From Mariprofundus sp. (GTDB lineage: Bacteria > Pseudomonadota > Zetaproteobacteria > Mariprofundales > Mariprofundaceae): DNA of 64,000 nt. Position numbers and translations under genes: made by a program. Numbering within the stretch: the stretch's first letter is position 1; the number at the start of each line of letters is the position of its first letter. A model generated the notes under the pieces. It saw only the letters and a list, made by a program, of their open reading frames with translations, ran no database searches and was not told where the DNA came from. This document shows, piece after piece, positions 1 through 64,000 of this stretch. The stretch lies in assembly GCA_021772775.1 (NCBI GenBank), contig JAJFLH010000032.1, positions 1 to 64,000 of the forward strand, written 5' to 3'.

Positions 1-3000
1 TTCCTCAGAAACAATTTCATCTGCAACAACTTCATCTACAATAGAGAGTTCATCTTCAGCACTCTCTTGCGCTGAAAACTCTGATAACAGGTTACCCAGC
101 TCTTCTGCGCCACCTTCTGAAGCTATTACTTCCTCAATAACTGTTTCATCTACAACGGTGATATCATCTTCGGTTTTTACTGGCTCAGAAAATTCAGACA
201 ACAGGCTGCCGAACTCTTCTGCTGCTTCAGTCGCGGCATCTGCAGTTGTTTCAACTTGGACATTTTCAATCTGAACATCTTCAACTTTTGCCGGTTCAGT
301 AAACTCAGATAACAGGTTGCCAAACTCTTCTACTGTTTCAGTCGCGGCATCTGCAGTTGCTTCAACTTGAACATTTTCAATTTGAACATCTTTAACTTTT
401 GCCGGTTCTGCAAATTCAGTAAACAGATTACCAAATTCCTCTATTGCATCACCTTCAGAGTAAGACTGGATCGAAGAGAGCTCATCTCCAAGGTCATCCA
501 TATCAGAGAACTCTGATAACAGACTGTCTAAGCCTTGGGTTGCACCCGCATCAAATCCTTCTGCCAAATCAGCGCCCGACGCCGAGCGCAGTGCAGACAA
601 CTCATCTTCAACATTATCCATATCAGAAAATTCTGATAATAGACTATCCAAGTCCTGAGTAGCACTAGCATCAAATTCTTCTGATACCTTCGTGCTCGAG
701 CTTGCAACATTGAATTCAGGCAGATCATCTTCAACATCAGTGATATCACTGAGTTCTGATACAGCCTCAGGCTGGGCAGATTCGACATGTAAATTTTCTG
801 AAGTTTTTGTCTCAAACTCAGGAAGATCATCTGCAGTATCATCCATATCAGAAAATTCTGATAATAGACTATCCAAGTCCTGCGTCGCACTGGCATCAAA
901 TTCTTCTGCTACTTTATTGCTAGAGCTTGCATTGAATCCAGATAAATCATCTTCAACATCACTGATATCACTGAGTTCCGATACAGCTTTTGGTTGGACA
1001 GCTTCGGCATCCAAATATTCTGAAGCCTTTGCACCATATTCAGGGAGATCATCTGCAGTATCATCCATATCAGAAAACTCTGATAACAAACTACCTAATT
1101 CTTGTGTAGCTCCAGCATCAAAGCTTTCTGATGTCTTAGCAGTACTCTCTACCGGCTCTACTTTGAGATCTTTTTCAACGTCAAAGTGCTCTATGGTAAG
1201 TTCATCACCAACAAATTCCATTGAGATATTTTCGTCAGCAGCACTATCAGCCAACGGATTCGGTACGTCATCTACGCCTTGGACAACATTGTTAGTTTCA
1301 AACGTTAAATCTACTGGCTCTTCTTTAAGCGAATCTTCCGTTGCCAGAGAATAAGCTTGGTCATTCGTATCTAATTCAACCTCTTCTTCACCAAAAGAGG
1401 GTTCGCTTAACCAGTCCAGTTCATCGACAGCCTCAGCTGCTTCAGCTTCAGGCTTTTCTGCAATCTCTCTTTGCTGCAAATCATCTGCGATTTCTATCTC
1501 TGAATCAGCACCTGATATTTCAATGCCAGACAGATCAAAATTTTCATTTCCTTCATCTTCAATTACTACCGTAGCTGGTGAATCAGCATCAAGCACAGGT
1601 TCAGCTATAGTAACATCAGCTACGCCGCCAAACGCTTCAACCGAAGATTTATAATTAGTTAGTTCAACCGCAGTCAGAACGGCTGCAGCTGCAGCAACAG
1701 CGGCAGCAAAACCAGGCTGATCTTCCTTAGCATGCAGCAGCTCTGCTTTCTTAATATGTGCTTCGCTATTCGCAGTATTCACGCGCAACGCCAGATCCAG
1801 CTGTTGTAAAGCCTCATCATCCATGCCGTAACGGATATAAACATCAGCTTCAGACAGGTAATCTACATTCGGATCAAATTTGGAATCGACGTCAAAACTT
1901 TCCAGTTCAGAGGTGTCGGTATCACTTAATTCATCCGTAAATGCAGACATGGAGTCCAATGTGGCAGTTGCTTTGGCTTCTGACTGCTCTTCATTGGTCT
2001 CAATATCATCTACTGCTTCTTCAACCACTTCCTCTAGCGATTCAGCTTTTGGCTCCACTTCAGCTGATTCAGTTTCCGGCTCAGCTTGAGTTGACTCAAC
2101 CTGTTCAGCCGGGTGCTCTGGCTCTTTGCGCATGCGCACAGCAATCACACCAAGCATAAGAATGACTAAAACAAGTAGTGTCCGTGTAATCCAGTCCGGT
2201 TCGTTAGCAACCTGAACAGTAGTCGTTTGTTCTGCTTGTTTGTCCAATTGAGCTTGCAAACGTGTTAATAGTATCTCTAATTTTTCAACTCGTGCATCAG
2301 ATGCCGCTGAAGCACCCTCATCAGCTTTCTCACGGAGTTCATCAACACTCTCTTTATTGGCAATCAGCTGCTGTTGAAGCTCATCGTTCTTTTCCTGCAA
2401 AGCGGCCAATAGTTGATTGGTTTCGGCCTGCACTTGCATCATCTTATCAAGCTGAGGGCTTATCAGCTCTTGAACAGCTTCAGGCAGATCTATTTCTACA
2501 GCTGTTTTTTCGCTTGAAACAGCTTCTTCCTCTACAGGGTTAAGTAAATCCTGTGTCTTTTCAACAGCTGGTGCAGTGTATGCTGTAGTTTCACCCTCGG
2601 CCTGCTCTCCAATACGCACACGATTTGTATAACGCGTACGTTGAGCTTCCTCTTCAACCGCATAGTGAGTTTGCTCTTTCCAGGCCGCTTTGTGATTAGC
2701 AACGATACGATATGCTTCGGATGGATTATGTTTCTCAACTTCATTGCCTTCAGGGACTTGTAAAAATGATCCGGCTTTGAGCAGATTTATGTTTTCCTGA
2801 TTGAAACTGGGTTTATTGTTTTCAAACAAACCAACCATGACCTGGTTGATACTATAACGTTCATCCACACGTAGACGCTTGGCAACCGTATATAGGCCAT
2901 CGCCTTTAACAATTGGTCCATATTTATCAGTTCTGGCCCATTGATCAGACTTAGCAAATTGCTCTTCTGCAACTTTCTGCTCAGGCATCACCACATTGCC

Positions 3001-3537
3001 TGCAGACTGGGTCAACTTCGCACCGGTTGGAGCGGATTCAGAAGTTTGTGATGTAAGGGATGGTTTCGTCGCCTCTACTTGAGCCACTGGCTCCAATGCA
3101 GCAACATTCTGAATCGATTTTTCAGAATCCAGGAATACTGAAAATTTCTTAAAGTGTGTAACACGACCATAACGAACTTTCAGTACTAAATTAAAGAACG
3201 GAGCCTGGATAGCAGCTCGTGAAGAGAGCTTGATACGCGCACCGCGCTCATCACTGGCAACATCAGCACGAATACCATCAAGGATTGGATCACGATATAC
3301 TTCAAAGATTTTGTAATCTGAGGCCGAAGCAATCTCAATGAACACTTTGGAAAGCAGTTCATTGCTTTCAAGATGAAGAGGGACTTCTGCATATAGCGGC
3401 TGCCCTAAAGAGCTGGCAACCTCAATCTTATCCAGAGAAGCCGCCTGCACCAAGCTGGAAAATAGAAGAACAGTAGCACCAAGACAAGCGACAACAGCGT
3501 TACGCCAAAGCCCTTTATGCCTTATTTGACCCCTCAT
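1..3537 (-). CDS. fimV: FimV-like polar/pilus assembly protein, partial (C-terminus off the left edge)
   Basis: Translation from ATG 3537 stays open to base 1, so at least 1179 residues are present and the end is missing. A signal-peptide-like hydrophobic stretch (about residues 14-32) leads into the FimV N-terminal domain (LDKIEVASSLGQPLYAEVPL). A LysM-like segment follows (YGPIVKGDGLYTVAKRLRV, then NINLLKAGSFLQVP), then a Gln/Glu-rich coiled coil, one membrane segment at about 446-465 (TLLVLVILMLGVIAVRM) and a FimV-type TPR motif at about 555-600 (LSEADIYIRYGMDDEALQQL). The remainder is very acidic and repetitive. FimV proteins bind peptidoglycan and organise type IV pilus and polar functions; that role is inferred here. 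The start has a strong Shine-Dalgarno (AGGGGGGAGT next to ATG). It lies downstream of leuB and asd, an order shared with gammaproteobacteria. Confidence 0.9.
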   Translation of the reverse strand, partial: MRGQIRHKGLWRNAVVACLGATVLLFSSLVQAASLDKIEVASSLGQPLYAEVPLHLESNELLSKVFIEIASASDYKIFEVYRDPILDGIRADVASDERGARIKLSSRAAIQAPFFNLVLKVRYGRVTHFKKFSVFLDSEKSIQNVAALEPVAQVEATKPSLTSQTSESAPTGAKLTQSAGNVVMPEQKVAEEQFAKSDQWARTDKYGPIVKGDGLYTVAKRLRVDERYSINQVMVGLFENNKPSFNQENINLLKAGSFLQVPEGNEVEKHNPSEAYRIVANHKAAWKEQTHYAVEEEAQRTRYTNRVRIGEQAEGETTAYTAPAVEKTQDLLNPVEEEAVSSEKTAVEIDLPEAVQELISPQLDKMMQVQAETNQLLAALQEKNDELQQQLIANKESVDELREKADEGASAASDARVEKLEILLTRLQAQLDKQAEQTTTVQVANEPDWITRTLLVLVILMLGVIAVRMRKEPEHPAEQVESTQAEPETESAEVEPKAESLEEVVEEAVDDIETNEEQSEAKATATLDSMSAFTDELSDTDTSELESFDVDSKFDPNVDYLSEADVYIRYGMDDEALQQLDLALRVNTANSEAHIKKAELLHAKEDQPGFAAAVAAAAAVLTAVELTNYKSSVEAFGGVADVTIAEPVLDADSPATVVIEDEGNENFDLSGIEISGADSEIEIADDLQQREIAEKPEAEAAEAVDELDWLSEPSFGEEEVELDTNDQAYSLATEDSLKEEPVDLTFETNNVVQGVDDVPNPLADSAADENISMEFVGDELTIEHFDVEKDLKVEPVESTAKTSESFDAGATQELGSLLSEFSDMDDTADDLPEYGAKASEYLDAEAVQPKAVSELSDISDVEDDLSGFNASSSNKVAEEFDASATQDLDSLLSEFSDMDDTADDLPEFETKTSENLHVESAQPEAVSELSDITDVEDDLPEFNVASSSTKVSEEFDASATQDLDSLLSEFSDMDNVEDELSALRSASGADLAEGFDAGATQGLDSLLSEFSDMDDLGDELSSIQSYSEGDAIEEFGNLFTEFAEPAKVKDVQIENVQVEATADAATETVEEFGNLLSEFTEPAKVEDVQIENVQVETTADAATEAAEEFGSLLSEFSEPVKTEDDITVVDETVIEEVIASEGGAEELGNLLSEFSAQESAEDELSIVDEVVADEIVSEE
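498..1105 (-). repeat. long-period repeats inside the FimV-like acidic region
   Basis: The words encoding LLSEFSDMDD recur in frame. The core tccatatcagaaaa begins at 617, 842 and 1064, giving periods of 225 and 222 bases (75 and 74 codons), and a further degenerate copy lies near 498. Between cores the unit runs through a conserved VSELSDI.DVEDDL stretch. More diverged copies (EEFGNLLSEF) continue toward base 1. Both periods are multiples of three, so unit gain or loss would keep the frame and change only the length of the acidic cytoplasmic arm. Confidence 0.8.
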
Positions 3538-3566
3538 ACTCCCCCCTAAAACAGCTAAACTAGACG

Positions 3567-4607
3567 TTAATCCCGACAGCTACGAATCAAAATTTCCGCT
3601 ATTTGTACAGCATTTAGAGCCGCACCTTTACGCACATTATCGGCAACAACCCATAAATGCAAAGAATTAGGGCAAGAGTGGTCATCGCGGATGCGGCCGA
3701 CCCAAACGGGGTCAGTTCCTGCAGCCTCGGTTGGCATAGGGTAATCTTCGCCTTGTGGATCATCCACAACACATACGCCATCAAAGTCTGCCAATAGCTT
3801 ACGCGCTTTTTCAGCATTCATAGCACCATCAAACGTTACATTCACTGATTCAGAGTGACCGTAGAATACCGGCACGCGTACTGCTGTGGCTGTAACCGCA
3901 ATATCTGAGCCCATAATCTTACATGTTTCATCCATCATTTTACGTTCTTCTTTGGTATAACCATCATCCATAAAGACATCAATATGCGGAATAACATTGA
4001 ATGCAATACGAGCAGGAAACACATTGACTTCAGCACTCTGCGCATTGAGTAACTGACCTGTCTGCTTGGCCAGCTCATCCATAGCCTTGCCACCGGCACC
4101 GCTCACCGCCTGATAGGTAGAGACAACCACACGTTCAATCGGCACAGCTTCATGTAAAGGCTTCAAGGCCACCACCATCTGAATGGTTGAGCAATTTGGA
4201 TTAGCAATGATCTTATTCTCACGCGCCATCTCCAAAGCCTCTGGATTCACTTCTGGCACGACCAGAGCAATCTCTCTATCCATACGCCAGGCACTGGAGT
4301 TATCTACTACATAACAACCGGCTTCAGCAAAGCGCGGCGCATGTGTTTTAGATGTATCGCCACCGGCTGAAAACAGCGCGATATCAACACCGACAGGATC
4401 AAAAGTATCCAGATCCTGCACAATATAGCTTTTACCCTTAAAGCTAATCGCTGATCCGGCACTGCGGCTCGATGCCACAAGAATCAATTCAGCAATTGGG
4501 AATTTTCGTTCTTCCAGGATCTCCAGCATGGTCTGTCCAACCGCACCGGTAGCACCAACGACAGCAACGCTATATCCCTCTTTTTGATCAATGAAACGTT
4601 CCTTCAT
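3567..4607 (-). CDS. asd: Aspartate-semialdehyde dehydrogenase
   Basis: A 346-residue protein of normal family length. It catalyses NADPH-dependent reduction of aspartyl phosphate to aspartate semialdehyde, the branch point to lysine/diaminopimelate, threonine and methionine. The N-terminal dinucleotide-binding motif (VVGATGAVGQTMLEILEER) and the catalytic cysteine motif (IANPNCSTIQMV) are intact, and the C-terminal half carries the substrate-domain pattern RVPVFYGHSESVNV. The ATG shares one base with the leuB stop (TAATG), so the two are translationally coupled. The downstream gene is the FimV-like protein. Confidence 0.96.
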   Translation of the reverse strand: MKERFIDQKEGYSVAVVGATGAVGQTMLEILEERKFPIAELILVASSRSAGSAISFKGKSYIVQDLDTFDPVGVDIALFSAGGDTSKTHAPRFAEAGCYVVDNSSAWRMDREIALVVPEVNPEALEMARENKIIANPNCSTIQMVVALKPLHEAVPIERVVVSTYQAVSGAGGKAMDELAKQTGQLLNAQSAEVNVFPARIAFNVIPHIDVFMDDGYTKEERKMMDETCKIMGSDIAVTATAVRVPVFYGHSESVNVTFDGAMNAEKARKLLADFDGVCVVDDPQGEDYPMPTEAAGTDPVWVGRIRDDHSCPNSLHLWVVADNVRKGAALNAVQIAEILIRSCRD

Positions 4608-5689
4608 TAAGCTAGCTCCTCAAGTGCAGCACAAACCGCATCACCCATGGCTGAACAGCCGACAGATGCCTCCCCGCCAAAAGCCAGGTCAACCGTACGT
4701 ATACCGGCATCCAAAGTGTTTTCGACGGCCTTCTCAACTTTTTCAGCCAGATCATTTCTATCGAGAGTGAAACGCAACATCATGGCCACTGATAAAATCG
4801 TTGCCAGTGGATTCGCCTTGTCTTCGCCGGCAATATCGGGTGCCGAACCGTGAATCGGCTCATACATAGCGAATTTCTCACCCAATGATGCTGATGGCAG
4901 CATACCAATTGAACCGGTCAACATAGACGCTTCATCCGACAAAATATCACCGAACAGATTACCACATACAATCACATCAAATTGACGAGGATTACGGATA
5001 AGCTGCATCGCCGCGTTATCAACATACATATGAGATAGCTCAACATCGGAGAATTCACTCTCATGCAGTTCAATCATCACCGCGCGCCACAATTCCGACA
5101 CATCAAGCACATTAGCCTTCTCTACACTGCAAACACGATTTGAACGCAGGCGTGCTGCTTCAAATGCAGTGCGGCCAATACGGCGAATCTCACTCTCGGT
5201 ATAGACCATGGTATTATAACCACGACGTTCGCCATTAACTGTTTCAATACCACGCGGCTGACCAAAATAGATACCACCAACCAGCTCGCGAACGACTAAA
5301 ATATCAACACCGTCAATGACTTCAGGTTTTAGTGTTGAGGCATCCAACAACTGAGAATGCACTTTGGTCGGACGATAGTTGGCAAACAGACCTAGATCTT
5401 CACGAATACGCAACAAACCAGCTTCCGGACGCAATGGTTTATCCAACCCCTCCCATTGTGGCCCACCAACAGCACCGAGCAGTACAGCATCAGATGCATG
5501 CACCAGTTTGCGTGTTGCTTCAGAATAAGGGTCGCCATCAACATCGTAACCGACACCACCAATGGTGCCCTCTTTCCAGGTCGCATCCAGTCCAAATGAA
5601 CGATTCAACACATCCATCACTTTAACTGCTTCAGCAACAATTTCCGGCCCGATTCCATCACCAGGTAACACTGCAATTTTGATAGCCAT
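4607..5689 (-). CDS. leuB: 3-isopropylmalate dehydrogenase
   Basis: A 360-residue NAD-dependent decarboxylating dehydrogenase of leucine biosynthesis. It has the family start ([17 protein letters not shown]), the substrate/Mg region [13 protein letters not shown], the YTESEIRRI loop and the cofactor-binding [14 protein letters not shown] motif near the C-terminus. It ends exactly where asd begins and sits 3 bases after the nrdR stop, suggesting one transcript nrdR-leuB-asd. leuC and leuD are not in the window. Nothing unusual is seen. Confidence 0.96.
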
Positions 5690-5692
5690 TCC

Positions 5693-6151
5693 CTACTCCT
5701 TTTTCCCGACTGCTGTTTTCACTGCAGAGAGGAATTCATCCACATCTGTAAATTCACGGTATACCGAAGCGAAACGCACATAAGCCACGCCATCAAGCCT
5801 GCGCAACTGCTCCATGACAAATTCACCCAAACTTCCCGCTACAATTTCTGATTGACCTGTTTCCTGTACTGATCGAAGCACATCATTGAGCCCCTTCTCT
5901 AATTGCTCAGCTGTAACAGGACGCTTCTCCAGTGCTTTTTGCATACCGGATCGAATTTTTTCCACATTAAAGGATTGGCGCGTACCATCCTTTTTAATCA
6001 CCAAAGGTAATCTCAGCTCAGCCCGTTCATAAGATGAAAAGCGTTTACCACACGACTCACATTCTCGCCTACGGCGCACAGCCTGCCCCTCCTCGACAAC
6101 TCGGGAGTCCACCACGCGGGTGTCATCATTGGCACAGAAAGGACAGAACAT
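5693..6151 (-). CDS. nrdR: Transcriptional repressor NrdR
   Basis: A 152-residue protein with the NrdR layout: an N-terminal zinc ribbon (CPFC at residues 3-6 and CESCGKRF near 36) followed by an ATP-cone (LPLVIKKDGTRQSFNVEKIR and onward). NrdR represses ribonucleotide reductase genes in response to ATP/dATP. It is encoded 25 bases downstream of glyA and 3 bases before leuB. A glyA-nrdR pairing is common in proteobacteria. No ribonucleotide reductase gene is in the window. Confidence 0.95.
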   Translation of the reverse strand: MFCPFCANDDTRVVDSRVVEEGQAVRRRRECESCGKRFSSYERAELRLPLVIKKDGTRQSFNVEKIRSGMQKALEKRPVTAEQLEKGLNDVLRSVQETGQSEIVAGSLGEFVMEQLRRLDGVAYVRFASVYREFTDVDEFLSAVKTAVGKKE

Positions 6152-6176
6152 TATCGACTAACTCAGGAGGTAGTAC

Positions 6177-7436
6177 TTATTCCTCGTAGACAGGAAATTT
6201 ATCAGTAAGTTCACGCACCTGCTTGGCAACAGCCTGCTGAACAGCAATATCTTCAGGTGCTTTCAATACTTTAAGAATCATTTCACCAATCTGTTTAGAT
6301 TCCGCTTCTTTCATGCCACGCGCAGTAATCACAGAAGCTCCGATACGGATACCAGAGGTTACAAATGGTGATTCGGGATCAAACGGAATAGTATTTTTAT
6401 TGGTTGTGATACCAGCTGCCTCAAGCGCTTCTTCAGCCTGTTTACCGTTAATACCTTGCGGACGCACATCGAGCCTGAACATATGACAATCAGTACCACC
6501 GGAAACAATGCGGAAACCACCTTCAATCAATGTGGCAGCCATAGCACGGGCATTAGCCACGACCTGTTTCTGATCGGCTTGGAACAGATCACCCAAAGCT
6601 TCGCCAAAAGCTACTGCTTTAGCCGCAATCACATGCATCAATGGGCCACCCTGAATACCAGGGAAAATACGCGAATTGATCTTCTTAGCCAGGTCATCAT
6701 CATCTGTCATGATCATTCCGCCGCGAGGGCCACGCAATGTTTTATGGGTAGTTGTGGTAATAACATGGGCATGACCAACCGGGCTTGGATAAACACCTGC
6801 CGCAATCAAACCAGCATAATGCGCCATATCCACCATCAAAATGGCACCAACTGAGTCAGCTATTTCACGCATGCGCGCAAAATCAATACCGCGTTCATAA
6901 GCCGATGCGCCACCGATGATCATTTTCGGACGATGTACTTCTGCCATTTTCCGCATCACATCATAATCGATCAATTCATTGTCTTTGCGCACACCATAAG
7001 CAACGATTTCATACAAACGACCGGAGAAATTTACCGATGAACCATGTGTCAAATGTCCGCCATGTGACAGATCCATACCCATCACAGTATCACCAGTATT
7101 AATCGCAGCCATGTAGACAGCCATATTGGCTTGTGAACCAGAATGCGGCTGCACATTAACGTGTTTCACACCAAACAGTTCACGGGCACGATCCTGAGCC
7201 AAACGTTCAACTGCATCGACATGCTCACACCCACCATAATAACGACGGCCTGGATAGCCTTCAGCATACTTATTGGTCATGACCGAGCCTTGCGCTTGCA
7301 TGACTGCTTTTGAGACTATATTTTCACTGGCGATTAGCTCAAGTGTATGTTGTTGGCGGCCAAGTTCGGAAGCAATCGCTTCTTCAACCGCTGAATCTGC
7401 CAGAGGCGCATTAAAAAACTGGTTACGATCAGACAT
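6177..7436 (-). CDS. glyA: Serine hydroxymethyltransferase
   Basis: Interconverts serine and glycine with tetrahydrofolate, feeding one-carbon units. I start at ATG 7436 (MSDRNQFF), which is preceded by TCAGGAG at good spacing and gives 419 residues, the family norm; an upstream in-frame start would add 20 unlikely residues. The active-site lysine motif is present ([16 protein letters not shown]), as are the substrate-binding SENIVS segment and the [13 protein letters not shown] motif near the N-terminus. It heads the glyA-nrdR-leuB-asd-fimV run. Confidence 0.96.
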
Positions 7437-7566
7437 GTAAACTCCTGAAATAATTAAAAAAACTTGGCCATTTGGCCAAAACCGATCAGATCGCATTCAA
7501 ACAATACAAATCGGGGCTGCGCATTATGTCGAATGATCTTGCTCACGTCATCAATACAATGACAAT

Positions 7567-9063
7567 CTAGTCGGATAGTTCAGCATCCATCAAGCCAGAC
7601 AAGCTGCCATCAGGTTTTGCCTTAAATCCAGACAGACGAGCCCCAGAGACGGAAATGACAGGATCATACCAAAGAGGAATATAGACCATCTCATCCCGCA
7701 TCTGTTTTTGTATCAAAGCATACAAACGTTTGCGCTCATCTTGTGAGCTCGCCGCTGCTGCATCATCCAGCCAGCGATCCATCTGCTCATTGCTATAGCG
7801 ACCACGGTTAGCTCCTTTTGGCGGCCACATCTCAGAATGCAAAATCCAGCGATAAATATCCGGATCAGTGATGCCCACCCAAGCCAAGGAAAACACCTGA
7901 AAGTCACCACGTTTAATACGTGCATAGAAACCGCCCCACTCCAGTGACTCAATCGACACCTTTACACCCACCTCTTGCCACATTGCAGCAATCGCGGTTG
8001 CCAACCTTAAACGCGTTGGATCTGTACTGGTGCGGTAGTTAATGGTGAAACGAACACCATGAGAATCGGGAGTAAAACCAGCTTCATCCAATAATCTGCC
8101 AGCCTCTTTACGATCAAAGGCTGTGAAAGGCAAAGCAGATGATGCCCAATGTGTCGGTGTTAACACGGACTCAGCCAGTTCAGGAAGGTCTGCAAACAGC
8201 GCTTTCTTCAACTTATTGCGATCCAATGCCAAAGCCAATGCACGCCTGACTCGCAGATCTTTCAGTGTCTCATCCTGGATATTCAGACCGATATATGAAA
8301 ATGTTGTCGAAGGACGTGTTTGAATAGTGAGCTTTTGCTCTTTGATATACGACAATAGATGCGGGGGCAGATCATTTTGCACAAAATCCAGTTCACTACG
8401 TGTTAATTTTAAAATACGTGTCACCGGATCTTTCACACCAGAAAAACGAATTGTTTCCGGCTTACCATCACCTTTGAGCCCTTCGACACGACGCAGTGTA
8501 AGTGCACTTTCCGTCCACGTTACAAGCTGAAATGAACCACAACCTATAGTTTGATGTGCCTGATGCGGCCTACCTGCAATCGATTCAGGTAGCACACCCA
8601 GATTCAAACGGGTTAACAGAGAGGCATCCGGTCTGTTCAGGCGAATGACAACGATGTTATCGGCTTCTGCCTGCACCGATGCAATCGCTGCAAAACTCGC
8701 TTTCAGGGGACTGGTAAGTTTTGCATCCAACACAGCCTCAAGGGTTGCCACCACATCAGCAGCATCCACACTGGACCCATCAGAAAAGCTCACGCCTTGC
8801 TGCAAATAAAAGCGCCACAATAGCGGCTCAGGATGCTCCCAGCGAAGCGCCAAATCTGGCTGCGCATTGAAACTATCATCCAGCTTCAACAAACCTCGAT
8901 GCACAAAATCCTGCACCCGAGCAGACGCGGCATCTGTTGCATAACGAGGATCCAGGGTGATCGGCATTTGGGACAGTCCAACGCGTAAGATCCCTTTTTC
9001 CTGCTCCATCCCCTGACAGGAGGCCAATAATACAAGCAGTGCAATAAAACATAAGCGTATCAT
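7567..9063 (-). CDS. Peptide/oligopeptide ABC transporter substrate-binding lipoprotein (SBP_bac_5)
   Basis: A 498-residue protein starting with a short signal peptide and a lipobox (LLVLLASC), so it should be a lipid-anchored periplasmic protein. Family-5 solute-binding features are clear: GLSQMPITLDPRYATD at the N-terminus, WRFYLQQGVSFSDGS, a central VRRALALALDRNKL segment, and a C-terminal WYDPVISVSGARL block. Family-5 members bind peptides, nickel or opines; the ligand cannot be read here. No permease or ATPase gene is adjacent, so it either serves a transporter encoded elsewhere or has become a stand-alone sensor. It follows the methyltransferase gene by 7 bases. Confidence 0.88.
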   Translation of the reverse strand: MIRLCFIALLVLLASCQGMEQEKGILRVGLSQMPITLDPRYATDAASARVQDFVHRGLLKLDDSFNAQPDLALRWEHPEPLLWRFYLQQGVSFSDGSSVDAADVVATLEAVLDAKLTSPLKASFAAIASVQAEADNIVVIRLNRPDASLLTRLNLGVLPESIAGRPHQAHQTIGCGSFQLVTWTESALTLRRVEGLKGDGKPETIRFSGVKDPVTRILKLTRSELDFVQNDLPPHLLSYIKEQKLTIQTRPSTTFSYIGLNIQDETLKDLRVRRALALALDRNKLKKALFADLPELAESVLTPTHWASSALPFTAFDRKEAGRLLDEAGFTPDSHGVRFTINYRTSTDPTRLRLATAIAAMWQEVGVKVSIESLEWGGFYARIKRGDFQVFSLAWVGITDPDIYRWILHSEMWPPKGANRGRYSNEQMDRWLDDAAAASSQDERKRLYALIQKQMRDEMVYIPLWYDPVISVSGARLSGFKAKPDGSLSGLMDAELSD

Positions 9064-9070
9064 GCTCTCT

Positions 9071-10324
9071 TCACATCTGCTCCCACAAACTCATCGCTTC
9101 AACATGACCGGCAAAAGCAAACAGATCAACTGCCCGTAAGGCTTTCAAACGATAACCCTGCTGCCTCAGCAGAGCCCCATCACGCGCCCCGGCTGCCACA
9201 TCGCATGAGATCATAATAATCTTCTTCGGCAACAACTGCCCCATCTGATGACACAAACGTTTGGCACCACGCCGTGGCGGATCAAGAATCAACACATCAG
9301 CACCAATATACGGGCTTCTATCAAATTCTTCGAACAGGTTAGCCACCACGATTTGAGAAGCTATACCCAGGCTTTTGGCATTGGCCGATGCAGCGCGTAC
9401 ACTGGCTGGATTAAGTTCTGCAGCGAACACTTTTGCCCCTGTCGCTGCTGCCAGAGGCAATGACAAATTACCAATACCGCAAAAAAGGTCGGCAACTCTA
9501 TTAACCGGCCCTGCCCAATCCTGAATTTGTCGAATCAGGCTACGATTGCCGGCGCGTTGCCCCTGCACAAAATCATCAGGCCCCACCGCCAGCGAAATAT
9601 CAGTTTCACCGGCAGGCAACAAATCGTGAAACGCTTGCACAGGTTTGCGAAGTGGCCGGGTAATACGATTATTGTCTCGCCACCACCATTGCAGCTTCAA
9701 ACCATCCAGCTCTTCTATTTCGATAAGATCAGGACGAACAGCGCCCTCAAGCACAAGATGCACACCATCATCAAGCTGTACCGCCTGCACACTCTCCAAA
9801 CCAGCCAAATCGACATTCTCTTCAATCAATTGCCTAACCGCATTCAGCTCAGCCGTTGCTACCATACAGCTTTCATGGCGTACGGTTTGATGCGAAGCCG
9901 GCGCATAAAAGCCTAAAAATCTCCCCTGTTCACTATTGCCTATGAACCAGCGCAAGCGACGGCGACAACCAATATTTTCAGTTTGAACAGGCATCCAATC
10001 CGTATCAGAATCCATCAAGAGCTTAAATGCATCGGATACCCAAGCTGATTTTACGCTTGCCTGATCGGCAGTAGAGATAGATTGCATCGCACAACCACCA
10101 CATTGATCAGCCACCGGACAAACAGCCTTCATACGCTGATCAGATGGTTCAACGACCTTCTCAATTTTCGCCCGCAATACACCACGGCGCTTAGCCTGCA
10201 TCTTCAACTGCAGCAGATCACCGGGCACAGCATTGGCAACCAATACCGATGCTCCGTCCACACGCACCAGCGTTTCACCACCGGGCAATAACTTCTCAGC
10301 CCGCCCTACGACACTTACTTCCAT
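9071..10324 (-). CDS. RNA (uracil-5-)methyltransferase, TrmA/RlmC/RlmD family with Fe-S cluster
   Basis: From ATG 10324 it is 417 residues. An N-terminal TRAM domain (GGETLVRVDG) is followed by the CX5CX2C cluster ligands Cys69, Cys75 and Cys78 and a distant Cys153, the RumA [4Fe-4S] pattern. The SAM-binding core reads VADLFCGIGNLSLPLA, then the DPPRRGAK motif and the catalytic-cysteine motif IIMISCD. Such enzymes make m5U in 23S rRNA or tRNA; which uridine is modified cannot be told. A GTG at 10333 would overlap the cyclase stop by four bases and is an alternative start. It is probably cotranscribed with the cyclase and the lipoprotein. Confidence 0.9.
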   Translation of the reverse strand: MEVSVVGRAEKLLPGGETLVRVDGASVLVANAVPGDLLQLKMQAKRRGVLRAKIEKVVEPSDQRMKAVCPVADQCGGCAMQSISTADQASVKSAWVSDAFKLLMDSDTDWMPVQTENIGCRRRLRWFIGNSEQGRFLGFYAPASHQTVRHESCMVATAELNAVRQLIEENVDLAGLESVQAVQLDDGVHLVLEGAVRPDLIEIEELDGLKLQWWWRDNNRITRPLRKPVQAFHDLLPAGETDISLAVGPDDFVQGQRAGNRSLIRQIQDWAGPVNRVADLFCGIGNLSLPLAAATGAKVFAAELNPASVRAASANAKSLGIASQIVVANLFEEFDRSPYIGADVLILDPPRRGAKRLCHQMGQLLPKKIIMISCDVAAGARDGALLRQQGYRLKALRAVDLFAFAGHVEAMSLWEQM

Positions 10325-10329
10325 TGCAT

Positions 10330-11241
10330 TCACTCGCCCTTCAGCCCCAGCACTTCATATAATAGATAATCGCCACTTTTTCCTTTCAGTTCTGTTTTCA
10401 ATGTTTGCCCAAAATGAACCTGATTAGAGATATGAGCATGCATACATTGCGAAACCAGCACGGAAGAATCAATCATTTTCGTCTCCCCTTCAACTCGACT
10501 GGCTATATTGACCGCATCGCCAATAGCCGTGAAATGAGCTCTGTCCCGATGGCCAATATTACCAAGCACCACTTCACCAACATGAACACCAACACCAATT
10601 TCAAACTGCTCATCAAAGTTTTGTTTGAGGTAACGGTTCACCCGCTCCAGTGCTTCACCCATCTGCAGAGCCGATGTGACAGCATGCATACAGTTGATCG
10701 AGCTATCCTGCTCATCCACACCAAACAGTGCCATCAAACCATCACCCATATATTTATCAATATAACCATGATTGGCCAAAACCACTTCCCCCATCTCCTG
10801 AAAATAACGGTTGAGAATATGGATAATATCGTAGGAGAGATGACGTTCTGCAAAGCTGGTAAAACCACGGATATCACTAAATAAAATCGCTACATTCTGT
10901 TCGCGACCAGTGGTTTGCTGCTGCTCCTGCATGACCAGATCAACATCCTGATGATCAAGCACCAGACGTCGCACTGTCACATCACCTTTCACACGCGCCT
11001 GACAAGCCAAACGAATATTATCTTCCAGCCCCTTCTGCTCTGCCAGCGCCTGTTCAGCGGCGTTTCTAGGCAGCATATTCTCCTGCCCCTGACACACCAG
11101 CACACGGCAAGTTGAACAACGTGCGTGCCCTCCGCAGACATGCATATGTGGAATACCGTGTTTGAGTGAAATATCCAATAAGGAGGAGTCTAAATTGCTT
11201 TCTTCAACCTCAGACTCATGCTCAAACGTAAGCCTCACCAT
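10330..11241 (-). CDS. Class III adenylate/guanylate cyclase with N-terminal [2Fe-2S] ferredoxin domain
   Basis: A two-domain protein of 303 residues from ATG 11241 (a GTG one codon upstream is possible). Residues 1-95 form a plant-type ferredoxin with Cys36, Cys42, Cys45 and Cys80 (CGGHARCSTC, then RLACQARV). Residues 115-300 form a class III cyclase domain with metal-binding Asp123 (ILFSDIRGFTSF) and Asp167 (YMGDGLMALFG) plus GVHVGEVVLGNIG. The likely role is redox-controlled cNMP synthesis in the cytoplasm; no membrane segment is seen. It starts on the MidA-like stop codon (TGATG). Substrate choice between ATP and GTP is not decided from the sequence. Confidence 0.9.
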   Translation of the reverse strand: MVRLTFEHESEVEESNLDSSLLDISLKHGIPHMHVCGGHARCSTCRVLVCQGQENMLPRNAAEQALAEQKGLEDNIRLACQARVKGDVTVRRLVLDHQDVDLVMQEQQQTTGREQNVAILFSDIRGFTSFAERHLSYDIIHILNRYFQEMGEVVLANHGYIDKYMGDGLMALFGVDEQDSSINCMHAVTSALQMGEALERVNRYLKQNFDEQFEIGVGVHVGEVVLGNIGHRDRAHFTAIGDAVNIASRVEGETKMIDSSVLVSQCMHAHISNQVHFGQTLKTELKGKSGDYLLYEVLGLKGE

Positions 11242-12380
11242 CACAATACATCCAGATGATCGAACTGAGACAGATAGGCCGGCTTTTGGGCATCAATCCC
11301 TTTCGACTGCACCAGCAGCTTAAACACCTCTCCCATACCGAAAGGCATCAACATACGCTTGGCATGAGCCAGCAGATGCATACTCACCGCATCGTTTTGG
11401 GCTGCCAGTGATTGAATGAGCGACTGCACGGATGGCGATTGCGCCAACCAACCACCTTGTGACATCCACAACAGCGGTGTCAGATCGACCTCGTGTCCGG
11501 CTTTGATCAGGGCTGAAAAATCAACATGGGCGGTAATATCACGACTGCCCGGCTCAAGAAGCAGCGCTTCAGTGGCTGTCTGGCCAATATGAGCCAACAT
11601 CGTTCCCTCAACACGTGCCTGGCGATAATACTCCTGATGCGAATAGCCATAATCGACAGTGAACACAAAACCACTTTTTATAAGCTTAGAGAGTTGGCCC
11701 TGCCATTCAGCCAGCGCCGGGTTCCATTCCGAAATATAATGATCTGGCCACGCTTCAACCACCTCAGCTCTAATTTCAGGTGGCTGAGCCATAGGCTGTT
11801 CAGCATCAAGCCAGATAAACTCATCATTCTGCCACCCAACACGGCGCTCATAAAAATCCCCATCTTTGTAATGAAAACAGGGGACTGGAAAGGCATCCGG
11901 CAACTCATTGCTATAATAGATCACATGTTCTGCGGCTTCGAGTTCGTCCAAAGACCCGACCTGCCGCACCTTCAGTTCACGTTCAGAAAATAGCTGGGCC
12001 TGGCGCTCCCGCAGGCTTGCACAGTGCTCCACTGAAATTACAGATTGAGGCGCTGTCATGGAAAACTGTAACAATATATCAAGCAGTGCAGCCAGCTGTT
12101 GCCCGGAGCCGGAACCTTGTTCAATCAGCGTCCACTCATCTGGCTCCCCCATCTGCTGCCAACCATTAAAAACCAGATCAGCCATGGCCAGAGATGACCA
12201 CGGCCCCAGCTCTGATGCGGTGACAAAATCACCTTTTTCCCCGAATACGGTCTTTGTATCGTAATAACCAAATCCAGGTTCATAAAGAGCAGCCTGCATA
12301 AATTGATCGAATGGAAGTGATCCACCAGCCGCATCTATACGCTGGCAAATGACCTTAGTTAATGTGTGATTCTCTGACAT
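11241..12380 (-). CDS. MidA/NDUFAF7-family class I SAM-dependent methyltransferase
   Basis: A 379-residue member of the COG1565 family. It shows the characteristic opening [21 protein letters not shown], a [14 protein letters not shown] block, the SAM-binding [15 protein letters not shown] loop, [13 protein letters not shown], and [13 protein letters not shown]. The eukaryotic relative NDUFAF7 methylates an arginine of a complex I subunit; whether the bacterial proteins do the same is unproven. It lies divergent to trxA with 65 bases between start codons, and its stop overlaps the cyclase start, so the two are coupled. Confidence 0.88.
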
Positions 12381-12445
12381 GGTTGACGCTTTTCTCCCCT
12401 CGAACTAACGTATCGACTATTCCACCAACAAACGAGGAAAACAAT

Positions 12446-12778
12446 ATGTCTTCAGATTTAATTATTCATGTTAGCGACGAAAGCTTTGATGCCGATGTAT
12501 TAAAAGCTTCCGGTCCTGTTGTTGTTGATTTTTGGGCACCCTGGTGCGGCCCTTGCAAACAAATCGCGCCAATTCTGGACGAAATTGCAGGCGAGAAGCA
12601 AGGCCAAGTCACCATCGCCAAAATCAATATCGATGATAACCCTAATACTCCCGGCAAATATGGCGTGCGTGGCATCCCCACTCTAATGCTATTTAACAGC
12701 GGTAATGTGCAGGGAACTAAAGTAGGCGCAGTCAATAAAGCCAAGCTTTCCGAGTTCATCGACGAACATCTGGACTGA
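12446..12778 (+). CDS. trxA: Thioredoxin
   Basis: A 110-residue protein from ATG 12446, preceded by ACGAGGA. The redox motif WAPWCGPCK (Cys34 and Cys37), the cis-proline loop GIPTLMLF and the C-terminal helix are all present. This is a complete classical thioredoxin, a general protein disulfide reductase of the cytoplasm. It is transcribed alone, divergently from the MidA-like gene, and is followed by a clear terminator. Confidence 0.97.
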
Positions 12779-12810
12779 TTCTCAGAAACAGCAAACATAA
12801 TCACATAAAA

Positions 12811-12838
12811 AGGCAGGGGTCATCCCCTGCTTTTTTTA
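12811..12838 (+). terminator. Rho-independent terminator after trxA
   Basis: The arms GCAGGGG (12813-12819) and CCCCTGC (12824-12830) enclose a short loop and are followed by seven T. An A-run precedes the left arm, so the structure can also act on the minus strand, on transcripts coming from the unknown gene at 13119-14033. Confidence 0.9.
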
Positions 12839-12910
12839 TGCCTTTAATTTCACTGCAGAGTACGCAATAGATCCATCAAACCTATCAACTATTCAGTATA
12901 AGCATTGAAA

Positions 12911-12994
12911 CCACAGATATTATCTCAAGGTACCTGTGGCTGAAGGAGTTTGACTGATTAGAACAACCTTTCGGAACCACAGTTAAACACAGAT
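12911..12994. repeat. CCACAG/CACAGAT intergenic repeat remnant
   Basis: CCACAG (12911-12916) and CTGTGG (12934-12939) are inverted, and a second stretch, CCACAGTTAAACACAGAT, lies at 12977-12994. The wording resembles the CACAGAT repeats upstream of hisC at 26301-26327. The rest of the 280-base gap between trxA and the next gene shows only two small hairpins (13085-13098 and 13100-13114) just past the neighbouring gene's stop. Confidence 0.5.
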
Positions 12995-13118
12995 TTTGAA
13001 GCGCTTGAGTGCATCCCAGCTACATTTTCCCCCCTCGTATCACTACGGTTGATTTATAAAGCATGCTGAATAATGGCCAAGCTTCACCTTTCTTGGTGTG
13101 CTCTTTGAAAGAGCTATA

Positions 13119-14033
13119 TCAAGATAGCTTTTCCAAACCCTGATACTCTTCCACTTCAACATATACGCAGCCAGGGTAAACAGGCCCAACATCCACCATC
13201 ACCCAACTATCACCGCGTAAACCCAGCTCAACATCAAACACATCGCCCACTTCAATCAAATCCAGCACCACCTGCGGCAACACCACTGGACCAATTTTCT
13301 CACCATGACTTTCAAAGTTAAAGTGTAGAAAACCCTTATCAAGCTCCGACACGCGAGCATGGCCTTCAACAAAACGGGAAAAACGTTGCCCCCGCAATCG
13401 CGGTGACAAACCTGTACCTGACCGAACAAAATGAAACAGCACCTGGGAGACCCGCGCTGTACGCTCAGCGGCAAGCCCTACTTCGGCAAGTATTTGAGTA
13501 AAAGCAAGATATTCACTCTTATTCAAACAATCTTCTGCATGCATAAAATCAGCCCAGCCGATTAATGCCTTTGTATAAGCGTGTAAGACATCAGCGTCAG
13601 TGGTTTCACGCAATACAAACCAGCCAAGAAAATCACGCAGATGCTCCGGATCCAATTTATCCAGAGGTAGTTTCCCCAAATCTCCAACTGGATCAATGTC
13701 ACCATCCAGCAACTTGGCCATATGCTCTTCCAGGCCCTGTTCCCATTCAGCATAATCCGCATCCTCGGAGAGGTCCTGATCCTTAAACAGATCAGAATAA
13801 TGAATCAGATACTGGGCAAGCGCTTCGAAACACTCCTCAGCATGCAATGCCACAACAGGATCTGCCTGACTATCAGATTCCAATGCCCGGACAAACGCAT
13901 CCATACTCTCCTGAAGAATAGGAAAACGACTCATTTCGACATCGATAAAAACAAAGAATAGATGAACATGCGCCAATTCTTGCCGGAAAAGCATCAAATG
14001 GCTATGTTCGCGACCGTAATAAATAATTTTCAT
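13119..14033 (-). CDS. Conserved-looking protein of unknown function
   Basis: I do not recognise this 304-residue protein. It is acidic and mostly helical in its first two thirds, with many Asp/Glu/Leu, and has no signal peptide or clear membrane segment. The last 100 residues look more ordered and beta-rich (SPRLRGQRFSRFVEGHARV, then VVLPQVVLDLIEVGDVFDVEL). The start is uncertain. ATG 14033 lies only 22 bases from the divergent efp start and has no Shine-Dalgarno; ATG 13934, or ATG 13904 with AGGAG just upstream, would leave room for promoters. It is divergent to efp and convergent to trxA. Confidence 0.75.
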   Translation of the reverse strand: MKIIYYGREHSHLMLFRQELAHVHLFFVFIDVEMSRFPILQESMDAFVRALESDSQADPVVALHAEECFEALAQYLIHYSDLFKDQDLSEDADYAEWEQGLEEHMAKLLDGDIDPVGDLGKLPLDKLDPEHLRDFLGWFVLRETTDADVLHAYTKALIGWADFMHAEDCLNKSEYLAFTQILAEVGLAAERTARVSQVLFHFVRSGTGLSPRLRGQRFSRFVEGHARVSELDKGFLHFNFESHGEKIGPVVLPQVVLDLIEVGDVFDVELGLRGDSWVMVDVGPVYPGCVYVEVEEYQGLEKLS

Positions 14034-14055
14034 GGTTTTTTTTCTGGAGACTCAT

Positions 14056-14616
14056 ATGCAAATCAATGTCACTTCTGTTCGTGTCGGAAACATTCTTGAA
14101 TGGAACAATGCCCTATGGCGCATCATGAAGACTCACCATGTCACACCCGGTAAAGGTGTCGCCTGCATGCAGCTTGAAATGCGCAATATTGAAACAGGCA
14201 CCAAGACCAACAAACGTTTCAACTCTACTGAACGTGTTGAACGTGTCATATTGAACCAGCGCGAAATGCAATATCTCTACTCTGATGGTGATGACTATCA
14301 TTTCATGGATACCGAAACCTATGATCAGATAACACTGCCTGAAGAGATGCTGGAAAGTGCACTGCCTTACATGCTGCCAGAGATGATGGTTACAGTTGAA
14401 TCACATGATGAGCGCCCGCTTAACGTAAAACTACCCATGGTTGTTGTGCTTGAAGTGGTCGAGTGTGATGCATCCATCAAAGGCCAGACTGCAACCGGAT
14501 CCTACAAACCAGGCACACTGGAAACTGGTGCATCCATTATGGTTCCGCCATATCTGGAGTCAGCTACTAAAGTAAAAGTAAACACAGAAACCGGCGAGTT
14601 CATGGAACGCGCGTAA
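14056..14616 (+). CDS. efp: Elongation factor P
   Basis: A 186-residue three-domain EF-P, which relieves ribosome stalling at polyproline. I start at ATG 14056 (MQINVTSVRVGN), preceded by CTGGAGA; an earlier in-frame codon adds eight odd residues. The modified-residue loop sits in the LWRIMKTHHVTPGKGVACMQ region. The tip reads H-V-T-P-G-K-G, with Lys where modifiable EF-Ps carry Lys. The C-terminal OB-domain motif ATGSYKPGTLETGA is intact. No epmA or epmB gene is in the window. Confidence 0.95.
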   Translation: MQINVTSVRVGNILEWNNALWRIMKTHHVTPGKGVACMQLEMRNIETGTKTNKRFNSTERVERVILNQREMQYLYSDGDDYHFMDTETYDQITLPEEMLESALPYMLPEMMVTVESHDERPLNVKLPMVVVLEVVECDASIKGQTATGSYKPGTLETGASIMVPPYLESATKVKVNTETGEFMERA

Positions 14617-14810
14617 GAAGGACGATTCATAAGCCCATTCAGCACAAAGCCTCAGTCCAGCACCAGGCACGCCACATCGTCTGCAATTAATAAGATATTC
14701 CTGGGTTTTAAAAGCTTTTAAAAGATAGGCATTGCTTTGAGTCTTTTGCTAATACTCTGCATGGCTGAACTGTTGCCGTGAGTTGTTATGTTGGTGATCG
14801 TAAGCTCCTG

Positions 14811-14993
14811 CTTTCTTGCGCTCCCTAGAAAGTAGCAAAGAAGGGACCCCCGAAACCAGCCTGCCCTATCGGGGCCCCAATCTTGGTGTGTATAGTCGGC
14901 CACGGCTCCGCCGCTCTTCTCCGACTATAAACAAACAAGATTGGCAGTCTGCTAACGGGGGACTAAAAAACTTTGGTTTTGATTTCAATCCCC
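14811..14993. other. Chain of inverted repeats in the efp-ppnN gap
   Basis: The gap 14617-15090 holds no convincing gene but is rich in structure. CTTTCT/AGAAAG pairs at 14811-14816 and 14827-14832. GGG-A-CCCC-CGA pairs with TCGGGG-CCC at 14843-14853 and 14869-14877. A nested stem follows: CCAATCTTG (14877-14885) with CAAGATTGG (14936-14944), enclosing TATAGTCGG (14891-14899) with CCGACTATA (14921-14929). GGGGG (14957-14961) may pair with CCCC (14990-14993). It could be a structured RNA, a non-autonomous mobile element or a recombination site. Being downstream of efp, it might also end efp transcription, but there is no good T-run after the main stems. Confidence 0.6.
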
Positions 14994-15090
14994 TTTCAGT
15001 TTAATCACAAACCGTCGCGGCATGGCTATTAAGGAATTGAAAGATGTACTTTTCCAGATTTCAAATCTCTTCTGGCCTAACACCTCAACC

Positions 15091-16473
15091 TTAGTCGTTA
15101 TCGTTTAGCATAATTTTATAACAGGGACGGTAACTACCTGCCTCCATCTTCATACGATCCTGAGCTACGAATGAAGCTAATAGCGTATCTACCGGTTTCA
15201 TAATAGAGGCATCACCATAAACCTCAAAATCACCAAACTCCTTGATCGCACGAATACCTTCATCTTTCACATTGCCTGCAACAAGAGCTGAAAAAACACG
15301 CCTTAGATTGGCTGCCAACATATAAGGTGGCTGATCTTTATGCAGTTGCAAAGCCCGTACATTTTCATGCGTGGGTGCAAAAGGCTTCTGAAACTCCGCA
15401 TCGATTCTCAATGCCCAATTGAAATAATAAGCATCACCAATTTGTTCCCGATACTGACGCACTTCCGCAATACCTTTTTTCATTTTGAATGCCACTAACG
15501 CAGGATCATCGATAATAATCTTGTAGCGTTGCTGCGCTTCAATGCCCAAAGTATCCTCAATAAAGCGGTTCACCTGCTCAAAATAAGCACGCGAAGACTC
15601 AGGCCCGGTCAAAATAAAAGGAAAGGGGATATCTTTATTATCAGGATGCATCAAAACACCGAGAAGATATAAAATCTCTTCCGCTGTCCCTACCCCACCG
15701 GCAAATACAACAATACCGTGACCTGTACGCACAAAGGCTTCGAGACGCTTTTCAATATCGGGTAAAATAACCAGATTATTTACAATAGGGTTGGGTGATT
15801 CTGCTGCAATAATACCCGGCTCCGTCACCCCCAGATAGAGACCATCATTGATGCGTTGTTTGGCATGACCAATCGTTGCGCCCTTCATTGGCCCTTTCAT
15901 CGCACCTGGCCCACAACCTGTGCAGATATCCATCTGCCGCAAGCCAATCTGATAACCTACTTCTTTGGTATAACTGTACTCACGGCGTGCAATTGAATGT
16001 CCACCCCAACAAACTACCAATCGCGGTTCCGACATAGGGCGCAAAACAGCTGCATTACGCAGCATATGAAACACTGCATTGGTAACACCTTCAGACGTTT
16101 TCAAATCAAGATTGGGATTATCAGCCACCTTATCATAGGTATAGAGAATATCCCGCAACACAGCGAACAGATGTTCACGAATACCCTGAATCATCTCCCC
16201 ATCCACAAAGGCCGCGGTTGGGGCATTGAGCAGCTCTAATTTAATACCACGTTCGACCTGGCGAACATGAACTTCAAATTCCTGGTGACGAGCCAGCAAC
16301 ACATGACCATCATCAATATCGGCATCACAATTGAGTACCGCCAAAGCGCAAGATCGAAATACATCATACAGCGGCCCGGAACTACTATCGAGCAACCGAC
16401 CAACCTCAACCTTGGACAGAAGTCCCAAGTTTTCTTCCGGAGAAATAATCGCATCAATCACTTTACTATTCAT
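15091..16473 (-). CDS. ppnN: Nucleotide 5'-monophosphate nucleosidase, PpnN/YgdH type (LOG superfamily)
   Basis: A 460-residue protein close to the length of E. coli PpnN, which hydrolyses purine and pyrimidine nucleoside monophosphates to base and ribose 5-phosphate. The N-terminal domain (about 1-130) is the PpnN-specific extension. The central Rossmann-like LOG domain carries the diagnostic motifs VCWGGHSIARREY, GPGAMKGPMKGA and VVFAGGVGTAEEILYLLG. It is a single gene with a 122-base gap before it and the structured gap after it. Confidence 0.92.
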   Translation of the reverse strand: MNSKVIDAIISPEENLGLLSKVEVGRLLDSSSGPLYDVFRSCALAVLNCDADIDDGHVLLARHQEFEVHVRQVERGIKLELLNAPTAAFVDGEMIQGIREHLFAVLRDILYTYDKVADNPNLDLKTSEGVTNAVFHMLRNAAVLRPMSEPRLVVCWGGHSIARREYSYTKEVGYQIGLRQMDICTGCGPGAMKGPMKGATIGHAKQRINDGLYLGVTEPGIIAAESPNPIVNNLVILPDIEKRLEAFVRTGHGIVVFAGGVGTAEEILYLLGVLMHPDNKDIPFPFILTGPESSRAYFEQVNRFIEDTLGIEAQQRYKIIIDDPALVAFKMKKGIAEVRQYREQIGDAYYFNWALRIDAEFQKPFAPTHENVRALQLHKDQPPYMLAANLRRVFSALVAGNVKDEGIRAIKEFGDFEVYGDASIMKPVDTLLASFVAQDRMKMEAGSYRPCYKIMLNDND

Positions 16474-16596
16474 AATCTATTCCTAGCAATTCTTAGGCCT
16501 ATTTTCTAAATTAGCCATGCATCCTGGACTATTCCTAGCAAAATATATGAAATGAATAGAAAGAGTCTGGAGCTTTAAATATTTTGATGCTCTGAA

Positions 16597-17769
16597 TTAT
16601 GGCCTGGCATGCACATTAAAAAGGCGTTCGTGCTCTTCTAATGCGTAGCGATCCGTCATGCCGGCTATATAATCGGCAATGATTCTGGCCTGACGGTTTT
16701 TTGTTAGAGAGTCAGTTGCTTTGGCTTCAGCCATCTCATGTTGCTGATTTTCGGGTAACATGGATGGATTCTCAATATATACCTCAAAAATCTCACGCAA
16801 TACCCGCTCTGCTTTATTGGCCATGCGGGCAACGCGGTAATGGCGATACATATTTTTATAGAGAAACTTCTTCATCTCTCCGTTCATCCGCCTGACTGGT
16901 TTAGAAAAACCAACCAAAGCAGAACTGGCTTCGCGCACATCGGCAAAACTGGTGATATTCTGATCTTTAATGCGATGATTCGTCTCTTCAATCACATCGA
17001 CAATAAGAAAGTTAATCATATGACGAACAGTTTCGTTGACCTTCAGACGCTCAATTGCATCAGGAAACTCTTGCTCCACCTCTTCGTAAAAACGACCAAA
17101 CAGAGCTAGCCCTTTCAGATCATCAATCGATAACATGCCAGCGCGATAACCGTCATCAATATCATGATTATTATAGGCAATTTCATCAGCTAAATTACCA
17201 ATCTGAGCTTCTAATGCTGGTTGCTCATGCAGGTGATAGTGACTCAAATCGCTATTTTTCGGTGTATCATAGGTTGAATGATGTTTAACAATGCCTTCGC
17301 GTGTTTCATAACTGAGATTCAAGCCCGTGAAGGCGGCATATTTATGTTCCAGCTCTTCTACAATACGCAGAGACTGGCGATTATGTTCAAAACCACCATA
17401 AGGCTGCATGACCGCATTAAGTGCGTCCTGCCCCGAATGACCGAAAGGTGTGTGACCCAGATCATGCGCTAAAGCGACAGCTTCAGCCAAATCCTCATGC
17501 AGATGCATCGAACGACAGATGGAGCGTGCAATTTGAGCTACTTCAATGGAGTGCGTTAAGCGGGTTCGATAGTGATCACCTTCATGATTCACAAAGACCT
17601 GCGTTTTGTATTCCAGACGGCGAAAAGCGGTGGAGTGAATAATGCGATCACGGTCTCGTTGATAAGGGTTACGATGTGCTGTTTCCGGTTCACCATGCAC
17701 CCGACCACGAGAATGGCCTGTTTTACACGCATAGGAGGCCAGGGTTGATTCATACGTCTGTTCACTCAT
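16597..17769 (-). CDS. dgt: dGTPase-like dNTP triphosphohydrolase
   Basis: A 390-residue HD-domain enzyme expected to split dNTPs into deoxynucleoside and triphosphate. The HD metal ligands are visible in THSIEVAQIARSICR, ALAHDLGHTPFGHSG and the later NLADEIAYNNHDIDD. The opening RVHGEPETAHRNPYQRDRDR and FRRLEYKTQVFVNHEGDHYR are typical of this class. It lies 31 bases downstream of pyrF in the same orientation and may share its transcript. Confidence 0.93.
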   Translation of the reverse strand: MSEQTYESTLASYACKTGHSRGRVHGEPETAHRNPYQRDRDRIIHSTAFRRLEYKTQVFVNHEGDHYRTRLTHSIEVAQIARSICRSMHLHEDLAEAVALAHDLGHTPFGHSGQDALNAVMQPYGGFEHNRQSLRIVEELEHKYAAFTGLNLSYETREGIVKHHSTYDTPKNSDLSHYHLHEQPALEAQIGNLADEIAYNNHDIDDGYRAGMLSIDDLKGLALFGRFYEEVEQEFPDAIERLKVNETVRHMINFLIVDVIEETNHRIKDQNITSFADVREASSALVGFSKPVRRMNGEMKKFLYKNMYRHYRVARMANKAERVLREIFEVYIENPSMLPENQQHEMAEAKATDSLTKNRQARIIADYIAGMTDRYALEEHERLFNVHARP

Positions 17770-17800
17770 CTGTAATCACCCTACCGTGCACACATCTCAA

Positions 17801-18484
17801 TTAAACAGAGCGCATGAATGACAACGCTTCAAGTGCTGCCTGGCGAGGATCTGGCGCATGTAAAATCGGGCGTCCAACAACCAGATAATCAGATCCGCCA
17901 GCGATAGCAGAAGCTGGATCTGCGACACGCTTTTGATCCTGTAGATCCTGACCACCCCAGCGAATACCGGGCGTAACTGTAATAAAATCAGTCCCACACG
18001 CAGACTTGATAGCTGCTGCCTCAAATACGCTACATACCACACCATTCAAACCGGCATCCTGTGCCATTTTAGCACGTTCAAGCGCTACAATTTTGGCCTG
18101 ATCCTTTGGCATCGTATCACTGGTTAATACCGTCACTGCAATCAATGCCATATCAGAAAAATCTGCTGCGGCTTGTGCTGCGCCGGCCAACATCTCAGGG
18201 CCACCACCAGCATGAACATTGATCATATTCACCCCTAAGCCACCGGCACTTTCAACCGCCTGAGCAACAGTATTGGGAATATCATGAAATTTAAGATCCA
18301 GAAAGACCTGATGCGACTGGTTCAAATCACGCACCAAAGGCGGTCCTTCAGCAACAAACAGGCGCAAGCCCACTTTCAACCAACCAACCGAATCACCTAA
18401 TCTGTCTCGCATGGCCAGAGCAGCATCACTACTGTTCACATCGAGAGCCACCATCAAGCGATCTTTCATTGCATCATTCGACAT
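17801..18484 (-). CDS. pyrF: Orotidine 5'-phosphate decarboxylase
   Basis: A 227-residue TIM-barrel enzyme for the last step of UMP synthesis. Catalytic residues are in VFLDLKFHDIPNTV. Phosphate-binding and C-terminal motifs include VTPGIRWGGQDLQDQKR and SDYLVVGRPILHA. Its start shares one base with the lapB stop, the usual lapB-pyrF arrangement, implying translational coupling. Confidence 0.96.
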   Translation of the reverse strand: MSNDAMKDRLMVALDVNSSDAALAMRDRLGDSVGWLKVGLRLFVAEGPPLVRDLNQSHQVFLDLKFHDIPNTVAQAVESAGGLGVNMINVHAGGGPEMLAGAAQAAADFSDMALIAVTVLTSDTMPKDQAKIVALERAKMAQDAGLNGVVCSVFEAAAIKSACGTDFITVTPGIRWGGQDLQDQKRVADPASAIAGGSDYLVVGRPILHAPDPRQAALEALSFMRSV

Positions 18485-19623
18485 TAAACTTTCTCCTCAA
18501 CTTTGGGATGCAAAGTACCCCAAGAGTGACACTGTGGACACTGCCAGCGCACTTCAACCACTTCGACACCACATTGTTCACAAGCATAGTTCTTGGCTGT
18601 CTTGCGCCATTGACGGGCAAAATCTGTATGTACATCGGCATCATTACCCAGTATTGCATTTAAGCGCAGGGATTGACGCAATGAACTCGGCTTAAAAGCC
18701 AATTCATCACATAACTGTTGTGCCTCTGCCATAGTGCAATGTTGAGCCAAGGCTTCAAGCCACGCCAAAATTAGTTCCGCATCACGACTTTCAGACCAAA
18801 ACTCACGCAATAGAGTTAAAGCATGTGTTTGATAAAAACTCTGATGTTGTAACAATGAAGGAATAACCAATGGAAAATGTTCACGTGCATGCTCCCACAA
18901 AGAACGAACCTCTGCTTCAGCAGCATCAGCCTGCTGCTGCTGCAAGGCCAGATCAATTTCAACAATGCGCGCTGGTGCACATGACGCATCCAGTTCCAAT
19001 GCTCTGGCCGCATCAAGGCGTGCTGCATCAAAATCACCCTGTTCAAAACAGTGACGCGCTACTTCTGCGAACAGATAAGCACGATGTGAACCGTACGATT
19101 CATCACGCACACGCTCTAAGCGCGACAATAGCTCCTCAGCCAAAAGCCATTCACTACTCTGCTCTCGAATTCTTAGACTAGCCTCTAAGGCCACGGCATG
19201 ATCAGACTGAATGTCGAGCGCTTTCTGGTATTGCACCAGTGCCCGATCCAACAAACCGCCCGTCTGGAAATCAATGGCTAAAGCCACATGGGCTTGTAGA
19301 TGGATAGATTGAGGGAGATCGGGACGCGCCAATAAGTTCTGGTGAATACGCACAGCACGACCAATTTCACCGCGTGAACGGAACATCTCGCCCAATGCCA
19401 TATACACATCAGCCGCTTCAGAACGTAGCCTGGCCACCTGAACCATCTCCTGCAAAGCCAGATCCGGTTCATCGGAAAGCAGATAGTTGATACCGCGCAA
19501 CAGTGGTGAAATGCGCTCATCTTCTTCCGGTTTGGCTTCCTCTTCTTCCTGAATGGGACGCAATACCAACGCCACCAGCACCACCAGCGCAAGGGCCGTA
19601 ATCGCCAGTAAGAGTGTATTCAT
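18484..19623 (-). CDS. lapB: Lipopolysaccharide assembly protein LapB
   Basis: A 379-residue protein with one N-terminal membrane anchor (LLLAITALALVVLVALVL), a long series of TPR helices (about 40-320), and a C-terminal rubredoxin-like zinc/iron site (CEQCGVEV then CPQCHSWG). LapB controls the balance of LPS and phospholipid by presenting LpxC to FtsH. The start overlaps the lapA stop by four bases. Its presence with lapA implies LPS regulated as in E. coli and fits the O-antigen locus further along. Confidence 0.95.
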   Translation of the reverse strand: MNTLLLAITALALVVLVALVLRPIQEEEEAKPEEDERISPLLRGINYLLSDEPDLALQEMVQVARLRSEAADVYMALGEMFRSRGEIGRAVRIHQNLLARPDLPQSIHLQAHVALAIDFQTGGLLDRALVQYQKALDIQSDHAVALEASLRIREQSSEWLLAEELLSRLERVRDESYGSHRAYLFAEVARHCFEQGDFDAARLDAARALELDASCAPARIVEIDLALQQQQADAAEAEVRSLWEHAREHFPLVIPSLLQHQSFYQTHALTLLREFWSESRDAELILAWLEALAQHCTMAEAQQLCDELAFKPSSLRQSLRLNAILGNDADVHTDFARQWRKTAKNYACEQCGVEVVEVRWQCPQCHSWGTLHPKVEEKV

Positions 19624-19931
19624 ACGTCGTCTTGCAATGGGATATTTCTGAGATTATCCACTTCTCGTTGTAAGCGGTCATGCTCAGACTTAAGCCATAC
19701 AATTTCCTGTTTGTGTTTACGTCTGGAGAAGCTTAAAGCCAACACGCCACCCGAAAAACCCAACATGAAGGCTATAAACACAGGCACATAAATTGGAATA
19801 GAAGAGCTGCTAACACCAAGAAAATGAACCTGTACCGGCAGTAAGTTTGCCATTGCAAACATGGTAGCAAACGATGTTAGTACAATGACCAACAGGACGT
19901 TAATCCAGTTCACAGAGTTAAAACCTTGCAT
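19620..19931 (-). CDS. lapA: LapA family inner-membrane protein (DUF1049)
   Basis: A 103-residue protein with two membrane helices (about 11-30 and 45-65) and a cytoplasmic basic/coiled tail (KQEIVWLKSEHDRLQREVDN). It is LapB's usual partner in LPS assembly control and sits between ihfB and lapB, the standard neighbourhood. It overlaps the lapB start by four bases and is separated from ihfB by 7. Confidence 0.9.
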   Translation of the reverse strand: MQGFNSVNWINVLLVIVLTSFATMFAMANLLPVQVHFLGVSSSSIPIYVPVFIAFMLGFSGGVLALSFSRRKHKQEIVWLKSEHDRLQREVDNLRNIPLQDDV

Positions 19932-19938
19932 AGTTTTT

Positions 19939-20226
19939 TTATTCAGCAGGGCTATCTACTCGCTCGCGCAACTCTTTGCCCGGCTTGAAGTGAGGAACAA
20001 CTTTTGCAGGAACCATAACAGAATCGCCAGTTTTCGGATTTCGACCCAAACGGGCATTACGTTGCTTGGTAGTAAAACTACCAAAACCACGCAGTTCAAC
20101 ATGATCCCCTGTTGCCAGCGCATCACCAATAACCGAAAAGATCGTATTGACCACCACCTCTGCTTCTCGGCGGGTAATACCTTCCTGCTTCTCAGTTATC
20201 ATTTCAACCAATTCAGACTTCGTCAT
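19939..20226 (-). CDS. ihfB: Integration host factor beta subunit (HU/IHF family)
   Basis: A 95-residue DNA-bending protein. I start at ATG 20226 (MTKSELVEMI), which has TTGGAG eight bases upstream; an upstream in-frame codon adds seven odd residues. The DNA-binding arm signature is intact (GFGSFTTKQRNARLGRNPKTG, with the proline that intercalates). The position just after rpsA and before lapA is that of ihfB, which separates it from plain HU. Confidence 0.93.
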   Translation of the reverse strand: MTKSELVEMITEKQEGITRREAEVVVNTIFSVIGDALATGDHVELRGFGSFTTKQRNARLGRNPKTGDSVMVPAKVVPHFKPGKELRERVDSPAE

Positions 20227-20316
20227 CACACACTCCAAGCATGGCAAGAATTGACATCCATTGCCGATTCATTAGCCCAGCAAAAGCTGGGCCAATTTAT
20301 CATCATCTCTTCACAA

Positions 20317-22092
20317 CTATCTATTCAAGAATTTACGCTGCAGCTCCAATGCCAAAGCTGACGGCGTTGAATTTGCGGCACTCTGTTGAGAATAGTTGCG
20401 CACAGCATCACGTTCTTCATCTCGTAACTGCTGGCTAATAGACAAGCTTACCTGCCTGCGTTTACGGTTTACTTCAATGATTTTCGCTTCCACTTCATCA
20501 CCGACTTTCAAATCTGCATCATCACGTGGAACTTCACGACGAGCCAAGAATGCATGTACACCCTCTGCAACTTCAACCACGGCACCACCCTGATTCAACT
20601 CAGAGACTTTACCATTTACACTATCACCACGTTTAACGCCCGACATGAACACTTCGAACGGATCACCGGAAAGCTGTTTAATACCGAGAGAAATACGCTG
20701 CTGTTCAACGTCAACACCAAGCACTACAGCTTCAACTTCCTGGCCCTTGGTATATTCAGGCAACACATCCATACCTTTTCTATCCCATGACAGGTTTTCA
20801 ACATGAACCAGTCCATCCATGCCACCAGCAACGGGCACGAAGAAACCAAAATCAGTAACATTTTTAATTTTTCCGGTTATATGCGAACCAATCGGATGAT
20901 CGGCCAACCATGACTGCCAAGGGTTTTCACTGACAGCTTTCAGACTCAAACGAATACGGCGTGCTTCTGCATCAACTTCCAATACAGAGACATCAACCAC
21001 ATCACCTTCAGCCAATACACTGGCAGGTTTTACATCATGTTTAATCCAGCTCAATTCAGAACGATGGATCATACCTTCAATACCCGGTTCAATTTCAACC
21101 ACTGCACCAAATTCCAACAAACGGCGAACAGTTCCGGTCAAACGCATGCCTGTTTCATAATTGATCGCCACATTATCCCAGGGATCAGATTGCAGCGCTT
21201 TCATTGATACAGACACTTTACCCGTTTCCGCATTCAATTTCACAATCTCAACAGTCACAGCTTGACCAACAGATAACATCTCGGATGGATGTTTGATACG
21301 ACGCCATGAGATATCAGAAACATGCAGCAGCGCATCCACACCACCGAGATCAATAAAGGCGCCAAAATCAGCCATTCGTTTTACTTCACCGCTAAGTTTG
21401 TCGCCCGCAGCCTTGCCTTCAAAAAAGGCAGCTTTCTGAGCATCACGCTCTGCAGCCATAGGCTTTTTACGCGATACCACAACATTTTCCGGTTTGCGAC
21501 GTGCTTCCAACACCGCAACTTTACATGTTTTTCCAACCAGCTCTTCAGCATTGATATGCATATCAGTATCAGCTTCAGAACGTGGCATAAATGCATTCAA
21601 ACCAGACAAGCTGACTTTATAACCACCCTTGATTGCAGCCGTAACAACAGCATCAATCGCTTCACCACTTTCAACCGCAGCAGCTACAGCCGTCCATGCT
21701 TCACGCTGTTTAACTTCCAACACAGATAACTTCACACCTGTGCTACCACCAGTGGCTTGTACCAATGCGTCGATTTCATCACCGACTGCAGGCATTTCCA
21801 TGCCGGCCTGAGCAAATTCAGCCGCAGGAATCGTACCTTCATCCTTAGCGCCAACGTCAATCGTGATAGTATCTGCAGAAACATTAACAACCATGCCGGT
21901 AATCATCTCGCCGCGTTTGAGGATAGGCTGCTCTTTCAAGGAAGCTTCAAACATCAGTTTGAATGACTCTTCTTCAGGCTCAGCTGCAGCTGATACTTTT
22001 TCTTCTTCGATCACAGCGGCCTGATCTATCACGGCGCTATCCTGATCTCCCTGCACTTCCTGTGTGTTGTCCAAGCTATTGGTTTCACTCAT
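20317..22092 (-). CDS. rpsA: 30S ribosomal protein S1
   Basis: A 591-residue protein with six S1 RNA-binding repeats, for example GMVVNVSADTITIDVGAKDEG, GEVKRMADFGAFIDLGGVDA and GKIKNVTDFGFFVPVAGGMDG. It is about 35 residues longer than E. coli S1 because of an acidic N-terminal extension (about residues 1-45). S1 helps mRNA bind the small subunit. It lies between cmk (99-base gap) and ihfB (90-base gap), the classical order. Confidence 0.97.
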   Translation of the reverse strand: MSETNSLDNTQEVQGDQDSAVIDQAAVIEEEKVSAAAEPEEESFKLMFEASLKEQPILKRGEMITGMVVNVSADTITIDVGAKDEGTIPAAEFAQAGMEMPAVGDEIDALVQATGGSTGVKLSVLEVKQREAWTAVAAAVESGEAIDAVVTAAIKGGYKVSLSGLNAFMPRSEADTDMHINAEELVGKTCKVAVLEARRKPENVVVSRKKPMAAERDAQKAAFFEGKAAGDKLSGEVKRMADFGAFIDLGGVDALLHVSDISWRRIKHPSEMLSVGQAVTVEIVKLNAETGKVSVSMKALQSDPWDNVAINYETGMRLTGTVRRLLEFGAVVEIEPGIEGMIHRSELSWIKHDVKPASVLAEGDVVDVSVLEVDAEARRIRLSLKAVSENPWQSWLADHPIGSHITGKIKNVTDFGFFVPVAGGMDGLVHVENLSWDRKGMDVLPEYTKGQEVEAVVLGVDVEQQRISLGIKQLSGDPFEVFMSGVKRGDSVNGKVSELNQGGAVVEVAEGVHAFLARREVPRDDADLKVGDEVEAKIIEVNRKRRQVSLSISQQLRDEERDAVRNYSQQSAANSTPSALALELQRKFLNR

Positions 22093-22191
22093 CTTTATAC
22101 CGTCCCGGTTATGTCAATTCATAACGAATTGTTATTCAGTGTTCTGTCAATTTTGTGTGTTTGCGTATCGTGTTTCTGGTTCTTTAAGCTA

Positions 22192-22884
22192 TTATGTCGA
22201 TCTAACTATCAATTTTCTGCGTTCCAACACGCCAAGCATACGATCCACAACTTCATCGACACGTAGCGTGGTCGAATCTATGACGATCGCATCCATAGCC
22301 TGTTTCAGTGGCGCATGCTGACGTTCAGCGTCGCGTTGGTCACGCATTTTCAACTCTTCAAGCACCGTCTCAAGGCTATTATCGCTATCATCTTTGAGTT
22401 GCGCCCAACGCCTGCGAGCCCGTTCACGTATCGATGCAGTCAGAAAAAACTTGGCTGGCGCATCTGGCAGCACCACCGTACCGATATCACGGCCATCCAT
22501 AATACAGCCCTTCTCAGCCAAGTTATGTTGCAAACCCAGTAGCTTTTCACGCACTGATGGCATGGATGCAACTTTTGAAGCTGCCGCACCAACCTGCTCA
22601 CTGCGGAGGCCCGCCGTAACATTTTCACCAGCTAGAAAAATACCATCCACTGTCCACTCAATCTCACCGAGCAACTTCTCAACGAGAACCGACACTTCCG
22701 TCTCATCGGCCAATGAGACATCGCGCTGCATAGCCACGGAACCGGTCAATCGGTACAGTAATCCTGTATCCAAAACCGGCAGACCAACTTCTTCCGCCAA
22801 CATTTTTGCCACCGTACCTTTACCCGAGCCCGACGGCCCGTCGATAGCAATACTTAAAACCTCGATAGCTTGCCACTCAGACAT
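22192..22884 (-). CDS. cmk: Cytidylate kinase
   Basis: A 230-residue (d)CMP kinase. The P-loop GPSGSGKGT is at about residues 16-24, and MDGRDIGTVVLPDA and the LID-like ARRRWAQLKDD segment are present. I choose ATG 22884 (MSEWQ), giving an 8-base overlap with the end of aroA (ATGTCTGA). An in-frame codon at 22917 would lie deeper in aroA and is less likely. The aroA-cmk-rpsA order is conserved in many proteobacteria. Confidence 0.93.
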   Translation of the reverse strand: MSEWQAIEVLSIAIDGPSGSGKGTVAKMLAEEVGLPVLDTGLLYRLTGSVAMQRDVSLADETEVSVLVEKLLGEIEWTVDGIFLAGENVTAGLRSEQVGAAASKVASMPSVREKLLGLQHNLAEKGCIMDGRDIGTVVLPDAPAKFFLTASIRERARRRWAQLKDDSDNSLETVLEELKMRDQRDAERQHAPLKQAMDAIVIDSTTLRVDEVVDRMLGVLERRKLIVRST

Positions 22885-24235
22885 CTGAAGCTTCACTCTC
22901 ATCAGCCCAACGCACATTCATGCCAATGCTTTGTGCCAGCGATACAAAATTAGGGAAACTGGTCGCAATGGCAGCTGCATTATGGATACGAATCTCGCCT
23001 TCTGCCCGCTGTGCCGCCACAGCCATCGCCATCGCAATACGATGGTCACCATGCGCATCGACATCAGCGTCACCCTTCAAACTAGACAAGCCTTGAATCA
23101 CTGCGCCATCAGCACGCTCTTGCATATCAGCACCGGCAGCACGCAGTGCATTGGCCATAGCAGCAATACGGTCAGACTCTTTTACACGTAGCTCTTCTGC
23201 ATCTTCCAGCACAAATTCACCATCAGCCAATGATGCCGCCGCAAAAATCACAGGAAATTCATCAATCGCATCAGGCACATCGTTCGGATCAACATTCAGG
23301 CCATGCAAACCACCGGAACGCACACGCACATCAGCCACTGGCTCTTCACCAACTGCCGACTCATTAGAGAGGGATAGATCAGCGCCCATGCCATGCATCA
23401 CACGGCGCCAACCATCACGACGGGCATTGATACCAATTGAATTCAAGGTTACATCAGAGCCATCCACCAAACTGGCCGCTACTGCAAAGAAACAGGCCGA
23501 GGAGGGATCAGCAGGAATAACGACACTCTGCTCAGGAGCCGTCAGTTTATCAGTTGGATTTAAAGAGATCGTACCATCATCAGCCACATCAACCGGTTGA
23601 CCAAAAAGAGGTAACATGCGTTCGGTATGATCACGGGTTGGTTTCGGCTCTTTCACCGTAGTCACACCATCGGCATAGAGAGCCGCCAGCATCACACACG
23701 ACTTCACCTGCGCACTGGCCACCTCAGAAACATGGTCAATGGCTGTAAGTATTCCACCGGAAACAGTAATCGGCAGCAGATCACCGCCCTCTTTTCCATC
23801 TACAACGGCACCCATCTTACGAACCGGCGTCACCACACGTTTCATCGGACGCTTACACAATGAGGCATCACCAGTCATGCTGCTTTCAAAGCTCTGTCCA
23901 GCGAGCACTCCAGTCATCAGCCGCACACAGGTACCTGCATTACCGGCATCGAGTATATTGGCCGGTTTTTTCAGACCATGCAGACCGACACCAAATACAC
24001 GCAGAGCGGTTTTTTCATCGTTTAGCCACTCGATTTTCACACCCATATCGATAAACATTTGAGCTGTTGCGATATTGTCATCACCGGGCAAAAAGCCCCT
24101 AATCTCTGTGATTCCATCAGATAAAGAAGCCAACATCACTGAGCGATGCGACATCGATTTATCACCTGGAACGGTGATATTCCCCTTCAATGGCCCAGTC
24201 GCTGGCCCTGCAATCAGTGTTCCGCCGATATCCAT
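22877..24235 (-). CDS. aroA: 3-phosphoshikimate 1-carboxyvinyltransferase (EPSP synthase)
   Basis: A 452-residue shikimate pathway enzyme that transfers enolpyruvate to shikimate 3-phosphate. It shows VPGDKSMSHRSVMLASL, the LDAGNAGTCVRLMTG active-site motif and the ELRVKESDRI and DHRIAMA segments. The shape of the PEP-binding motif suggests a class II-like (GDKS..HR.) form, but that is only a reading. It is coupled to tyrA upstream (one-base overlap) and cmk downstream. Confidence 0.95.
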   Translation of the reverse strand: MDIGGTLIAGPATGPLKGNITVPGDKSMSHRSVMLASLSDGITEIRGFLPGDDNIATAQMFIDMGVKIEWLNDEKTALRVFGVGLHGLKKPANILDAGNAGTCVRLMTGVLAGQSFESSMTGDASLCKRPMKRVVTPVRKMGAVVDGKEGGDLLPITVSGGILTAIDHVSEVASAQVKSCVMLAALYADGVTTVKEPKPTRDHTERMLPLFGQPVDVADDGTISLNPTDKLTAPEQSVVIPADPSSACFFAVAASLVDGSDVTLNSIGINARRDGWRRVMHGMGADLSLSNESAVGEEPVADVRVRSGGLHGLNVDPNDVPDAIDEFPVIFAAASLADGEFVLEDAEELRVKESDRIAAMANALRAAGADMQERADGAVIQGLSSLKGDADVDAHGDHRIAMAMAVAAQRAEGEIRIHNAAAIATSFPNFVSLAQSIGMNVRWADESEASDV

Positions 24236-25164
24236 TACAATCCTTCCCCATGTTTAGCCAGCCATGTTTCACGTGCTTCACGGGCCGCTCTAAATTTTTC
24301 TAACAATCTGTCCGCATCGCCGGCCAACAATGACTCTCGCAAACCATTCAGCTCATGTTGATAGGCGTCCAACTGAACCAACAGGGCATCACGATTACTC
24401 AATGAAATGTCACGCCACATTTCCGGTGATGATGATGCAATACGTGTAAAATCACGAAAACCACCGGCTGCAAAGCAGAATGGATCGTGCCCTTCTCTTT
24501 TCTGACGACTGACTGCATTGACCAGAGCAAACGCGGCCAAATGCGGCAGATGGCTTACAGAAGCGAGAAACTCATCGTGTTCAGCTGCTTGCATCGTCAC
24601 TACGCGACTGCCTGTTTTCTTCCACAACTGCTCTACCAGTGCCAAAGCTACTGCATCAGAACTCTCTTCAGGAGTAATCACCGACAGGCGCAGATCAAAC
24701 AACTCGGCAAATGCCGCACCTGCACCAGACTGTTCGGTACCTGCAATTGGATGGGCGGCAATAAAACGCTCAGGTTTTGGCAAGCATTTATGCGCAGCGG
24801 CAATAGCAGTCTGTTTGGTACTACCAGCATCCGTCACCACGGCAGAATCGGGCAGTGTATCCGCCATTGCAGCAAATACCGATTCATAGGCCTGCATGGG
24901 CACAGCCAGCAACACCACATCGGCATCACGAACTGCCTCAGCGATATCATGCGACCAGCCATCAACAATGCCTAACTCTTCAGCCAACTTGAGGTTTTCA
25001 GCATTGCGTCCAACACCGCTCACCCGTGTGACCGCTCCGGCTCTTTGCAATGCTAAACTAAACGAGCCGCCAATCAGACCCACACCAATCACAACCAGAT
25101 GACCGATAGAAAAGTCACCAGCCTCAGCATGTGGCATATCAGATTTTATACCGTCAGTAGACAA
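24235..25164 (-). CDS. tyrA: Prephenate/arogenate dehydrogenase
   Basis: A 309-residue NAD(P)-dependent enzyme of tyrosine synthesis. The Rossmann motif is VIGVGLIGGSFSLALQRAG, followed by the TyrA patterns VTDAGSTKQTAI, FIAAHPIAGTEQSGAGAA, HDEFLASVSHLPHLAAFAL and FRDFTRIASSSPEMWRDI. There is no chorismate mutase domain; that activity is fused to PheA in this locus. It is 2 bases from the hisC stop and overlaps the aroA start. Confidence 0.95.
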   Translation of the reverse strand: MSTDGIKSDMPHAEAGDFSIGHLVVIGVGLIGGSFSLALQRAGAVTRVSGVGRNAENLKLAEELGIVDGWSHDIAEAVRDADVVLLAVPMQAYESVFAAMADTLPDSAVVTDAGSTKQTAIAAAHKCLPKPERFIAAHPIAGTEQSGAGAAFAELFDLRLSVITPEESSDAVALALVEQLWKKTGSRVVTMQAAEHDEFLASVSHLPHLAAFALVNAVSRQKREGHDPFCFAAGGFRDFTRIASSSPEMWRDISLSNRDALLVQLDAYQHELNGLRESLLAGDADRLLEKFRAAREARETWLAKHGEGL

Positions 25165-25166
25165 AA

Positions 25167-26282
25167 CTACTCCTGCAAACCTGCAACAATTTCATTCAAA
25201 GCTTCTAAAAAAGCACTGTTTTCTTCGTGATTACCGACTGAGATGCGCAAATAATCTGCCATACCATACGCTGCCAGTGGGCGAGGAATAATGCCCCTAT
25301 CTTCCAACTGGCGCAAAAGATCACTGCATTGGCTGTGGCGCAACAATACAAAGTTAGCAAAACTTTCACCACCAAGCAGCCCCAACTTATCTAAAGCATC
25401 CTGCAAACGACTTCGTTCAGCATTGGAATCAGCCACACGAGCCATCACCCAATCGCGATCACCTAATGCAGCTACTGCAGCAGCTTGTGCCATGAGGTTC
25501 ACATTAAACGGTTCACGAAAACGATTTACCAAAGCCACAATTTCAGCAGCGGCAATGGCATAACCCACCCGGCAACCAGCTAATCCATACGCTTTGGAAA
25601 ATGTTCGACTGATCACCAGTCCAGGATGCTGCAATTCGTGCACGGAATCACCCAACTCATCAGCCACAAACTCATAATAGGCTTCATCAATAATGACCAC
25701 GACATCGCGAGGCAATTTATCGAGGAAAATTTGAATCGCGCTCTGACCATGTAATGTACCAGTTGGATTATTGGGATTGGCAATACAAACCACTTTGGTT
25801 TTATCAGTTACCGCAGCAGCCATGGCATCCAGGTCATGCGTTAGACCATCAGCTTCCTGCACTGAGACAGCGCAAGCTCCTGACGCCTGTGTGGCCAAGG
25901 CATAAACGATGAAAGCCCGACTGGAGAAAATCACCTCGTCACCGGCCCCTGCAAAACAACGAATCAACAGCTCCAACACTTCATTGGAACCATTACCCAG
26001 CAACACCTGATCACGGGATACAGCATGGAAATCGGCTATAGTGTGTTTGAGTTGATTACCATCACCATCCGGATAGCGATTCACCTCAGATGCAGCAGCA
26101 CTGATTGCTTTTATTGCCTTCGGTGATGGGCCATAAGGATTTTCGTTCGAAGCCAGCTTCACCGCGTGTGAGAGTCCCTTTTCGTTTAACAGTTGCTCTA
26201 CAGGTTTACCCGGCACATAAGGGTAGAGCCCAGCAGTCTGGCTTACAGCACGTGCCATCCAATCAATTATCATCTTATCCAT
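25167..26282 (-). CDS. hisC: Histidinol-phosphate / aromatic aminotransferase
   Basis: A 371-residue PLP enzyme with NENPYGPSPKA, NPNNPTGT and the PLP-lysine motif RTFSKAYGLAGCRVGY. I start at ATG 26282 (or 26273), because the longest frame begins with a GTG at 26303 that lies inside a dispersed CACAGAT repeat and is unlikely to be coding. Set between pheA and tyrA, it may transaminate prephenate or aromatic keto acids as well as imidazole acetol phosphate, as seen for HisC2-type proteins elsewhere. Confidence 0.92.
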   Translation of the reverse strand: MDKMIIDWMARAVSQTAGLYPYVPGKPVEQLLNEKGLSHAVKLASNENPYGPSPKAIKAISAAASEVNRYPDGDGNQLKHTIADFHAVSRDQVLLGNGSNEVLELLIRCFAGAGDEVIFSSRAFIVYALATQASGACAVSVQEADGLTHDLDAMAAAVTDKTKVVCIANPNNPTGTLHGQSAIQIFLDKLPRDVVVIIDEAYYEFVADELGDSVHELQHPGLVISRTFSKAYGLAGCRVGYAIAAAEIVALVNRFREPFNVNLMAQAAAVAALGDRDWVMARVADSNAERSRLQDALDKLGLLGGESFANFVLLRHSQCSDLLRQLEDRGIIPRPLAAYGMADYLRISVGNHEENSAFLEALNEIVAGLQE

Positions 26283-26300
26283 CGAACCCCAATCTTCAGC

Positions 26301-26327
26301 CACAGATGAACACAGATAGACACAGAT
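26301..26327. repeat. Three phased CACAGAT direct repeats between pheA and hisC
   Basis: CACAGAT occurs at 26301, 26311 and 26321, an exact 10-base period. Read on the minus strand it gives the ATCTGTGT-type wording of an intergenic repeat I recall from many unrelated bacterial genomes. A related stretch lies at 12977-12994. Confidence 0.75.
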
Positions 26328-26402
26328 AGTGTCTCAGCGGTGAATCTTGTGGATATTTTTCTCTTTCTGTTGACCTAAACAGCCTACTCAGCTGTATAAC
26401 AC

Positions 26403-27554
26403 TTATAATGGTCTGGAAACAGGGTATGAACCCAATACTTTGATAAAACAGCCCAATTTGGACTGAATCTCAACAATAGCTTCTGCCACCTCTGCATCAT
26501 CACGATGACCTTGCACATCAGCAAAGAAGACATATTGCCACAATTGTTTTTTAGAAGGACGTGATTCAATGCGGGTCAAACCGATACCACGCTCAGCAAA
26601 AGATGTAATAAGCTTATGCAGGGCACCCGGCTCATCCTTGATCGACATCACCAATGAGGTTTTATCTTCTCCTGAAGCAGGCGAATCATGCTGACCAATC
26701 ACAAAGAAACGGGTGGTATTATCATGGAAATCTTCAATATTACGCTGTACCAATGGCAATTCTGAATGATCAACAATGGAGTACGGGCCTACCACTGCGC
26801 ATTTTTCCCAATCCAGAGCACCAGCGCTGCTGTTTTTTGCTTCATCAACAATTTGAGCGGCACGAATCGTGGATGAAGACTCCATCAAACGCGCATTGGG
26901 CATATGCGATGCAATCCAGTTTCGGCACTGCCCAAGTGGTTGCGGATGCGAAATAACGGTTTCTACCTCATCAAGATTTTCGGCATAAGAGAACAGATGA
27001 TGATGAATCGACAACTGCACCTCAGCACAGATAAACACATTGCGCTCCATATCAGCAAACAGATCCAGAGTCGGCGTCACAGCCCCTTCAAAAGCATTTT
27101 CTACCGGCACAACACCATAAGTTGCACGGCCTGACTCTACTTCATCAAACACCATAGCCAATGAACCACAAGCCATATATTTTGGCGTAGCACCAAATTG
27201 ACGTGTAGATGCGGTATGACTGAAAGTGCCTTCAGGACCGAGATAGGCAATCGTCATCGGATGCTCAAGGGCCAAACAGGCACCAATAATTTCACGATAA
27301 ATGCCATGAATAGCCGCATCAGGAATTTTAGTTTCATGTGAACATTCCGCCGCCGCATCATTCTGCGACAAAAGCCTGCGGATAATCGAAGCCTCACGGC
27401 TCGGTACATAAAACGGCGCATTGCCGGTATTCTGTTTGGCTTCACCCACCTGCGTAGCCAGCTGCGCACGCTTGCGAATTAATTCCAGAATTTCATCATC
27501 AACCGCATCAATTGCGACACGTAATACATTCAGTTTAGCTTCAAGATCACCCAT
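26403..27554 (-). CDS. pheA: Bifunctional chorismate mutase / prephenate dehydratase
   Basis: A 383-residue P-protein for phenylalanine synthesis. Residues 1-90 form an AroQ chorismate mutase (LRVAIDAVDDEILELIRKRAQL). Residues 105-285 form prephenate dehydratase (YLGPEGTFSHTA, GVVPVENAFEGAV and NTTRFFVIG). Residues 295-375 form an ACT domain for feedback by phenylalanine (IESRPSKKQLWQYVFF). It heads the aromatic gene run, 99 bases or more upstream of hisC. Confidence 0.96.
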   Translation of the reverse strand: MGDLEAKLNVLRVAIDAVDDEILELIRKRAQLATQVGEAKQNTGNAPFYVPSREASIIRRLLSQNDAAAECSHETKIPDAAIHGIYREIIGACLALEHPMTIAYLGPEGTFSHTASTRQFGATPKYMACGSLAMVFDEVESGRATYGVVPVENAFEGAVTPTLDLFADMERNVFICAEVQLSIHHHLFSYAENLDEVETVISHPQPLGQCRNWIASHMPNARLMESSSTIRAAQIVDEAKNSSAGALDWEKCAVVGPYSIVDHSELPLVQRNIEDFHDNTTRFFVIGQHDSPASGEDKTSLVMSIKDEPGALHKLITSFAERGIGLTRIESRPSKKQLWQYVFFADVQGHRDDAEVAEAIVEIQSKLGCFIKVLGSYPVSRPL

Positions 27555-27659
27555 GCCAGCAGCCTAGCAGCAGGCAAAGGCGCAATCCATGCTTAAACTT
27601 ATCCTCAACGACTTTCGCTTAGCTGATATACTGCAAGCTTATAAAAGGTGATAAATATC

Positions 27660-27695
27660 AAAAAGGAGAGTCAACCCAAATGCCAAACAGCCTCT
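27660..27695 (-). terminator. Possible weak terminator after the WbpM-like gene
   Basis: Just past the stop, the minus strand reads AAGAGAG, a loop of about 22 bases, CTCTCCTTTTTG. The stem is only five or six pairs with a T5 run, so this is a weak candidate for the end of the polysaccharide operon. Confidence 0.35.
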
Positions 27696-27700
27696 CTTAA

Positions 27701-29545
27701 TTAGACGTCTGCATCAGGCACAAACTCAGGCACCAATTGTTTCAATTCGGAATACAGTAGTGGAACATCGCGACTGGCGCATGCCTGCTTCAACGCGGCA
27801 AGCTGAGCTTGCATCTCTTCCCAGTCGACTGATCGACTACCTGAGAGCATAATTTTCGGGTGCATTGTTTTAACCAGCTGCTCAGAATCATGAAACAGCT
27901 CTTCATACAATTTCTCACCAGGCCTAAGCCCTGTATATGCAATCTCAATATCCCGGCCCGGTTCCAAACCCGTCAATCGAATCATCTGCTCCGCCAGATC
28001 AACAATCTTCACGGGCTCGCCCATATCGAGCACAAATATCTCGCCTCCCCCCCCCATACTGCCGGCCTGCAAAATCAAACTAACAGCCTCAGGAATTGTC
28101 ATGAAGTATCGAGTAATATCCGGATGTGTAACTGTAATCGGTCCCCCTGCCTCAATCTGCCTGCGAAACAGCGGTACAACCGAACCAGTTGAGCCCAGCA
28201 CATTTCCAAAGCGCGTAGTAATAAAAGACGTTGAATCATTGCGGAGGTTTAAGTTCTGCGTATAAATCTCAGCACAACGTTTACTTGCCCCCATCACATT
28301 GGTGGGATTAACAGCTTTATCAGTCGAGACTTGGATAAATTTTTCAACGCCAAATTCAACTGCCATATCAGCAATGCCACATGTACCCAACACATTGGTT
28401 TTCACACCTTCAGCAGGGTTCTGTTCTACCAATGGAACATGCTTATAGGCCGCTGCATTAAATACCACTTCAGGCCTGAAATGATCAAACACCCAGCGCA
28501 TACGTTCCGAATCACGGATATCACCAAGCACCGGGTGTAACTTCACATCATCCCTCAGTGGCTGCAACTCCTGATCAATCGTATACACACTGAATTCACT
28601 GTGATCCAATAACAACAGACAATCAGGCCGGTGCCTAATCACCTGACGACACAATTCTGAACCAATCGAACCACCGGCACCTGTAACGAGCACCCTTTTA
28701 CCAGTCAAAAATGATTTAATCCCTGCTTCAACCAGCTCCACCGTATCGCGGCCTAACAAGTCTTCAATCTGAACCTTACGCAAACGCGACATTTCAACTC
28801 GGCCATCAGCCATCTCAATCACAGATGGTAAAATTCGACAAGGGATATTAAGTCCTTGGGCACGACTTACAACAGTCTGAATCACCTGATGAGAGGCCGA
28901 TGGAATTGCTAAGAGCACCACGCCAATCTCATATCTCTCTATTACCTGCTCCAAATCAAGCAACCGACCAACCACACGTACACCATGAATTTCTCGGCCC
29001 TGCCTACTTCCATCATCATCAAGAAAAGCAACCGGTTCATATACATCTGATTTCAACAAGTCCCTTACCAAGAGCTCCCCTGCTTGACCTGCACCGATCA
29101 ACAACGCTCGCTCAGAGTCTCTTGTTTTTAATGTAAATTTATGATCTTTGAATGAACGGTAAAGCATACGTGGAGCTGACAAACCGAGAGCAAAAATTAC
29201 AGGGTACAAGACCAGTACTGAACGCGGAATACCTGACAGTCTTTGCCAGATAAACATCACCAACATAGTCAGTATAACTCCGACAAGAACAGCCTTGAGG
29301 ATACGCATCAAATCAGGAATAGATGCAAAACGCCAAACGCCACGATACAAGCCAAAATACCAGCAAGTTGCCACTTGTAACGGCAATGCAATCACAATCA
29401 ACAATTGCATTGATGACTGTGATAACGGATCTATTTCACCCATATTGAAACGCAACCAAAAAGCCAAAATGATGGCTATAGGTATCCACAATAAATCATG
29501 GAGAAATACAAACCATCTTTTTTCCACCATATTAAACTCTATCAT
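27701..29545 (-). CDS. wbpM: Membrane-bound UDP-sugar 4,6-dehydratase, WbpM/CapD family
   Basis: About 614 residues from ATG 29545, which has AAGGG eight bases upstream and avoids overlap with the ligase gene. Four N-terminal membrane helices (about 15-135) precede a first nucleotide-binding fold (ALLIGAGQAGELLVRDLL) and the catalytic SDR domain (VLVTGAGGSIGSELCRQV). The active site has Met in place of Tyr (STDKAVNPTNVMGASKR), normal for this subfamily. WbpM-type enzymes convert UDP-GlcNAc to the 4-keto-6-deoxy sugar used for QuiNAc- or FucNAc-type residues. It carries a G9 run at about codon 497 and sits at the conserved end of the locus. Confidence 0.93.
   Translation of the reverse strand: MIEFNMVEKRWFVFLHDLLWIPIAIILAFWLRFNMGEIDPLSQSSMQLLIVIALPLQVATCWYFGLYRGVWRFASIPDLMRILKAVLVGVILTMLVMFIWQRLSGIPRSVLVLYPVIFALGLSAPRMLYRSFKDHKFTLKTRDSERALLIGAGQAGELLVRDLLKSDVYEPVAFLDDDGSRQGREIHGVRVVGRLLDLEQVIERYEIGVVLLAIPSASHQVIQTVVSRAQGLNIPCRILPSVIEMADGRVEMSRLRKVQIEDLLGRDTVELVEAGIKSFLTGKRVLVTGAGGSIGSELCRQVIRHRPDCLLLLDHSEFSVYTIDQELQPLRDDVKLHPVLGDIRDSERMRWVFDHFRPEVVFNAAAYKHVPLVEQNPAEGVKTNVLGTCGIADMAVEFGVEKFIQVSTDKAVNPTNVMGASKRCAEIYTQNLNLRNDSTSFITTRFGNVLGSTGSVVPLFRRQIEAGGPITVTHPDITRYFMTIPEAVSLILQAGSMGGGGEIFVLDMGEPVKIVDLAEQMIRLTGLEPGRDIEIAYTGLRPGEKLYEELFHDSEQLVKTMHPKIMLSGSRSVDWEEMQAQLAALKQACASRDVPLLYSELKQLVPEFVPDADV
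28047..28055 (-). repeat. Poly-G tract of 9 inside wbpM
   Basis: Nine consecutive C on the plus strand, read as G in the gene (MGGGGE). Length change would shift the frame at about residue 497 of 614. Confidence 0.95.
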
Positions 29546-29567
29546 AATTATACCCTTCGAAAGAAAC

Positions 29568-30785
29568 TCACATATGCCTTTTGTCTTCATCATTAGCTAT
29601 CGCCACAGCTAACAACAGAACAGCCAGTATCGCAGAAAAATGTTCTTCCATGCTTGCCGATGACAATCCATGCAATGCAAGTGCAATCGCAGATAAAGAA
29701 AAAAGCGGTGCAGTTACCGAGTTTTGCCAATCTACCATTAAACCTTCCCTTGCCCACACAACCAGCAGCATCAGAAAAAACAACACCCCCAAAGGCCCCC
29801 AACGAACTAAAGCCAACAGGTACTGATTATGTGGATGGGAAAAAGAAGATAATCCATCTTTCTTTAACAACACAACGGCCTGAGGCAGGCCACCTGTACC
29901 CACTCCTAGGATTGGATATAAAGACCAGATATCCAAACTGGCCTTCCACATCACTAAACGTTCTCTCGTAGCTAAGGTTGCATTATCAGCACTATCACCC
30001 TGATCCAATATATTCTCTTGATTCATCTGCTTCAAAGCAGCCCATGTTCCCTGCAAGCGTTCCTGTCCGGGCCCAAATCCGACAACCGTTACAATAAGAA
30101 AAAGGCAAACCATAATGGGTAAAACAACTCGCCAACTTTGAGAATCAAACACCCACTTCACGCATAAACAGCCAATAAGAACTATAGCAATTAAGTATCC
30201 ACTACGACCTTGAGCTGAAAAAATCATAACATATGACCAAGCAGCCATAAACCAAGCTAGATAACGACTCCAGCCTTTCCATATTAGGCCCAAATGCAAC
30301 AACCATGCGGCCCAAACACCATACACAAATCCAAAACCAATATGACCAATATGACCTGTTGCATCTTCAGCACTAGAACCATCTGTTGTAACTTCAACAA
30401 AACCATACATTTGAAGCACGCAATAAACTAGATTAAGAGCTAAACCTGATGATAATGAAATAAGAAAATATTTGCGCCACCTAAACTCTACAAATAGAGC
30501 GACAACAACTGGGACAAGCAACCAGAACCAGTGCCTACCTAACACATGTAATCCCCACTTAACATCAAGACTCCATAACAAACCAAAGACCAACATTAGC
30601 ATGTAAAAACCAAAAACTATCGTTAAACGCCTATAATTTAGCCAGCACAGCATTGCCCCCTTCAACCAACATCCTGATAGAACACCAAGAGCAAGCCCCA
30701 CCCCCAAAAGGGTATTGGTTACCGCAACTGAAAAAGGAAATACAAAAAGAGCTGCACAAAATACAAGTCGAATTACAACATTCAA
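29568..30785 (-). CDS. O-antigen ligase / Wzy-type membrane protein
   Basis: A 405-residue protein with about ten membrane helices. The periplasmic signature GVGTGGLPQAVVLLKKDG followed by FSHPHNQYLLALVRWGPLG is that of the WaaL/Wzy O-antigen ligase family, which joins undecaprenyl-linked polymer to lipid A-core. It lies between the phosphosugar transferase (4-base overlap) and the WbpM-like gene. A separate Wzy-like protein is encoded at 37658-39676, so ligase is the better reading here, though the two families cannot be cleanly split by eye. Confidence 0.85.
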   Translation of the reverse strand: MNVVIRLVFCAALFVFPFSVAVTNTLLGVGLALGVLSGCWLKGAMLCWLNYRRLTIVFGFYMLMLVFGLLWSLDVKWGLHVLGRHWFWLLVPVVVALFVEFRWRKYFLISLSSGLALNLVYCVLQMYGFVEVTTDGSSAEDATGHIGHIGFGFVYGVWAAWLLHLGLIWKGWSRYLAWFMAAWSYVMIFSAQGRSGYLIAIVLIGCLCVKWVFDSQSWRVVLPIMVCLFLIVTVVGFGPGQERLQGTWAALKQMNQENILDQGDSADNATLATRERLVMWKASLDIWSLYPILGVGTGGLPQAVVLLKKDGLSSFSHPHNQYLLALVRWGPLGVLFFLMLLVVWAREGLMVDWQNSVTAPLFSLSAIALALHGLSSASMEEHFSAILAVLLLAVAIANDEDKRHM

Positions 30786-31342
30786 TGTGAAACCCCATCT
30801 CGTCGTAGCACCTTAATAAAGGTTAACCACAATATATATATATCAAAGTAAAGGGAACGCCGTTCAAGATACTCTGCATCCAGATCAACCTTTTCAGGTA
30901 TAGGCAACTCATCACGGCCATTCACTTGTGCCCAGCCCGTAATACCTACTGGAAGTACTTGCACACCCTTATCTGTTCTCAAAGCAATCAAATCATCTTG
31001 GTTATACAATGCTGGACGAGGGCCTACAAAACTCATATCACCTTTAAATATACACCATATCTGAGGCAACTCATCCAAACTTGATTTACGTAAAAAGTCC
31101 CCTATAGGAGTTAATGCTCTTCCTGGATCCTTTAACAAGTGCGTTGCAACAACTGGCGTATCTACTTTCATACTGCGAAACTTAGGCATATTAAAAGTTT
31201 TATTATTTTCCCCTACGCGGTCAGACCAATAAAGCACTGGCCCTTTAGATGTCATTTTCACAAAGACAGCAATAAAAAACATAGGAATCATTATAAATAA
31301 TAATACGCTAATAGCTAAAAGAAGATCAAATATCCTTTTCAT
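30782..31342 (-). CDS. Initiating phosphosugar transferase (PglC/WcaJ family)
   Basis: A 186-residue small-form polyprenyl-phosphate sugar-1-phosphate transferase. The N-terminal re-entrant membrane helix (FDLLLAISVLLFIMIPMFF) leads into SKGPVLYWSDRVGENNKTF, the PKFRSM motif, SLDELPQIWCIFKGDMSFVGPRP and GITGWAQVNGRDELP. It lacks the extra N-terminal domains of WbaP/WcaJ. It should start the O-unit by loading a sugar phosphate onto undecaprenyl phosphate; next to a UDP-FucNAc or QuiNAc pathway, the likely first sugar is one of those or its 4-keto relative. Confidence 0.92.
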   Translation of the reverse strand: MKRIFDLLLAISVLLFIMIPMFFIAVFVKMTSKGPVLYWSDRVGENNKTFNMPKFRSMKVDTPVVATHLLKDPGRALTPIGDFLRKSSLDELPQIWCIFKGDMSFVGPRPALYNQDDLIALRTDKGVQVLPVGITGWAQVNGRDELPIPEKVDLDAEYLERRSLYFDIYILWLTFIKVLRRDGVSH

Positions 31343-31375
31343 TATATATCATTTCCTTCTAATCCTCGATAACAA

Positions 31376-32332
31376 TCATGATCTCTTACCAAGGTAATCC
31401 ACAATTTCAGGCAATGAGTCATGTAAGTTACGTTGTGGACAAAAACCAAGTTCATTCTCAATCCTTGCTGATGAATAAACTTCGCTACCAACCAGTTTCT
31501 CTAACGCATCACTATCAAAAAAAAACCTTCGCCCAGATATCCTGCCAATAAGGTCCCCTGTCAAAGCCAGCAATTCCAACACAAAAAGTGGAACATTCCT
31601 GCTAGGAACAGAGAGGCCCAAAGCTTCACAAATCCATTCATACATATGCCGTGTCGAATAAGTCTGGCTATCGCTTACAATATAACACTTACCACTTGCT
31701 TTCGGATGTTTAGAAAGCAACAGTGCCGCAGACACAACATCTTCCACATGCACCATTGAACGATGGTTTTGAGTATCTGGAAGCGGTGGAAAGCGCCGAG
31801 CTCGAATAGCCTGAATCATTTTTGGTAAATTTCCCTTTTCTGTACAGCCATAAACCATCGTAGGGCGAATTACGACTGGTTCAGGAACATAACCCCCATT
31901 TAAAACCAGCTTCTCGGCCATAAATTTACTGCGACCGTACATCGTATCCGGAAGGTCATCACAAGACTCATCATTGCAACGTTCATTATAAACTACAGCC
32001 TTAATACTACTAAAATAAACAAAGCGCCTGACACCAGCAGATTTTGCCGCATCCAATAATTTTCGCGTACCAGCTGTATTGATAGAGAAATACTCAACAT
32101 CATCATGGTGATCGGTATTTAAAGCATGCGCTTTTCCCGCTAAATGAAAAACAACGTCAATACCATCCAGCGCTTTGGCATCCAAAGTGTGATCCATATC
32201 CCAACACACATAATTCAACTCACCTTCTGGTTTTGTTCGCCCCAGAACACGCACATATAAACCGCTCTTAGCTAACGCTGCGTACAGTCGCTGACCAATA
32301 AATCCTGTAGCACCAGTGATCAATACATTCAT
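31376..32332 (-). CDS. NAD-dependent sugar epimerase/reductase (extended SDR)
   Basis: A 318-residue SDR. The cofactor loop GATGFIGQRLYAAL is at the N-terminus, the Ser in YFSSIKAVV and the catalytic YxxxK in MYGRSKFMAEK are intact, and RPTMVYG follows. Encoded beside the initiating transferase and WbuB, it resembles the 4-epimerase/4-reductase partner of WbpM-made keto sugars (WbpV/WbpK-like), which would produce QuiNAc or FucNAc donors. Product stereochemistry cannot be told from the sequence. Confidence 0.85.
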   Translation of the reverse strand: MNVLITGATGFIGQRLYAALAKSGLYVRVLGRTKPEGELNYVCWDMDHTLDAKALDGIDVVFHLAGKAHALNTDHHDDVEYFSINTAGTRKLLDAAKSAGVRRFVYFSSIKAVVYNERCNDESCDDLPDTMYGRSKFMAEKLVLNGGYVPEPVVIRPTMVYGCTEKGNLPKMIQAIRARRFPPLPDTQNHRSMVHVEDVVSAALLLSKHPKASGKCYIVSDSQTYSTRHMYEWICEALGLSVPSRNVPLFVLELLALTGDLIGRISGRRFFFDSDALEKLVGSEVYSSARIENELGFCPQRNLHDSLPEIVDYLGKRS

Positions 32333-32347
32333 ATCATTATCTCTTTC

Positions 32348-33586
32348 TCAACGCTCATTGCCAGAATCTCTCATTTCACGCATCCATGTTTCCAACTGAT
32401 CAACCAAACACTCACGGTCAAAGTTCTGTTGATAATAGTGGAGAGCTGATTCCCCCATCTCAGCTCGTTCAGACTCACTCGACCGGCTCATCTTGAGTAC
32501 AGCATTCGCCAGCCCATCGACATCATCAGATGCAACACTGTAACCAGCACCACTCTCATCAATCACTCTAGCACCTTCTCCATTCAGCGCCCCAATTACA
32601 GGACGAGCACATGCCAGATACGACTGTACTTTACCGGGAATAGTCGTCGCCATCACAGGGTCATCACGCAAGGTAACCAGCATTACACTAGCCAAGGAAA
32701 AATATGCAGGCATCGTCTCCATTGGGCGACTGCCTAAAAGATGTACCTTTTTCTGCAATCCTTTTGCCTCCACCTCAGCTTGCAACCAAGCGCGCCTGCG
32801 TCCATTCCCAAGAAACACCCAATGAATCGTTTCATTTTTCAAGATTTCTGCAGCAGCAACAATCGTATCCAAAGATTGCGCCACCCCAAGGTTACCAGCA
32901 AACATCACTATAAACCCATTATCGGGAACCTCACTACGCTCAGGCGCTGCTGGCTCTAATAACAGAGGCTGATAGAGAGACTCTGCCCAATTGGGATAAT
33001 ATCGAATTTTCTTTCGCTCTCCACCAACTGCGACCACAGGTTCAATAAAACCACGTGATTGCACTAACACAATGTCGCAGCTCTGATAAATACGCTTCAC
33101 TACACTTCCTACCATCGACAACAAGAGTGGTGATTTAACAGCACCAGTAGCAGCAAGTGTTTCAGGCCATAAATCCTGCACCCAAAACAGCAACGGAGCT
33201 CTCTTCACCCACTTCATCAATATCGCCGGAATCCCAACAGTCACAGGTGAAGGTTCATATGAGAATACAACATCAAACTGTTGTCTGCGCAACATCCACG
33301 GTCCTAATAGACAAGCAGATAAAACAAATGAAAGGTAATTCAATACCAGTTGCCAGGATTTACTTTTACGCCTAACAAACAGCGGCACCCTAACAACCTC
33401 TATACCCTGCATTAACTCCCTGTTTTTTGCCCACCATGAATAGCCCTCATACAGCTCCCCAGAGGGATAATTTGGCATACCGGTCAGCACGACAACTTCA
33501 TGGCCCTTATCTTTTAAGGCTGTTGCAAGGTCAGTAATACGAAAGTTTTCCGGCCAAAAATATTGGGTAACAATAAGAATACGCAA
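32348..33586 (-). CDS. wbuB: Glycosyltransferase family 4, WbuB-like
   Basis: A 412-residue GT4. It opens with RILIVTQYFWPENFRITDLA, the signature I associate with WbuB, the putative FucNAc transferase of E. coli O26-type loci. Further motifs are VLTGMPNYPSG, FWVQDLWPETLAATGAV, VMFAGNLGVAQSLDTIV and the C-terminal ATTIPGKVQSYLACARPVI. It directly follows the three UDP-L-FucNAc genes, so transfer of L-FucNAc is the natural inference. Confidence 0.87.
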   Translation of the reverse strand: MRILIVTQYFWPENFRITDLATALKDKGHEVVVLTGMPNYPSGELYEGYSWWAKNRELMQGIEVVRVPLFVRRKSKSWQLVLNYLSFVLSACLLGPWMLRRQQFDVVFSYEPSPVTVGIPAILMKWVKRAPLLFWVQDLWPETLAATGAVKSPLLLSMVGSVVKRIYQSCDIVLVQSRGFIEPVVAVGGERKKIRYYPNWAESLYQPLLLEPAAPERSEVPDNGFIVMFAGNLGVAQSLDTIVAAAEILKNETIHWVFLGNGRRRAWLQAEVEAKGLQKKVHLLGSRPMETMPAYFSLASVMLVTLRDDPVMATTIPGKVQSYLACARPVIGALNGEGARVIDESGAGYSVASDDVDGLANAVLKMSRSSESERAEMGESALHYYQQNFDRECLVDQLETWMREMRDSGNER

Positions 33587-33598
33587 ACTACAAACCGC

Positions 33599-34453
33599 TT
33601 AAAGTGAATACTGTGAATACAGCTCAGGATGAGCTTTCATAAAAACAACCATATCTGATACCATGGCATCATAATCAGGAATCACATATCCTCGTTGTTT
33701 GCGCGTATCAAGCAAAGTTTTATCGGTGACTCGACCTACAACCGCTTTAATCTGTATATCTTTTTTCGTATGTTTTTTAAACAGCATTAACAGCTCATAT
33801 TTATTAATGGGCTGGCTATTAGTCACATGATACAGACCTGTAATATCATTCTCGATTGCCCACTCCACAGCCTTTGCTAACTCCAAAGTACTCACTCCAG
33901 ACCACAAAGCCCCAGAATATCCTTGAATCTCCCCTCGTTGAGACATAAACCAATGAAATAGCTCTTCTCCCTCTTTGAGCTCAGGTCCCACAACAGATGT
34001 ACGCAGCGTAACATGCGATTCATCTGTCACTTCACCCAATGCTTTTGCCCGCCCATAAATATCATCAGCGTCTTTCTGATCAGACTCAATATAAGAACCT
34101 TTTTTGCCCGAAAAAACGCAATCAGTAGAAATATGTATCAGCTTTGCATGCAATGCATTGGCAATACTTTTCAATCGATGAGGTATATAAGCATTTAGAA
34201 AAATCGCATGCTCAGGATTTTTATTGGCTTCAAAAATTAAAACCCCCATACAGTTTACAATGACATCAGGTTTAACCTGGCATATAGCTCTTTCTAAAAG
34301 ATGCTCATCACGCGCATCAACCAATAAGGTTTCTGAATTTAATTGCCTTGTATGAGCCATGGAAATAACATCATATTCTTCATTCGCCTTTAAACGATAA
34401 TAGACCTGATGCCCGATCAGACCGGTGGCACCTAACACTAATATTTTTTTCAT
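33599..34453 (-). CDS. RmlD-type reductase in the UDP-L-FucNAc set (WbjC/FnlB role)
   Basis: A 284-residue SDR of the dTDP-4-dehydrorhamnose reductase family: ILVLGATGLIGHQVYYRL, VDARDEHLLERA, ISTDCVFSGKKG, catalytic YGRAKALGE and TDKTLLDTRKQR. No rmlA/B/C genes are nearby. Instead it sits beside FnlA- and FnlC-like genes, so it most likely acts as the 4-ketoreductase/3-epimerase step. It is shorter than the roughly 370-residue FnlB of E. coli as I remember it, lacking that protein's C-terminal part. Its start overlaps the previous stop by one base. Confidence 0.85.
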   Translation of the reverse strand: MKKILVLGATGLIGHQVYYRLKANEEYDVISMAHTRQLNSETLLVDARDEHLLERAICQVKPDVIVNCMGVLIFEANKNPEHAIFLNAYIPHRLKSIANALHAKLIHISTDCVFSGKKGSYIESDQKDADDIYGRAKALGEVTDESHVTLRTSVVGPELKEGEELFHWFMSQRGEIQGYSGALWSGVSTLELAKAVEWAIENDITGLYHVTNSQPINKYELLMLFKKHTKKDIQIKAVVGRVTDKTLLDTRKQRGYVIPDYDAMVSDMVVFMKAHPELYSQYSL

Positions 34454-35583
34454 TACTTGGTTTTATGCCAGACCGTACGATTAATATAGTCAGTATAAGA
34501 GAGGATAATCCGCAACACCTTTTTAGAGACATTATCGACATTATAGTCTGCCACCACTTTCATTGGGCGCTGTTTGGCATTATGTTGGGTTGTAACAACA
34601 TCAATGGCTTCAATAATACGATCTTTATTCAGGCCTGCCATAATCAGCGTACCTTCATCCATACCTTCTGGGCGTTCATGTGCCTGTCGGATAGTGATCG
34701 CAGGCAAATTTAACAAGGAGCCCTCTTCTGCAATGGTACCACTGTCAGAAATCACACAAAACGCTTCCATTTGCAACTTGTTATACTCATGAAAACCATA
34801 TGGTTTAGAGAAACGAATCATATCATTTTTTGCTTCATAACCGATAGATTCAAGTTTCTTTCTGGTTCTAGGGTGGGTTGAAATGATGATAGGCATGTCA
34901 TAAACCTCACTCATCTTATCAATTGACTCCAACAGATCTGAAAAGTTCTGCTCGGAATCCACATTTTCTTCGCGATGAATGCTCATCAGCATGTATTTCT
35001 GAGTTTCCAACCCTTCTTTCTGTAAAATATCGGAAGCCTGAATTTTATCCATATTGGCATTCAATACTTCCAGCATAGAGGAGCCTGTTTTAATAATTGT
35101 TTCAGGACGGACACCTTCAGCAATCAAATAATCTCTCGCCTGCTCAGAAAGTGGCATATTGATATCACTCAGGTGATCAACAATTTTACGGTTAATCTCC
35201 TCAGGAACGCGCTGATCAAAACTACGATTACCCGCCTCCATGTGAAAAATAGGCACTTTTCTTTTCTTGGCAGGAATCACCGACAAACAGCTATTGGTAT
35301 CGCCATAAACCAGAATCGCATCTGGTTGCTCTTCTACAATAAGCTTATCTGCTTTGGCAATAATATCCCCGATAGTCTCTGAAACAGTCCCTTTTACTGC
35401 CTCAAGAAAAAAGTCGGGGCGACGCACACCCAATTGTTCAAAAAAAATTTCATTCAGCTCATAATCGTAATTCTGGCCTGTATGTACCACTACATGATTC
35501 GTATGTTTATCAAGCTCTTTCATCACTTCACTAAGTTTGATGATTTCTGGACGTGTACCCACAATGGTCATGACTTTAAGCAT
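34453..35583 (-). CDS. fnlC: UDP-N-acetyl-sugar C2 epimerase (WbjD/FnlC, WecB-like)
   Basis: A 376-residue GT-B-fold epimerase with TIVGTRPEIIKLSEVM, VHTGQNYDYELNEIFF, VYGDTNSCLSVIPAKKRK, FHMEAGNRSFDQRVPEEINR, SIHREENVD and ISDSGTIAEEGSLLNLPAITIR. Alone it could be read as WecB (UDP-GlcNAc 2-epimerase). Its position after the FnlA-like gene (8-base overlap) and before the RmlD-type reductase makes the last step to UDP-L-FucNAc the better call. Confidence 0.88.
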   Translation of the reverse strand: MLKVMTIVGTRPEIIKLSEVMKELDKHTNHVVVHTGQNYDYELNEIFFEQLGVRRPDFFLEAVKGTVSETIGDIIAKADKLIVEEQPDAILVYGDTNSCLSVIPAKKRKVPIFHMEAGNRSFDQRVPEEINRKIVDHLSDINMPLSEQARDYLIAEGVRPETIIKTGSSMLEVLNANMDKIQASDILQKEGLETQKYMLMSIHREENVDSEQNFSDLLESIDKMSEVYDMPIIISTHPRTRKKLESIGYEAKNDMIRFSKPYGFHEYNKLQMEAFCVISDSGTIAEEGSLLNLPAITIRQAHERPEGMDEGTLIMAGLNKDRIIEAIDVVTTQHNAKQRPMKVVADYNVDNVSKKVLRIILSYTDYINRTVWHKTK

Positions 35584-36619
35584 TTTTATTCCCTGTATTT
35601 ACATTAAATTCTTTTAAATCAGATTGAATTTCACTCAAACCTAACAGCATATCCTCAAGTTCAGCCTGAGTCATTTGATAGGTGTTATGCGAATGATATT
35701 CATCAGCTTGGGTTACAATCTCTTCACCCTCTTCAAAATATTTGGAATAGTTCAAATCCCTAGTATCAGCTGGGATACGATAATAATCACCCATATCCTC
35801 AGCGTGAACCATCTCTTCTCTAGTCAACAGTGCCTCATACAGTTTTTCTCCATGTCTCGTACCAATTGTTCTGATTTTATGCTCCGGCACCCCCAACATA
35901 TTCACAAGTGTTCGAGCTAATAGATCAATCGTTGCAGCAGGAGCTTTTTGCACAAAGATATCGCCATTATTGCCATGTTCATAAGAAAACAGAACCAGCT
36001 CTACAGCCTGATCAAGGGTCATCATAAAGCGTGTCATGGAAGGATCAGTAATGGTAATATCTTTTCCTTGTCGGATCTGATCAATAAACAATGGAATCAC
36101 CGAACCACGGGATGCCATCACATTACCATAACGGGTACAGCAAATCACCGTGTTATGATCGCCGAGGTTACGGGACTTCGCCACTGCCACCTTCTCCATC
36201 ATCGCCTTCGATACCCCCATCGCATTGATTGGGTAGACCGCCTTATCTGTACTGAGTACGATCACTTTTTTCACCTGCGCATTAATCGCACAGTTCAATA
36301 CATTTTCAGTACCTATAACATTTGTCTGCACTGCTTGCATGGGATAAAATTCACAAGATGGAACCTGCTTCAAAGCCGCAGCATGAAAAACATAATCTAC
36401 CCCACGCATCGCATCAGTTATCGAGTTCACATCACGAACATCACCAATATAAAATTTGAGCTTTGGATTATTGTACTGCTTACGCATGTCATCCTGTTTT
36501 TTTTCATCACGTGAAAAAACACGAATCTCTTCAACATCCGTATCTAAAAAACGGCGCAAAACCGCATTACCAAAAGATCCTGTTCCACCAGTAATCAATA
36601 AAGTTTTATGTAGAAACAC
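35576..36619 (-). CDS. fnlA: UDP-GlcNAc 4,6-dehydratase/5-epimerase (WbjB/FnlA)
   Basis: A 347-residue soluble SDR: LLITGGTGSFGNAVLRRFL, FSRDEKKQDDMRKQYNNP, FHAAALKQVPSCEFYP, STDKAVYPINAMGVSKAMMEK (the Met/Lys active site of the FlaA1/FnlA group) and CTRYGNVMASRGSVIPLF. It should convert UDP-GlcNAc to the 4-keto-6-deoxy L-sugar that feeds the next two enzymes. The three genes overlap or nearly touch and form a tight unit with wbuB. Confidence 0.92.
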   Translation of the reverse strand: MFLHKTLLITGGTGSFGNAVLRRFLDTDVEEIRVFSRDEKKQDDMRKQYNNPKLKFYIGDVRDVNSITDAMRGVDYVFHAAALKQVPSCEFYPMQAVQTNVIGTENVLNCAINAQVKKVIVLSTDKAVYPINAMGVSKAMMEKVAVAKSRNLGDHNTVICCTRYGNVMASRGSVIPLFIDQIRQGKDITITDPSMTRFMMTLDQAVELVLFSYEHGNNGDIFVQKAPAATIDLLARTLVNMLGVPEHKIRTIGTRHGEKLYEALLTREEMVHAEDMGDYYRIPADTRDLNYSKYFEEGEEIVTQADEYHSHNTYQMTQAELEDMLLGLSEIQSDLKEFNVNTGNKNA

Positions 36620-36629
36620 CTATTTCTCC

Positions 36630-37652
36630 TTATAAAAAAGCTGAGCGCAGAAACTCATCCGCATTCAGCAACTTAATCTTCACTTTAGCTGATTGATACT
36701 GAAAGCTTTGCACTGCATCAGCAATTGATTGAGATGAATTCGCATCAAACTGCGCCGATGGCTCAATCACATCAGTAACAAACAACTCATTACTTGCCAA
36801 CACTGGTAAGCCTGCATAAACAGCCTCCATCAAAGGCAATCCGAATGACTCAAACAACGAAGGGTAAATTAATGCTGAAGATTGTCGATAAAGCTTTTGA
36901 ACATCATTAAATGAACACTCTCCAATCATAGATATTCTCACCCCTGTACGATGAATTTCACTCTCGATCCACGCACACAAACTCGCAAACCGATTTGCAT
37001 CTAGCGTTAAACAAAGGCTGGGGTAAACATCTCTATCAGCCAAAACAATCCATGCTCGAACCAAAGCCTGATGATTCTTATGAGACTCTCCCGAGGCCAC
37101 ATATAGAAAATCATATTGCTGACTACCATCTCTAGTATTTAATTGAGAAATTTGCTGTGAACGATCAACAAACGGACGGACTTCAGCTTCAACTGCCAAT
37201 GCAGTTTTGATACAACGCTGCATCGACTCGGTCTGAACAATGAACTGTTGCACATAAGAAGAACGTGACCTCAGCCACCACCTCTCAACCTTTAAACGCA
37301 ACCTCACAGGCAACGGGTGCTGTGATAAGGACACATCATCAATCAAATAACGATTTTGCACAAAAACACGCTGCACACCTTGATGTGCAAATAGTGGTGG
37401 TAGATTTCCCATACACAGCACTACTTCATTGTCTTGAATTAATTGAAGCATGCGCCACTCAAAAAACAATCGAGATAATAGTGTCGGACTCACACGATAT
37501 ACTTTCCCAAGCAGATCCATTCCTACAGGCAGCTCCATACGGGCATCTAGAACAAATACTACATCATTAGCATTCTTTAAAGCTTCAAGTAGGGGCAACA
37601 AAAGCGCCCGACCACCGCCTTGATGAACATTAGGGGCATACAAAACGCGCAT
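36630..37652 (-). CDS. Glycosyltransferase family 4
   Basis: A 340-residue GT-B protein. The N-terminal half is diverged (MRVLYAPNVHQGGGRALLLPL). The C-terminal half carries the GT4 donor site: YVASGESHKNHQALVRAW, SMIGECSFNDVQKLYRQSSALIYPSLFESFGLPLMEA with the E-x7-E pair. Donor and acceptor are unknown. It lies 5 bases after the polymerase gene and 10 before fnlA. Confidence 0.87.
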   Translation of the reverse strand: MRVLYAPNVHQGGGRALLLPLLEALKNANDVVFVLDARMELPVGMDLLGKVYRVSPTLLSRLFFEWRMLQLIQDNEVVLCMGNLPPLFAHQGVQRVFVQNRYLIDDVSLSQHPLPVRLRLKVERWWLRSRSSYVQQFIVQTESMQRCIKTALAVEAEVRPFVDRSQQISQLNTRDGSQQYDFLYVASGESHKNHQALVRAWIVLADRDVYPSLCLTLDANRFASLCAWIESEIHRTGVRISMIGECSFNDVQKLYRQSSALIYPSLFESFGLPLMEAVYAGLPVLASNELFVTDVIEPSAQFDANSSQSIADAVQSFQYQSAKVKIKLLNADEFLRSAFL

Positions 37653-37657
37653 AATTC

Positions 37658-39676
37658 TTAACCTTGAGATTCAACAGATAACATATAATTCTCATCACGA
37701 TAGCAGGCATCCAACCAAGCGAAAAATTGTGCCAACATTAAAGATGCCATACACCATACTGGAAAAACCTCATATGCTTGCAGCATGAAACCTAACATAA
37801 CAAAACCAGACAAAGATGTTAAAGCATAAACCCCTTCTATATTTCGCTGTTGCAAAAAGAACCTTCCCCCAGCGACAGCACAACTTAATAACATGCAGAC
37901 CCATAACACAAAAACAATAAAATGATCATTTTTCATTGTATAATAACTATTATCATACACCACCTTACTAGAAGATGAGCCGGCAGCTAATAATGAAATT
38001 GGACTCAAAGAATCTTTTCCCTCATCAAGGTTAACCTCCTTACCATTAACCATGGCTATATTTATCCATTCCTTTTTCACCCAACGTCTGGATAAAACTC
38101 CAGTTTTCTCCCATCGACTTTCATTCCAGGCATACATCTGCTGACAGTTGAAATCTCCCACACCCCGATATTCCATCCCTATAGAGAAATGATCCTCTTT
38201 CCACACACATGGCTTCCACCCAAGGTCAGTCCACTCCCCCTCTATCCATACACCATACTCCCATAACAATTCCACATCAGACTGAGTGTGCCATTGCTCA
38301 TCAGCCATATGCTTAACAACAAACCATCCAGTCTCCCCTAATAGAAAGGAATAATCTTGTGATCCATACCGTCGATCCTGTTCCCAATATCTATACCCCT
38401 GCTTATCAGTAAACCACTTACCCGGAACAGCTTTTCTGGCAATCATTTGGGTATCATAATATTCCCCTCCTTCCCAAGAAGCCTCCTTTTCCTGACAAAA
38501 AAACTTTCCATGATCTTCCTCGATAAATTGTAACCGCCCATTCTTCCATACACATGGACTCCATAGCAAAGCATCAGTCAGTTCAGCAGCAGCTTGAGCT
38601 TTAGCGCTGCGATTTTCCATCATATCCTGCATCATGGTATCTTTTTTGACATCAACACCAACCCGCCCATATATAGACGTTAACAATAGCACATCAGCCT
38701 GACCACCAAAGCAAACCTTCAGAAAGCTCTTTGGTAATGATAGATAGCGCTCACTTAAAGGCGAAAAAGAGCTATGAAGCAGCCCCGTAAAACACAAACC
38801 ACAAAATACAACAACATATAAACCCAAAGCTTTAAATGACTGCCTCCACGTCACACCTGTGCATAGTTTTAACCCACCATAGATCATCAACATAGCTATC
38901 AAAAACAACATAGAACTTCTGGATCCTGTTATATAGACCAAGGCTGCACCTACAAAGAAAAGCACAGCACAATAACTCAATGATGCTTTCTCATAATCTT
39001 TCAGATAGACCGCAAAGAAAACCAGCCCCGCCCCCCGCAAACCTAAAACATTGGGATTCAACAAGGTACTGCTGGCCCTGAACAAAGGACTACCATCAGG
39101 CATCAGCGAATTAGCCCATGAATGACCCAAACTTATTTCATATATACCTACAGCCAGAACTATAAGAGATAGAGATATTAAAACATTCAATTCAATCCGA
39201 GACCAAGAAACATCTCTCACTCTCAAACGAAAAGAGAACAAATAGGCTACAAAGAGCGTCATAATTAATGTGATCTCATTTCGAACAAGCAATAAACCAA
39301 GCTCTAATTGAGAAAAAAACTGATGCTCCAACGCAAAAGCAGCAATAAGAAGAAAAGTACAGGCAATGAAAACCCTTCCAGCCCTCCCACTAAGATCTAA
39401 AACATTTTCTCGATTATTTACAACAAACAACAACACCCACAGCAATAAAAACACTGCTTCAGCGAGTAAAGCATAGATATTACTAACATTGTGAAAATGA
39501 GTTAACTGAGTCATATCTCCAACAAGCAGAGAGGGTACGGTATAAGCATAGTGAAATGTTGCATACACAAAGAAAAAAAGAATAAATGGAAAAGGCTTTA
39601 TATATTTTACACCGAGCAATAGTGCAAAAACAAGAAATATATTTAAAAGCGGAAAACCATTAATGAGATAAGTCAC
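37658..39676 (-). CDS. Wzy-like polymerase/ligase with a Trp-rich periplasmic insertion
   Basis: A 672-residue membrane protein. Residues 1-345 give about nine helices of O-antigen polymerase character, with LLNPNVLGLRGAG and YITGSRSSMLFLIAM. Residues 575-672 resume with SYYTMKNDHFIVFVLWV and three more helices. Between them, at about 345-575, is a soluble block of some 230 residues, very rich in Trp, Tyr, Glu and Lys, where ordinary Wzy proteins have a much shorter periplasmic loop. It contains two similar units (WSPCVWK at 372-378 and WKPCVWK at 487-493), each followed by a second Cys (375/394 and 490/511). The block may bind glycan. Polymerase is inferred from topology and position next to Wzx and glycosyltransferases. 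Confidence 0.78.
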   Translation of the reverse strand: MTYLINGFPLLNIFLVFALLLGVKYIKPFPFILFFFVYATFHYAYTVPSLLVGDMTQLTHFHNVSNIYALLAEAVFLLLWVLLFVVNNRENVLDLSGRAGRVFIACTFLLIAAFALEHQFFSQLELGLLLVRNEITLIMTLFVAYLFSFRLRVRDVSWSRIELNVLISLSLIVLAVGIYEISLGHSWANSLMPDGSPLFRASSTLLNPNVLGLRGAGLVFFAVYLKDYEKASLSYCAVLFFVGAALVYITGSRSSMLFLIAMLMIYGGLKLCTGVTWRQSFKALGLYVVVFCGLCFTGLLHSSFSPLSERYLSLPKSFLKVCFGGQADVLLLTSIYGRVGVDVKKDTMMQDMMENRSAKAQAAAELTDALLWSPCVWKNGRLQFIEEDHGKFFCQEKEASWEGGEYYDTQMIARKAVPGKWFTDKQGYRYWEQDRRYGSQDYSFLLGETGWFVVKHMADEQWHTQSDVELLWEYGVWIEGEWTDLGWKPCVWKEDHFSIGMEYRGVGDFNCQQMYAWNESRWEKTGVLSRRWVKKEWINIAMVNGKEVNLDEGKDSLSPISLLAAGSSSSKVVYDNSYYTMKNDHFIVFVLWVCMLLSCAVAGGRFFLQQRNIEGVYALTSLSGFVMLGFMLQAYEVFPVWCMASLMLAQFFAWLDACYRDENYMLSVESQG

Positions 39677-40872
39677 CGGCCAGATCCACCTGTCAGGCTT
39701 TCAGCGAGCACATACGATTGCTGCTTAATATATGCTGAACACTCAGCCTTGGCCTGCACAACATCCTCTAACGATTCCAAGGTCACAGCAGGATTTTCCT
39801 GAAAAAACAGCCCACGCATGCGAGCAAACGCTTTTCCTGTCAACCAAAACAACTCCTTGCCAAGCGCAACCGGCAGTTGCCAAAGCATCCGCACACCTGT
39901 TTTTCCTTGAAAGTGATAACGCAGCGCTATCAATATTTGCTTGCGGTATTGATGATGATAAAACATGCACTTCACAAATAGTCGTGCATAATTCACCTGC
40001 AGGTTATTCCACTTAATTTGATCAACCGCCTTTAATAAGGAGTATGACCACACTGTTGGAACACTATAAAATTCAGGGATGCGCTTATCCCACTGTAACT
40101 CTTTAAACGCCCCCAAATGAGCATTTTCCTTCAGCTTACCCACATGCTTACCTTCAGCTGTCTGCCCCGAAGTACTGGCACGTGATGCACCGGGTACAAT
40201 AACAGGGAAATCCACCAAAAAGCATTGATTCGCCTCTGATGAAATCAAACAGGCGCTGTAAACATCGGGACTTACGCCACCAAACAGAGCACCATATTTT
40301 TCAATCACCCTTAAAACCAGCACCCTTGAAATCATTCCCAGATATGCCCGGGGCATATTCATCGGCCCATCCCCAAAAGATTGTACAGCCTCAAATATCG
40401 CCTTTTGGGCATCATGTTTTTTCACTTTTCCAGAAAATGCTGTTACCCGGAGCGTTCCTGCATATTCATCTCCACGACGTGCATGAGAGAAGTCTGGCCA
40501 GTAATACAAGGCAGGAAAAGTGAACTTCACTGCATCTACCTGCTCTTTACTTGCCCACGCCACAACTTGAAGAATATCTTCCGTAACAAAGTCATCATCA
40601 CCAATAAACACCAGGTATTCACCTGTTGCCTCTGCTAGCCCTGCATTGAAATTATCCACCACACTTATACCAACACCTGGGCGAATATGTTTCACCTGAT
40701 TTGATTGAGGAAGCATCTGAATTAAACCCGACAGCTCATCGACATCACTCGTATCAGCTACAACCACTTCAACAGATTCACCCAGAGATAGTACGCTTTC
40801 TATAGTTTTGATTGCATAACGACTGCGATTATGTGTCGGAATAATCACAGACAAGACCACTCTATCTTTCAA
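39673..40872 (-). CDS. Glycosyltransferase family 2
   Basis: A 399-residue GT-A protein. VVLSVIIPTHNRSRYAIKTIESVL opens the domain, VVVADTSDV is the usual DxS region in altered form, and YLVFIGDDDFVTEDIL is the DXD motif. The C-terminal 150 residues are unassigned and basic. It overlaps the polymerase start by four bases and the flippase end by eleven. Confidence 0.88.
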   Translation of the reverse strand: MKDRVVLSVIIPTHNRSRYAIKTIESVLSLGESVEVVVADTSDVDELSGLIQMLPQSNQVKHIRPGVGISVVDNFNAGLAEATGEYLVFIGDDDFVTEDILQVVAWASKEQVDAVKFTFPALYYWPDFSHARRGDEYAGTLRVTAFSGKVKKHDAQKAIFEAVQSFGDGPMNMPRAYLGMISRVLVLRVIEKYGALFGGVSPDVYSACLISSEANQCFLVDFPVIVPGASRASTSGQTAEGKHVGKLKENAHLGAFKELQWDKRIPEFYSVPTVWSYSLLKAVDQIKWNNLQVNYARLFVKCMFYHHQYRKQILIALRYHFQGKTGVRMLWQLPVALGKELFWLTGKAFARMRGLFFQENPAVTLESLEDVVQAKAECSAYIKQQSYVLAESLTGGSGR

Positions 40873-42133
40873 CTCGAATCACCTCAAACTTCATCCAGGC
40901 TCTGAAACCTGAACATATAACTGTAGCAAAATGATAAAATAGATAAGCTACACACACGCCATCTACTCTTCCCATTGAGGCGCATATTGCCACAACGAAA
41001 AGAGTAACTATAGTTAATATGGTGGATAGCTTGGCCTGAAATGAAAAATCCTGCAGCCCGATAAGAATCTGATAAGGAATATACCCGAGCGCTCCAATCA
41101 CGCTACCCCAGATTAAAATAGAGACATATGCAGAAACTTTTTTTACTAACTCAGCATCATGTAACCACAACATTAATAGTTCATCTCGATAAAACCAGAC
41201 AAGCATTGAAGGGAAAACAACACAACATACAAGAGCCATCAACAACTTCCACAATAAATGGCAACTTGATTCGTAGTTCTTTTCTACTACCACCTCCGTA
41301 ACTCGAGGCTGAAAAAATTGTGCAACAGGAGCCGCTAGAATAAGCAAAGGTAACATCGCAAATGACACAGCCAGAAAATAAGCCCCCACTTCCGATGCCG
41401 ATAAATAATATAGAACCAGAGGCTTATCCAGTTGCATCACTGCTGCGCCAGCAAGCCCCACCATCAACAAGGGCTTGCCTCGTTGAAAAAGTGCAATAAT
41501 AGCACCTCTTTTTATTTCATACGACCGAATAGATCCCGGCAATAACGTCTTGCATTTCAACCGAGTGATAGCCCAAAAAAACAGACTGATAACTACTTGA
41601 GACCATATAAACACACTTAGTGTTGCAGCAATCTCCTGTAATGCCATCACTGTTACAAATGCCCGAACAGTTACTCCAATCATTTGAATGGAGCTGGCTA
41701 AAACATATTGCTTCAATGCCACCAGCGCAGATAACGCAACATTCTGCTGCACAAGAGTTAAGAACAGCAACACAATACCAAGCACATCCAAAACATCTAG
41801 ATACTGTGGATGAACAGCATAATACCAAGCCACTAACAGACACAGCAACGACAGATAGAACAGCATCAACAGGAACTCCGACTGCTTAAATAACAATCGC
41901 GCATTAAACTCAGACTGCATTACACGCCTTGCTGCAATGTCCCGCGCCAATAATGTCGCCATGCCTAAATCAAGCATCAGCAATAGCGCCTGAAAAGATA
42001 ATATAACTGCTAAAATCCCAAAAAGCGTCTCTCCAAGCAACGCCATATACCACGGCAAAAACACAACGCCTACCAGGACAGCACCAGATTTACTGGCAAA
42101 TAGCATACCTACATCAATAATATGGCGCTTCAT
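40862..42133 (-). CDS. wzx: O-antigen flippase Wzx
   Basis: A 423-residue protein with about 12 membrane helices and the Wzx/MATE-like opening (IDVGMLFASKSGAVLVGVVFLPWY). The middle holds a conserved PLVLYYLSASEVGAYFLAVSF stretch. Wzx flips the undecaprenyl-linked repeat unit to the periplasm. As usual for this family, sequence conservation is low and the call rests on topology and context. Confidence 0.85.
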   Translation of the reverse strand: MKRHIIDVGMLFASKSGAVLVGVVFLPWYMALLGETLFGILAVILSFQALLLMLDLGMATLLARDIAARRVMQSEFNARLLFKQSEFLLMLFYLSLLCLLVAWYYAVHPQYLDVLDVLGIVLLFLTLVQQNVALSALVALKQYVLASSIQMIGVTVRAFVTVMALQEIAATLSVFIWSQVVISLFFWAITRLKCKTLLPGSIRSYEIKRGAIIALFQRGKPLLMVGLAGAAVMQLDKPLVLYYLSASEVGAYFLAVSFAMLPLLILAAPVAQFFQPRVTEVVVEKNYESSCHLLWKLLMALVCCVVFPSMLVWFYRDELLMLWLHDAELVKKVSAYVSILIWGSVIGALGYIPYQILIGLQDFSFQAKLSTILTIVTLFVVAICASMGRVDGVCVAYLFYHFATVICSGFRAWMKFEVIRVER

Positions 42134-42142
42134 TATAGTGAA

Positions 42143-43261
42143 CTAGGTCTTCAGTGCTGCAATAAGCACCCTCACCACGGCATCCAAATCTTCTCGTGAC
42201 AACCACCAACCGCACGGGATTGCCAATATCTTTTTCTGAAGATCACAGCTATTTGGGATATAGCTGCACTCCTTTTGCTGAAAACAGGAATAAACATGGT
42301 TAGCTTGATGTAAAGAAGAAACATGAACCCCGTGCGCCTTCATATAACGCAAAACCATGTCACGATTCTCTACCAATAAAAGCATTGCCCAATATGATGG
42401 ACTCGTATGCTTATAGGAAGGGATCACTGTAACTCCCTCAACAGACTCTAGGTAGGCAGAAAGACATGCCACATTTGAACGAATCAAATTCAATTTTTCT
42501 CCCACCCCACTTAACTGTGCACACCCTACTGCCGCATTCAAATTACTAAGGGAAGATGCCCATCCAGCATGCCTAATATCAGAAGCAGGGTCTATCTCAC
42601 CATCCGCATTACGAAAGGTAGAAAAGTCTATACCCAATCGGCGAATTTTTCTGATATATTGTGCATCCTCTTCCTTTCGACACACCACAGCAGCCCCTTC
42701 AAATGTTTGCAATAATCGCGTTGGATAAAAAGAGAATACCGAAAAATCGCCAAAAGACCCCACTTGCATTCCATTAACTTCAGCAAGCAATGCATTATTG
42801 CAATCCTCCAACAACACAATCCCTCGTTTTTTGCAAATTTCCGCAACTTCTCTGATTGGACCTGGATAACCGGCCACATGATAAAAAATAGCCAGCTTCG
42901 TTTTTTTGGTAATGGATTTCTCAAACGACTCAATTGACATAAACACAGAATCTTTCTGCACATCCACCCAAACAGGGTGCGCTCCGATCGCAGCAATAGG
43001 TGCATGGCTGGCCATACAAGAAAATGATGTTGTTAACACCTCATCACCTCTTCTCACCCCTACCATATGCAAAATCATATAAATTGCACTGGTCATATCT
43101 GAAACAGTCACAACATGGTCTGCATCTAACAGGGATGAAAGACCTTGCTCAAATTGAGCAACGTAAGGACCGCCTGCAATCGCTCCAGTTCGCATCACCT
43201 CAAGAGTGGCATTTTCAATGGATGCATCATTTACAACCTGGAATAATGGTATGCTCTTCAT
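42143..43261 (-). CDS. DegT/DnrJ/EryC1 family protein lacking the PLP lysine
   Basis: A 372-residue fold-type I protein from ATG 43261, which shares a base with the previous stop (TGATG). Family motifs include VTVSDMTSAIYMILHMVG and LLEDCNNALLAE. At the position of the Schiff-base lysine the sequence reads SFYPTRLLQTFEG: residue 182 is Arg (codon CGA at 42718-42716). Its tandem neighbour has Lys182 at the same residue number. The two share other features, including the near C-terminal PCGWWL, so they are paralogues. It may be a non-aminating enzyme, a structural partner of the neighbour, or an inactive copy. The reading frame is intact. Confidence 0.85.
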   Translation of the reverse strand: MKSIPLFQVVNDASIENATLEVMRTGAIAGGPYVAQFEQGLSSLLDADHVVTVSDMTSAIYMILHMVGVRRGDEVLTTSFSCMASHAPIAAIGAHPVWVDVQKDSVFMSIESFEKSITKKTKLAIFYHVAGYPGPIREVAEICKKRGIVLLEDCNNALLAEVNGMQVGSFGDFSVFSFYPTRLLQTFEGAAVVCRKEEDAQYIRKIRRLGIDFSTFRNADGEIDPASDIRHAGWASSLSNLNAAVGCAQLSGVGEKLNLIRSNVACLSAYLESVEGVTVIPSYKHTSPSYWAMLLLVENRDMVLRYMKAHGVHVSSLHQANHVYSCFQQKECSYIPNSCDLQKKILAIPCGWWLSREDLDAVVRVLIAALKT

Positions 43262-44358
43262 CAGCGGGCAGTGCAAACATTCGATAACACATCGACAATC
43301 TGCTCTCGTTTCTCTTTTGTAAGCCACCAACCACAAGGAATATGAATCATACGTTGATAATATTCATTCAAGTTTGGCAATGGGCCTGCATAACACTCAA
43401 AAACAGAATGTAGATGATTGGGCCTATGCAGCTTTGAGGCCATCACTCCGATATCTTTTAGTGCCTGCTCAACCTTGTCTGAATCCTCAGAAAGTACCGT
43501 ATAAAGCCAATAGCTAGGTTCGGCATCCACATCAAAAACAGGTACAGACAAACCTTGAATATTCGCAATTTCGCGATCAAAAAAACGGCCATTTTCTTTA
43601 TGCGCATTGATTCGTTGCTGAATCACATCCAGCTGCATCAATCCAATCGTAGCTGTCACATTATTCATATTATATTTATAACCGGCATCAGTAATATTCA
43701 CCTGCTCTCTCGCTACACCTTTTTCCAGCCCAAACCATCGAAACCTTTTAGCATCTTGAAGCTGAGATGTATCTTTCACAACCAAGAAACCACCATCAAC
43801 CGTTGTCATATGCTTGATCGCTTGAAACGAGAAAATGGCATAATCACCCAACGCTCCAACTCCTTGGCCGGCATACTTCGCCCCTAAAGCATGAGCACAA
43901 TCCTCGATCACAGGAATTTGATGCGCTTCTGCCAATGCCATCAGATCATGCATACGTACAGGTATACCAGCATAATGTACTACCACAATAGCCTTCGTTT
44001 TAGATGAAATCTTCTCAGCCACTGATTCGACAGAAATATTACCGGAATTGATATCCACATCTGCAAACACCGGAGTACCACCCGCATGTAAAATTGCCAA
44101 ATTCGTAGGCTCTGCAGTCATACTGGTTGAAATTACATCTCCACCATCACATACGCCAGCCAAGTGCAATGCTGCATGCAACGCCCCTGTACCACTACTA
44201 AAAGCCAGACCATTTTTCAGATGAAACATGTTGGAAAAGTCAGTTTCAAAGCGATATACACTTTCACCTTCGCCAATCATACCACTATATAACACCTCTT
44301 CTAAAGCCGGCATCAATCTATCTCTATCGGGCATCCCAACTTTTACCAAAGGAATCAT
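43261..44358 (-). CDS. DegT/DnrJ/EryC1/StrS aminotransferase
   Basis: A 365-residue PLP-dependent sugar aminotransferase. FSSGTGALHAALHLAG is the cofactor phosphate region, VIEDCAHALGAKY carries the pyridine-binding Asp, and SFQAIKHMTTVDGG has the Schiff-base Lys182. It should place an amino group on a 4-keto or 3-keto nucleotide sugar. The neighbouring GNAT gene (10 bases away) suggests the amine may then be acylated. It is coupled to the lysine-less paralogue downstream. Confidence 0.9.
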   Translation of the reverse strand: MIPLVKVGMPDRDRLMPALEEVLYSGMIGEGESVYRFETDFSNMFHLKNGLAFSSGTGALHAALHLAGVCDGGDVISTSMTAEPTNLAILHAGGTPVFADVDINSGNISVESVAEKISSKTKAIVVVHYAGIPVRMHDLMALAEAHQIPVIEDCAHALGAKYAGQGVGALGDYAIFSFQAIKHMTTVDGGFLVVKDTSQLQDAKRFRWFGLEKGVAREQVNITDAGYKYNMNNVTATIGLMQLDVIQQRINAHKENGRFFDREIANIQGLSVPVFDVDAEPSYWLYTVLSEDSDKVEQALKDIGVMASKLHRPNHLHSVFECYAGPLPNLNEYYQRMIHIPCGWWLTKEKREQIVDVLSNVCTAR

Positions 44359-44367
44359 ATTCTCTCC

Positions 44368-45183
44368 TTAAACTCGATCAAGCACATCAAAATTAGTTAT
44401 ATGACTGATAAGCTTCAGCTCATATTTAGAATTGAGCACTTTCCACATTTGCAAATTCACCGGCTTCAGACTCACGCCTGCTCCTCTACCCCTTAACAAT
44501 AGAACAAGCTCATCGTCTTTTTCAGCATTAAGCTGGAAGCTAGTTGGAAGGTAATGCTCTATCATCATCAATACATCAGCCACATTCCCGGACCAGCGCA
44601 CTACAATATATTCATCGTAACTATTCTGAACCACAAACAGTTCACTTTTATTACAAACCAACAAATGCCCACTCACAGCAAATGTAGGTAGGCCCAACCC
44701 ATCTGGAAACGGCCTCACTGAAACCACCTCATAATTCAATGCTTGTTCAATTGGATACATGTGCACACAACCAAACATTGTCTCATCATGCACAACAAAG
44801 CCACTCTTACGATAGACCGACCATTTACTTGTCCATAATGTCAACGCATCATATTGGCGCTCTTCAGATTCTCTTTCAGCAACACTCAATAACCTTTTAG
44901 CATACCCACAACCTCTAAACTCAGGCTCAATACAGACCAAGCCAATAGCGCCTACTGTTAAACTCCCCCCCCCCCTTTGAAGATGACACTCCTTTACAAG
45001 CAAGCCACCAATCACCTTCTCATCATCTTTCAGCACAACACACCAAATAGGGGCAACTTCATCTAAAATCCATGGGAAATGATGTTCTACACTCACACCA
45101 CGATTCTTATTAGAAAAAAAAGTTTTCCAAAACAATCCAACAAACTGTTCTGGTATAGTATTTTCAATTGTCGCCACCACCAT
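44368..45183 (-). CDS. GNAT family N-acetyltransferase
   Basis: A 271-residue protein. The acetyl-CoA site reads IGLVCIEPEFRGCGYAKRLL, preceded by the beta-strand region with a glycine run, and followed by YDALTLWTSKWSVYRKSGFVV. The C-terminal 130 residues are a second, unassigned domain. Its place next to two DegT-family genes suggests N-acylation of an amino sugar. A G11 tract begins at about codon 70, so one base of slippage would truncate the protein before the CoA site. Confidence 0.8.
   Translation of the reverse strand: MVVATIENTIPEQFVGLFWKTFFSNKNRGVSVEHHFPWILDEVAPIWCVVLKDDEKVIGGLLVKECHLQRGGGSLTVGAIGLVCIEPEFRGCGYAKRLLSVAERESEERQYDALTLWTSKWSVYRKSGFVVHDETMFGCVHMYPIEQALNYEVVSVRPFPDGLGLPTFAVSGHLLVCNKSELFVVQNSYDEYIVVRWSGNVADVLMMIEHYLPTSFQLNAEKDDELVLLLRGRGAGVSLKPVNLQMWKVLNSKYELKLISHITNFDVLDRV
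44965..44975 (-). repeat. Poly-G tract of 11 inside the GNAT gene
   Basis: Eleven consecutive C on the plus strand (Gly-Gly-Gly in the protein, residues 70-73). It is the longest homopolymer inside a coding region of this window. Confidence 0.95.
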
Positions 45184-45244
45184 CAGAGTCTCTTACTCAC
45201 AAACCTGAGCATCAATACAGCCTCCACATACGCCTAAACCAAAT

Positions 45245-46090
45245 TCAAGGATGAAATGTACGCGGCGCATAATCAAAGTCATCAGAGGCATCTGCATGTG
45301 AAAAAACCATATCAAGCTGCATACGATCAGCCATATCCACCGTTAAATAACGGTATTTTGGCAGCACCCTCATAACCTTAATAAGTAAACTAAACAGGAT
45401 AGTTGGCACACGAATAAAACGAGGTCTAATATGCTGAGAATCGAACAGACGCTCCACCATTAATCGATAACTAAGAACCTCACCTCCACTCAAATTATAA
45501 GCCTTATTATTAACCTTATGTGAATATAAAGCTTGCACACAGGCTATTGCCAGATCCTCAGCATGCACAGGCTGTCTCAACCCCCTCCCTCTCCCTAACA
45601 GAGGAAAGAACCTGAACCGACGTATTTTATCAGCAACTAGCGTTAAGCTCTTGTCTCTACCCAAGCAATAAATCAAAGTGGGCCGAAACACTGTCCATAA
45701 TACATTATGATATTCACAAACTTCAGACAATTTACTTTCGCCATCAATCAACGAGCTGACAATGTTTCGCTCAAATTCTGTATTCGAGTGAACCTTGGTA
45801 AACCGACTGGTTGAACTAAATGCAATCACGCGGTTCACATGCACTCTTTTTAACAGTATTGCTAACGCATCTGGCAAAAGCGAGATCAATGTTAAATTAA
45901 TCCACACATCCACATTTTCATATAAGTTAATCGACTCTGGATCACAAAGATCCCCTTTAATCCAACACACCCCCTCTAGCGCAGGAGGATCCCCTCTACT
46001 TAAAGCAAACACCTCATGCCCATCTCTCACCAGCATGGGAAGCAAAAAATGCCCTATCATACTTGTCCCACCAGTTACAAATATCTTCAT
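45245..46090 (-). CDS. NAD(P)-binding atypical SDR, epimerase-like
   Basis: A 281-residue extended SDR: IFVTGGTSMIGHFLLPMLVRDG, WIKGDLCDPESI, AFSSTSRFTK and RPTLIYCLGRDKSL. The expected YxxxK reads D-G-E-S-K, so the catalytic Tyr is missing; related atypical SDRs also lack it. It may bind a cofactor and act as a chaperone or an unusual reductase. The 61 bases between it and the GNAT gene contain nothing notable. Confidence 0.78.
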   Translation of the reverse strand: MKIFVTGGTSMIGHFLLPMLVRDGHEVFALSRGDPPALEGVCWIKGDLCDPESINLYENVDVWINLTLISLLPDALAILLKRVHVNRVIAFSSTSRFTKVHSNTEFERNIVSSLIDGESKLSEVCEYHNVLWTVFRPTLIYCLGRDKSLTLVADKIRRFRFFPLLGRGRGLRQPVHAEDLAIACVQALYSHKVNNKAYNLSGGEVLSYRLMVERLFDSQHIRPRFIRVPTILFSLLIKVMRVLPKYRYLTVDMADRMQLDMVFSHADASDDFDYAPRTFHP

Positions 46091-46119
46091 TTAGCTACAG
46101 AAACAAAAAGAAAATTCAA

Positions 46120-47004
46120 TCATTGCCTTGCAATCTTGCGATATAATGAAACTAATGCCAAACAAAAAAAGCGAACATAAACCGAAACAATCACACAGAA
46201 CATCAGCAGAAAGGGATATTGATGACGAAAAAATTTACGATAAAACCGTATCATACCATTATGCTTATGCCACTCCACACGAATTGGACGCGAATAGCTA
46301 CACTCTCCCTTGCTATGAAACACTTCCACATCAGGAACAAATAAGATCTTCCAGCCTTTTTGCCTAAAGCGCATGCACCAATCCAAATCCTCACAATGCA
46401 AAAAATAACCCTCATCCATCAACCCCACCTCCTCAAGTGCAGTTCGCCGAACCATCATAAACGCACCAGAAATCGCCTCCTTATACACTGGATTTTTTGG
46501 CAAAGGTCTTTGATGCATCACCACACTTTCGAATTTTGAATGATTAGGAAAAATACGATCTAATGCCAATAGTCGAACCACTGTTCGCCATGGTGTTGGT
46601 ACACGCCTACGGCACCCTGCCTGCTCAGAGCCATCGAGATTACGAATCAACCCCCCCCCCATCCCCACTTCAAGGCGTGATTCCATTTCAACAACCATAG
46701 CATCAATTGTATCCGGTTGAATAATACAGTCAGGATTGAGAATCAGCAGATAATCACCAGCAGTGATCGGAATCACGCGATTGTTCGCAGCAGAAAAACC
46801 AAGGTTTTCATTATTAAGAACAATCTTCAGGCGTTCATCCTGAATAGACTTCTCTAGAAAAGAGATGCTAGCATCTGAACTACCGTTATCTGATACAAAC
46901 ACTTCAACGGGAATAGTAGATGAAAGTGCAGAACGAACACAGCTGGTCAATAATTCACCACCATTAAAGTTAACGATAACGACTGAAACGGACAATTCTG
47001 ACAC
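46120..47004 (-). CDS. Glycosyltransferase family 2, rhamnosyltransferase-like
   Basis: A 294-residue GT-A protein: SVVIVNFNGGELLTSCVRS, VFVSDNGSSDASISF, LGFSAANNRVI, LLILNPDCIIQPDTI and the GLMDEGYFLHCEDLDWCMRF acceptor motif. These are typical of dTDP-rhamnosyl-type transferases (WbbL/RfbF-like). Two hydrophobic segments at the C-terminus (about 255-285) may tether it to the membrane. A G10 tract at about codon 115 could shift the frame. Confidence 0.9.
   Translation of the reverse strand: MSELSVSVVIVNFNGGELLTSCVRSALSSTIPVEVFVSDNGSSDASISFLEKSIQDERLKIVLNNENLGFSAANNRVIPITAGDYLLILNPDCIIQPDTIDAMVVEMESRLEVGMGGGLIRNLDGSEQAGCRRRVPTPWRTVVRLLALDRIFPNHSKFESVVMHQRPLPKNPVYKEAISGAFMMVRRTALEEVGLMDEGYFLHCEDLDWCMRFRQKGWKILFVPDVEVFHSKGECSYSRPIRVEWHKHNGMIRFYRKFFRHQYPFLLMFCVIVSVYVRFFCLALVSLYRKIARQ
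46651..46660 (-). repeat. Poly-G tract of 10 inside the GT2 gene
   Basis: Ten consecutive C on the plus strand, read as MGGGL in the gene. Loss or gain of one base would end the protein shortly after residue 115 of 294. Confidence 0.95.
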
Positions 47005-47130
47005 TATTCCTCCAAATCACTTTTCTCATCGCTAATTAGTGCGTGAAAAACCAGTAATATTTCACTTTTCATCAATCCCACATAAACTGATCAAAAAAAA
47101 GCATCGCAATGCTATATAGGAAATATTGTT

Positions 47131-47160
47131 TTGACAGCCCCACATCAAAACAGAACTATT
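47131..47160 (+). promoter_or_regulatory. Possible sigma-70 promoter for the plus-strand glycosyltransferase
   Basis: A perfect TTGACA at 47131-47136 is followed about 17 bases later by a weak -10 (AACTAT/ACTATT). It lies in the 150-base divergent gap. A start of transcription near 47167 would exclude the TTG codon at 47159 as the gene start. Confidence 0.35.
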
Positions 47161-47203
47161 GCCTCATGCAGCGATCCTACTTTCATTGTGCGACATCTAC
47201 CTT

Positions 47204-47965
47204 GTGATTACTGAACACAGTCAAAAAAGTGCACCATTAGTATCCATCATTATCGCCACCTTTCATGCCGAACAGGTACTGGAAAAATGCATCAGCAGCA
47301 TTCTAGGGCAATCTCTCGATAATATTGAGTTGATTATTATTGATGGAGGCTCAACCGATGCAACATGTAAAATAATATCAAAATATTCAGACCATATCAC
47401 CTACTCGATCAGTGAAGCGGATCAGGGGATTTATGATGCGATGAATAAAGGCATTGATCAGGCGCAAGGGAAGTGGATTCTATTCCTTGGTTCTGATGAT
47501 CAAATCCATGAGAGCAACACATTATCGAATATATTAAAGGAGTCCGATAGCACTCCAGACCTTATCGCTGGCAACATCGTTTATGATACAGGCAACCGTT
47601 TTCACCCTAGTTTTAATTGGAAAATGTATTTAAAAAACACACTGCACCACCAAGGCGTATTATATAATCGCAGAGTTTTTTCTGATTTCCGATACAACCC
47701 AGAGCACAAAATATCCGGTGATTATGAACTTAACCTAAAACTATTTCTGGCAGGTGCATCACACACTATTATTCCGGAAACTATCTCAACATGTGCAACC
47801 ATGGGTACATCACACCAAATCAATCCAACAGGATACAAAGAAGAGATCTCAATCCGTCAACGATTATTACATAATCATAAAGTAATTTTAAATTTATTGA
47901 ACACTTTAACCCACCTAAGGCTATATATAAAAAATATCTTATCTCAAAGATTAAAGTGCTTCTAA
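47204..47965 (+). CDS. Glycosyltransferase family 2, WcaA-like (plus strand)
   Basis: The only plus-strand gene in the polysaccharide locus. VSIIIATFHAEQVLEKCISSIL, IIIDGGSTDAT, SEADQGIYDAMNKGIDQAQG and LFLGSDD are all of the WcaA/WcaE type. I start at GTG 47204, which puts the usual short leader before the first strand; a TTG at 47159 would add 15 residues but sits inside the likely promoter. Neither has a good Shine-Dalgarno. The opposite orientation and AT-rich codons suggest separate acquisition. Confidence 0.8.
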   Translation: MITEHSQKSAPLVSIIIATFHAEQVLEKCISSILGQSLDNIELIIIDGGSTDATCKIISKYSDHITYSISEADQGIYDAMNKGIDQAQGKWILFLGSDDQIHESNTLSNILKESDSTPDLIAGNIVYDTGNRFHPSFNWKMYLKNTLHHQGVLYNRRVFSDFRYNPEHKISGDYELNLKLFLAGASHTIIPETISTCATMGTSHQINPTGYKEEISIRQRLLHNHKVILNLLNTLTHLRLYIKNILSQRLKCF

Positions 47966-48225
47966 AACAGGACAGTTATCTATAGTAGTTGATAGCCCTA
48001 GCTCTGCATACGCTTCTGAGCCCTTCAAAATATCGCCGTTCAATTTTAATTACTAATAGCTTGTCATTATTACCACTACCAGATCTAGCCTGCTATGTTA
48101 TCCAGACATAGGGTAATCTGACTATCCACAAGCAATATGGCGCTGATAAGCTATAAGTTTCAATTACATGTACGAATTTCATTACTGACAGAAATAATTA
48201 TCCAGTGTACTTATGAGTAACTGCC
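47966..48225. other. AT-rich gap, no gene seen
   Basis: 260 bases between convergent genes. I see no ORF with a plausible start, no tRNA and no clear terminator hairpin with a T-run. Confidence 0.6.
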
Positions 48226-48372
48226 CTAGAAACTTACATATATGAATGGCTCAATACTGAGGCTAAGTCGATGCAAGCTATAATGTGCCAACACTCCTAC
48301 GAACGACCCTAAAACAAAAAGGATCAGGCCGGAAATTGCCTTGGCAAAGTATTTAGTTAAATAGTTTTTCAT
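48226..48372 (-). CDS. 48-residue membrane microprotein ending in FIYVSF, DltX-like
   Basis: Translation from ATG 48372 to TAG 48226 gives 48 residues. A basic start (MKNYLTKYFAKA) is followed by one hydrophobic helix (residues 12-30, ISGLILFVLGSFVGVLA), a short linker and a C-terminus PFIYVSF. The last six residues fit F-x-Y-x-x-F at the very end of the chain. I recall the same tail on DltX, the small single-helix protein of Gram-positive dlt operons, where the C-terminal Tyr is thought to carry the acyl group between the MBOAT DltB and DltD. Here it lies 14 bases after an SGNH-type gene, which overlaps an MBOAT gene. A GAGAG lies 6 bases before the ATG. Function is inferred from tail and context. 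Confidence 0.75.
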   Translation of the reverse strand: MKNYLTKYFAKAISGLILFVLGSFVGVLAHYSLHRLSLSIEPFIYVSF

Positions 48373-48386
48373 ATGCAACTCTCATA

Positions 48387-49604
48387 TTAATCATTATCCA
48401 GAGTTAGTATTCTATCTGCAACCTCATCAGCCAACTTCCATCCACCTAATGTATTAAGGTGAAATGGATCAATAAAATCTTCTGCTTCAAAACGTGGTCT
48501 AACAACACTATAACCATAACTCTCGAATAATTCAGCCTTAGATTTATATATGTCTTCATATCCTTTTTGCACATCTTCGGCCATGTGGTCAAAGTAGTAT
48601 GGCGATACTCCAATATACGCAAGAATGATGTTACTACTCACTCTGGTTAAGTAATTATCTTCGATTTGCCTTGCAAGTTTAGACAAATACCTAGAAGAAA
48701 CCTCTTCCCCCCCGGATGAATCGTCGTAATAGGCACTAAGATTACTGTATTTACTCAACGTAGCCTTGAAGGCTTCGCTATCGACTGGCTGAGTGTAATG
48801 CGTTAAAGACTTCAACACTTCAAAGTCCACTTCAAAATCATAGTCGGGCCATATTTTTCGAGGTGTCCACTGCCAAGCGCCAGCATTTTGTGTGTAATAA
48901 CTGGTAAAGTAATTGTAATCTATATATGTCCATAAATCGTTATAGTAAAACAGCCCGTCCAGCAGCATGCTCAGTTCAATCTTTTCCAAATCATTACGAG
49001 CACTTTCACTGAGTTTTTTTCTATTCCCCTGAAACAGCGCCTTCTTTTCAGAGACATAATTCATAAGATCTGTCGAAAGCATATTTTTGTAGTAGGCATC
49101 CCAAAAATAGTGTTTTTGACTCATAACACCATCAGGAGGATAATGAACCACACCCTCTGACATATCCGACACAAGAAAAACTTCCTTATATTCAGCTCCC
49201 AATATATCCATTGTTGTAGAAGCAAAACCATTCAAAGCACCTGCTGGACCTGCTAAATTATACACACAATATCCATCGCCCAGATTTTCTTTCAATTTTT
49301 TACTCCACAAGTATCTAATTGGCTGACCAACCCCATTCATAATCGAACTACCACCAATAAGGACCAGCACATTCTCAGTGTCACACCCTGAACGAATAAC
49401 CTTGGAAATTTGAGAAGCAGAAAGCAAAAAATGATTATCGATTTGGTAAGGCCCTTGAACTCTTTCAAATGCTCCATAATAACCATCGTGGGCAAGCTTC
49501 ATTCCAAATATGACACATAATCCAAATCCAAATATAACCCCAAGAAGGAATATTCTGGGAGACCTGAAATGCTCTATTATCACGGAAAACAAGTTATTAA
49601 ACAT
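48387..49604 (-). CDS. Membrane-anchored SGNH-hydrolase-like protein (DltD/AlgX-type partner of an MBOAT)
   Basis: From ATG 49604 (8-base overlap with the MBOAT gene, ATGTTTAA) it has 405 residues. One N-terminal membrane helix (about 18-35) anchors a periplasmic domain. Block I of an SGNH fold reads VLIGGSSIMNGVGQ (Ser86/Ser87), NLAGPAGALNGF looks like the Gly block, and the C-terminal DPFHLNTLGGWKLAD supplies the Asp and His. Such proteins take acyl groups delivered by an MBOAT and place them on polysaccharide. A longer frame upstream (to 49676) has no support. A C7 run sits at 48707-48713. Confidence 0.82.
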   Translation of the reverse strand: MFNNLFSVIIEHFRSPRIFLLGVIFGFGLCVIFGMKLAHDGYYGAFERVQGPYQIDNHFLLSASQISKVIRSGCDTENVLVLIGGSSIMNGVGQPIRYLWSKKLKENLGDGYCVYNLAGPAGALNGFASTTMDILGAEYKEVFLVSDMSEGVVHYPPDGVMSQKHYFWDAYYKNMLSTDLMNYVSEKKALFQGNRKKLSESARNDLEKIELSMLLDGLFYYNDLWTYIDYNYFTSYYTQNAGAWQWTPRKIWPDYDFEVDFEVLKSLTHYTQPVDSEAFKATLSKYSNLSAYYDDSSGGEEVSSRYLSKLARQIEDNYLTRVSSNIILAYIGVSPYYFDHMAEDVQKGYEDIYKSKAELFESYGYSVVRPRFEAEDFIDPFHLNTLGGWKLADEVADRILTLDND

Positions 49605-50835
49605 GGAAAAGCGCCTTGAACATCGATATTGATTGATCAACAGGGTAGAAAAATAGTAGCCAACCAGCCCAAACAAAAACCATGGTAATTACCCAAGAAA
49701 CCCCCCAATTGATCGCCCCTAGAAAAGAAGAAAACTTTCTATTTCTTTGTTTAAAGTCTAATACGAATGATTTACCTTTTAAATTCAATATAAATGTCTC
49801 AAAGTATTGATGAAAAACCAAGCCAACCCCATGATAAGCCCCCCATAACACATAGTTCCAGGCAGCCCCATGCCACAAACCACAAATCACAAAAACTAAT
49901 ATCAAGTTAAAGCCGTGCCTTAAGGGAGACACACGATTACCGCCCATCTTTATATACAAATAGTCACGGATCCAAGAACTTAGTGAAATATGCCATCGAC
50001 GCCAGAATTCTTTAATATTCCTTGCCAAATAAGGCCAATTAAAGTTTTCTTGAATTTTAACTCCCATCATCCTTGAAAAACCAATAGCCATGTCACTGTA
50101 AGCGCTAAAATCTAAATATATTTTAAAGGCAATAGCTGCAAAGATTAACCATCTGTCTATTAAAGCATACGATGCAAATATTGGTACGGTACCAGCGACG
50201 TAAAGAGTAAGCATATCGCTCACAAATTTCTTACAAAAGCCGACAATCACTCTTAAAAAACCAACTTGTGTATCAAGTGATATCAGTTTGGCGTTGGCTA
50301 CTCCATGTTTCAGGGATGGGATAAAATGTTCAAATCTCTTGATAGGGCCCGCAACCAAGGTTGGGAAGAATGAAGCAAAGATTAAGAACTCTAAGGGACT
50401 AGAAATAGGCTTATTCCCATCTTTAACATCAACCAAATAGTGAATAAATTCAAAAACAAAAAAACTAATCGCCAGAGGGGCAACTACAGGAGACCATTCA
50501 GATGCAGGAATAGAACTTAAAGCCGGGAACAATTCCGCCAGACTACTAAATATAAATAGAGTATATTTATAAAACACCAAAGATAATGCAACGCAAAAGA
50601 TGACAAGGTTGATTAGTATTGAATTTTTAATCCTGCCTGCAAAATATGTTAAACAGCCTAAAGTCACTATCAGTAAAATGCCTGCATCCCCGGTAAAATG
50701 ATGATAAAAGGCAACACTAGCAACTGCGATCAGCAACATCCTCAAGCGTATTTTCACTGCAAAGTAGCCCGCAAGATAGTAAAGGCCCAAGAACCCAAAC
50801 ATAAAGACCAAAAACCAAAACGTAGTGAATATCAT
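49597..50835 (-). CDS. MBOAT family O-acyltransferase (AlgI/DltB type)
   Basis: A 412-residue multi-pass protein. Family motifs are clear: FPTLVAGPIKRFEHF, YLDFSAYSDMAIGFSRMMG, EFWRRWHISLSSWIRDYLYI, and the catalytic-histidine motif LWHGAAWNYVLWGAYHG. It should move an acyl group, often acetyl or D-alanyl, across the inner membrane for surface polymer decoration. It is followed by the SGNH-type gene and the microprotein, and a good promoter candidate lies just upstream, so these three may form their own transcription unit. Confidence 0.93.
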   Translation of the reverse strand: MIFTTFWFLVFMFGFLGLYYLAGYFAVKIRLRMLLIAVASVAFYHHFTGDAGILLIVTLGCLTYFAGRIKNSILINLVIFCVALSLVFYKYTLFIFSSLAELFPALSSIPASEWSPVVAPLAISFFVFEFIHYLVDVKDGNKPISSPLEFLIFASFFPTLVAGPIKRFEHFIPSLKHGVANAKLISLDTQVGFLRVIVGFCKKFVSDMLTLYVAGTVPIFASYALIDRWLIFAAIAFKIYLDFSAYSDMAIGFSRMMGVKIQENFNWPYLARNIKEFWRRWHISLSSWIRDYLYIKMGGNRVSPLRHGFNLILVFVICGLWHGAAWNYVLWGAYHGVGLVFHQYFETFILNLKGKSFVLDFKQRNRKFSSFLGAINWGVSWVITMVFVWAGWLLFFYPVDQSISMFKALFHV

Positions 50836-50887
50836 AGGTCAACATTCACCCTTCGGATATTGATTTTGTTACAAACGCACTCTTTCA

Positions 50888-50915
50888 TATATAGCATATC
50901 CTTATTTTTTGTTAA
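50888..50915 (-). promoter_or_regulatory. Promoter candidate for the MBOAT-SGNH-microprotein unit
   Basis: On the minus strand, TTAACA (50915-50910), a 16-base spacer, then TATATA (50893-50888). Transcription would begin near 50880, about 45 bases before the MBOAT ATG. It lies in the 177-base gap after gtrA. Confidence 0.45.
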
Positions 50916-51012
50916 GACTAAAGTTATTATTCCCGTGAACTTGAAATTGGGAAGAAGCTGACCTGTTTAGACCAATAAGCGAGAATTATTATTTCAAATA
51001 ATTAGGCTTAAT

Positions 51013-51402
51013 TCACACAGGCTTTAAAGACCAGAATTTTGCTGTGCTAAAGTTAAAAACAACAATTAATGGAATTAATGCTAATTGCACATAAAAAGGA
51101 TCAAACTTAGTGCTCTCTACGATGCGCTCTAATACGAGCACATTTAACGAGACTGATAACAATCCAGCTAAAATATATTTGATAAGACGTCCCTTGAATT
51201 TCAACACTTCTTCAGTCTTAAACACCCACACATAATTTAATGCATAAGTAAGAATCATTCCCAATAAAGATACAATCACAAGGGCAACCAAGTAATTAAC
51301 ATAGATTATCTTAACTAGAATATAAAATAAAATAAGCGTAAAGACAAAGTTTATAGCACCAACAACTGTAAACTTTGAAAATTCAACCTTCAACTTATGC
51401 AT
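51013..51402 (-). CDS. GtrA-like membrane protein
   Basis: About 129 residues from ATG 51402 (a GTG at 51414 would add four). Four membrane helices fill the chain (FTVVGAINFVFTLILFYILV, VALVIVSLLGMILTYALNYVWVF and two more). GtrA proteins are thought to flip undecaprenyl-linked single sugars or otherwise assist GtrB. The partner transferase gene is 26 bases upstream. Confidence 0.88.
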   Translation of the reverse strand: MHKLKVEFSKFTVVGAINFVFTLILFYILVKIIYVNYLVALVIVSLLGMILTYALNYVWVFKTEEVLKFKGRLIKYILAGLLSVSLNVLVLERIVESTKFDPFYVQLALIPLIVVFNFSTAKFWSLKPV

Positions 51403-51428
51403 TATTAATCTCACACATCAATACACCC

Positions 51429-52349
51429 TTACTTGAACTTCTCGCGAATAACATAGTTAGGCCTTTTGCGAATCTCCTCGTTAATGCGCCAAACATATTC
51501 ACCAATCACACCAAGCATCACCATAATCAGCCCTCCCACCACTAAAACGGCTATCATAAGAGGAGCCCAACCCTGAAATGGCGTTCCACCGGCAAGCCAA
51601 CTCACCACAATACTCAAGCTATACAGGATTCCAAATGCAGATGTTATCAATCCTACTAGCGAAATAAATCTAATTGGCAAATAGGATGCATCTAGCACTG
51701 CATCAAGAAAGTTTTTCAACTTTTTCCCGAAATTGTACTGAGACTTCCCAATCGTTCTTTCCAAACGAACATATGGAATGCAACTGGTTCGATAACCTGT
51801 CCAGAGTAAATCCCCCTGAAAGAACCTATGCCGAACATCAATTGCATTGAATTCATCCATGACTATCCGATCCATCAAAACGAAATCAAAACCTCCAGAT
51901 GGCATTTGAGGTATTGACAGTCGCATCACTCCATATGCTATTTTAGAGAATATCTTAGCAAGCAATGGATCAGAGCGATCCGTCCGGTGGGCAATTACAA
52001 TCTCAGAACCCTCTTGCCATTTCTCTATCATTTGCGGAATCAATTCAACTGGATCTTGAAGATCTGCCGAAATATTAATGACAGCATCACCAGTAGCCTC
52101 CTTGAAACCAGCCAGCATGGCTGCCATTTGACCAAAGTTTCTAGTAAAAGTGATTGCTTTAATTCTAGGATCTAGCTCCTTGAGGCTAAGTATCTCTTTC
52201 AGAGATCCGTCCTTCGAACCATCATCAACAAAAACAATTTCATACTCGTGATTATTTAACTCGTTTGAAAAAACCGACTGGATTTTTTCATGTGTTTTAG
52301 AGATAGCACCCTCGTTATGATAAACGGCGATAACAAATGAAACCTTCAA
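51429..52349 (-). CDS. GtrB-like polyprenyl-phosphate glycosyltransferase
   Basis: A 306-residue GT2: VSFVIAVYHNEGAISKTHEK, VFVDDGSKDGSL, FTRNFGQMAAMLAGFKEAT and the ISADLQDPVELIPQM DXD region, then two C-terminal membrane helices (about 225-285). This layout is that of bactoprenol glucosyl/mannosyl transferases that charge undecaprenyl phosphate with one sugar for periplasmic side-branch addition. No GtrC-type final transferase is evident next to it, unless the giant membrane protein at 57333-60506 fills the role. Confidence 0.9.
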   Translation of the reverse strand: MKVSFVIAVYHNEGAISKTHEKIQSVFSNELNNHEYEIVFVDDGSKDGSLKEILSLKELDPRIKAITFTRNFGQMAAMLAGFKEATGDAVINISADLQDPVELIPQMIEKWQEGSEIVIAHRTDRSDPLLAKIFSKIAYGVMRLSIPQMPSGGFDFVLMDRIVMDEFNAIDVRHRFFQGDLLWTGYRTSCIPYVRLERTIGKSQYNFGKKLKNFLDAVLDASYLPIRFISLVGLITSAFGILYSLSIVVSWLAGGTPFQGWAPLMIAVLVVGGLIMVMLGVIGEYVWRINEEIRKRPNYVIREKFK

Positions 52350-52351
52350 AA

Positions 52352-53095
52352 TTATTCACCTCGCTCGCACATCAGAAAGATACTCGAACACAAATCAGGA
52401 TACTGCTGGCCCAATTGATAACATCCTTCCAAATACTCCTTCGATATAATATCTGTTTTTAACAACTCATCCCATTGAAAGTTCGCTAAAGCCTTAAAAA
52501 ATATCCCTGACCGACAAACAACATTCAAACCTGCAGCCTTAGCATCTTTTTCCAGCGTATCCAACGAATAGGTACACCTGTGGCCATGTTCTTTTTCTGC
52601 AGGAGTCACAGCAGAGTTATGACTAATAAGCCCCATTTTAACAGCAATTTGTCGCGAAGGAGCATTGGCATTCGGACAAACGAGAAAGAGCCTCCCCCCT
52701 TCAGTCAGCCACTCATCATTAATGCGCTTCAGCACTAATACCGGATCATCAATATGCTCAAGAACATGAGTCAAAACAATATTATCATACTTAGTCGGAA
52801 GCTCAGCCTCTTCAAAAAGTGAGTTCACAAACTTCACCTTATTGCCAAGCTTCTCTTTGGCTATCTGGATCGCATCACCTGATGCTTCGACACAAGTAAC
52901 ATCATCAAAACATGAAAGAAATCTTTTGGTGAAATCACCCTTAAAGCTACCCAGCTCGAGTAGGTTACCTTTATTAAAAAAAGGCTCGAATGATCTAATC
53001 ATATATGGATGCATGACATCAAAATCAAAACCATAAGCATACTGATGGTCTTCTGTATCGTTTATCTCTTCGTTATAGTCCCGCTGTTTACTCAC
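52352..53095 (-). CDS. Class I SAM-dependent methyltransferase
   Basis: A 247-residue protein with motif I LLELGSFKGDFTKRF, NIVLTHVLEHIDDPVLVLKR and a post-core GGRLFLVCPNANA. Such genes in O-antigen loci methylate sugars or end-cap chains. The target is unknown. It is 2 bases from gtrB and abuts the following GNAT gene. Confidence 0.87.
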   Translation of the reverse strand: MSKQRDYNEEINDTEDHQYAYGFDFDVMHPYMIRSFEPFFNKGNLLELGSFKGDFTKRFLSCFDDVTCVEASGDAIQIAKEKLGNKVKFVNSLFEEAELPTKYDNIVLTHVLEHIDDPVLVLKRINDEWLTEGGRLFLVCPNANAPSRQIAVKMGLISHNSAVTPAEKEHGHRCTYSLDTLEKDAKAAGLNVVCRSGIFFKALANFQWDELLKTDIISKEYLEGCYQLGQQYPDLCSSIFLMCERGE

Positions 53096-53554
53096 TTATG
53101 ACTCCTTAATGATATCTAGTCGCATGATAATGGAGCTATCATCCACATCAACTGCAACAAAACCTTTTTTCTCATATAGTCGAATTGCTTTCGTATTATT
53201 CTGATCTACTTCAAGTTCTAAACGTTGAAACCCCACCGATTCAGCATGCCTAATACAATCTGACATCAATCGCGATGCAACACCCCTTCCCATTGTATCA
53301 GCTAACACACTAACACTGGTAATATACGCTGTTCCACATTTCAAATCATTACAATACGTTGCCATCAACCCAACCAGGGCACCCTCCGACCACGCCTCAA
53401 ACCTCACAGCATTATTATATATTTTCGAGCTATATTCATTTAAGGCGACTCTCAAACTTAAATGCGGAACAAAATTCTCATCACAACTAGCTAAATGTTC
53501 AACGATCTCATTTTCAGATGCTTTATTCTGACCATAAATAATGGAACCCCTCAT
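53096..53554 (-). CDS. GNAT family acetyltransferase
   Basis: A 152-residue single-domain GNAT: TAYITSVSVLADTMGRGVASRLM (acetyl-CoA site with an altered Q/RxxGxG/A reading G-R-G-V-A) and GFQRLELEVDQNNTKAIRLYEKKGF. Its start overlaps the stop of the propeller gene upstream (ATGA). It probably acylates an amino sugar made by the aminotransferase at 56224. Confidence 0.87.
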   Translation of the reverse strand: MRGSIIYGQNKASENEIVEHLASCDENFVPHLSLRVALNEYSSKIYNNAVRFEAWSEGALVGLMATYCNDLKCGTAYITSVSVLADTMGRGVASRLMSDCIRHAESVGFQRLELEVDQNNTKAIRLYEKKGFVAVDVDDSSIIMRLDIIKES

Positions 53555-54513
53555 GGCTCCAGAACTGCCAATCCAAAACCAAAACGACCAAATTCGTTGC
53601 CATTATAAAGCAGATAAACCTTCCCATCACACTCGAACACATGAGGATAGCATAACATATCGGAATCCCAGTCTCCTGGTGTAACGTCAAGAAGAAGATC
53701 ATCGTCATCCCTCTTCCAATCCACCAGATCATCCGAATATGCATGACCAATACGGTAGCCTCGTCCAATGTTCTTTCTAAAGTCAAACGATTGCCGATAA
53801 CAAAAAAACATATGATGGCGCCCATCAATCTCTACTACTGTAGGCAGAGCCTGACTCTCTTCGCTCCCCAGTCGATCTGGAATAATCTGCCTAGATTCTT
53901 CCTTCACCCACTCAATACCATCGTTAGAAATAGCATGTCCAATCTTATAAGTACGATCTGGGGGAGCATCAGCAGAGAACTTTTTCCAGCCCGTACCAAA
54001 GATATACCACATGTGGAATACATCCCCTATTACCTTGACAAAACCATCTCCAACCAAACAAGGTTCATGCGGCGAAGCAGCCAACACAGGGCCATCTCCA
54101 AGGCGCTCGAAAGTCTTTCCCTCATCATGACTAACCGCTAAACCAACAGCCGTATCAACTGATACAGAAACACGACGATTCCAACCACAAGTATAGCCGT
54201 AAATCACACCATTATGTCTCAATACATTCATAGGGAAAATACCATGCTCATCAAAACACCCCAGTTTACCTAAAGAAATAACTGGTTGATCAGATACACG
54301 CATAATATCACGAAAATTCTTTTTGATATCAACGAAGGCAATGTGACTAAGGTACTTACCATTCTTCTTATCCACCGATCGAGTAGAAAAATAAATGCGA
54401 ACAAAATCATCAAACATCAATGTTTGAGGTGATTGCGCAAACTCGAGACATTCATTTGGCAATGAATGTTGAGTCGGATCAAATATTTTACCGAGTTTTC
54501 TCCACTTCATCAT
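53551..54513 (-). CDS. Glycosidase-like five-bladed propeller protein (copy 2)
   Basis: A 320-residue paralogue of the next gene upstream, similar from end to end. It opens with MKWRKLGKIFDP. The blades carry repeated aromatic/His/Asp motifs: VRIYFSTRSVDKKNGK, CGWNRRVSVSVDTAVG, MWYIFGTGWKKF, HHMFFCYRQSFDFR and LCYPHVFECDGKVYLLYNG. The fold resembles GH43/GH32/GH130-type propellers. No signal peptide is seen, so the protein should be cytoplasmic, odd for a hydrolase of surface glycan; it may be a phosphorylase, a transferase accessory or a sugar sensor. Confidence 0.8.
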   Translation of the reverse strand: MMKWRKLGKIFDPTQHSLPNECLEFAQSPQTLMFDDFVRIYFSTRSVDKKNGKYLSHIAFVDIKKNFRDIMRVSDQPVISLGKLGCFDEHGIFPMNVLRHNGVIYGYTCGWNRRVSVSVDTAVGLAVSHDEGKTFERLGDGPVLAASPHEPCLVGDGFVKVIGDVFHMWYIFGTGWKKFSADAPPDRTYKIGHAISNDGIEWVKEESRQIIPDRLGSEESQALPTVVEIDGRHHMFFCYRQSFDFRKNIGRGYRIGHAYSDDLVDWKRDDDDLLLDVTPGDWDSDMLCYPHVFECDGKVYLLYNGNEFGRFGFGLAVLEP

Positions 54514-54522
54514 GAATCTCCC

Positions 54523-55485
54523 TTAGTCCAATTCACCATCGAGCACTGCTAGGCCGAAACCACACCTACCTACCTGATCACCTAAATAGGCCAGATAGAT
54601 CTTTCCATCAAGCTCAAAAACATGTGGATAACTGATCATCTCAGCATCCCAGCCCTCTTCGGAGATATCGATACCTGCTTTGCTATCATCCCTCACCCAG
54701 TCCTTTAAGTTGGTACTTGATGCATAACCAATACGGTAACCATTCGCTTTCCCCCTATAATTGCTACTGTAGCGGTAGCAGAAAAACATATGATATTTAC
54801 CATTGGCATAAAACACATCTGGACTAGCTTGTGCCTCATCGCCCTCAATACGACTTTCAATCAAATCCTTGTTCATTTTGGACCAATGTAAACCATCATT
54901 GGAAGTAGCCATACGTATTTTATAGACAGGTTCAGCCCTTCCCTCAACTATTTTCCATTTACGACCAGCGATATACCACAAATACCAAATATTGTTAAAG
55001 CGCCGAATTTTGGGCCCACTTAGAACAAACGGCTCATCAAGAGAGTAAGATAACACAGGGCCATTACCAAGTTTACTAAAAGTCTGGCCTTGATCGAGAC
55101 TGGTCGCCATGCCAATGGCCACATTAAATGGTACAGATTCACAACGTGTCCATCCAGCATAATAAGCACGCACAGTGTCACCATCCCGGATTACTGAAAC
55201 CGGATAAGTACCGAACTCATCAAATTCACCAAATCCGCCAAGATTCAAAATCGGCTGATCGCTGACACGTAACACGTTGAATAGGTTATTACGATCAAGG
55301 TCAACATAAGCTGAATAACTAACAAACTGTCCCTGCTCATCTACTGGAGGCCGACATGAGAAATAGACTCGCACAAAATCTTCAAATACTAATGTTGCAG
55401 GTGCTTGCGCAAATTCCTTTAACCATGGCCTCCCCTGCACCTCTTGGGGAGTAAAAACCTTGCCTAACTTCTTCCATTTAAACAC
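54523..55485 (-). CDS. Glycosidase-like five-bladed propeller protein (copy 1)
   Basis: A 320-residue tandem partner with the same motif order: FKWKKLGKVFTP, EDFVRVYFSCRPPVDEQG, YYAGWTRCESVPFNVAIG, WYLWYIAGRKWKI, YHMFFCYRYSSNYRG and ISYPHVFELDGKIYLAYLG. Equal length and shared motifs show a gene duplication, followed by wide divergence. It overlaps wbqC by eight bases. The catalytic acids cannot be assigned by eye, and no enzyme activity is known to me for this exact subfamily. Confidence 0.82.
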   Translation of the reverse strand: MFKWKKLGKVFTPQEVQGRPWLKEFAQAPATLVFEDFVRVYFSCRPPVDEQGQFVSYSAYVDLDRNNLFNVLRVSDQPILNLGGFGEFDEFGTYPVSVIRDGDTVRAYYAGWTRCESVPFNVAIGMATSLDQGQTFSKLGNGPVLSYSLDEPFVLSGPKIRRFNNIWYLWYIAGRKWKIVEGRAEPVYKIRMATSNDGLHWSKMNKDLIESRIEGDEAQASPDVFYANGKYHMFFCYRYSSNYRGKANGYRIGYASSTNLKDWVRDDSKAGIDISEEGWDAEMISYPHVFELDGKIYLAYLGDQVGRCGFGLAVLDGELD

Positions 55486-56185
55486 TGCTCAGCTCCTCAT
55501 AGTTTGTAGCAATACAGACTCTGGCTTTATCCACTGAGTTGAACATCAGCACGTCGATGATCGATAACCATGGCAAAAATTCATTGCCTAACTGCTCATA
55601 CTCAAACGTTTTGGATTGGAGAAATTTTAAATCAATACCTTTCTCCCGAAAGTCTTCCTTTGAATATAATCCCATTCCGCCAATAGCATTCACATATGTG
55701 CCCGCACCAACAGCTTCGCATAAAGCCAATACCTTATCCTGGTTTCTTAAACTATGATCAATGGCGACATCCGAAGATATTCTGATCTCTGTTTTGATAT
55801 CCAAATATTCACAAACGTTAACAATTGAATGATGCAGAAAATGAAACAGATTCACATCATCATATCTCACAATCCTTTCAATTAGCGGAAACACCTGTTC
55901 AAAATAAGGCGCTCGTTGATATGCACCTTTAAATTGGTTAAGTAACTTATCCCGATTAAAGCCTACTGACAGCACCCGCTCATTAACATTCAGATAATCC
56001 GAATCTTTTTTTAAAGGAATAGAAAACAGAACATCTTTTCCATTTTGCAGTATACGATTGCGATTTATCCAACCTTTCTTTGTGTATTGTATATTATCGT
56101 ACACAACAAAAACATCTACGGCATTAATCAACTGAAAATAGCCTATATAAGGGAACAAATACGGCTGCATAATAGCTAACTTCAT
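55478..56185 (-). CDS. wbqC: WbqC family protein
   Basis: A 235-residue protein with the WbqC signature: IMQPYLFPYIGYFQLINAVD, DNIQYTKKGWINRNRIL and the C-terminal WLSIIDVLMFN. WbqC proteins recur in O-antigen loci next to aminotransferases and are thought to act on amino sugars; the reaction is not settled. Here wbqC follows a DegT-type gene by 38 bases and overlaps the propeller gene. Confidence 0.88.
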   Translation of the reverse strand: MKLAIMQPYLFPYIGYFQLINAVDVFVVYDNIQYTKKGWINRNRILQNGKDVLFSIPLKKDSDYLNVNERVLSVGFNRDKLLNQFKGAYQRAPYFEQVFPLIERIVRYDDVNLFHFLHHSIVNVCEYLDIKTEIRISSDVAIDHSLRNQDKVLALCEAVGAGTYVNAIGGMGLYSKEDFREKGIDLKFLQSKTFEYEQLGNEFLPWLSIIDVLMFNSVDKARVCIATNYEELSSV

Positions 56186-56223
56186 CTGAGCACCCTTATT
56201 ATGAGAATTCCATCAAAATACAT

Positions 56224-57336
56224 TTATGAAGCTCCAATCAATTCAGTAATAATTTCTATTTCCTCCATACCCAATGTTGGATAGATAGGTAAACAGAGTA
56301 TTTTCTGTGCTGCAGAAGTCGCGACTGGAAGATTTTCACGATGAGCCGATGGCAATCCACGATACATAGGAAAATCAGAGATCAGCGGATAAAAATAACG
56401 ACGTGAATTGATACCATGATCTTTAAGCTTCTGATAAAGAGCATCACGACCGAGAGGGTAATCACTATCCACTAAAATTGGAAAATAGGAGAAGTTAGCA
56501 ACCTTTTCCCCAGTATCTGGTAAACAACGAATACCTTTCACTCCTTTTAAACGCTCACGATAGGCAACATCAACTTCCTTTCTCCCCAGGATTGCCGTAT
56601 CAATATACTGCAGTTGTAGCAAGCCCATTGCTGCGTTGACTTCACTCATCTTCCCGTTAATGCCAGGAGCAACTACAGTCAACTCTCCTTCATGGCCAAA
56701 GTTTTTCAATCGATCTATACGGGTTTTCGCCTTCGCATCAGGGCTAATAATGGCACCACCCTCAAAGGTATTAAACACCTTAGTCGCATGAAAACTCAGT
56801 ACCGACAAGTCACCATGCCTCAATATACCTCCACCCTCATCTTGCACTCCAAATGCGTGAGCGGCATCGTAAATAATCTTTAGATTATATATATCGGCGA
56901 TTTCCTGGATCGCTTCGACATCACAAGGGTGCCCATAACAATGCACGGGCATAATAGCCGTAGTCTCCGGCGTAATAGCAGCCTCAATCTTTGCAGGATC
57001 AATATTTAATGAGTTGGGATCAACATCTACAAACACTGGTTTGATACCATTCCACAGCAAAGAATGAGACGTCGCAACAAATGAATAAGGTGTAGTAATA
57101 ACTTCACCAGTTACGCGAAGAGCCTGCAAAGCAGTCACCAAGGCTATCGTACCATTAGTGAACAAAGAGATATGCTCAACACCTAGATATTCACCCAAAG
57201 CCTCTTCTAACTGCTGATGAAAGGGACCACCGTTTGTAAGCACCTTATTATCCCATATCTTCTCCAAATAAGGGACAAACTCGTCCAAAGGAGGCAAATA
57301 AGGTTGAGTTACATAGATAGGTTTTTTCATGATCAT
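56224..57336 (-). CDS. DegT/DnrJ/EryC1 aminotransferase, VioA/FdtB-like
   Basis: About 370 residues from ATG 57336 (ATGA overlap with the upstream stop), or 368 from ATG 57330. Motifs: VLTNGGPFHQQLEEALGEYL, FTNGTIALVTALQAL, IYDAAHAFGV and the PLP-lysine motif SFHATKVFNTFEGG, all intact. VioA- and FdtB-like enzymes make 4-amino or 3-amino-6-deoxy sugars on dTDP. With the GNAT gene downstream, an N-acylated amino sugar such as Qui4NAc or Fuc3NAc is plausible. Confidence 0.9.
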   Translation of the reverse strand: MIMKKPIYVTQPYLPPLDEFVPYLEKIWDNKVLTNGGPFHQQLEEALGEYLGVEHISLFTNGTIALVTALQALRVTGEVITTPYSFVATSHSLLWNGIKPVFVDVDPNSLNIDPAKIEAAITPETTAIMPVHCYGHPCDVEAIQEIADIYNLKIIYDAAHAFGVQDEGGGILRHGDLSVLSFHATKVFNTFEGGAIISPDAKAKTRIDRLKNFGHEGELTVVAPGINGKMSEVNAAMGLLQLQYIDTAILGRKEVDVAYRERLKGVKGIRCLPDTGEKVANFSYFPILVDSDYPLGRDALYQKLKDHGINSRRYFYPLISDFPMYRGLPSAHRENLPVATSAAQKILCLPIYPTLGMEEIEIITELIGAS

Positions 57337-60300
57337 TCTAACCAAACCCCCTTAAGAAGCATTGAAACAGACCTCCCATCATTATCAGGTAGGCGCTGAA
57401 GTGCATCACTTTCTATTTGAACCTTGGCAATCGAGCTATTATTAAACTGATCCGAGGAAAGTGGAACCATAATATCAACCTCACCTTTATCTTGTTTTCC
57501 AGTGTATACGATTTCGTCGTTAACCTTAATAGTGAGCAAAGGAGTGAAGGAGACTCCATTAATGTCCGGAATCAAACCCGTTAAATGCAACGACACTTTA
57601 GATTCGTTTGGTAGCGACTGAAGCACGACATAGGCCGCATCAGCCATCCAACCATCGTCAAAAACACCAGAATGATCCAGTCCTGGATCTTTCAATGCTA
57701 CAGGGAAATTCCGAACAGATTGTGGCCTCTTAATTTGCGCCTGTTCGTTAGGATATAGATTAGAAGAACGCTGAGAAAAAGAGACTTCCTTTAGAAGCAT
57801 TGAAACAGGCCTCCCATCATCATTAGGCAGCCGCTGAAGTGCATCACTTTCAATTTGAATTTTAGCAAACAAAGCACCATCGAACAAATCCGAGTCCAGT
57901 GGAACCATAAGATCCAACTCACCTTTACCCTGTTTCCCAGCGTATACGATTCGATCATTAATCTTAATAGTGAACAATGGACTAAAAGGCTCTCCATCGA
58001 CGTCCAGAATGAGCCCCCTCAAACGCAACGATGTTTTAGAGCTGTTTGATGGAACCTGCAATACCACATAGGCCGCCTCAGATATCCAACCGTCTTCAAA
58101 AATACCTGAATACTCCAAGCCAGGGTCTTTTAATGCAGCAGGAATACTTCGAACAAAATCTGGCCTCTTAATTTGAGCATATTCTTCAGGAGCCAAATAC
58201 GAAATCCCCCTAGAGAATCCAACAACCTTACGGGAATCCATTTTGACATAATTACCAAACAATGTCATCACACCTGTCTTTTCACGATCAAAGCTCATCG
58301 CCTTTCGTCCAAAATCAATCCCCATGAAGGTTGAAGAACCTATTTCTCTAGGATTAATTCGATCACTGATCAATCTAGCTGAGCCACGCCCAACAGGTTG
58401 CAATACTGTATCCCTATCTCCTACCACTTTAACAGGAGGCAACAGATACCCCTCCTGATTTACATTTGAAACACTCAAGGAGATTTGCATCCTGGACCCT
58501 TCTTTTGGCCCAAGCACTTCATAAACATGATATTGTCCTATCGCTGAAAAGGTACCACCTGAAAATAGAGGATCGCGCTCTAGCTGGTAGATAGGTGGAT
58601 CCATTACCTTGTTGTCAACACCTCTAGTGCGGGTCATCAATATAAGATGATTAGAAAAATCACTAATAGGATGAACCAGTAAAGACAACCCTTCTGAAGC
58701 AGTATCTCTATTAACAATACTAAATTCATTTGAAGTAGTCAGCAAATACTCATTAGAGTGTATTTTTGATCTAAAACCAACCACAAAACCATCACCTTCA
58801 TCAAGAAAGACAAACTCCTGCGGCTCCCCACCCGAATTCATTAATGGCAAAGAGCGATTAATACTATCAAAATGAACCCCCTTAAAGTAATAGGTCTCCA
58901 AGGAAAACAATTCAAACGATGGCGTGTCCGAGAAAATTTTCACATTAGTCAAATGACTGAATTTATCTCGAATACTCCTTAACTGTCTACCAAGTTCAGC
59001 GGTTGACGCATACGGAACAGGTGATGAACCAATATCTCCAGAGACGCGTGATATATTATATTGCTGCGCAGGAATTAAGGTCAGACCAATAAAAGTAAAT
59101 CCAAGATGGCGAAGAGTATTTTTCGTAACAAACAGGACTAATATTCCAACAAAAGCCGACACCAAGAACGGCTGGATAAACATAGCAATTTTTAATAACC
59201 CATATGCATTCCCGCCAATCCACAAGACTACTCCAACCAGCAACATGACAATCGTCATTTGTGCAGACGCTAGATATCTAACCCTAGATGTAAAAAGAAG
59301 GCCCGTAAAAAGCAATGTCGCCAACAACCCCAATACAATGACTACTGAATTTTCGGGGCCACTATATGGCATCCACCCTAAAAGCGTGGCACCATTACTA
59401 GGAACAAAGAAGTATGGAAAGGTGGATGTACCATCGACGTGCATGTTCATCCCACTATTTTCAAACGACATTTTTGCCGCAACCAATATGCGCTCTACCG
59501 TGCTTAAAATATAATTATTCAATAAAACAAACACCCCGCACAACATAATCACCAAGGTACGAAAATAAGAAAATCTTGCTGATGAAGAACGCCATTCTTT
59601 CCATCTCATTGCCTCATAAAGAAACACATACAGAACAAAAAAAGGAATGATTTCAAAATAAGAGACCGCCAAACAGCTAAATGCAAGAATGCTATAAATA
59701 CCCCACGGAAGGAATCTCTTAGCATTCATAACCTTCACGTACGAAACACAAAGACTTGTTAGCATTGTCAGTCCGATTGCTTGCGCCAATTGCTGAAAAG
59801 TCACTTCAAGGGTGAGCATAGGGGAAAGCACAACTAAGACTAAAGTCCAAAGAGCAAAAGACCATTTTCGGGTCCCTAGTAAAGTTAATGCTGCAGCGCT
59901 AGAGGCAACACAAAAATGAATTGCAATAAGAAGTGGCATATATTCTTGATGAGCCGTCAAGCCAGTAAAACCCGTAAGATATGCAAGCAGCAATTCTGAG
60001 CCTGTACGATATGACATCTCATTATGAAATGCCCATGTCATTAGCGAATGATCTTTAAGATCTACAAGATTTCCGGATATTGGTAATTCTGAGTAAGCAT
60101 AATCAAGTAACCGAGTAGATGAAACACTATAGTAACTCATATCTCCATTCACAAAAGCCAACCATTCAAATCCGAATTGCCATAGTGGCTCAGCAAGAGA
60201 AAGGATTGGAACTAATATAAAAAGACAATAAAGAATAAATGACCGGCGCCTTAAGATCATTCGCTGCTGATGAAGAAAATATAAGGATGCCAATAACATC

Positions 60301-60506
60301 AAAGCAAACAATTCGAGAGCAAATGTTTTAATCGGCAAACCAGCCCTACTTAAGGTAAATAATACAAGCACATTAAGTGCAACACCTAAAGTCGGGGCAA
60401 GTAAAAGGCGCGAATAAAAGCTCGCACGAAATCGCAAACACGAAAAAACAGCTAAGCCTGTAACTATCCAGATAAAAACCAATGCGCAGGTAAAAACAAT
60501 AGCCAT
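57333..60506 (-). CDS. Giant polytopic membrane protein with a duplicated C-terminal domain
   Basis: A 1057-residue protein I cannot name. Residues 1-480 hold 12 or more membrane helices in an arrangement reminiscent of GT-C glycosyltransferases or YfhO-like proteins, though I see no clear DD/DE signature loop beyond NGDMSYYSVSSTRLLD near residue 125. Residues 480-765 form a soluble, probably periplasmic domain. Residues 767-911 and 912-1057 are two copies of one domain, with shared words AQIKRP, ALKDPGL, DDGW/EDGW, AAYVVLQ and SDALQRLP. A role in the last periplasmic transfer of a GtrB-loaded sugar would fit but is only inference. The stop overlaps the following aminotransferase start. Confidence 0.75.
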   Translation of the reverse strand: MAIVFTCALVFIWIVTGLAVFSCLRFRASFYSRLLLAPTLGVALNVLVLFTLSRAGLPIKTFALELFALMLLASLYFLHQQRMILRRRSFILYCLFILVPILSLAEPLWQFGFEWLAFVNGDMSYYSVSSTRLLDYAYSELPISGNLVDLKDHSLMTWAFHNEMSYRTGSELLLAYLTGFTGLTAHQEYMPLLIAIHFCVASSAAALTLLGTRKWSFALWTLVLVVLSPMLTLEVTFQQLAQAIGLTMLTSLCVSYVKVMNAKRFLPWGIYSILAFSCLAVSYFEIIPFFVLYVFLYEAMRWKEWRSSSARFSYFRTLVIMLCGVFVLLNNYILSTVERILVAAKMSFENSGMNMHVDGTSTFPYFFVPSNGATLLGWMPYSGPENSVVIVLGLLATLLFTGLLFTSRVRYLASAQMTIVMLLVGVVLWIGGNAYGLLKIAMFIQPFLVSAFVGILVLFVTKNTLRHLGFTFIGLTLIPAQQYNISRVSGDIGSSPVPYASTAELGRQLRSIRDKFSHLTNVKIFSDTPSFELFSLETYYFKGVHFDSINRSLPLMNSGGEPQEFVFLDEGDGFVVGFRSKIHSNEYLLTTSNEFSIVNRDTASEGLSLLVHPISDFSNHLILMTRTRGVDNKVMDPPIYQLERDPLFSGGTFSAIGQYHVYEVLGPKEGSRMQISLSVSNVNQEGYLLPPVKVVGDRDTVLQPVGRGSARLISDRINPREIGSSTFMGIDFGRKAMSFDREKTGVMTLFGNYVKMDSRKVVGFSRGISYLAPEEYAQIKRPDFVRSIPAALKDPGLEYSGIFEDGWISEAAYVVLQVPSNSSKTSLRLRGLILDVDGEPFSPLFTIKINDRIVYAGKQGKGELDLMVPLDSDLFDGALFAKIQIESDALQRLPNDDGRPVSMLLKEVSFSQRSSNLYPNEQAQIKRPQSVRNFPVALKDPGLDHSGVFDDGWMADAAYVVLQSLPNESKVSLHLTGLIPDINGVSFTPLLTIKVNDEIVYTGKQDKGEVDIMVPLSSDQFNNSSIAKVQIESDALQRLPDNDGRSVSMLLKGVWLE
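57340..58210 (-). repeat. Tandem 435-base duplication encoding the C-terminal domain pair
   Basis: Two adjacent units of about 145 codons. Matching stretches are still visible in the DNA, for example around 57390-57430 and 57826-57860, so the duplication is fairly recent or kept similar by selection or conversion. Confidence 0.8.
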
Positions 60507-60870
60507 AAATTTAACATACCCCTTTCTAATAGATCAACTTAAAGCAACACCAAATCAGAACCTCTTACAAAAGCACACAGAGCACACTGAATAACGCTAA
60601 TTAATAGCATAAAAACTCATTTCTGGTAAGAAAAAACACCTAGGACAAAAAACAGAATTGCGCATCGCTAGCAAATTACTTGCAAGATTGCATTATCAGC
60701 AAAGCAACTGAAAATTCAAGAGTGCCCCTAAAAAAACAAGTAGACTTCATAAAACACAATAATATTATCAGACAAACAAATCATGGGCTTAAATCCCCCC
60801 CCCCCCCCCCAAAAAAAAAGCGCTCTATAATAAGAAAATGAAGAGGGGGAGCAGATTAACTCAAAATGAT
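60507..60870. other. Intergenic gap with a C16-A9 homopolymer block
   Basis: The gap upstream of the giant membrane gene is AT-rich with no plausible ORF. At 60795-60810 there are 16 C, followed at 60811-60819 by 9 A. On the minus strand this reads T9-G16, just downstream of the MORN-type gene and about 290 bases upstream of the giant gene. Confidence 0.85.
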
Positions 60871-61245
60871 TTACTCTCGAACAAGTCTCCCATCCTCAAA
60901 ATCAGCTTTATTCAATACCACCCCATTCGAATCCCATGTAATACTCGAACCATCAAGCATCCCAGCCTTATATTCTGCCCGGGATCTGTTTTTACCAGAC
61001 TCGAAATAAGAAACAGCCACCCCATCCAGAACTCCAAGCTTATAGTGAGCCTCACTTTTCTTGTTTCCATTCTTGAAATATGTCACGGACTTACCATCGG
61101 CTACACTATTTATCAATGAAGCTTGAATATGCAACTCCCCTGTCGAATAAAATGTTCGGGATTCATTTTCTTGAGCACAGCTTCCCATAAACAAAATAAC
61201 AGTACTAAGTGCAATCAATCGATAAATATAAAACCGACCATTCAT
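60871..61245 (-). CDS. MORN-2/YwqK-like repeat lipoprotein
   Basis: A 124-residue protein from ATG 61245, with GGGAG seven bases upstream. A signal peptide with lipobox (LFMGSCAQ) is followed by three or four repeats of the YwqK/MORN_2 type: GKSVTYFKNGNKKSEAHY, GVAVSYFESGKNRSRAEY and GSSITWDSNGVVLNKADF. Such repeats form small beta-hairpin modules in antitoxin-like and cell-surface proteins. It should sit on the periplasmic side of a membrane. It begins one base after the fusion gene's stop. Function is unknown. Confidence 0.85.
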   Translation of the reverse strand: MNGRFYIYRLIALSTVILFMGSCAQENESRTFYSTGELHIQASLINSVADGKSVTYFKNGNKKSEAHYKLGVLDGVAVSYFESGKNRSRAEYKAGMLDGSSITWDSNGVVLNKADFEDGRLVRE

Positions 61246-61246
61246 A

Positions 61247-63067
61247 TTAAGCTCCCATTCTTTTTCGAACAACAAAGTTCAAATGTGCAAATATATGTTT
61301 TATAAGATAGAGATAGAGTGATCTATGAATCTCACTACGCGCCGGCACTCTACCTAAAACACGTTTACGTAAAAGGTTCATCTCCTCGACACCAATATCA
61401 TGAATGACTGCTGATGACTTCTGCTCAGGGTGTACACGAAACCCTCCCAAGAACCTTGGTAGGCGAGTGAATCTTGCCCCTGCATCACGGAAACGTAAAA
61501 TCAGATCCCAATCCATTGCAAAACGGAACTCTTCATCAATCTTTCCTCCAGCCTTCTCCCAGATAGAGCGCCGCCAAAACATCGTCTCCTGAGGCACATA
61601 GTCCGCCCACGACAACACCTCATGATCATGCTTAGGCATAATCCATTTGCCAATCTCCATATCGTTATCATCGATCAATAATCGATGGCCATAAATCACA
61701 TCAACGTCTGGGTTTTTAGAAAAATATTCAGCAACATATGCAAGCGAACCGGGTAGAAGAAGATCATCAGAATTCAACCATGCCATGATTTCACCAGACG
61801 TTTGAACCATACCCCGGTTAATCGCCTGAGATTGGCCACTATCCTGCTCCGACTTCCAGCCACTCAACCTGTGTTCATATTTTTTAATAACGTCTACTGT
61901 CTCATCTTGCGAACCACCATCCTGAATAAAGTATTCTAGATTTGGATAGTCCTGATCCAATACACTTTTAATGGTGCGTTCAATAAAGTTACCCTGTGCA
62001 AATGCAGGGGTGACAATCGAAATGCTCGGCCAATCAGCCAGTGATATCTTCCTCGAATAACTCATCGGCAACTGGACAGCCTTGGGCGGATGTTGATTCA
62101 GTTGACCTAGCTTTGGCCTCATCAAACCAATGATTCGCTTTACAAGTCTAACATTCTTAATTCTCGTAAAAACATCCCCTTGTAAAAAAGTATCCAGAGC
62201 ACGCTTTTGATCCTCAATTACAATCAATCGCGCGTTACACTCTTTAAGCAGCAGCTCCATACTCTCCTCTAATTCTATCTGTTTTGAACCTTGAACTTTA
62301 AGGTGCTCTAATACTTCACTTGAAAAAACTTGAGGATTAGACTCCTTCTCCCTTAATTGCTCCTGAAGGCTCTCCATTCGCTCATCCTTCTCATTCAGCT
62401 GCTCTCCTAAGCCAGCGAACTGTTGACGTAAGTTTTCATAATCCCGATTGGTATGAAGAACATCTAACCAGTCCACTCCATATTCTTTTCCATACTCAGA
62501 TACGGCAGCACATGCAGACTTGGGATAGAAAATAATATTGTCATTTAAAACCATAATTAAGTGAGAGGAACTCAAATCTCGCAGTTGAATAATAATTTCA
62601 TCCAATGTTGGCCAATGCGAAGTTTCATGAGGAGTTAATGGCGGAGCAAGAAAAAGACGTGCATCATCAATAATGATAACACTTGATTCGTTTAACGCCC
62701 CCACAGCTCCTAGTTCTGCCAACAGAGGGCACTGAGAAAGCTCAGAGGCTGTATTTTCAGCAACACACCAATGTGCATCCAGAAAGTATAATGTCGCCGT
62801 ATCTTGCAAATCACCAGCGACCCTTTTCAATTCTTGCGATGAATCACCATGCAAAACATTAATGTGATCATCGCCTTCGAACTTAGAAACCGCCTCGGCA
62901 TAATACTCTGGTGAAAGCTCTATAGTATAAATGCTTTCGAATTTATCTTTCAGTGCATCAACAGTCTCACCACGAAAGGTTCCAGTCTCAACAAAAGCCT
63001 CTAACCCAAGGCTACTTTTCAACACATCTGCTAGATTCACATCCAAAGAAAAATTCACTGCTCCCAC
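61247..63067 (-). CDS. Fusion: methyltransferase-like domain, coiled coil, family 2 glycosyltransferase
   Basis: A 606-residue three-part protein. Residues 15-200 resemble class I methyltransferases of the small O-methyltransferase type (AFVETGTFRGETVDALKDKF, IYTIELSPEYY, LYFLDAHWC and VIIIDDARLF). Residues 205-290 are a Glu/Gln/Leu-rich coiled coil. Residues 347-606 are a GT2 (SISIVTPAFAQGNFIERTI, IQDGGSQDET, QSQAINRGM and AWLNSDDLLLPGSLAYV). The coiled coil suggests a molecular ruler or oligomer scaffold, as proposed for chain-length control in WbdA/WbdD-type systems; that analogy is my inference. Confidence 0.87.
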   Translation of the reverse strand: MGAVNFSLDVNLADVLKSSLGLEAFVETGTFRGETVDALKDKFESIYTIELSPEYYAEAVSKFEGDDHINVLHGDSSQELKRVAGDLQDTATLYFLDAHWCVAENTASELSQCPLLAELGAVGALNESSVIIIDDARLFLAPPLTPHETSHWPTLDEIIIQLRDLSSSHLIMVLNDNIIFYPKSACAAVSEYGKEYGVDWLDVLHTNRDYENLRQQFAGLGEQLNEKDERMESLQEQLREKESNPQVFSSEVLEHLKVQGSKQIELEESMELLLKECNARLIVIEDQKRALDTFLQGDVFTRIKNVRLVKRIIGLMRPKLGQLNQHPPKAVQLPMSYSRKISLADWPSISIVTPAFAQGNFIERTIKSVLDQDYPNLEYFIQDGGSQDETVDVIKKYEHRLSGWKSEQDSGQSQAINRGMVQTSGEIMAWLNSDDLLLPGSLAYVAEYFSKNPDVDVIYGHRLLIDDNDMEIGKWIMPKHDHEVLSWADYVPQETMFWRRSIWEKAGGKIDEEFRFAMDWDLILRFRDAGARFTRLPRFLGGFRVHPEQKSSAVIHDIGVEEMNLLRKRVLGRVPARSEIHRSLYLYLIKHIFAHLNFVVRKRMGA

Positions 63068-63072
63068 TAGTA

Positions 63073-64000
63073 CTATCTCCTAACCTTTTTTAATTCACTA
63101 TCCAAATAATTAATCAAATCCAATCTCTCTTCAGCAGCATCCTGAAATACAGCCACCTTCTTCGTTAATATTTCTAACTCAGATTCAATCGGATTATTAT
63201 CACCCCATATAAACAATTCATTACTAAAGAATTCAGATAAATATCTCTTTTTTCTGCGCTCTAAAAACTTCATTCGATCAGTCTTAATAAGCTTGGAGTT
63301 ATTAACCTTAAGTGAGACCAAATAAGAGCCTATCGCCAAATAATCTACCTCCATGAACAAAGCAGATTCAATCGCATCAAGAGGCGTTTCAACTATCGTT
63401 TCTCCATTCACATTAAACGATGTATTTACCAAAACAGGAATTCCTGAAAGCTTTTCAAATTCAGAGATTATTTTATAAAAGTCTTCATTATTATTTTTAG
63501 AAACGGTTTGCAATCTTGCACTGTTATCATCGTGTATGACTGCTGGTATTTTCAACTTTGAACTTTTCTTTCCATTACAAATTAAAAGCATATAGGGGGT
63601 TTTGCAATCTATATCAAAGTATTCATTCGCTTTTTCTTCCAAACAAGCAGGAGCAAATGGTCTAAACGGCTCTCTATGTTTAATTTTGGTATTAATTATA
63701 TCTTTCATATTGGGAATAGATGGATTAGCAAGAATACTTCTATGTCCTAAAGCTCTAGGGCCAAATTCAGCCCTACCAAAAAACCTTGTTACAATTGAAC
63801 CTTCATGAAGCAGCCTTGCAACTTCAGAGTGAATAGAATCCGGTTTTTTGTACTCGATCCCTAAACTATCTAATGCTCCTAAGATTTCATCATCGCCGTA
63901 CTCAACGCCTAAATATACATTTTTTAATTCAGAAGAGGTATTGGCATCATTTAAAATATTATACTTAGTATATAAAGCCGCACCTAGAGCGGTGCCATCA
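63073..64000 (-). CDS. Carbamoyltransferase (NodU/CmcH family), partial, N-terminus off the right edge
   Basis: The frame is open from base 63999 to the stop at 63073, about 308 residues; a Met at 63708 is internal. The visible part is the YrdC-like/C-terminal half: DGTALGAALYTKY, FGRAEFGPRALGHRSIL, IKHREPFRPFAPACLEEKA, VIHDDNSARLQTV and VLVNTSFNVNGETIVETP. It transfers carbamoyl from carbamoyl phosphate to a sugar hydroxyl. After the usual end there is a 70-residue charged extension (residues beyond VSLKVNNSKL). It is 5 bases from the fusion gene. Confidence 0.92.
   Translation of the reverse strand, partial: DGTALGAALYTKYNILNDANTSSELKNVYLGVEYGDDEILGALDSLGIEYKKPDSIHSEVARLLHEGSIVTRFFGRAEFGPRALGHRSILANPSIPNMKDIINTKIKHREPFRPFAPACLEEKANEYFDIDCKTPYMLLICNGKKSSKLKIPAVIHDDNSARLQTVSKNNNEDFYKIISEFEKLSGIPVLVNTSFNVNGETIVETPLDAIESALFMEVDYLAIGSYLVSLKVNNSKLIKTDRMKFLERRKKRYLSEFFSNELFIWGDNNPIESELEILTKKVAVFQDAAEERLDLINYLDSELKKVRR

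Follow-up and report, generated by a model that had tools for sequence, protein, structure and literature searches.

A putative split MBOAT–SGNH acyltransferase with a separate shuttle microprotein in a Mariprofundus polysaccharide locus

A 64,000-nucleotide stretch of a Mariprofundus sp. genome (contig JAJFLH010000032.1; hereafter the window) contains three adjoining genes, encoding an MBOAT acyltransferase, an SGNH-type protein and a protein of only 48 residues, and the question they raise is whether a Gram-negative bacterium decorates a surface glycan by means of a separate acyl-carrying microprotein. The original prediction of their layout, in which the MBOAT gene is overlapped by the SGNH-type gene and the small open reading frame (ORF) ends in FIYVSF, is exact on the minus strand at 48226-50835 (Table 1). 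We hold with considerable confidence that the best explanation is an MBOAT-SGNH acyltransferase of split type, in which a separate shuttle microprotein relays an acyl group to the glycan of the locus; the relay, its substrate and the complex are inferred, and there are no biochemical or expression data.

The gene set and its surroundings

The SGNH-type ORF as listed spans 48387-49676 with a TTG start, and an in-frame ATG at 49604, giving 405 residues, was preferred because it aligns with the start of a 44%-identical homologue in locus L022. The MBOAT stop and this ATG overlap by 8 bases, and the microprotein ORF begins 14 bases past the SGNH stop, as predicted.

Table 1. Positions of the three genes, their motifs and the adjoining sugar genes in the window
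Feature	Positions	Strand	Remarks
MBOAT acyltransferase	49597..50835	minus	412 aa, ATG start; short, DltB-length form without fused C-terminal hexapeptide
SGNH-type transferase	48387..49604	minus	405 aa; N-terminal membrane helix; Ser87 (GGSSIMNG), Asp379 and His382 (DPFH)
Shuttle microprotein (putative), DltX-like	48226..48372	minus	48 aa, one helix, N-in/C-out by charge
C-terminal hexapeptide F43-I-Y45-V-S-F48, proposed acyl carrier	48229..48246	minus	Tyr45 codon 48238-48240
GAGAG, Shine-Dalgarno-like	48379..48383	minus	6 nt 5' of the microprotein ATG
GG(N/S) loop, MBOAT residues 296-303 (KMGGNRVS)	49927..49950	minus	Replaces the DltC-docking segment of DltB
GtrA-type membrane protein and PgfS/ArnC-like GT2	51013..52349	minus	Upstream of the three genes; Pfam/NCBIfam; sugar context, outside the relay

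The microprotein (MKNYLTKYFAKAISGLILFVLGSFVGVLAHYSLHRLSLSIEPFIYVSF) has a single hydrophobic helix with lysines before it (best 19-mer at residues 12-30, mean Kyte-Doolittle value 2.1). Among the 895 window ORFs of at least 20 aa no other ends in F.Y..F, and under a first-order Markov model of local composition only 0.007 such hydrophobic small ORFs would be expected by chance per 6 kb strand. The Pfam DltX model (PF12459) did not match it even at an E value of 10, and matched two counterpart microproteins of Bacillota below the cut-off. Because a profile built from 24 counterpart microproteins also failed to find it (E = 11 in 1002 targets), no similarity outside the tail can be claimed.

The MBOAT is far better supported, with 98.6 bits against the Pfam MBOAT model (PF03062; cut-off 27). 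Its nearest NCBIfam model is DltB (TIGR04091), where its 163.4 bits fall under the cut-off of 375; true DltBs of Bacilli score 475-543 bits. The AlphaFold model (pLDDT 89) has DltB chains as its best PDB matches (TM 0.70), with HHAT and PORCN folds also matched. His282 and His322 (LWHG) are conserved in the alignment, and H322 is invariant. The protein ends in ...MFKALFHV, with no fused hexapeptide, and its gene is the only MBOAT gene in the genome.

The SGNH protein is the least secure of the three. It had no match in Pfam, and its AlphaFold model is poor (pLDDT 48.6), with weak PDB matches to an acyltransferase (E 0.04) and to several TesA/GDSL proteins (E 0.3-0.6). Its GGSSIMNG and DPFH blocks align with GDSL-positive SGNH proteins from split loci of Bacillota, which themselves match GDSL models and, weakly, DltD models. 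The assignment thus remains putative, resting on motif blocks and remote similarity only. Used as a query, the window protein retrieved nothing related from plasmids, from 84,980 genome species or from the 398 genomes of its phylum; it evolves too fast to serve as a search anchor.

The surroundings bear out the description of an O-antigen locus, since the window encodes a Wzx-like flippase, a Wzy_C/O-antigen ligase, WbqC, DegT and several glycosyltransferases, and a LapB-type zinc-ribbon protein agrees with a Gram-negative origin. The polysaccharide locus also holds three DegT aminotransferases and GNATs, and directly upstream of the MBOAT gene lie genes for the GtrA-type protein, the PgfS/ArnC-like GT2 and a methyltransferase. 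The acceptor is probably the glycan made by this locus, an inference for which we have no acylation data. Elsewhere in this biosynthesis locus, two adjoining 320-aa proteins (53551-55485) gave weak glycoside hydrolase 32/43-like matches, and two ORFs at 57333-60506 (1057 aa) and 37658-39676 (672 aa) had no Pfam match at 1e-4.

Separate and fused tails among MBOAT relatives

MBOAT relatives were scanned across 84,980 species, and genomes were surveyed in the phylum of the window (398), in Acidobacteriota, the phylum of L022 (396), in the order of L023, a Legionellaceae genome (143), and in the class of L077, a Brevibacillus (200). Every long MBOAT (173 of 173; median length 487 aa) carried F-x-Y-x-x-F fused at its C-terminus, with F, Y and F invariant; the commonest ending was FIYFQF (99 of 173 rows, some of them near-copies). 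A shuttle microprotein was found beside none of these 173, three pattern matches having been rejected, one as a neighbouring fused MBOAT and two as ORFs judged to be chance. Short non-Dlt MBOATs with readable flanks numbered 19, the window included, and came from Pseudomonadota, Acidobacteriota and Bacillota; all lacked the fused hexapeptide, and each adjoined a single-helix ORF of 34-48 aa bearing the tail, which read F-[IL]-Y-x-x-F in 18 and FLYYGH in one (L280). The original prediction would have been refuted had relatives with the same MBOAT-SGNH pair not conserved the small ORF and its ending, and it withstood this in all 19 assessable non-fused, non-Dlt cases. The closest relative, L022 (MBOAT 50% identical), also pairs a short MBOAT with an SGNH gene, but the SGNH frame is broken and the contig stops short of where a microprotein would lie, so L022 was left out of the count.

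The prediction had placed such a machine in a Gram-negative locus, which stands, but a restriction to Gram-negatives does not, since operons of the order SGNH-MBOAT-microprotein with a short, non-Dlt MBOAT are common in Bacilli (L264-L273), with tails such as FIYTDF, FIYNNF and FIYEGF. One Bacilli genome (G1068) carries a non-Dlt split system alongside a true dlt operon. Gram-negative split systems are few (the window, the truncated L022, L023, L171, L174 and L280), and they are rare in the sample of the window's own phylum. In relatives from the same class the MBOATs are 466-586 aa long, align with the window protein over approximately residues 1-346 and end in FIYFQF, FIYFDF, FLYFQF and similar sequences. 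The divergent system of L280, in a genome from the order of L023, has its microprotein gene at 2994-3137 (minus strand), the final Phe of the tail being replaced by His.

Several candidates did not hold up. Short-looking plasmid MBOATs (Rhizobium, Proteus, Loktanella and Priestia) all proved fused and long, and short frames in three genomes of the phylum survey (G207, G094 and G219) were due to contig ends or a frameshift. None of 43 MBOATs on IMG/VR viral contigs was of the non-Dlt split type; one short MBOAT there, beside a DltX-like ORF ending in FIYNEF, was judged to be DltB. One fused-type MBOAT (L172:3152-4570) is interrupted by a single in-frame stop and was scored separately: 42 bases past the stop, an ATG in the same frame opens a 45-aa ORF containing the last helix and PFIYFQF, which may reflect a recent natural fission, a pseudogene or a sequencing error.

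The genes of the split systems occur in four orders, MBOAT-SGNH-X in the window (X being the microprotein), MBOAT-X-SGNH in L023, SGNH-X-MBOAT in L171 and L268, and SGNH-MBOAT-X in most Bacilli, L174 and L280, frequently with overlap of stop and start. In a trio of related Bacilli loci, strong purifying selection acts on the microprotein (dN 0.04-0.08, dS 0.9-2.3); this estimate does not extend to the window gene, which has no close relative usable for it. The sole invariant column in 15 aligned microproteins, including four true DltX, is the tail tyrosine, Tyr45 in the window.

A tree of 55 MBOATs was built on window residues 20-345 only, leaving out the C-terminal columns that constitute the trait itself. 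One branch (support 100/98) has every split MBOAT, together with DltB, to one side and every fused MBOAT to the other, and a larger, quicker tree on more columns gave the same division. The break in L172 aside, a single change suffices to explain the trait, so the nominal Fisher value of 1e-26 for the association overstates independence. The Gram-negative split MBOATs (window/L022, L023/L171 and L174) are placed between DltB and the rest, and in these trees the split MBOATs make up an ancient group next to DltB and are not an isolated case. Because the root is undetermined, fusion cannot be distinguished from fission; DltB sits on a long branch, and under a midpoint root fusion would be derived. 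No other surveyed genome of the window's genus had a short-form MBOAT, which suggests that the gene set was acquired horizontally together with the sugar locus.

Acyl donor and proposed relay

In the Streptococcus thermophilus DltB, the carrier protein DltC docks on helix HC (PMC11035591). At the corresponding place all six DltBs compared have a longer segment without a GG pair, and the window MBOAT has MGGNR, a GG(N/S) loop shared with every fused MBOAT sampled and with almost all of the other split ones. PatA, a fused-type protein, uses acetyl-CoA as donor (PMC12148441). Because the loop stands where DltB has its docking segment, acyl-CoA is the likelier donor and probably that of the window system, in line with the original prediction; this is an inference drawn from sequence alone.

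The main alternative, that the donor is an acyl carrier protein in a Dlt-like pathway with another carrier, is unlikely but deserves to be kept in mind, because the split architecture is itself DltB-like and L174 has PP-binding-like and LnmK-like hotdog proteins upstream. However, no carrier or ligase gene lies near the window genes, and the window MBOAT keeps the very loop that the six DltBs and L174 are without. The predicted absence of dltA and dltC also holds across the whole genome, where DltC had no match and the DltA-like matches, generic AMP-forming ligases only, scored no higher than 52 bits (cut-off 560). The operon in the Acidobacteriota locus (L174:1215-4645), which encodes a PP-binding-like small protein, an LnmK/hotdog-like protein, an SGNH protein, an MBOAT without the GG(N/S) loop and a microprotein ending in FIYRGF, looks like a carrier-charged, Dlt-like system outside Gram-positives.

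We thus propose for the window a relay that would start from a cytoplasmic thioester, most likely acyl-CoA. The MBOAT would accept the acyl group of this donor, which is most likely acetyl, and would load it, via His322, onto Tyr45 of the microprotein, whose tail is envisaged as sitting in the periplasmic funnel of the MBOAT. From the tail the group would pass to Ser87 of the SGNH protein, and this second enzyme would acylate a periplasmic glycan of this locus, lipid-linked O-antigen or similar. The acyl-tyrosine step is inferred by homology with DltX and PatA, and both the acyl group and the acceptor sugar are guesses. Acetyl-Tyr on the hexapeptide motif has been demonstrated for PatA (PMC12148441), and D-Ala-Tyr on the DltX tail is described in the same paper.

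The microprotein might instead be a structural or assembly subunit only, with the acyl group passing from enzyme to enzyme and Tyr45 carrying nothing. DltX has been described as binding DltB and DltD in one complex (PMC12148441), a 2024 study of DltB still calls its role unclear (PMC11035591), and a covalent intermediate cannot be shown by sequence data. Nevertheless, we think this quite improbable: the tail tyrosine is the only position that does not vary, a mere scaffold would need no such tail, the fused forms retain F-x-Y-x-x-F without exception, and acyl-Tyr has been shown for PatA.

The last possibility, that the MBOAT gene has been truncated or is decaying and that the small frame is there by chance or as a leftover, can draw on the break in L172 and on the rarity of such systems in the phylum sample, but is refuted for practical purposes, since the window MBOAT groups with split MBOATs and not with the fused relatives of its class, the chance expectation is very low, 18 counterparts exist in other loci, and the SGNH gene that separates MBOAT from microprotein means that no frameshift or stop in a fused gene produced this arrangement.

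Relation to known acylation systems

The preferred reading, a split acyltransferase with a shuttle microprotein, places the window system between systems already described. It resembles Dlt, the DltB-DltX-DltD machinery that together with DltA and DltC D-alanylates teichoic acid in Gram-positives, in its short MBOAT without fused motif, its separate single-helix FxYxxF microprotein and its SGNH partner, and also in an MBOAT fold nearest to DltB on the same side of the tree. It differs from Dlt in lacking DltA and DltC, in an MBOAT that scores 163 bits where the DltB model requires 375, in the GG(N/S) loop that takes the place of the DltC-docking segment, in a microprotein that falls below Pfam DltX, in gene order and in its setting in a Gram-negative O-antigen locus. 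With the PatA/PatB, AlgI/AlgJ-X and WssH/I pairs it shares a GG(N/S)-loop MBOAT, an SGNH partner, the same hexapeptide and the absence of a carrier protein nearby, but in the PatA/AlgI/WssH type the MBOAT carries the hexapeptide on two additional helices at its C-terminus, whereas the window has a separate 48-aa protein and an MBOAT of 412 aa. AT3-SGNH surface-glycan O-acetyltransferases (OatA, OafB) have the task proposed for the window system, likewise in O-antigen loci, and also use an SGNH domain as second enzyme; unlike the window system, their membrane half is AT3, unrelated to MBOAT, and they have no shuttle microprotein.

Non-Dlt MBOAT/SGNH pathways have been said to be without a DltX-like microprotein and to have the motif fused instead (2025 PatAB paper, PMC12148441). 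The putative system in the window and its counterpart loci contradict this statement, and a full-text literature search, which did not cover subscription papers, found no paper on a DltX-like microprotein outside Dlt. What is new is the combination of a fused-type donor loop with a Dlt-type split shuttle. We lean, by a modest margin of belief, towards a broader conclusion, that non-Dlt MBOAT-SGNH systems of both Gram types widely include a separate acyl-shuttle microprotein, which has so far gone unrecognised, and that this architecture may be ancestral, with DltX as one specialised branch and the PatA/AlgI type derived from a single fusion of helix and tail onto the MBOAT.

The current picture pairs a carrier donor with a separate microprotein (Dlt) and an acyl-CoA donor with a fused motif (PatA, Alg and Wss). 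The split loci uncouple donor type from shuttle architecture and provide an intermediate that had been missing between these two types. A shuttle that is a protein in its own right can be altered by mutation, exchanged for a fused tail or provided in trans. These loci also add a class of genes of 34-48 codons, easily overlooked, beside the genes that decorate surface glycans.
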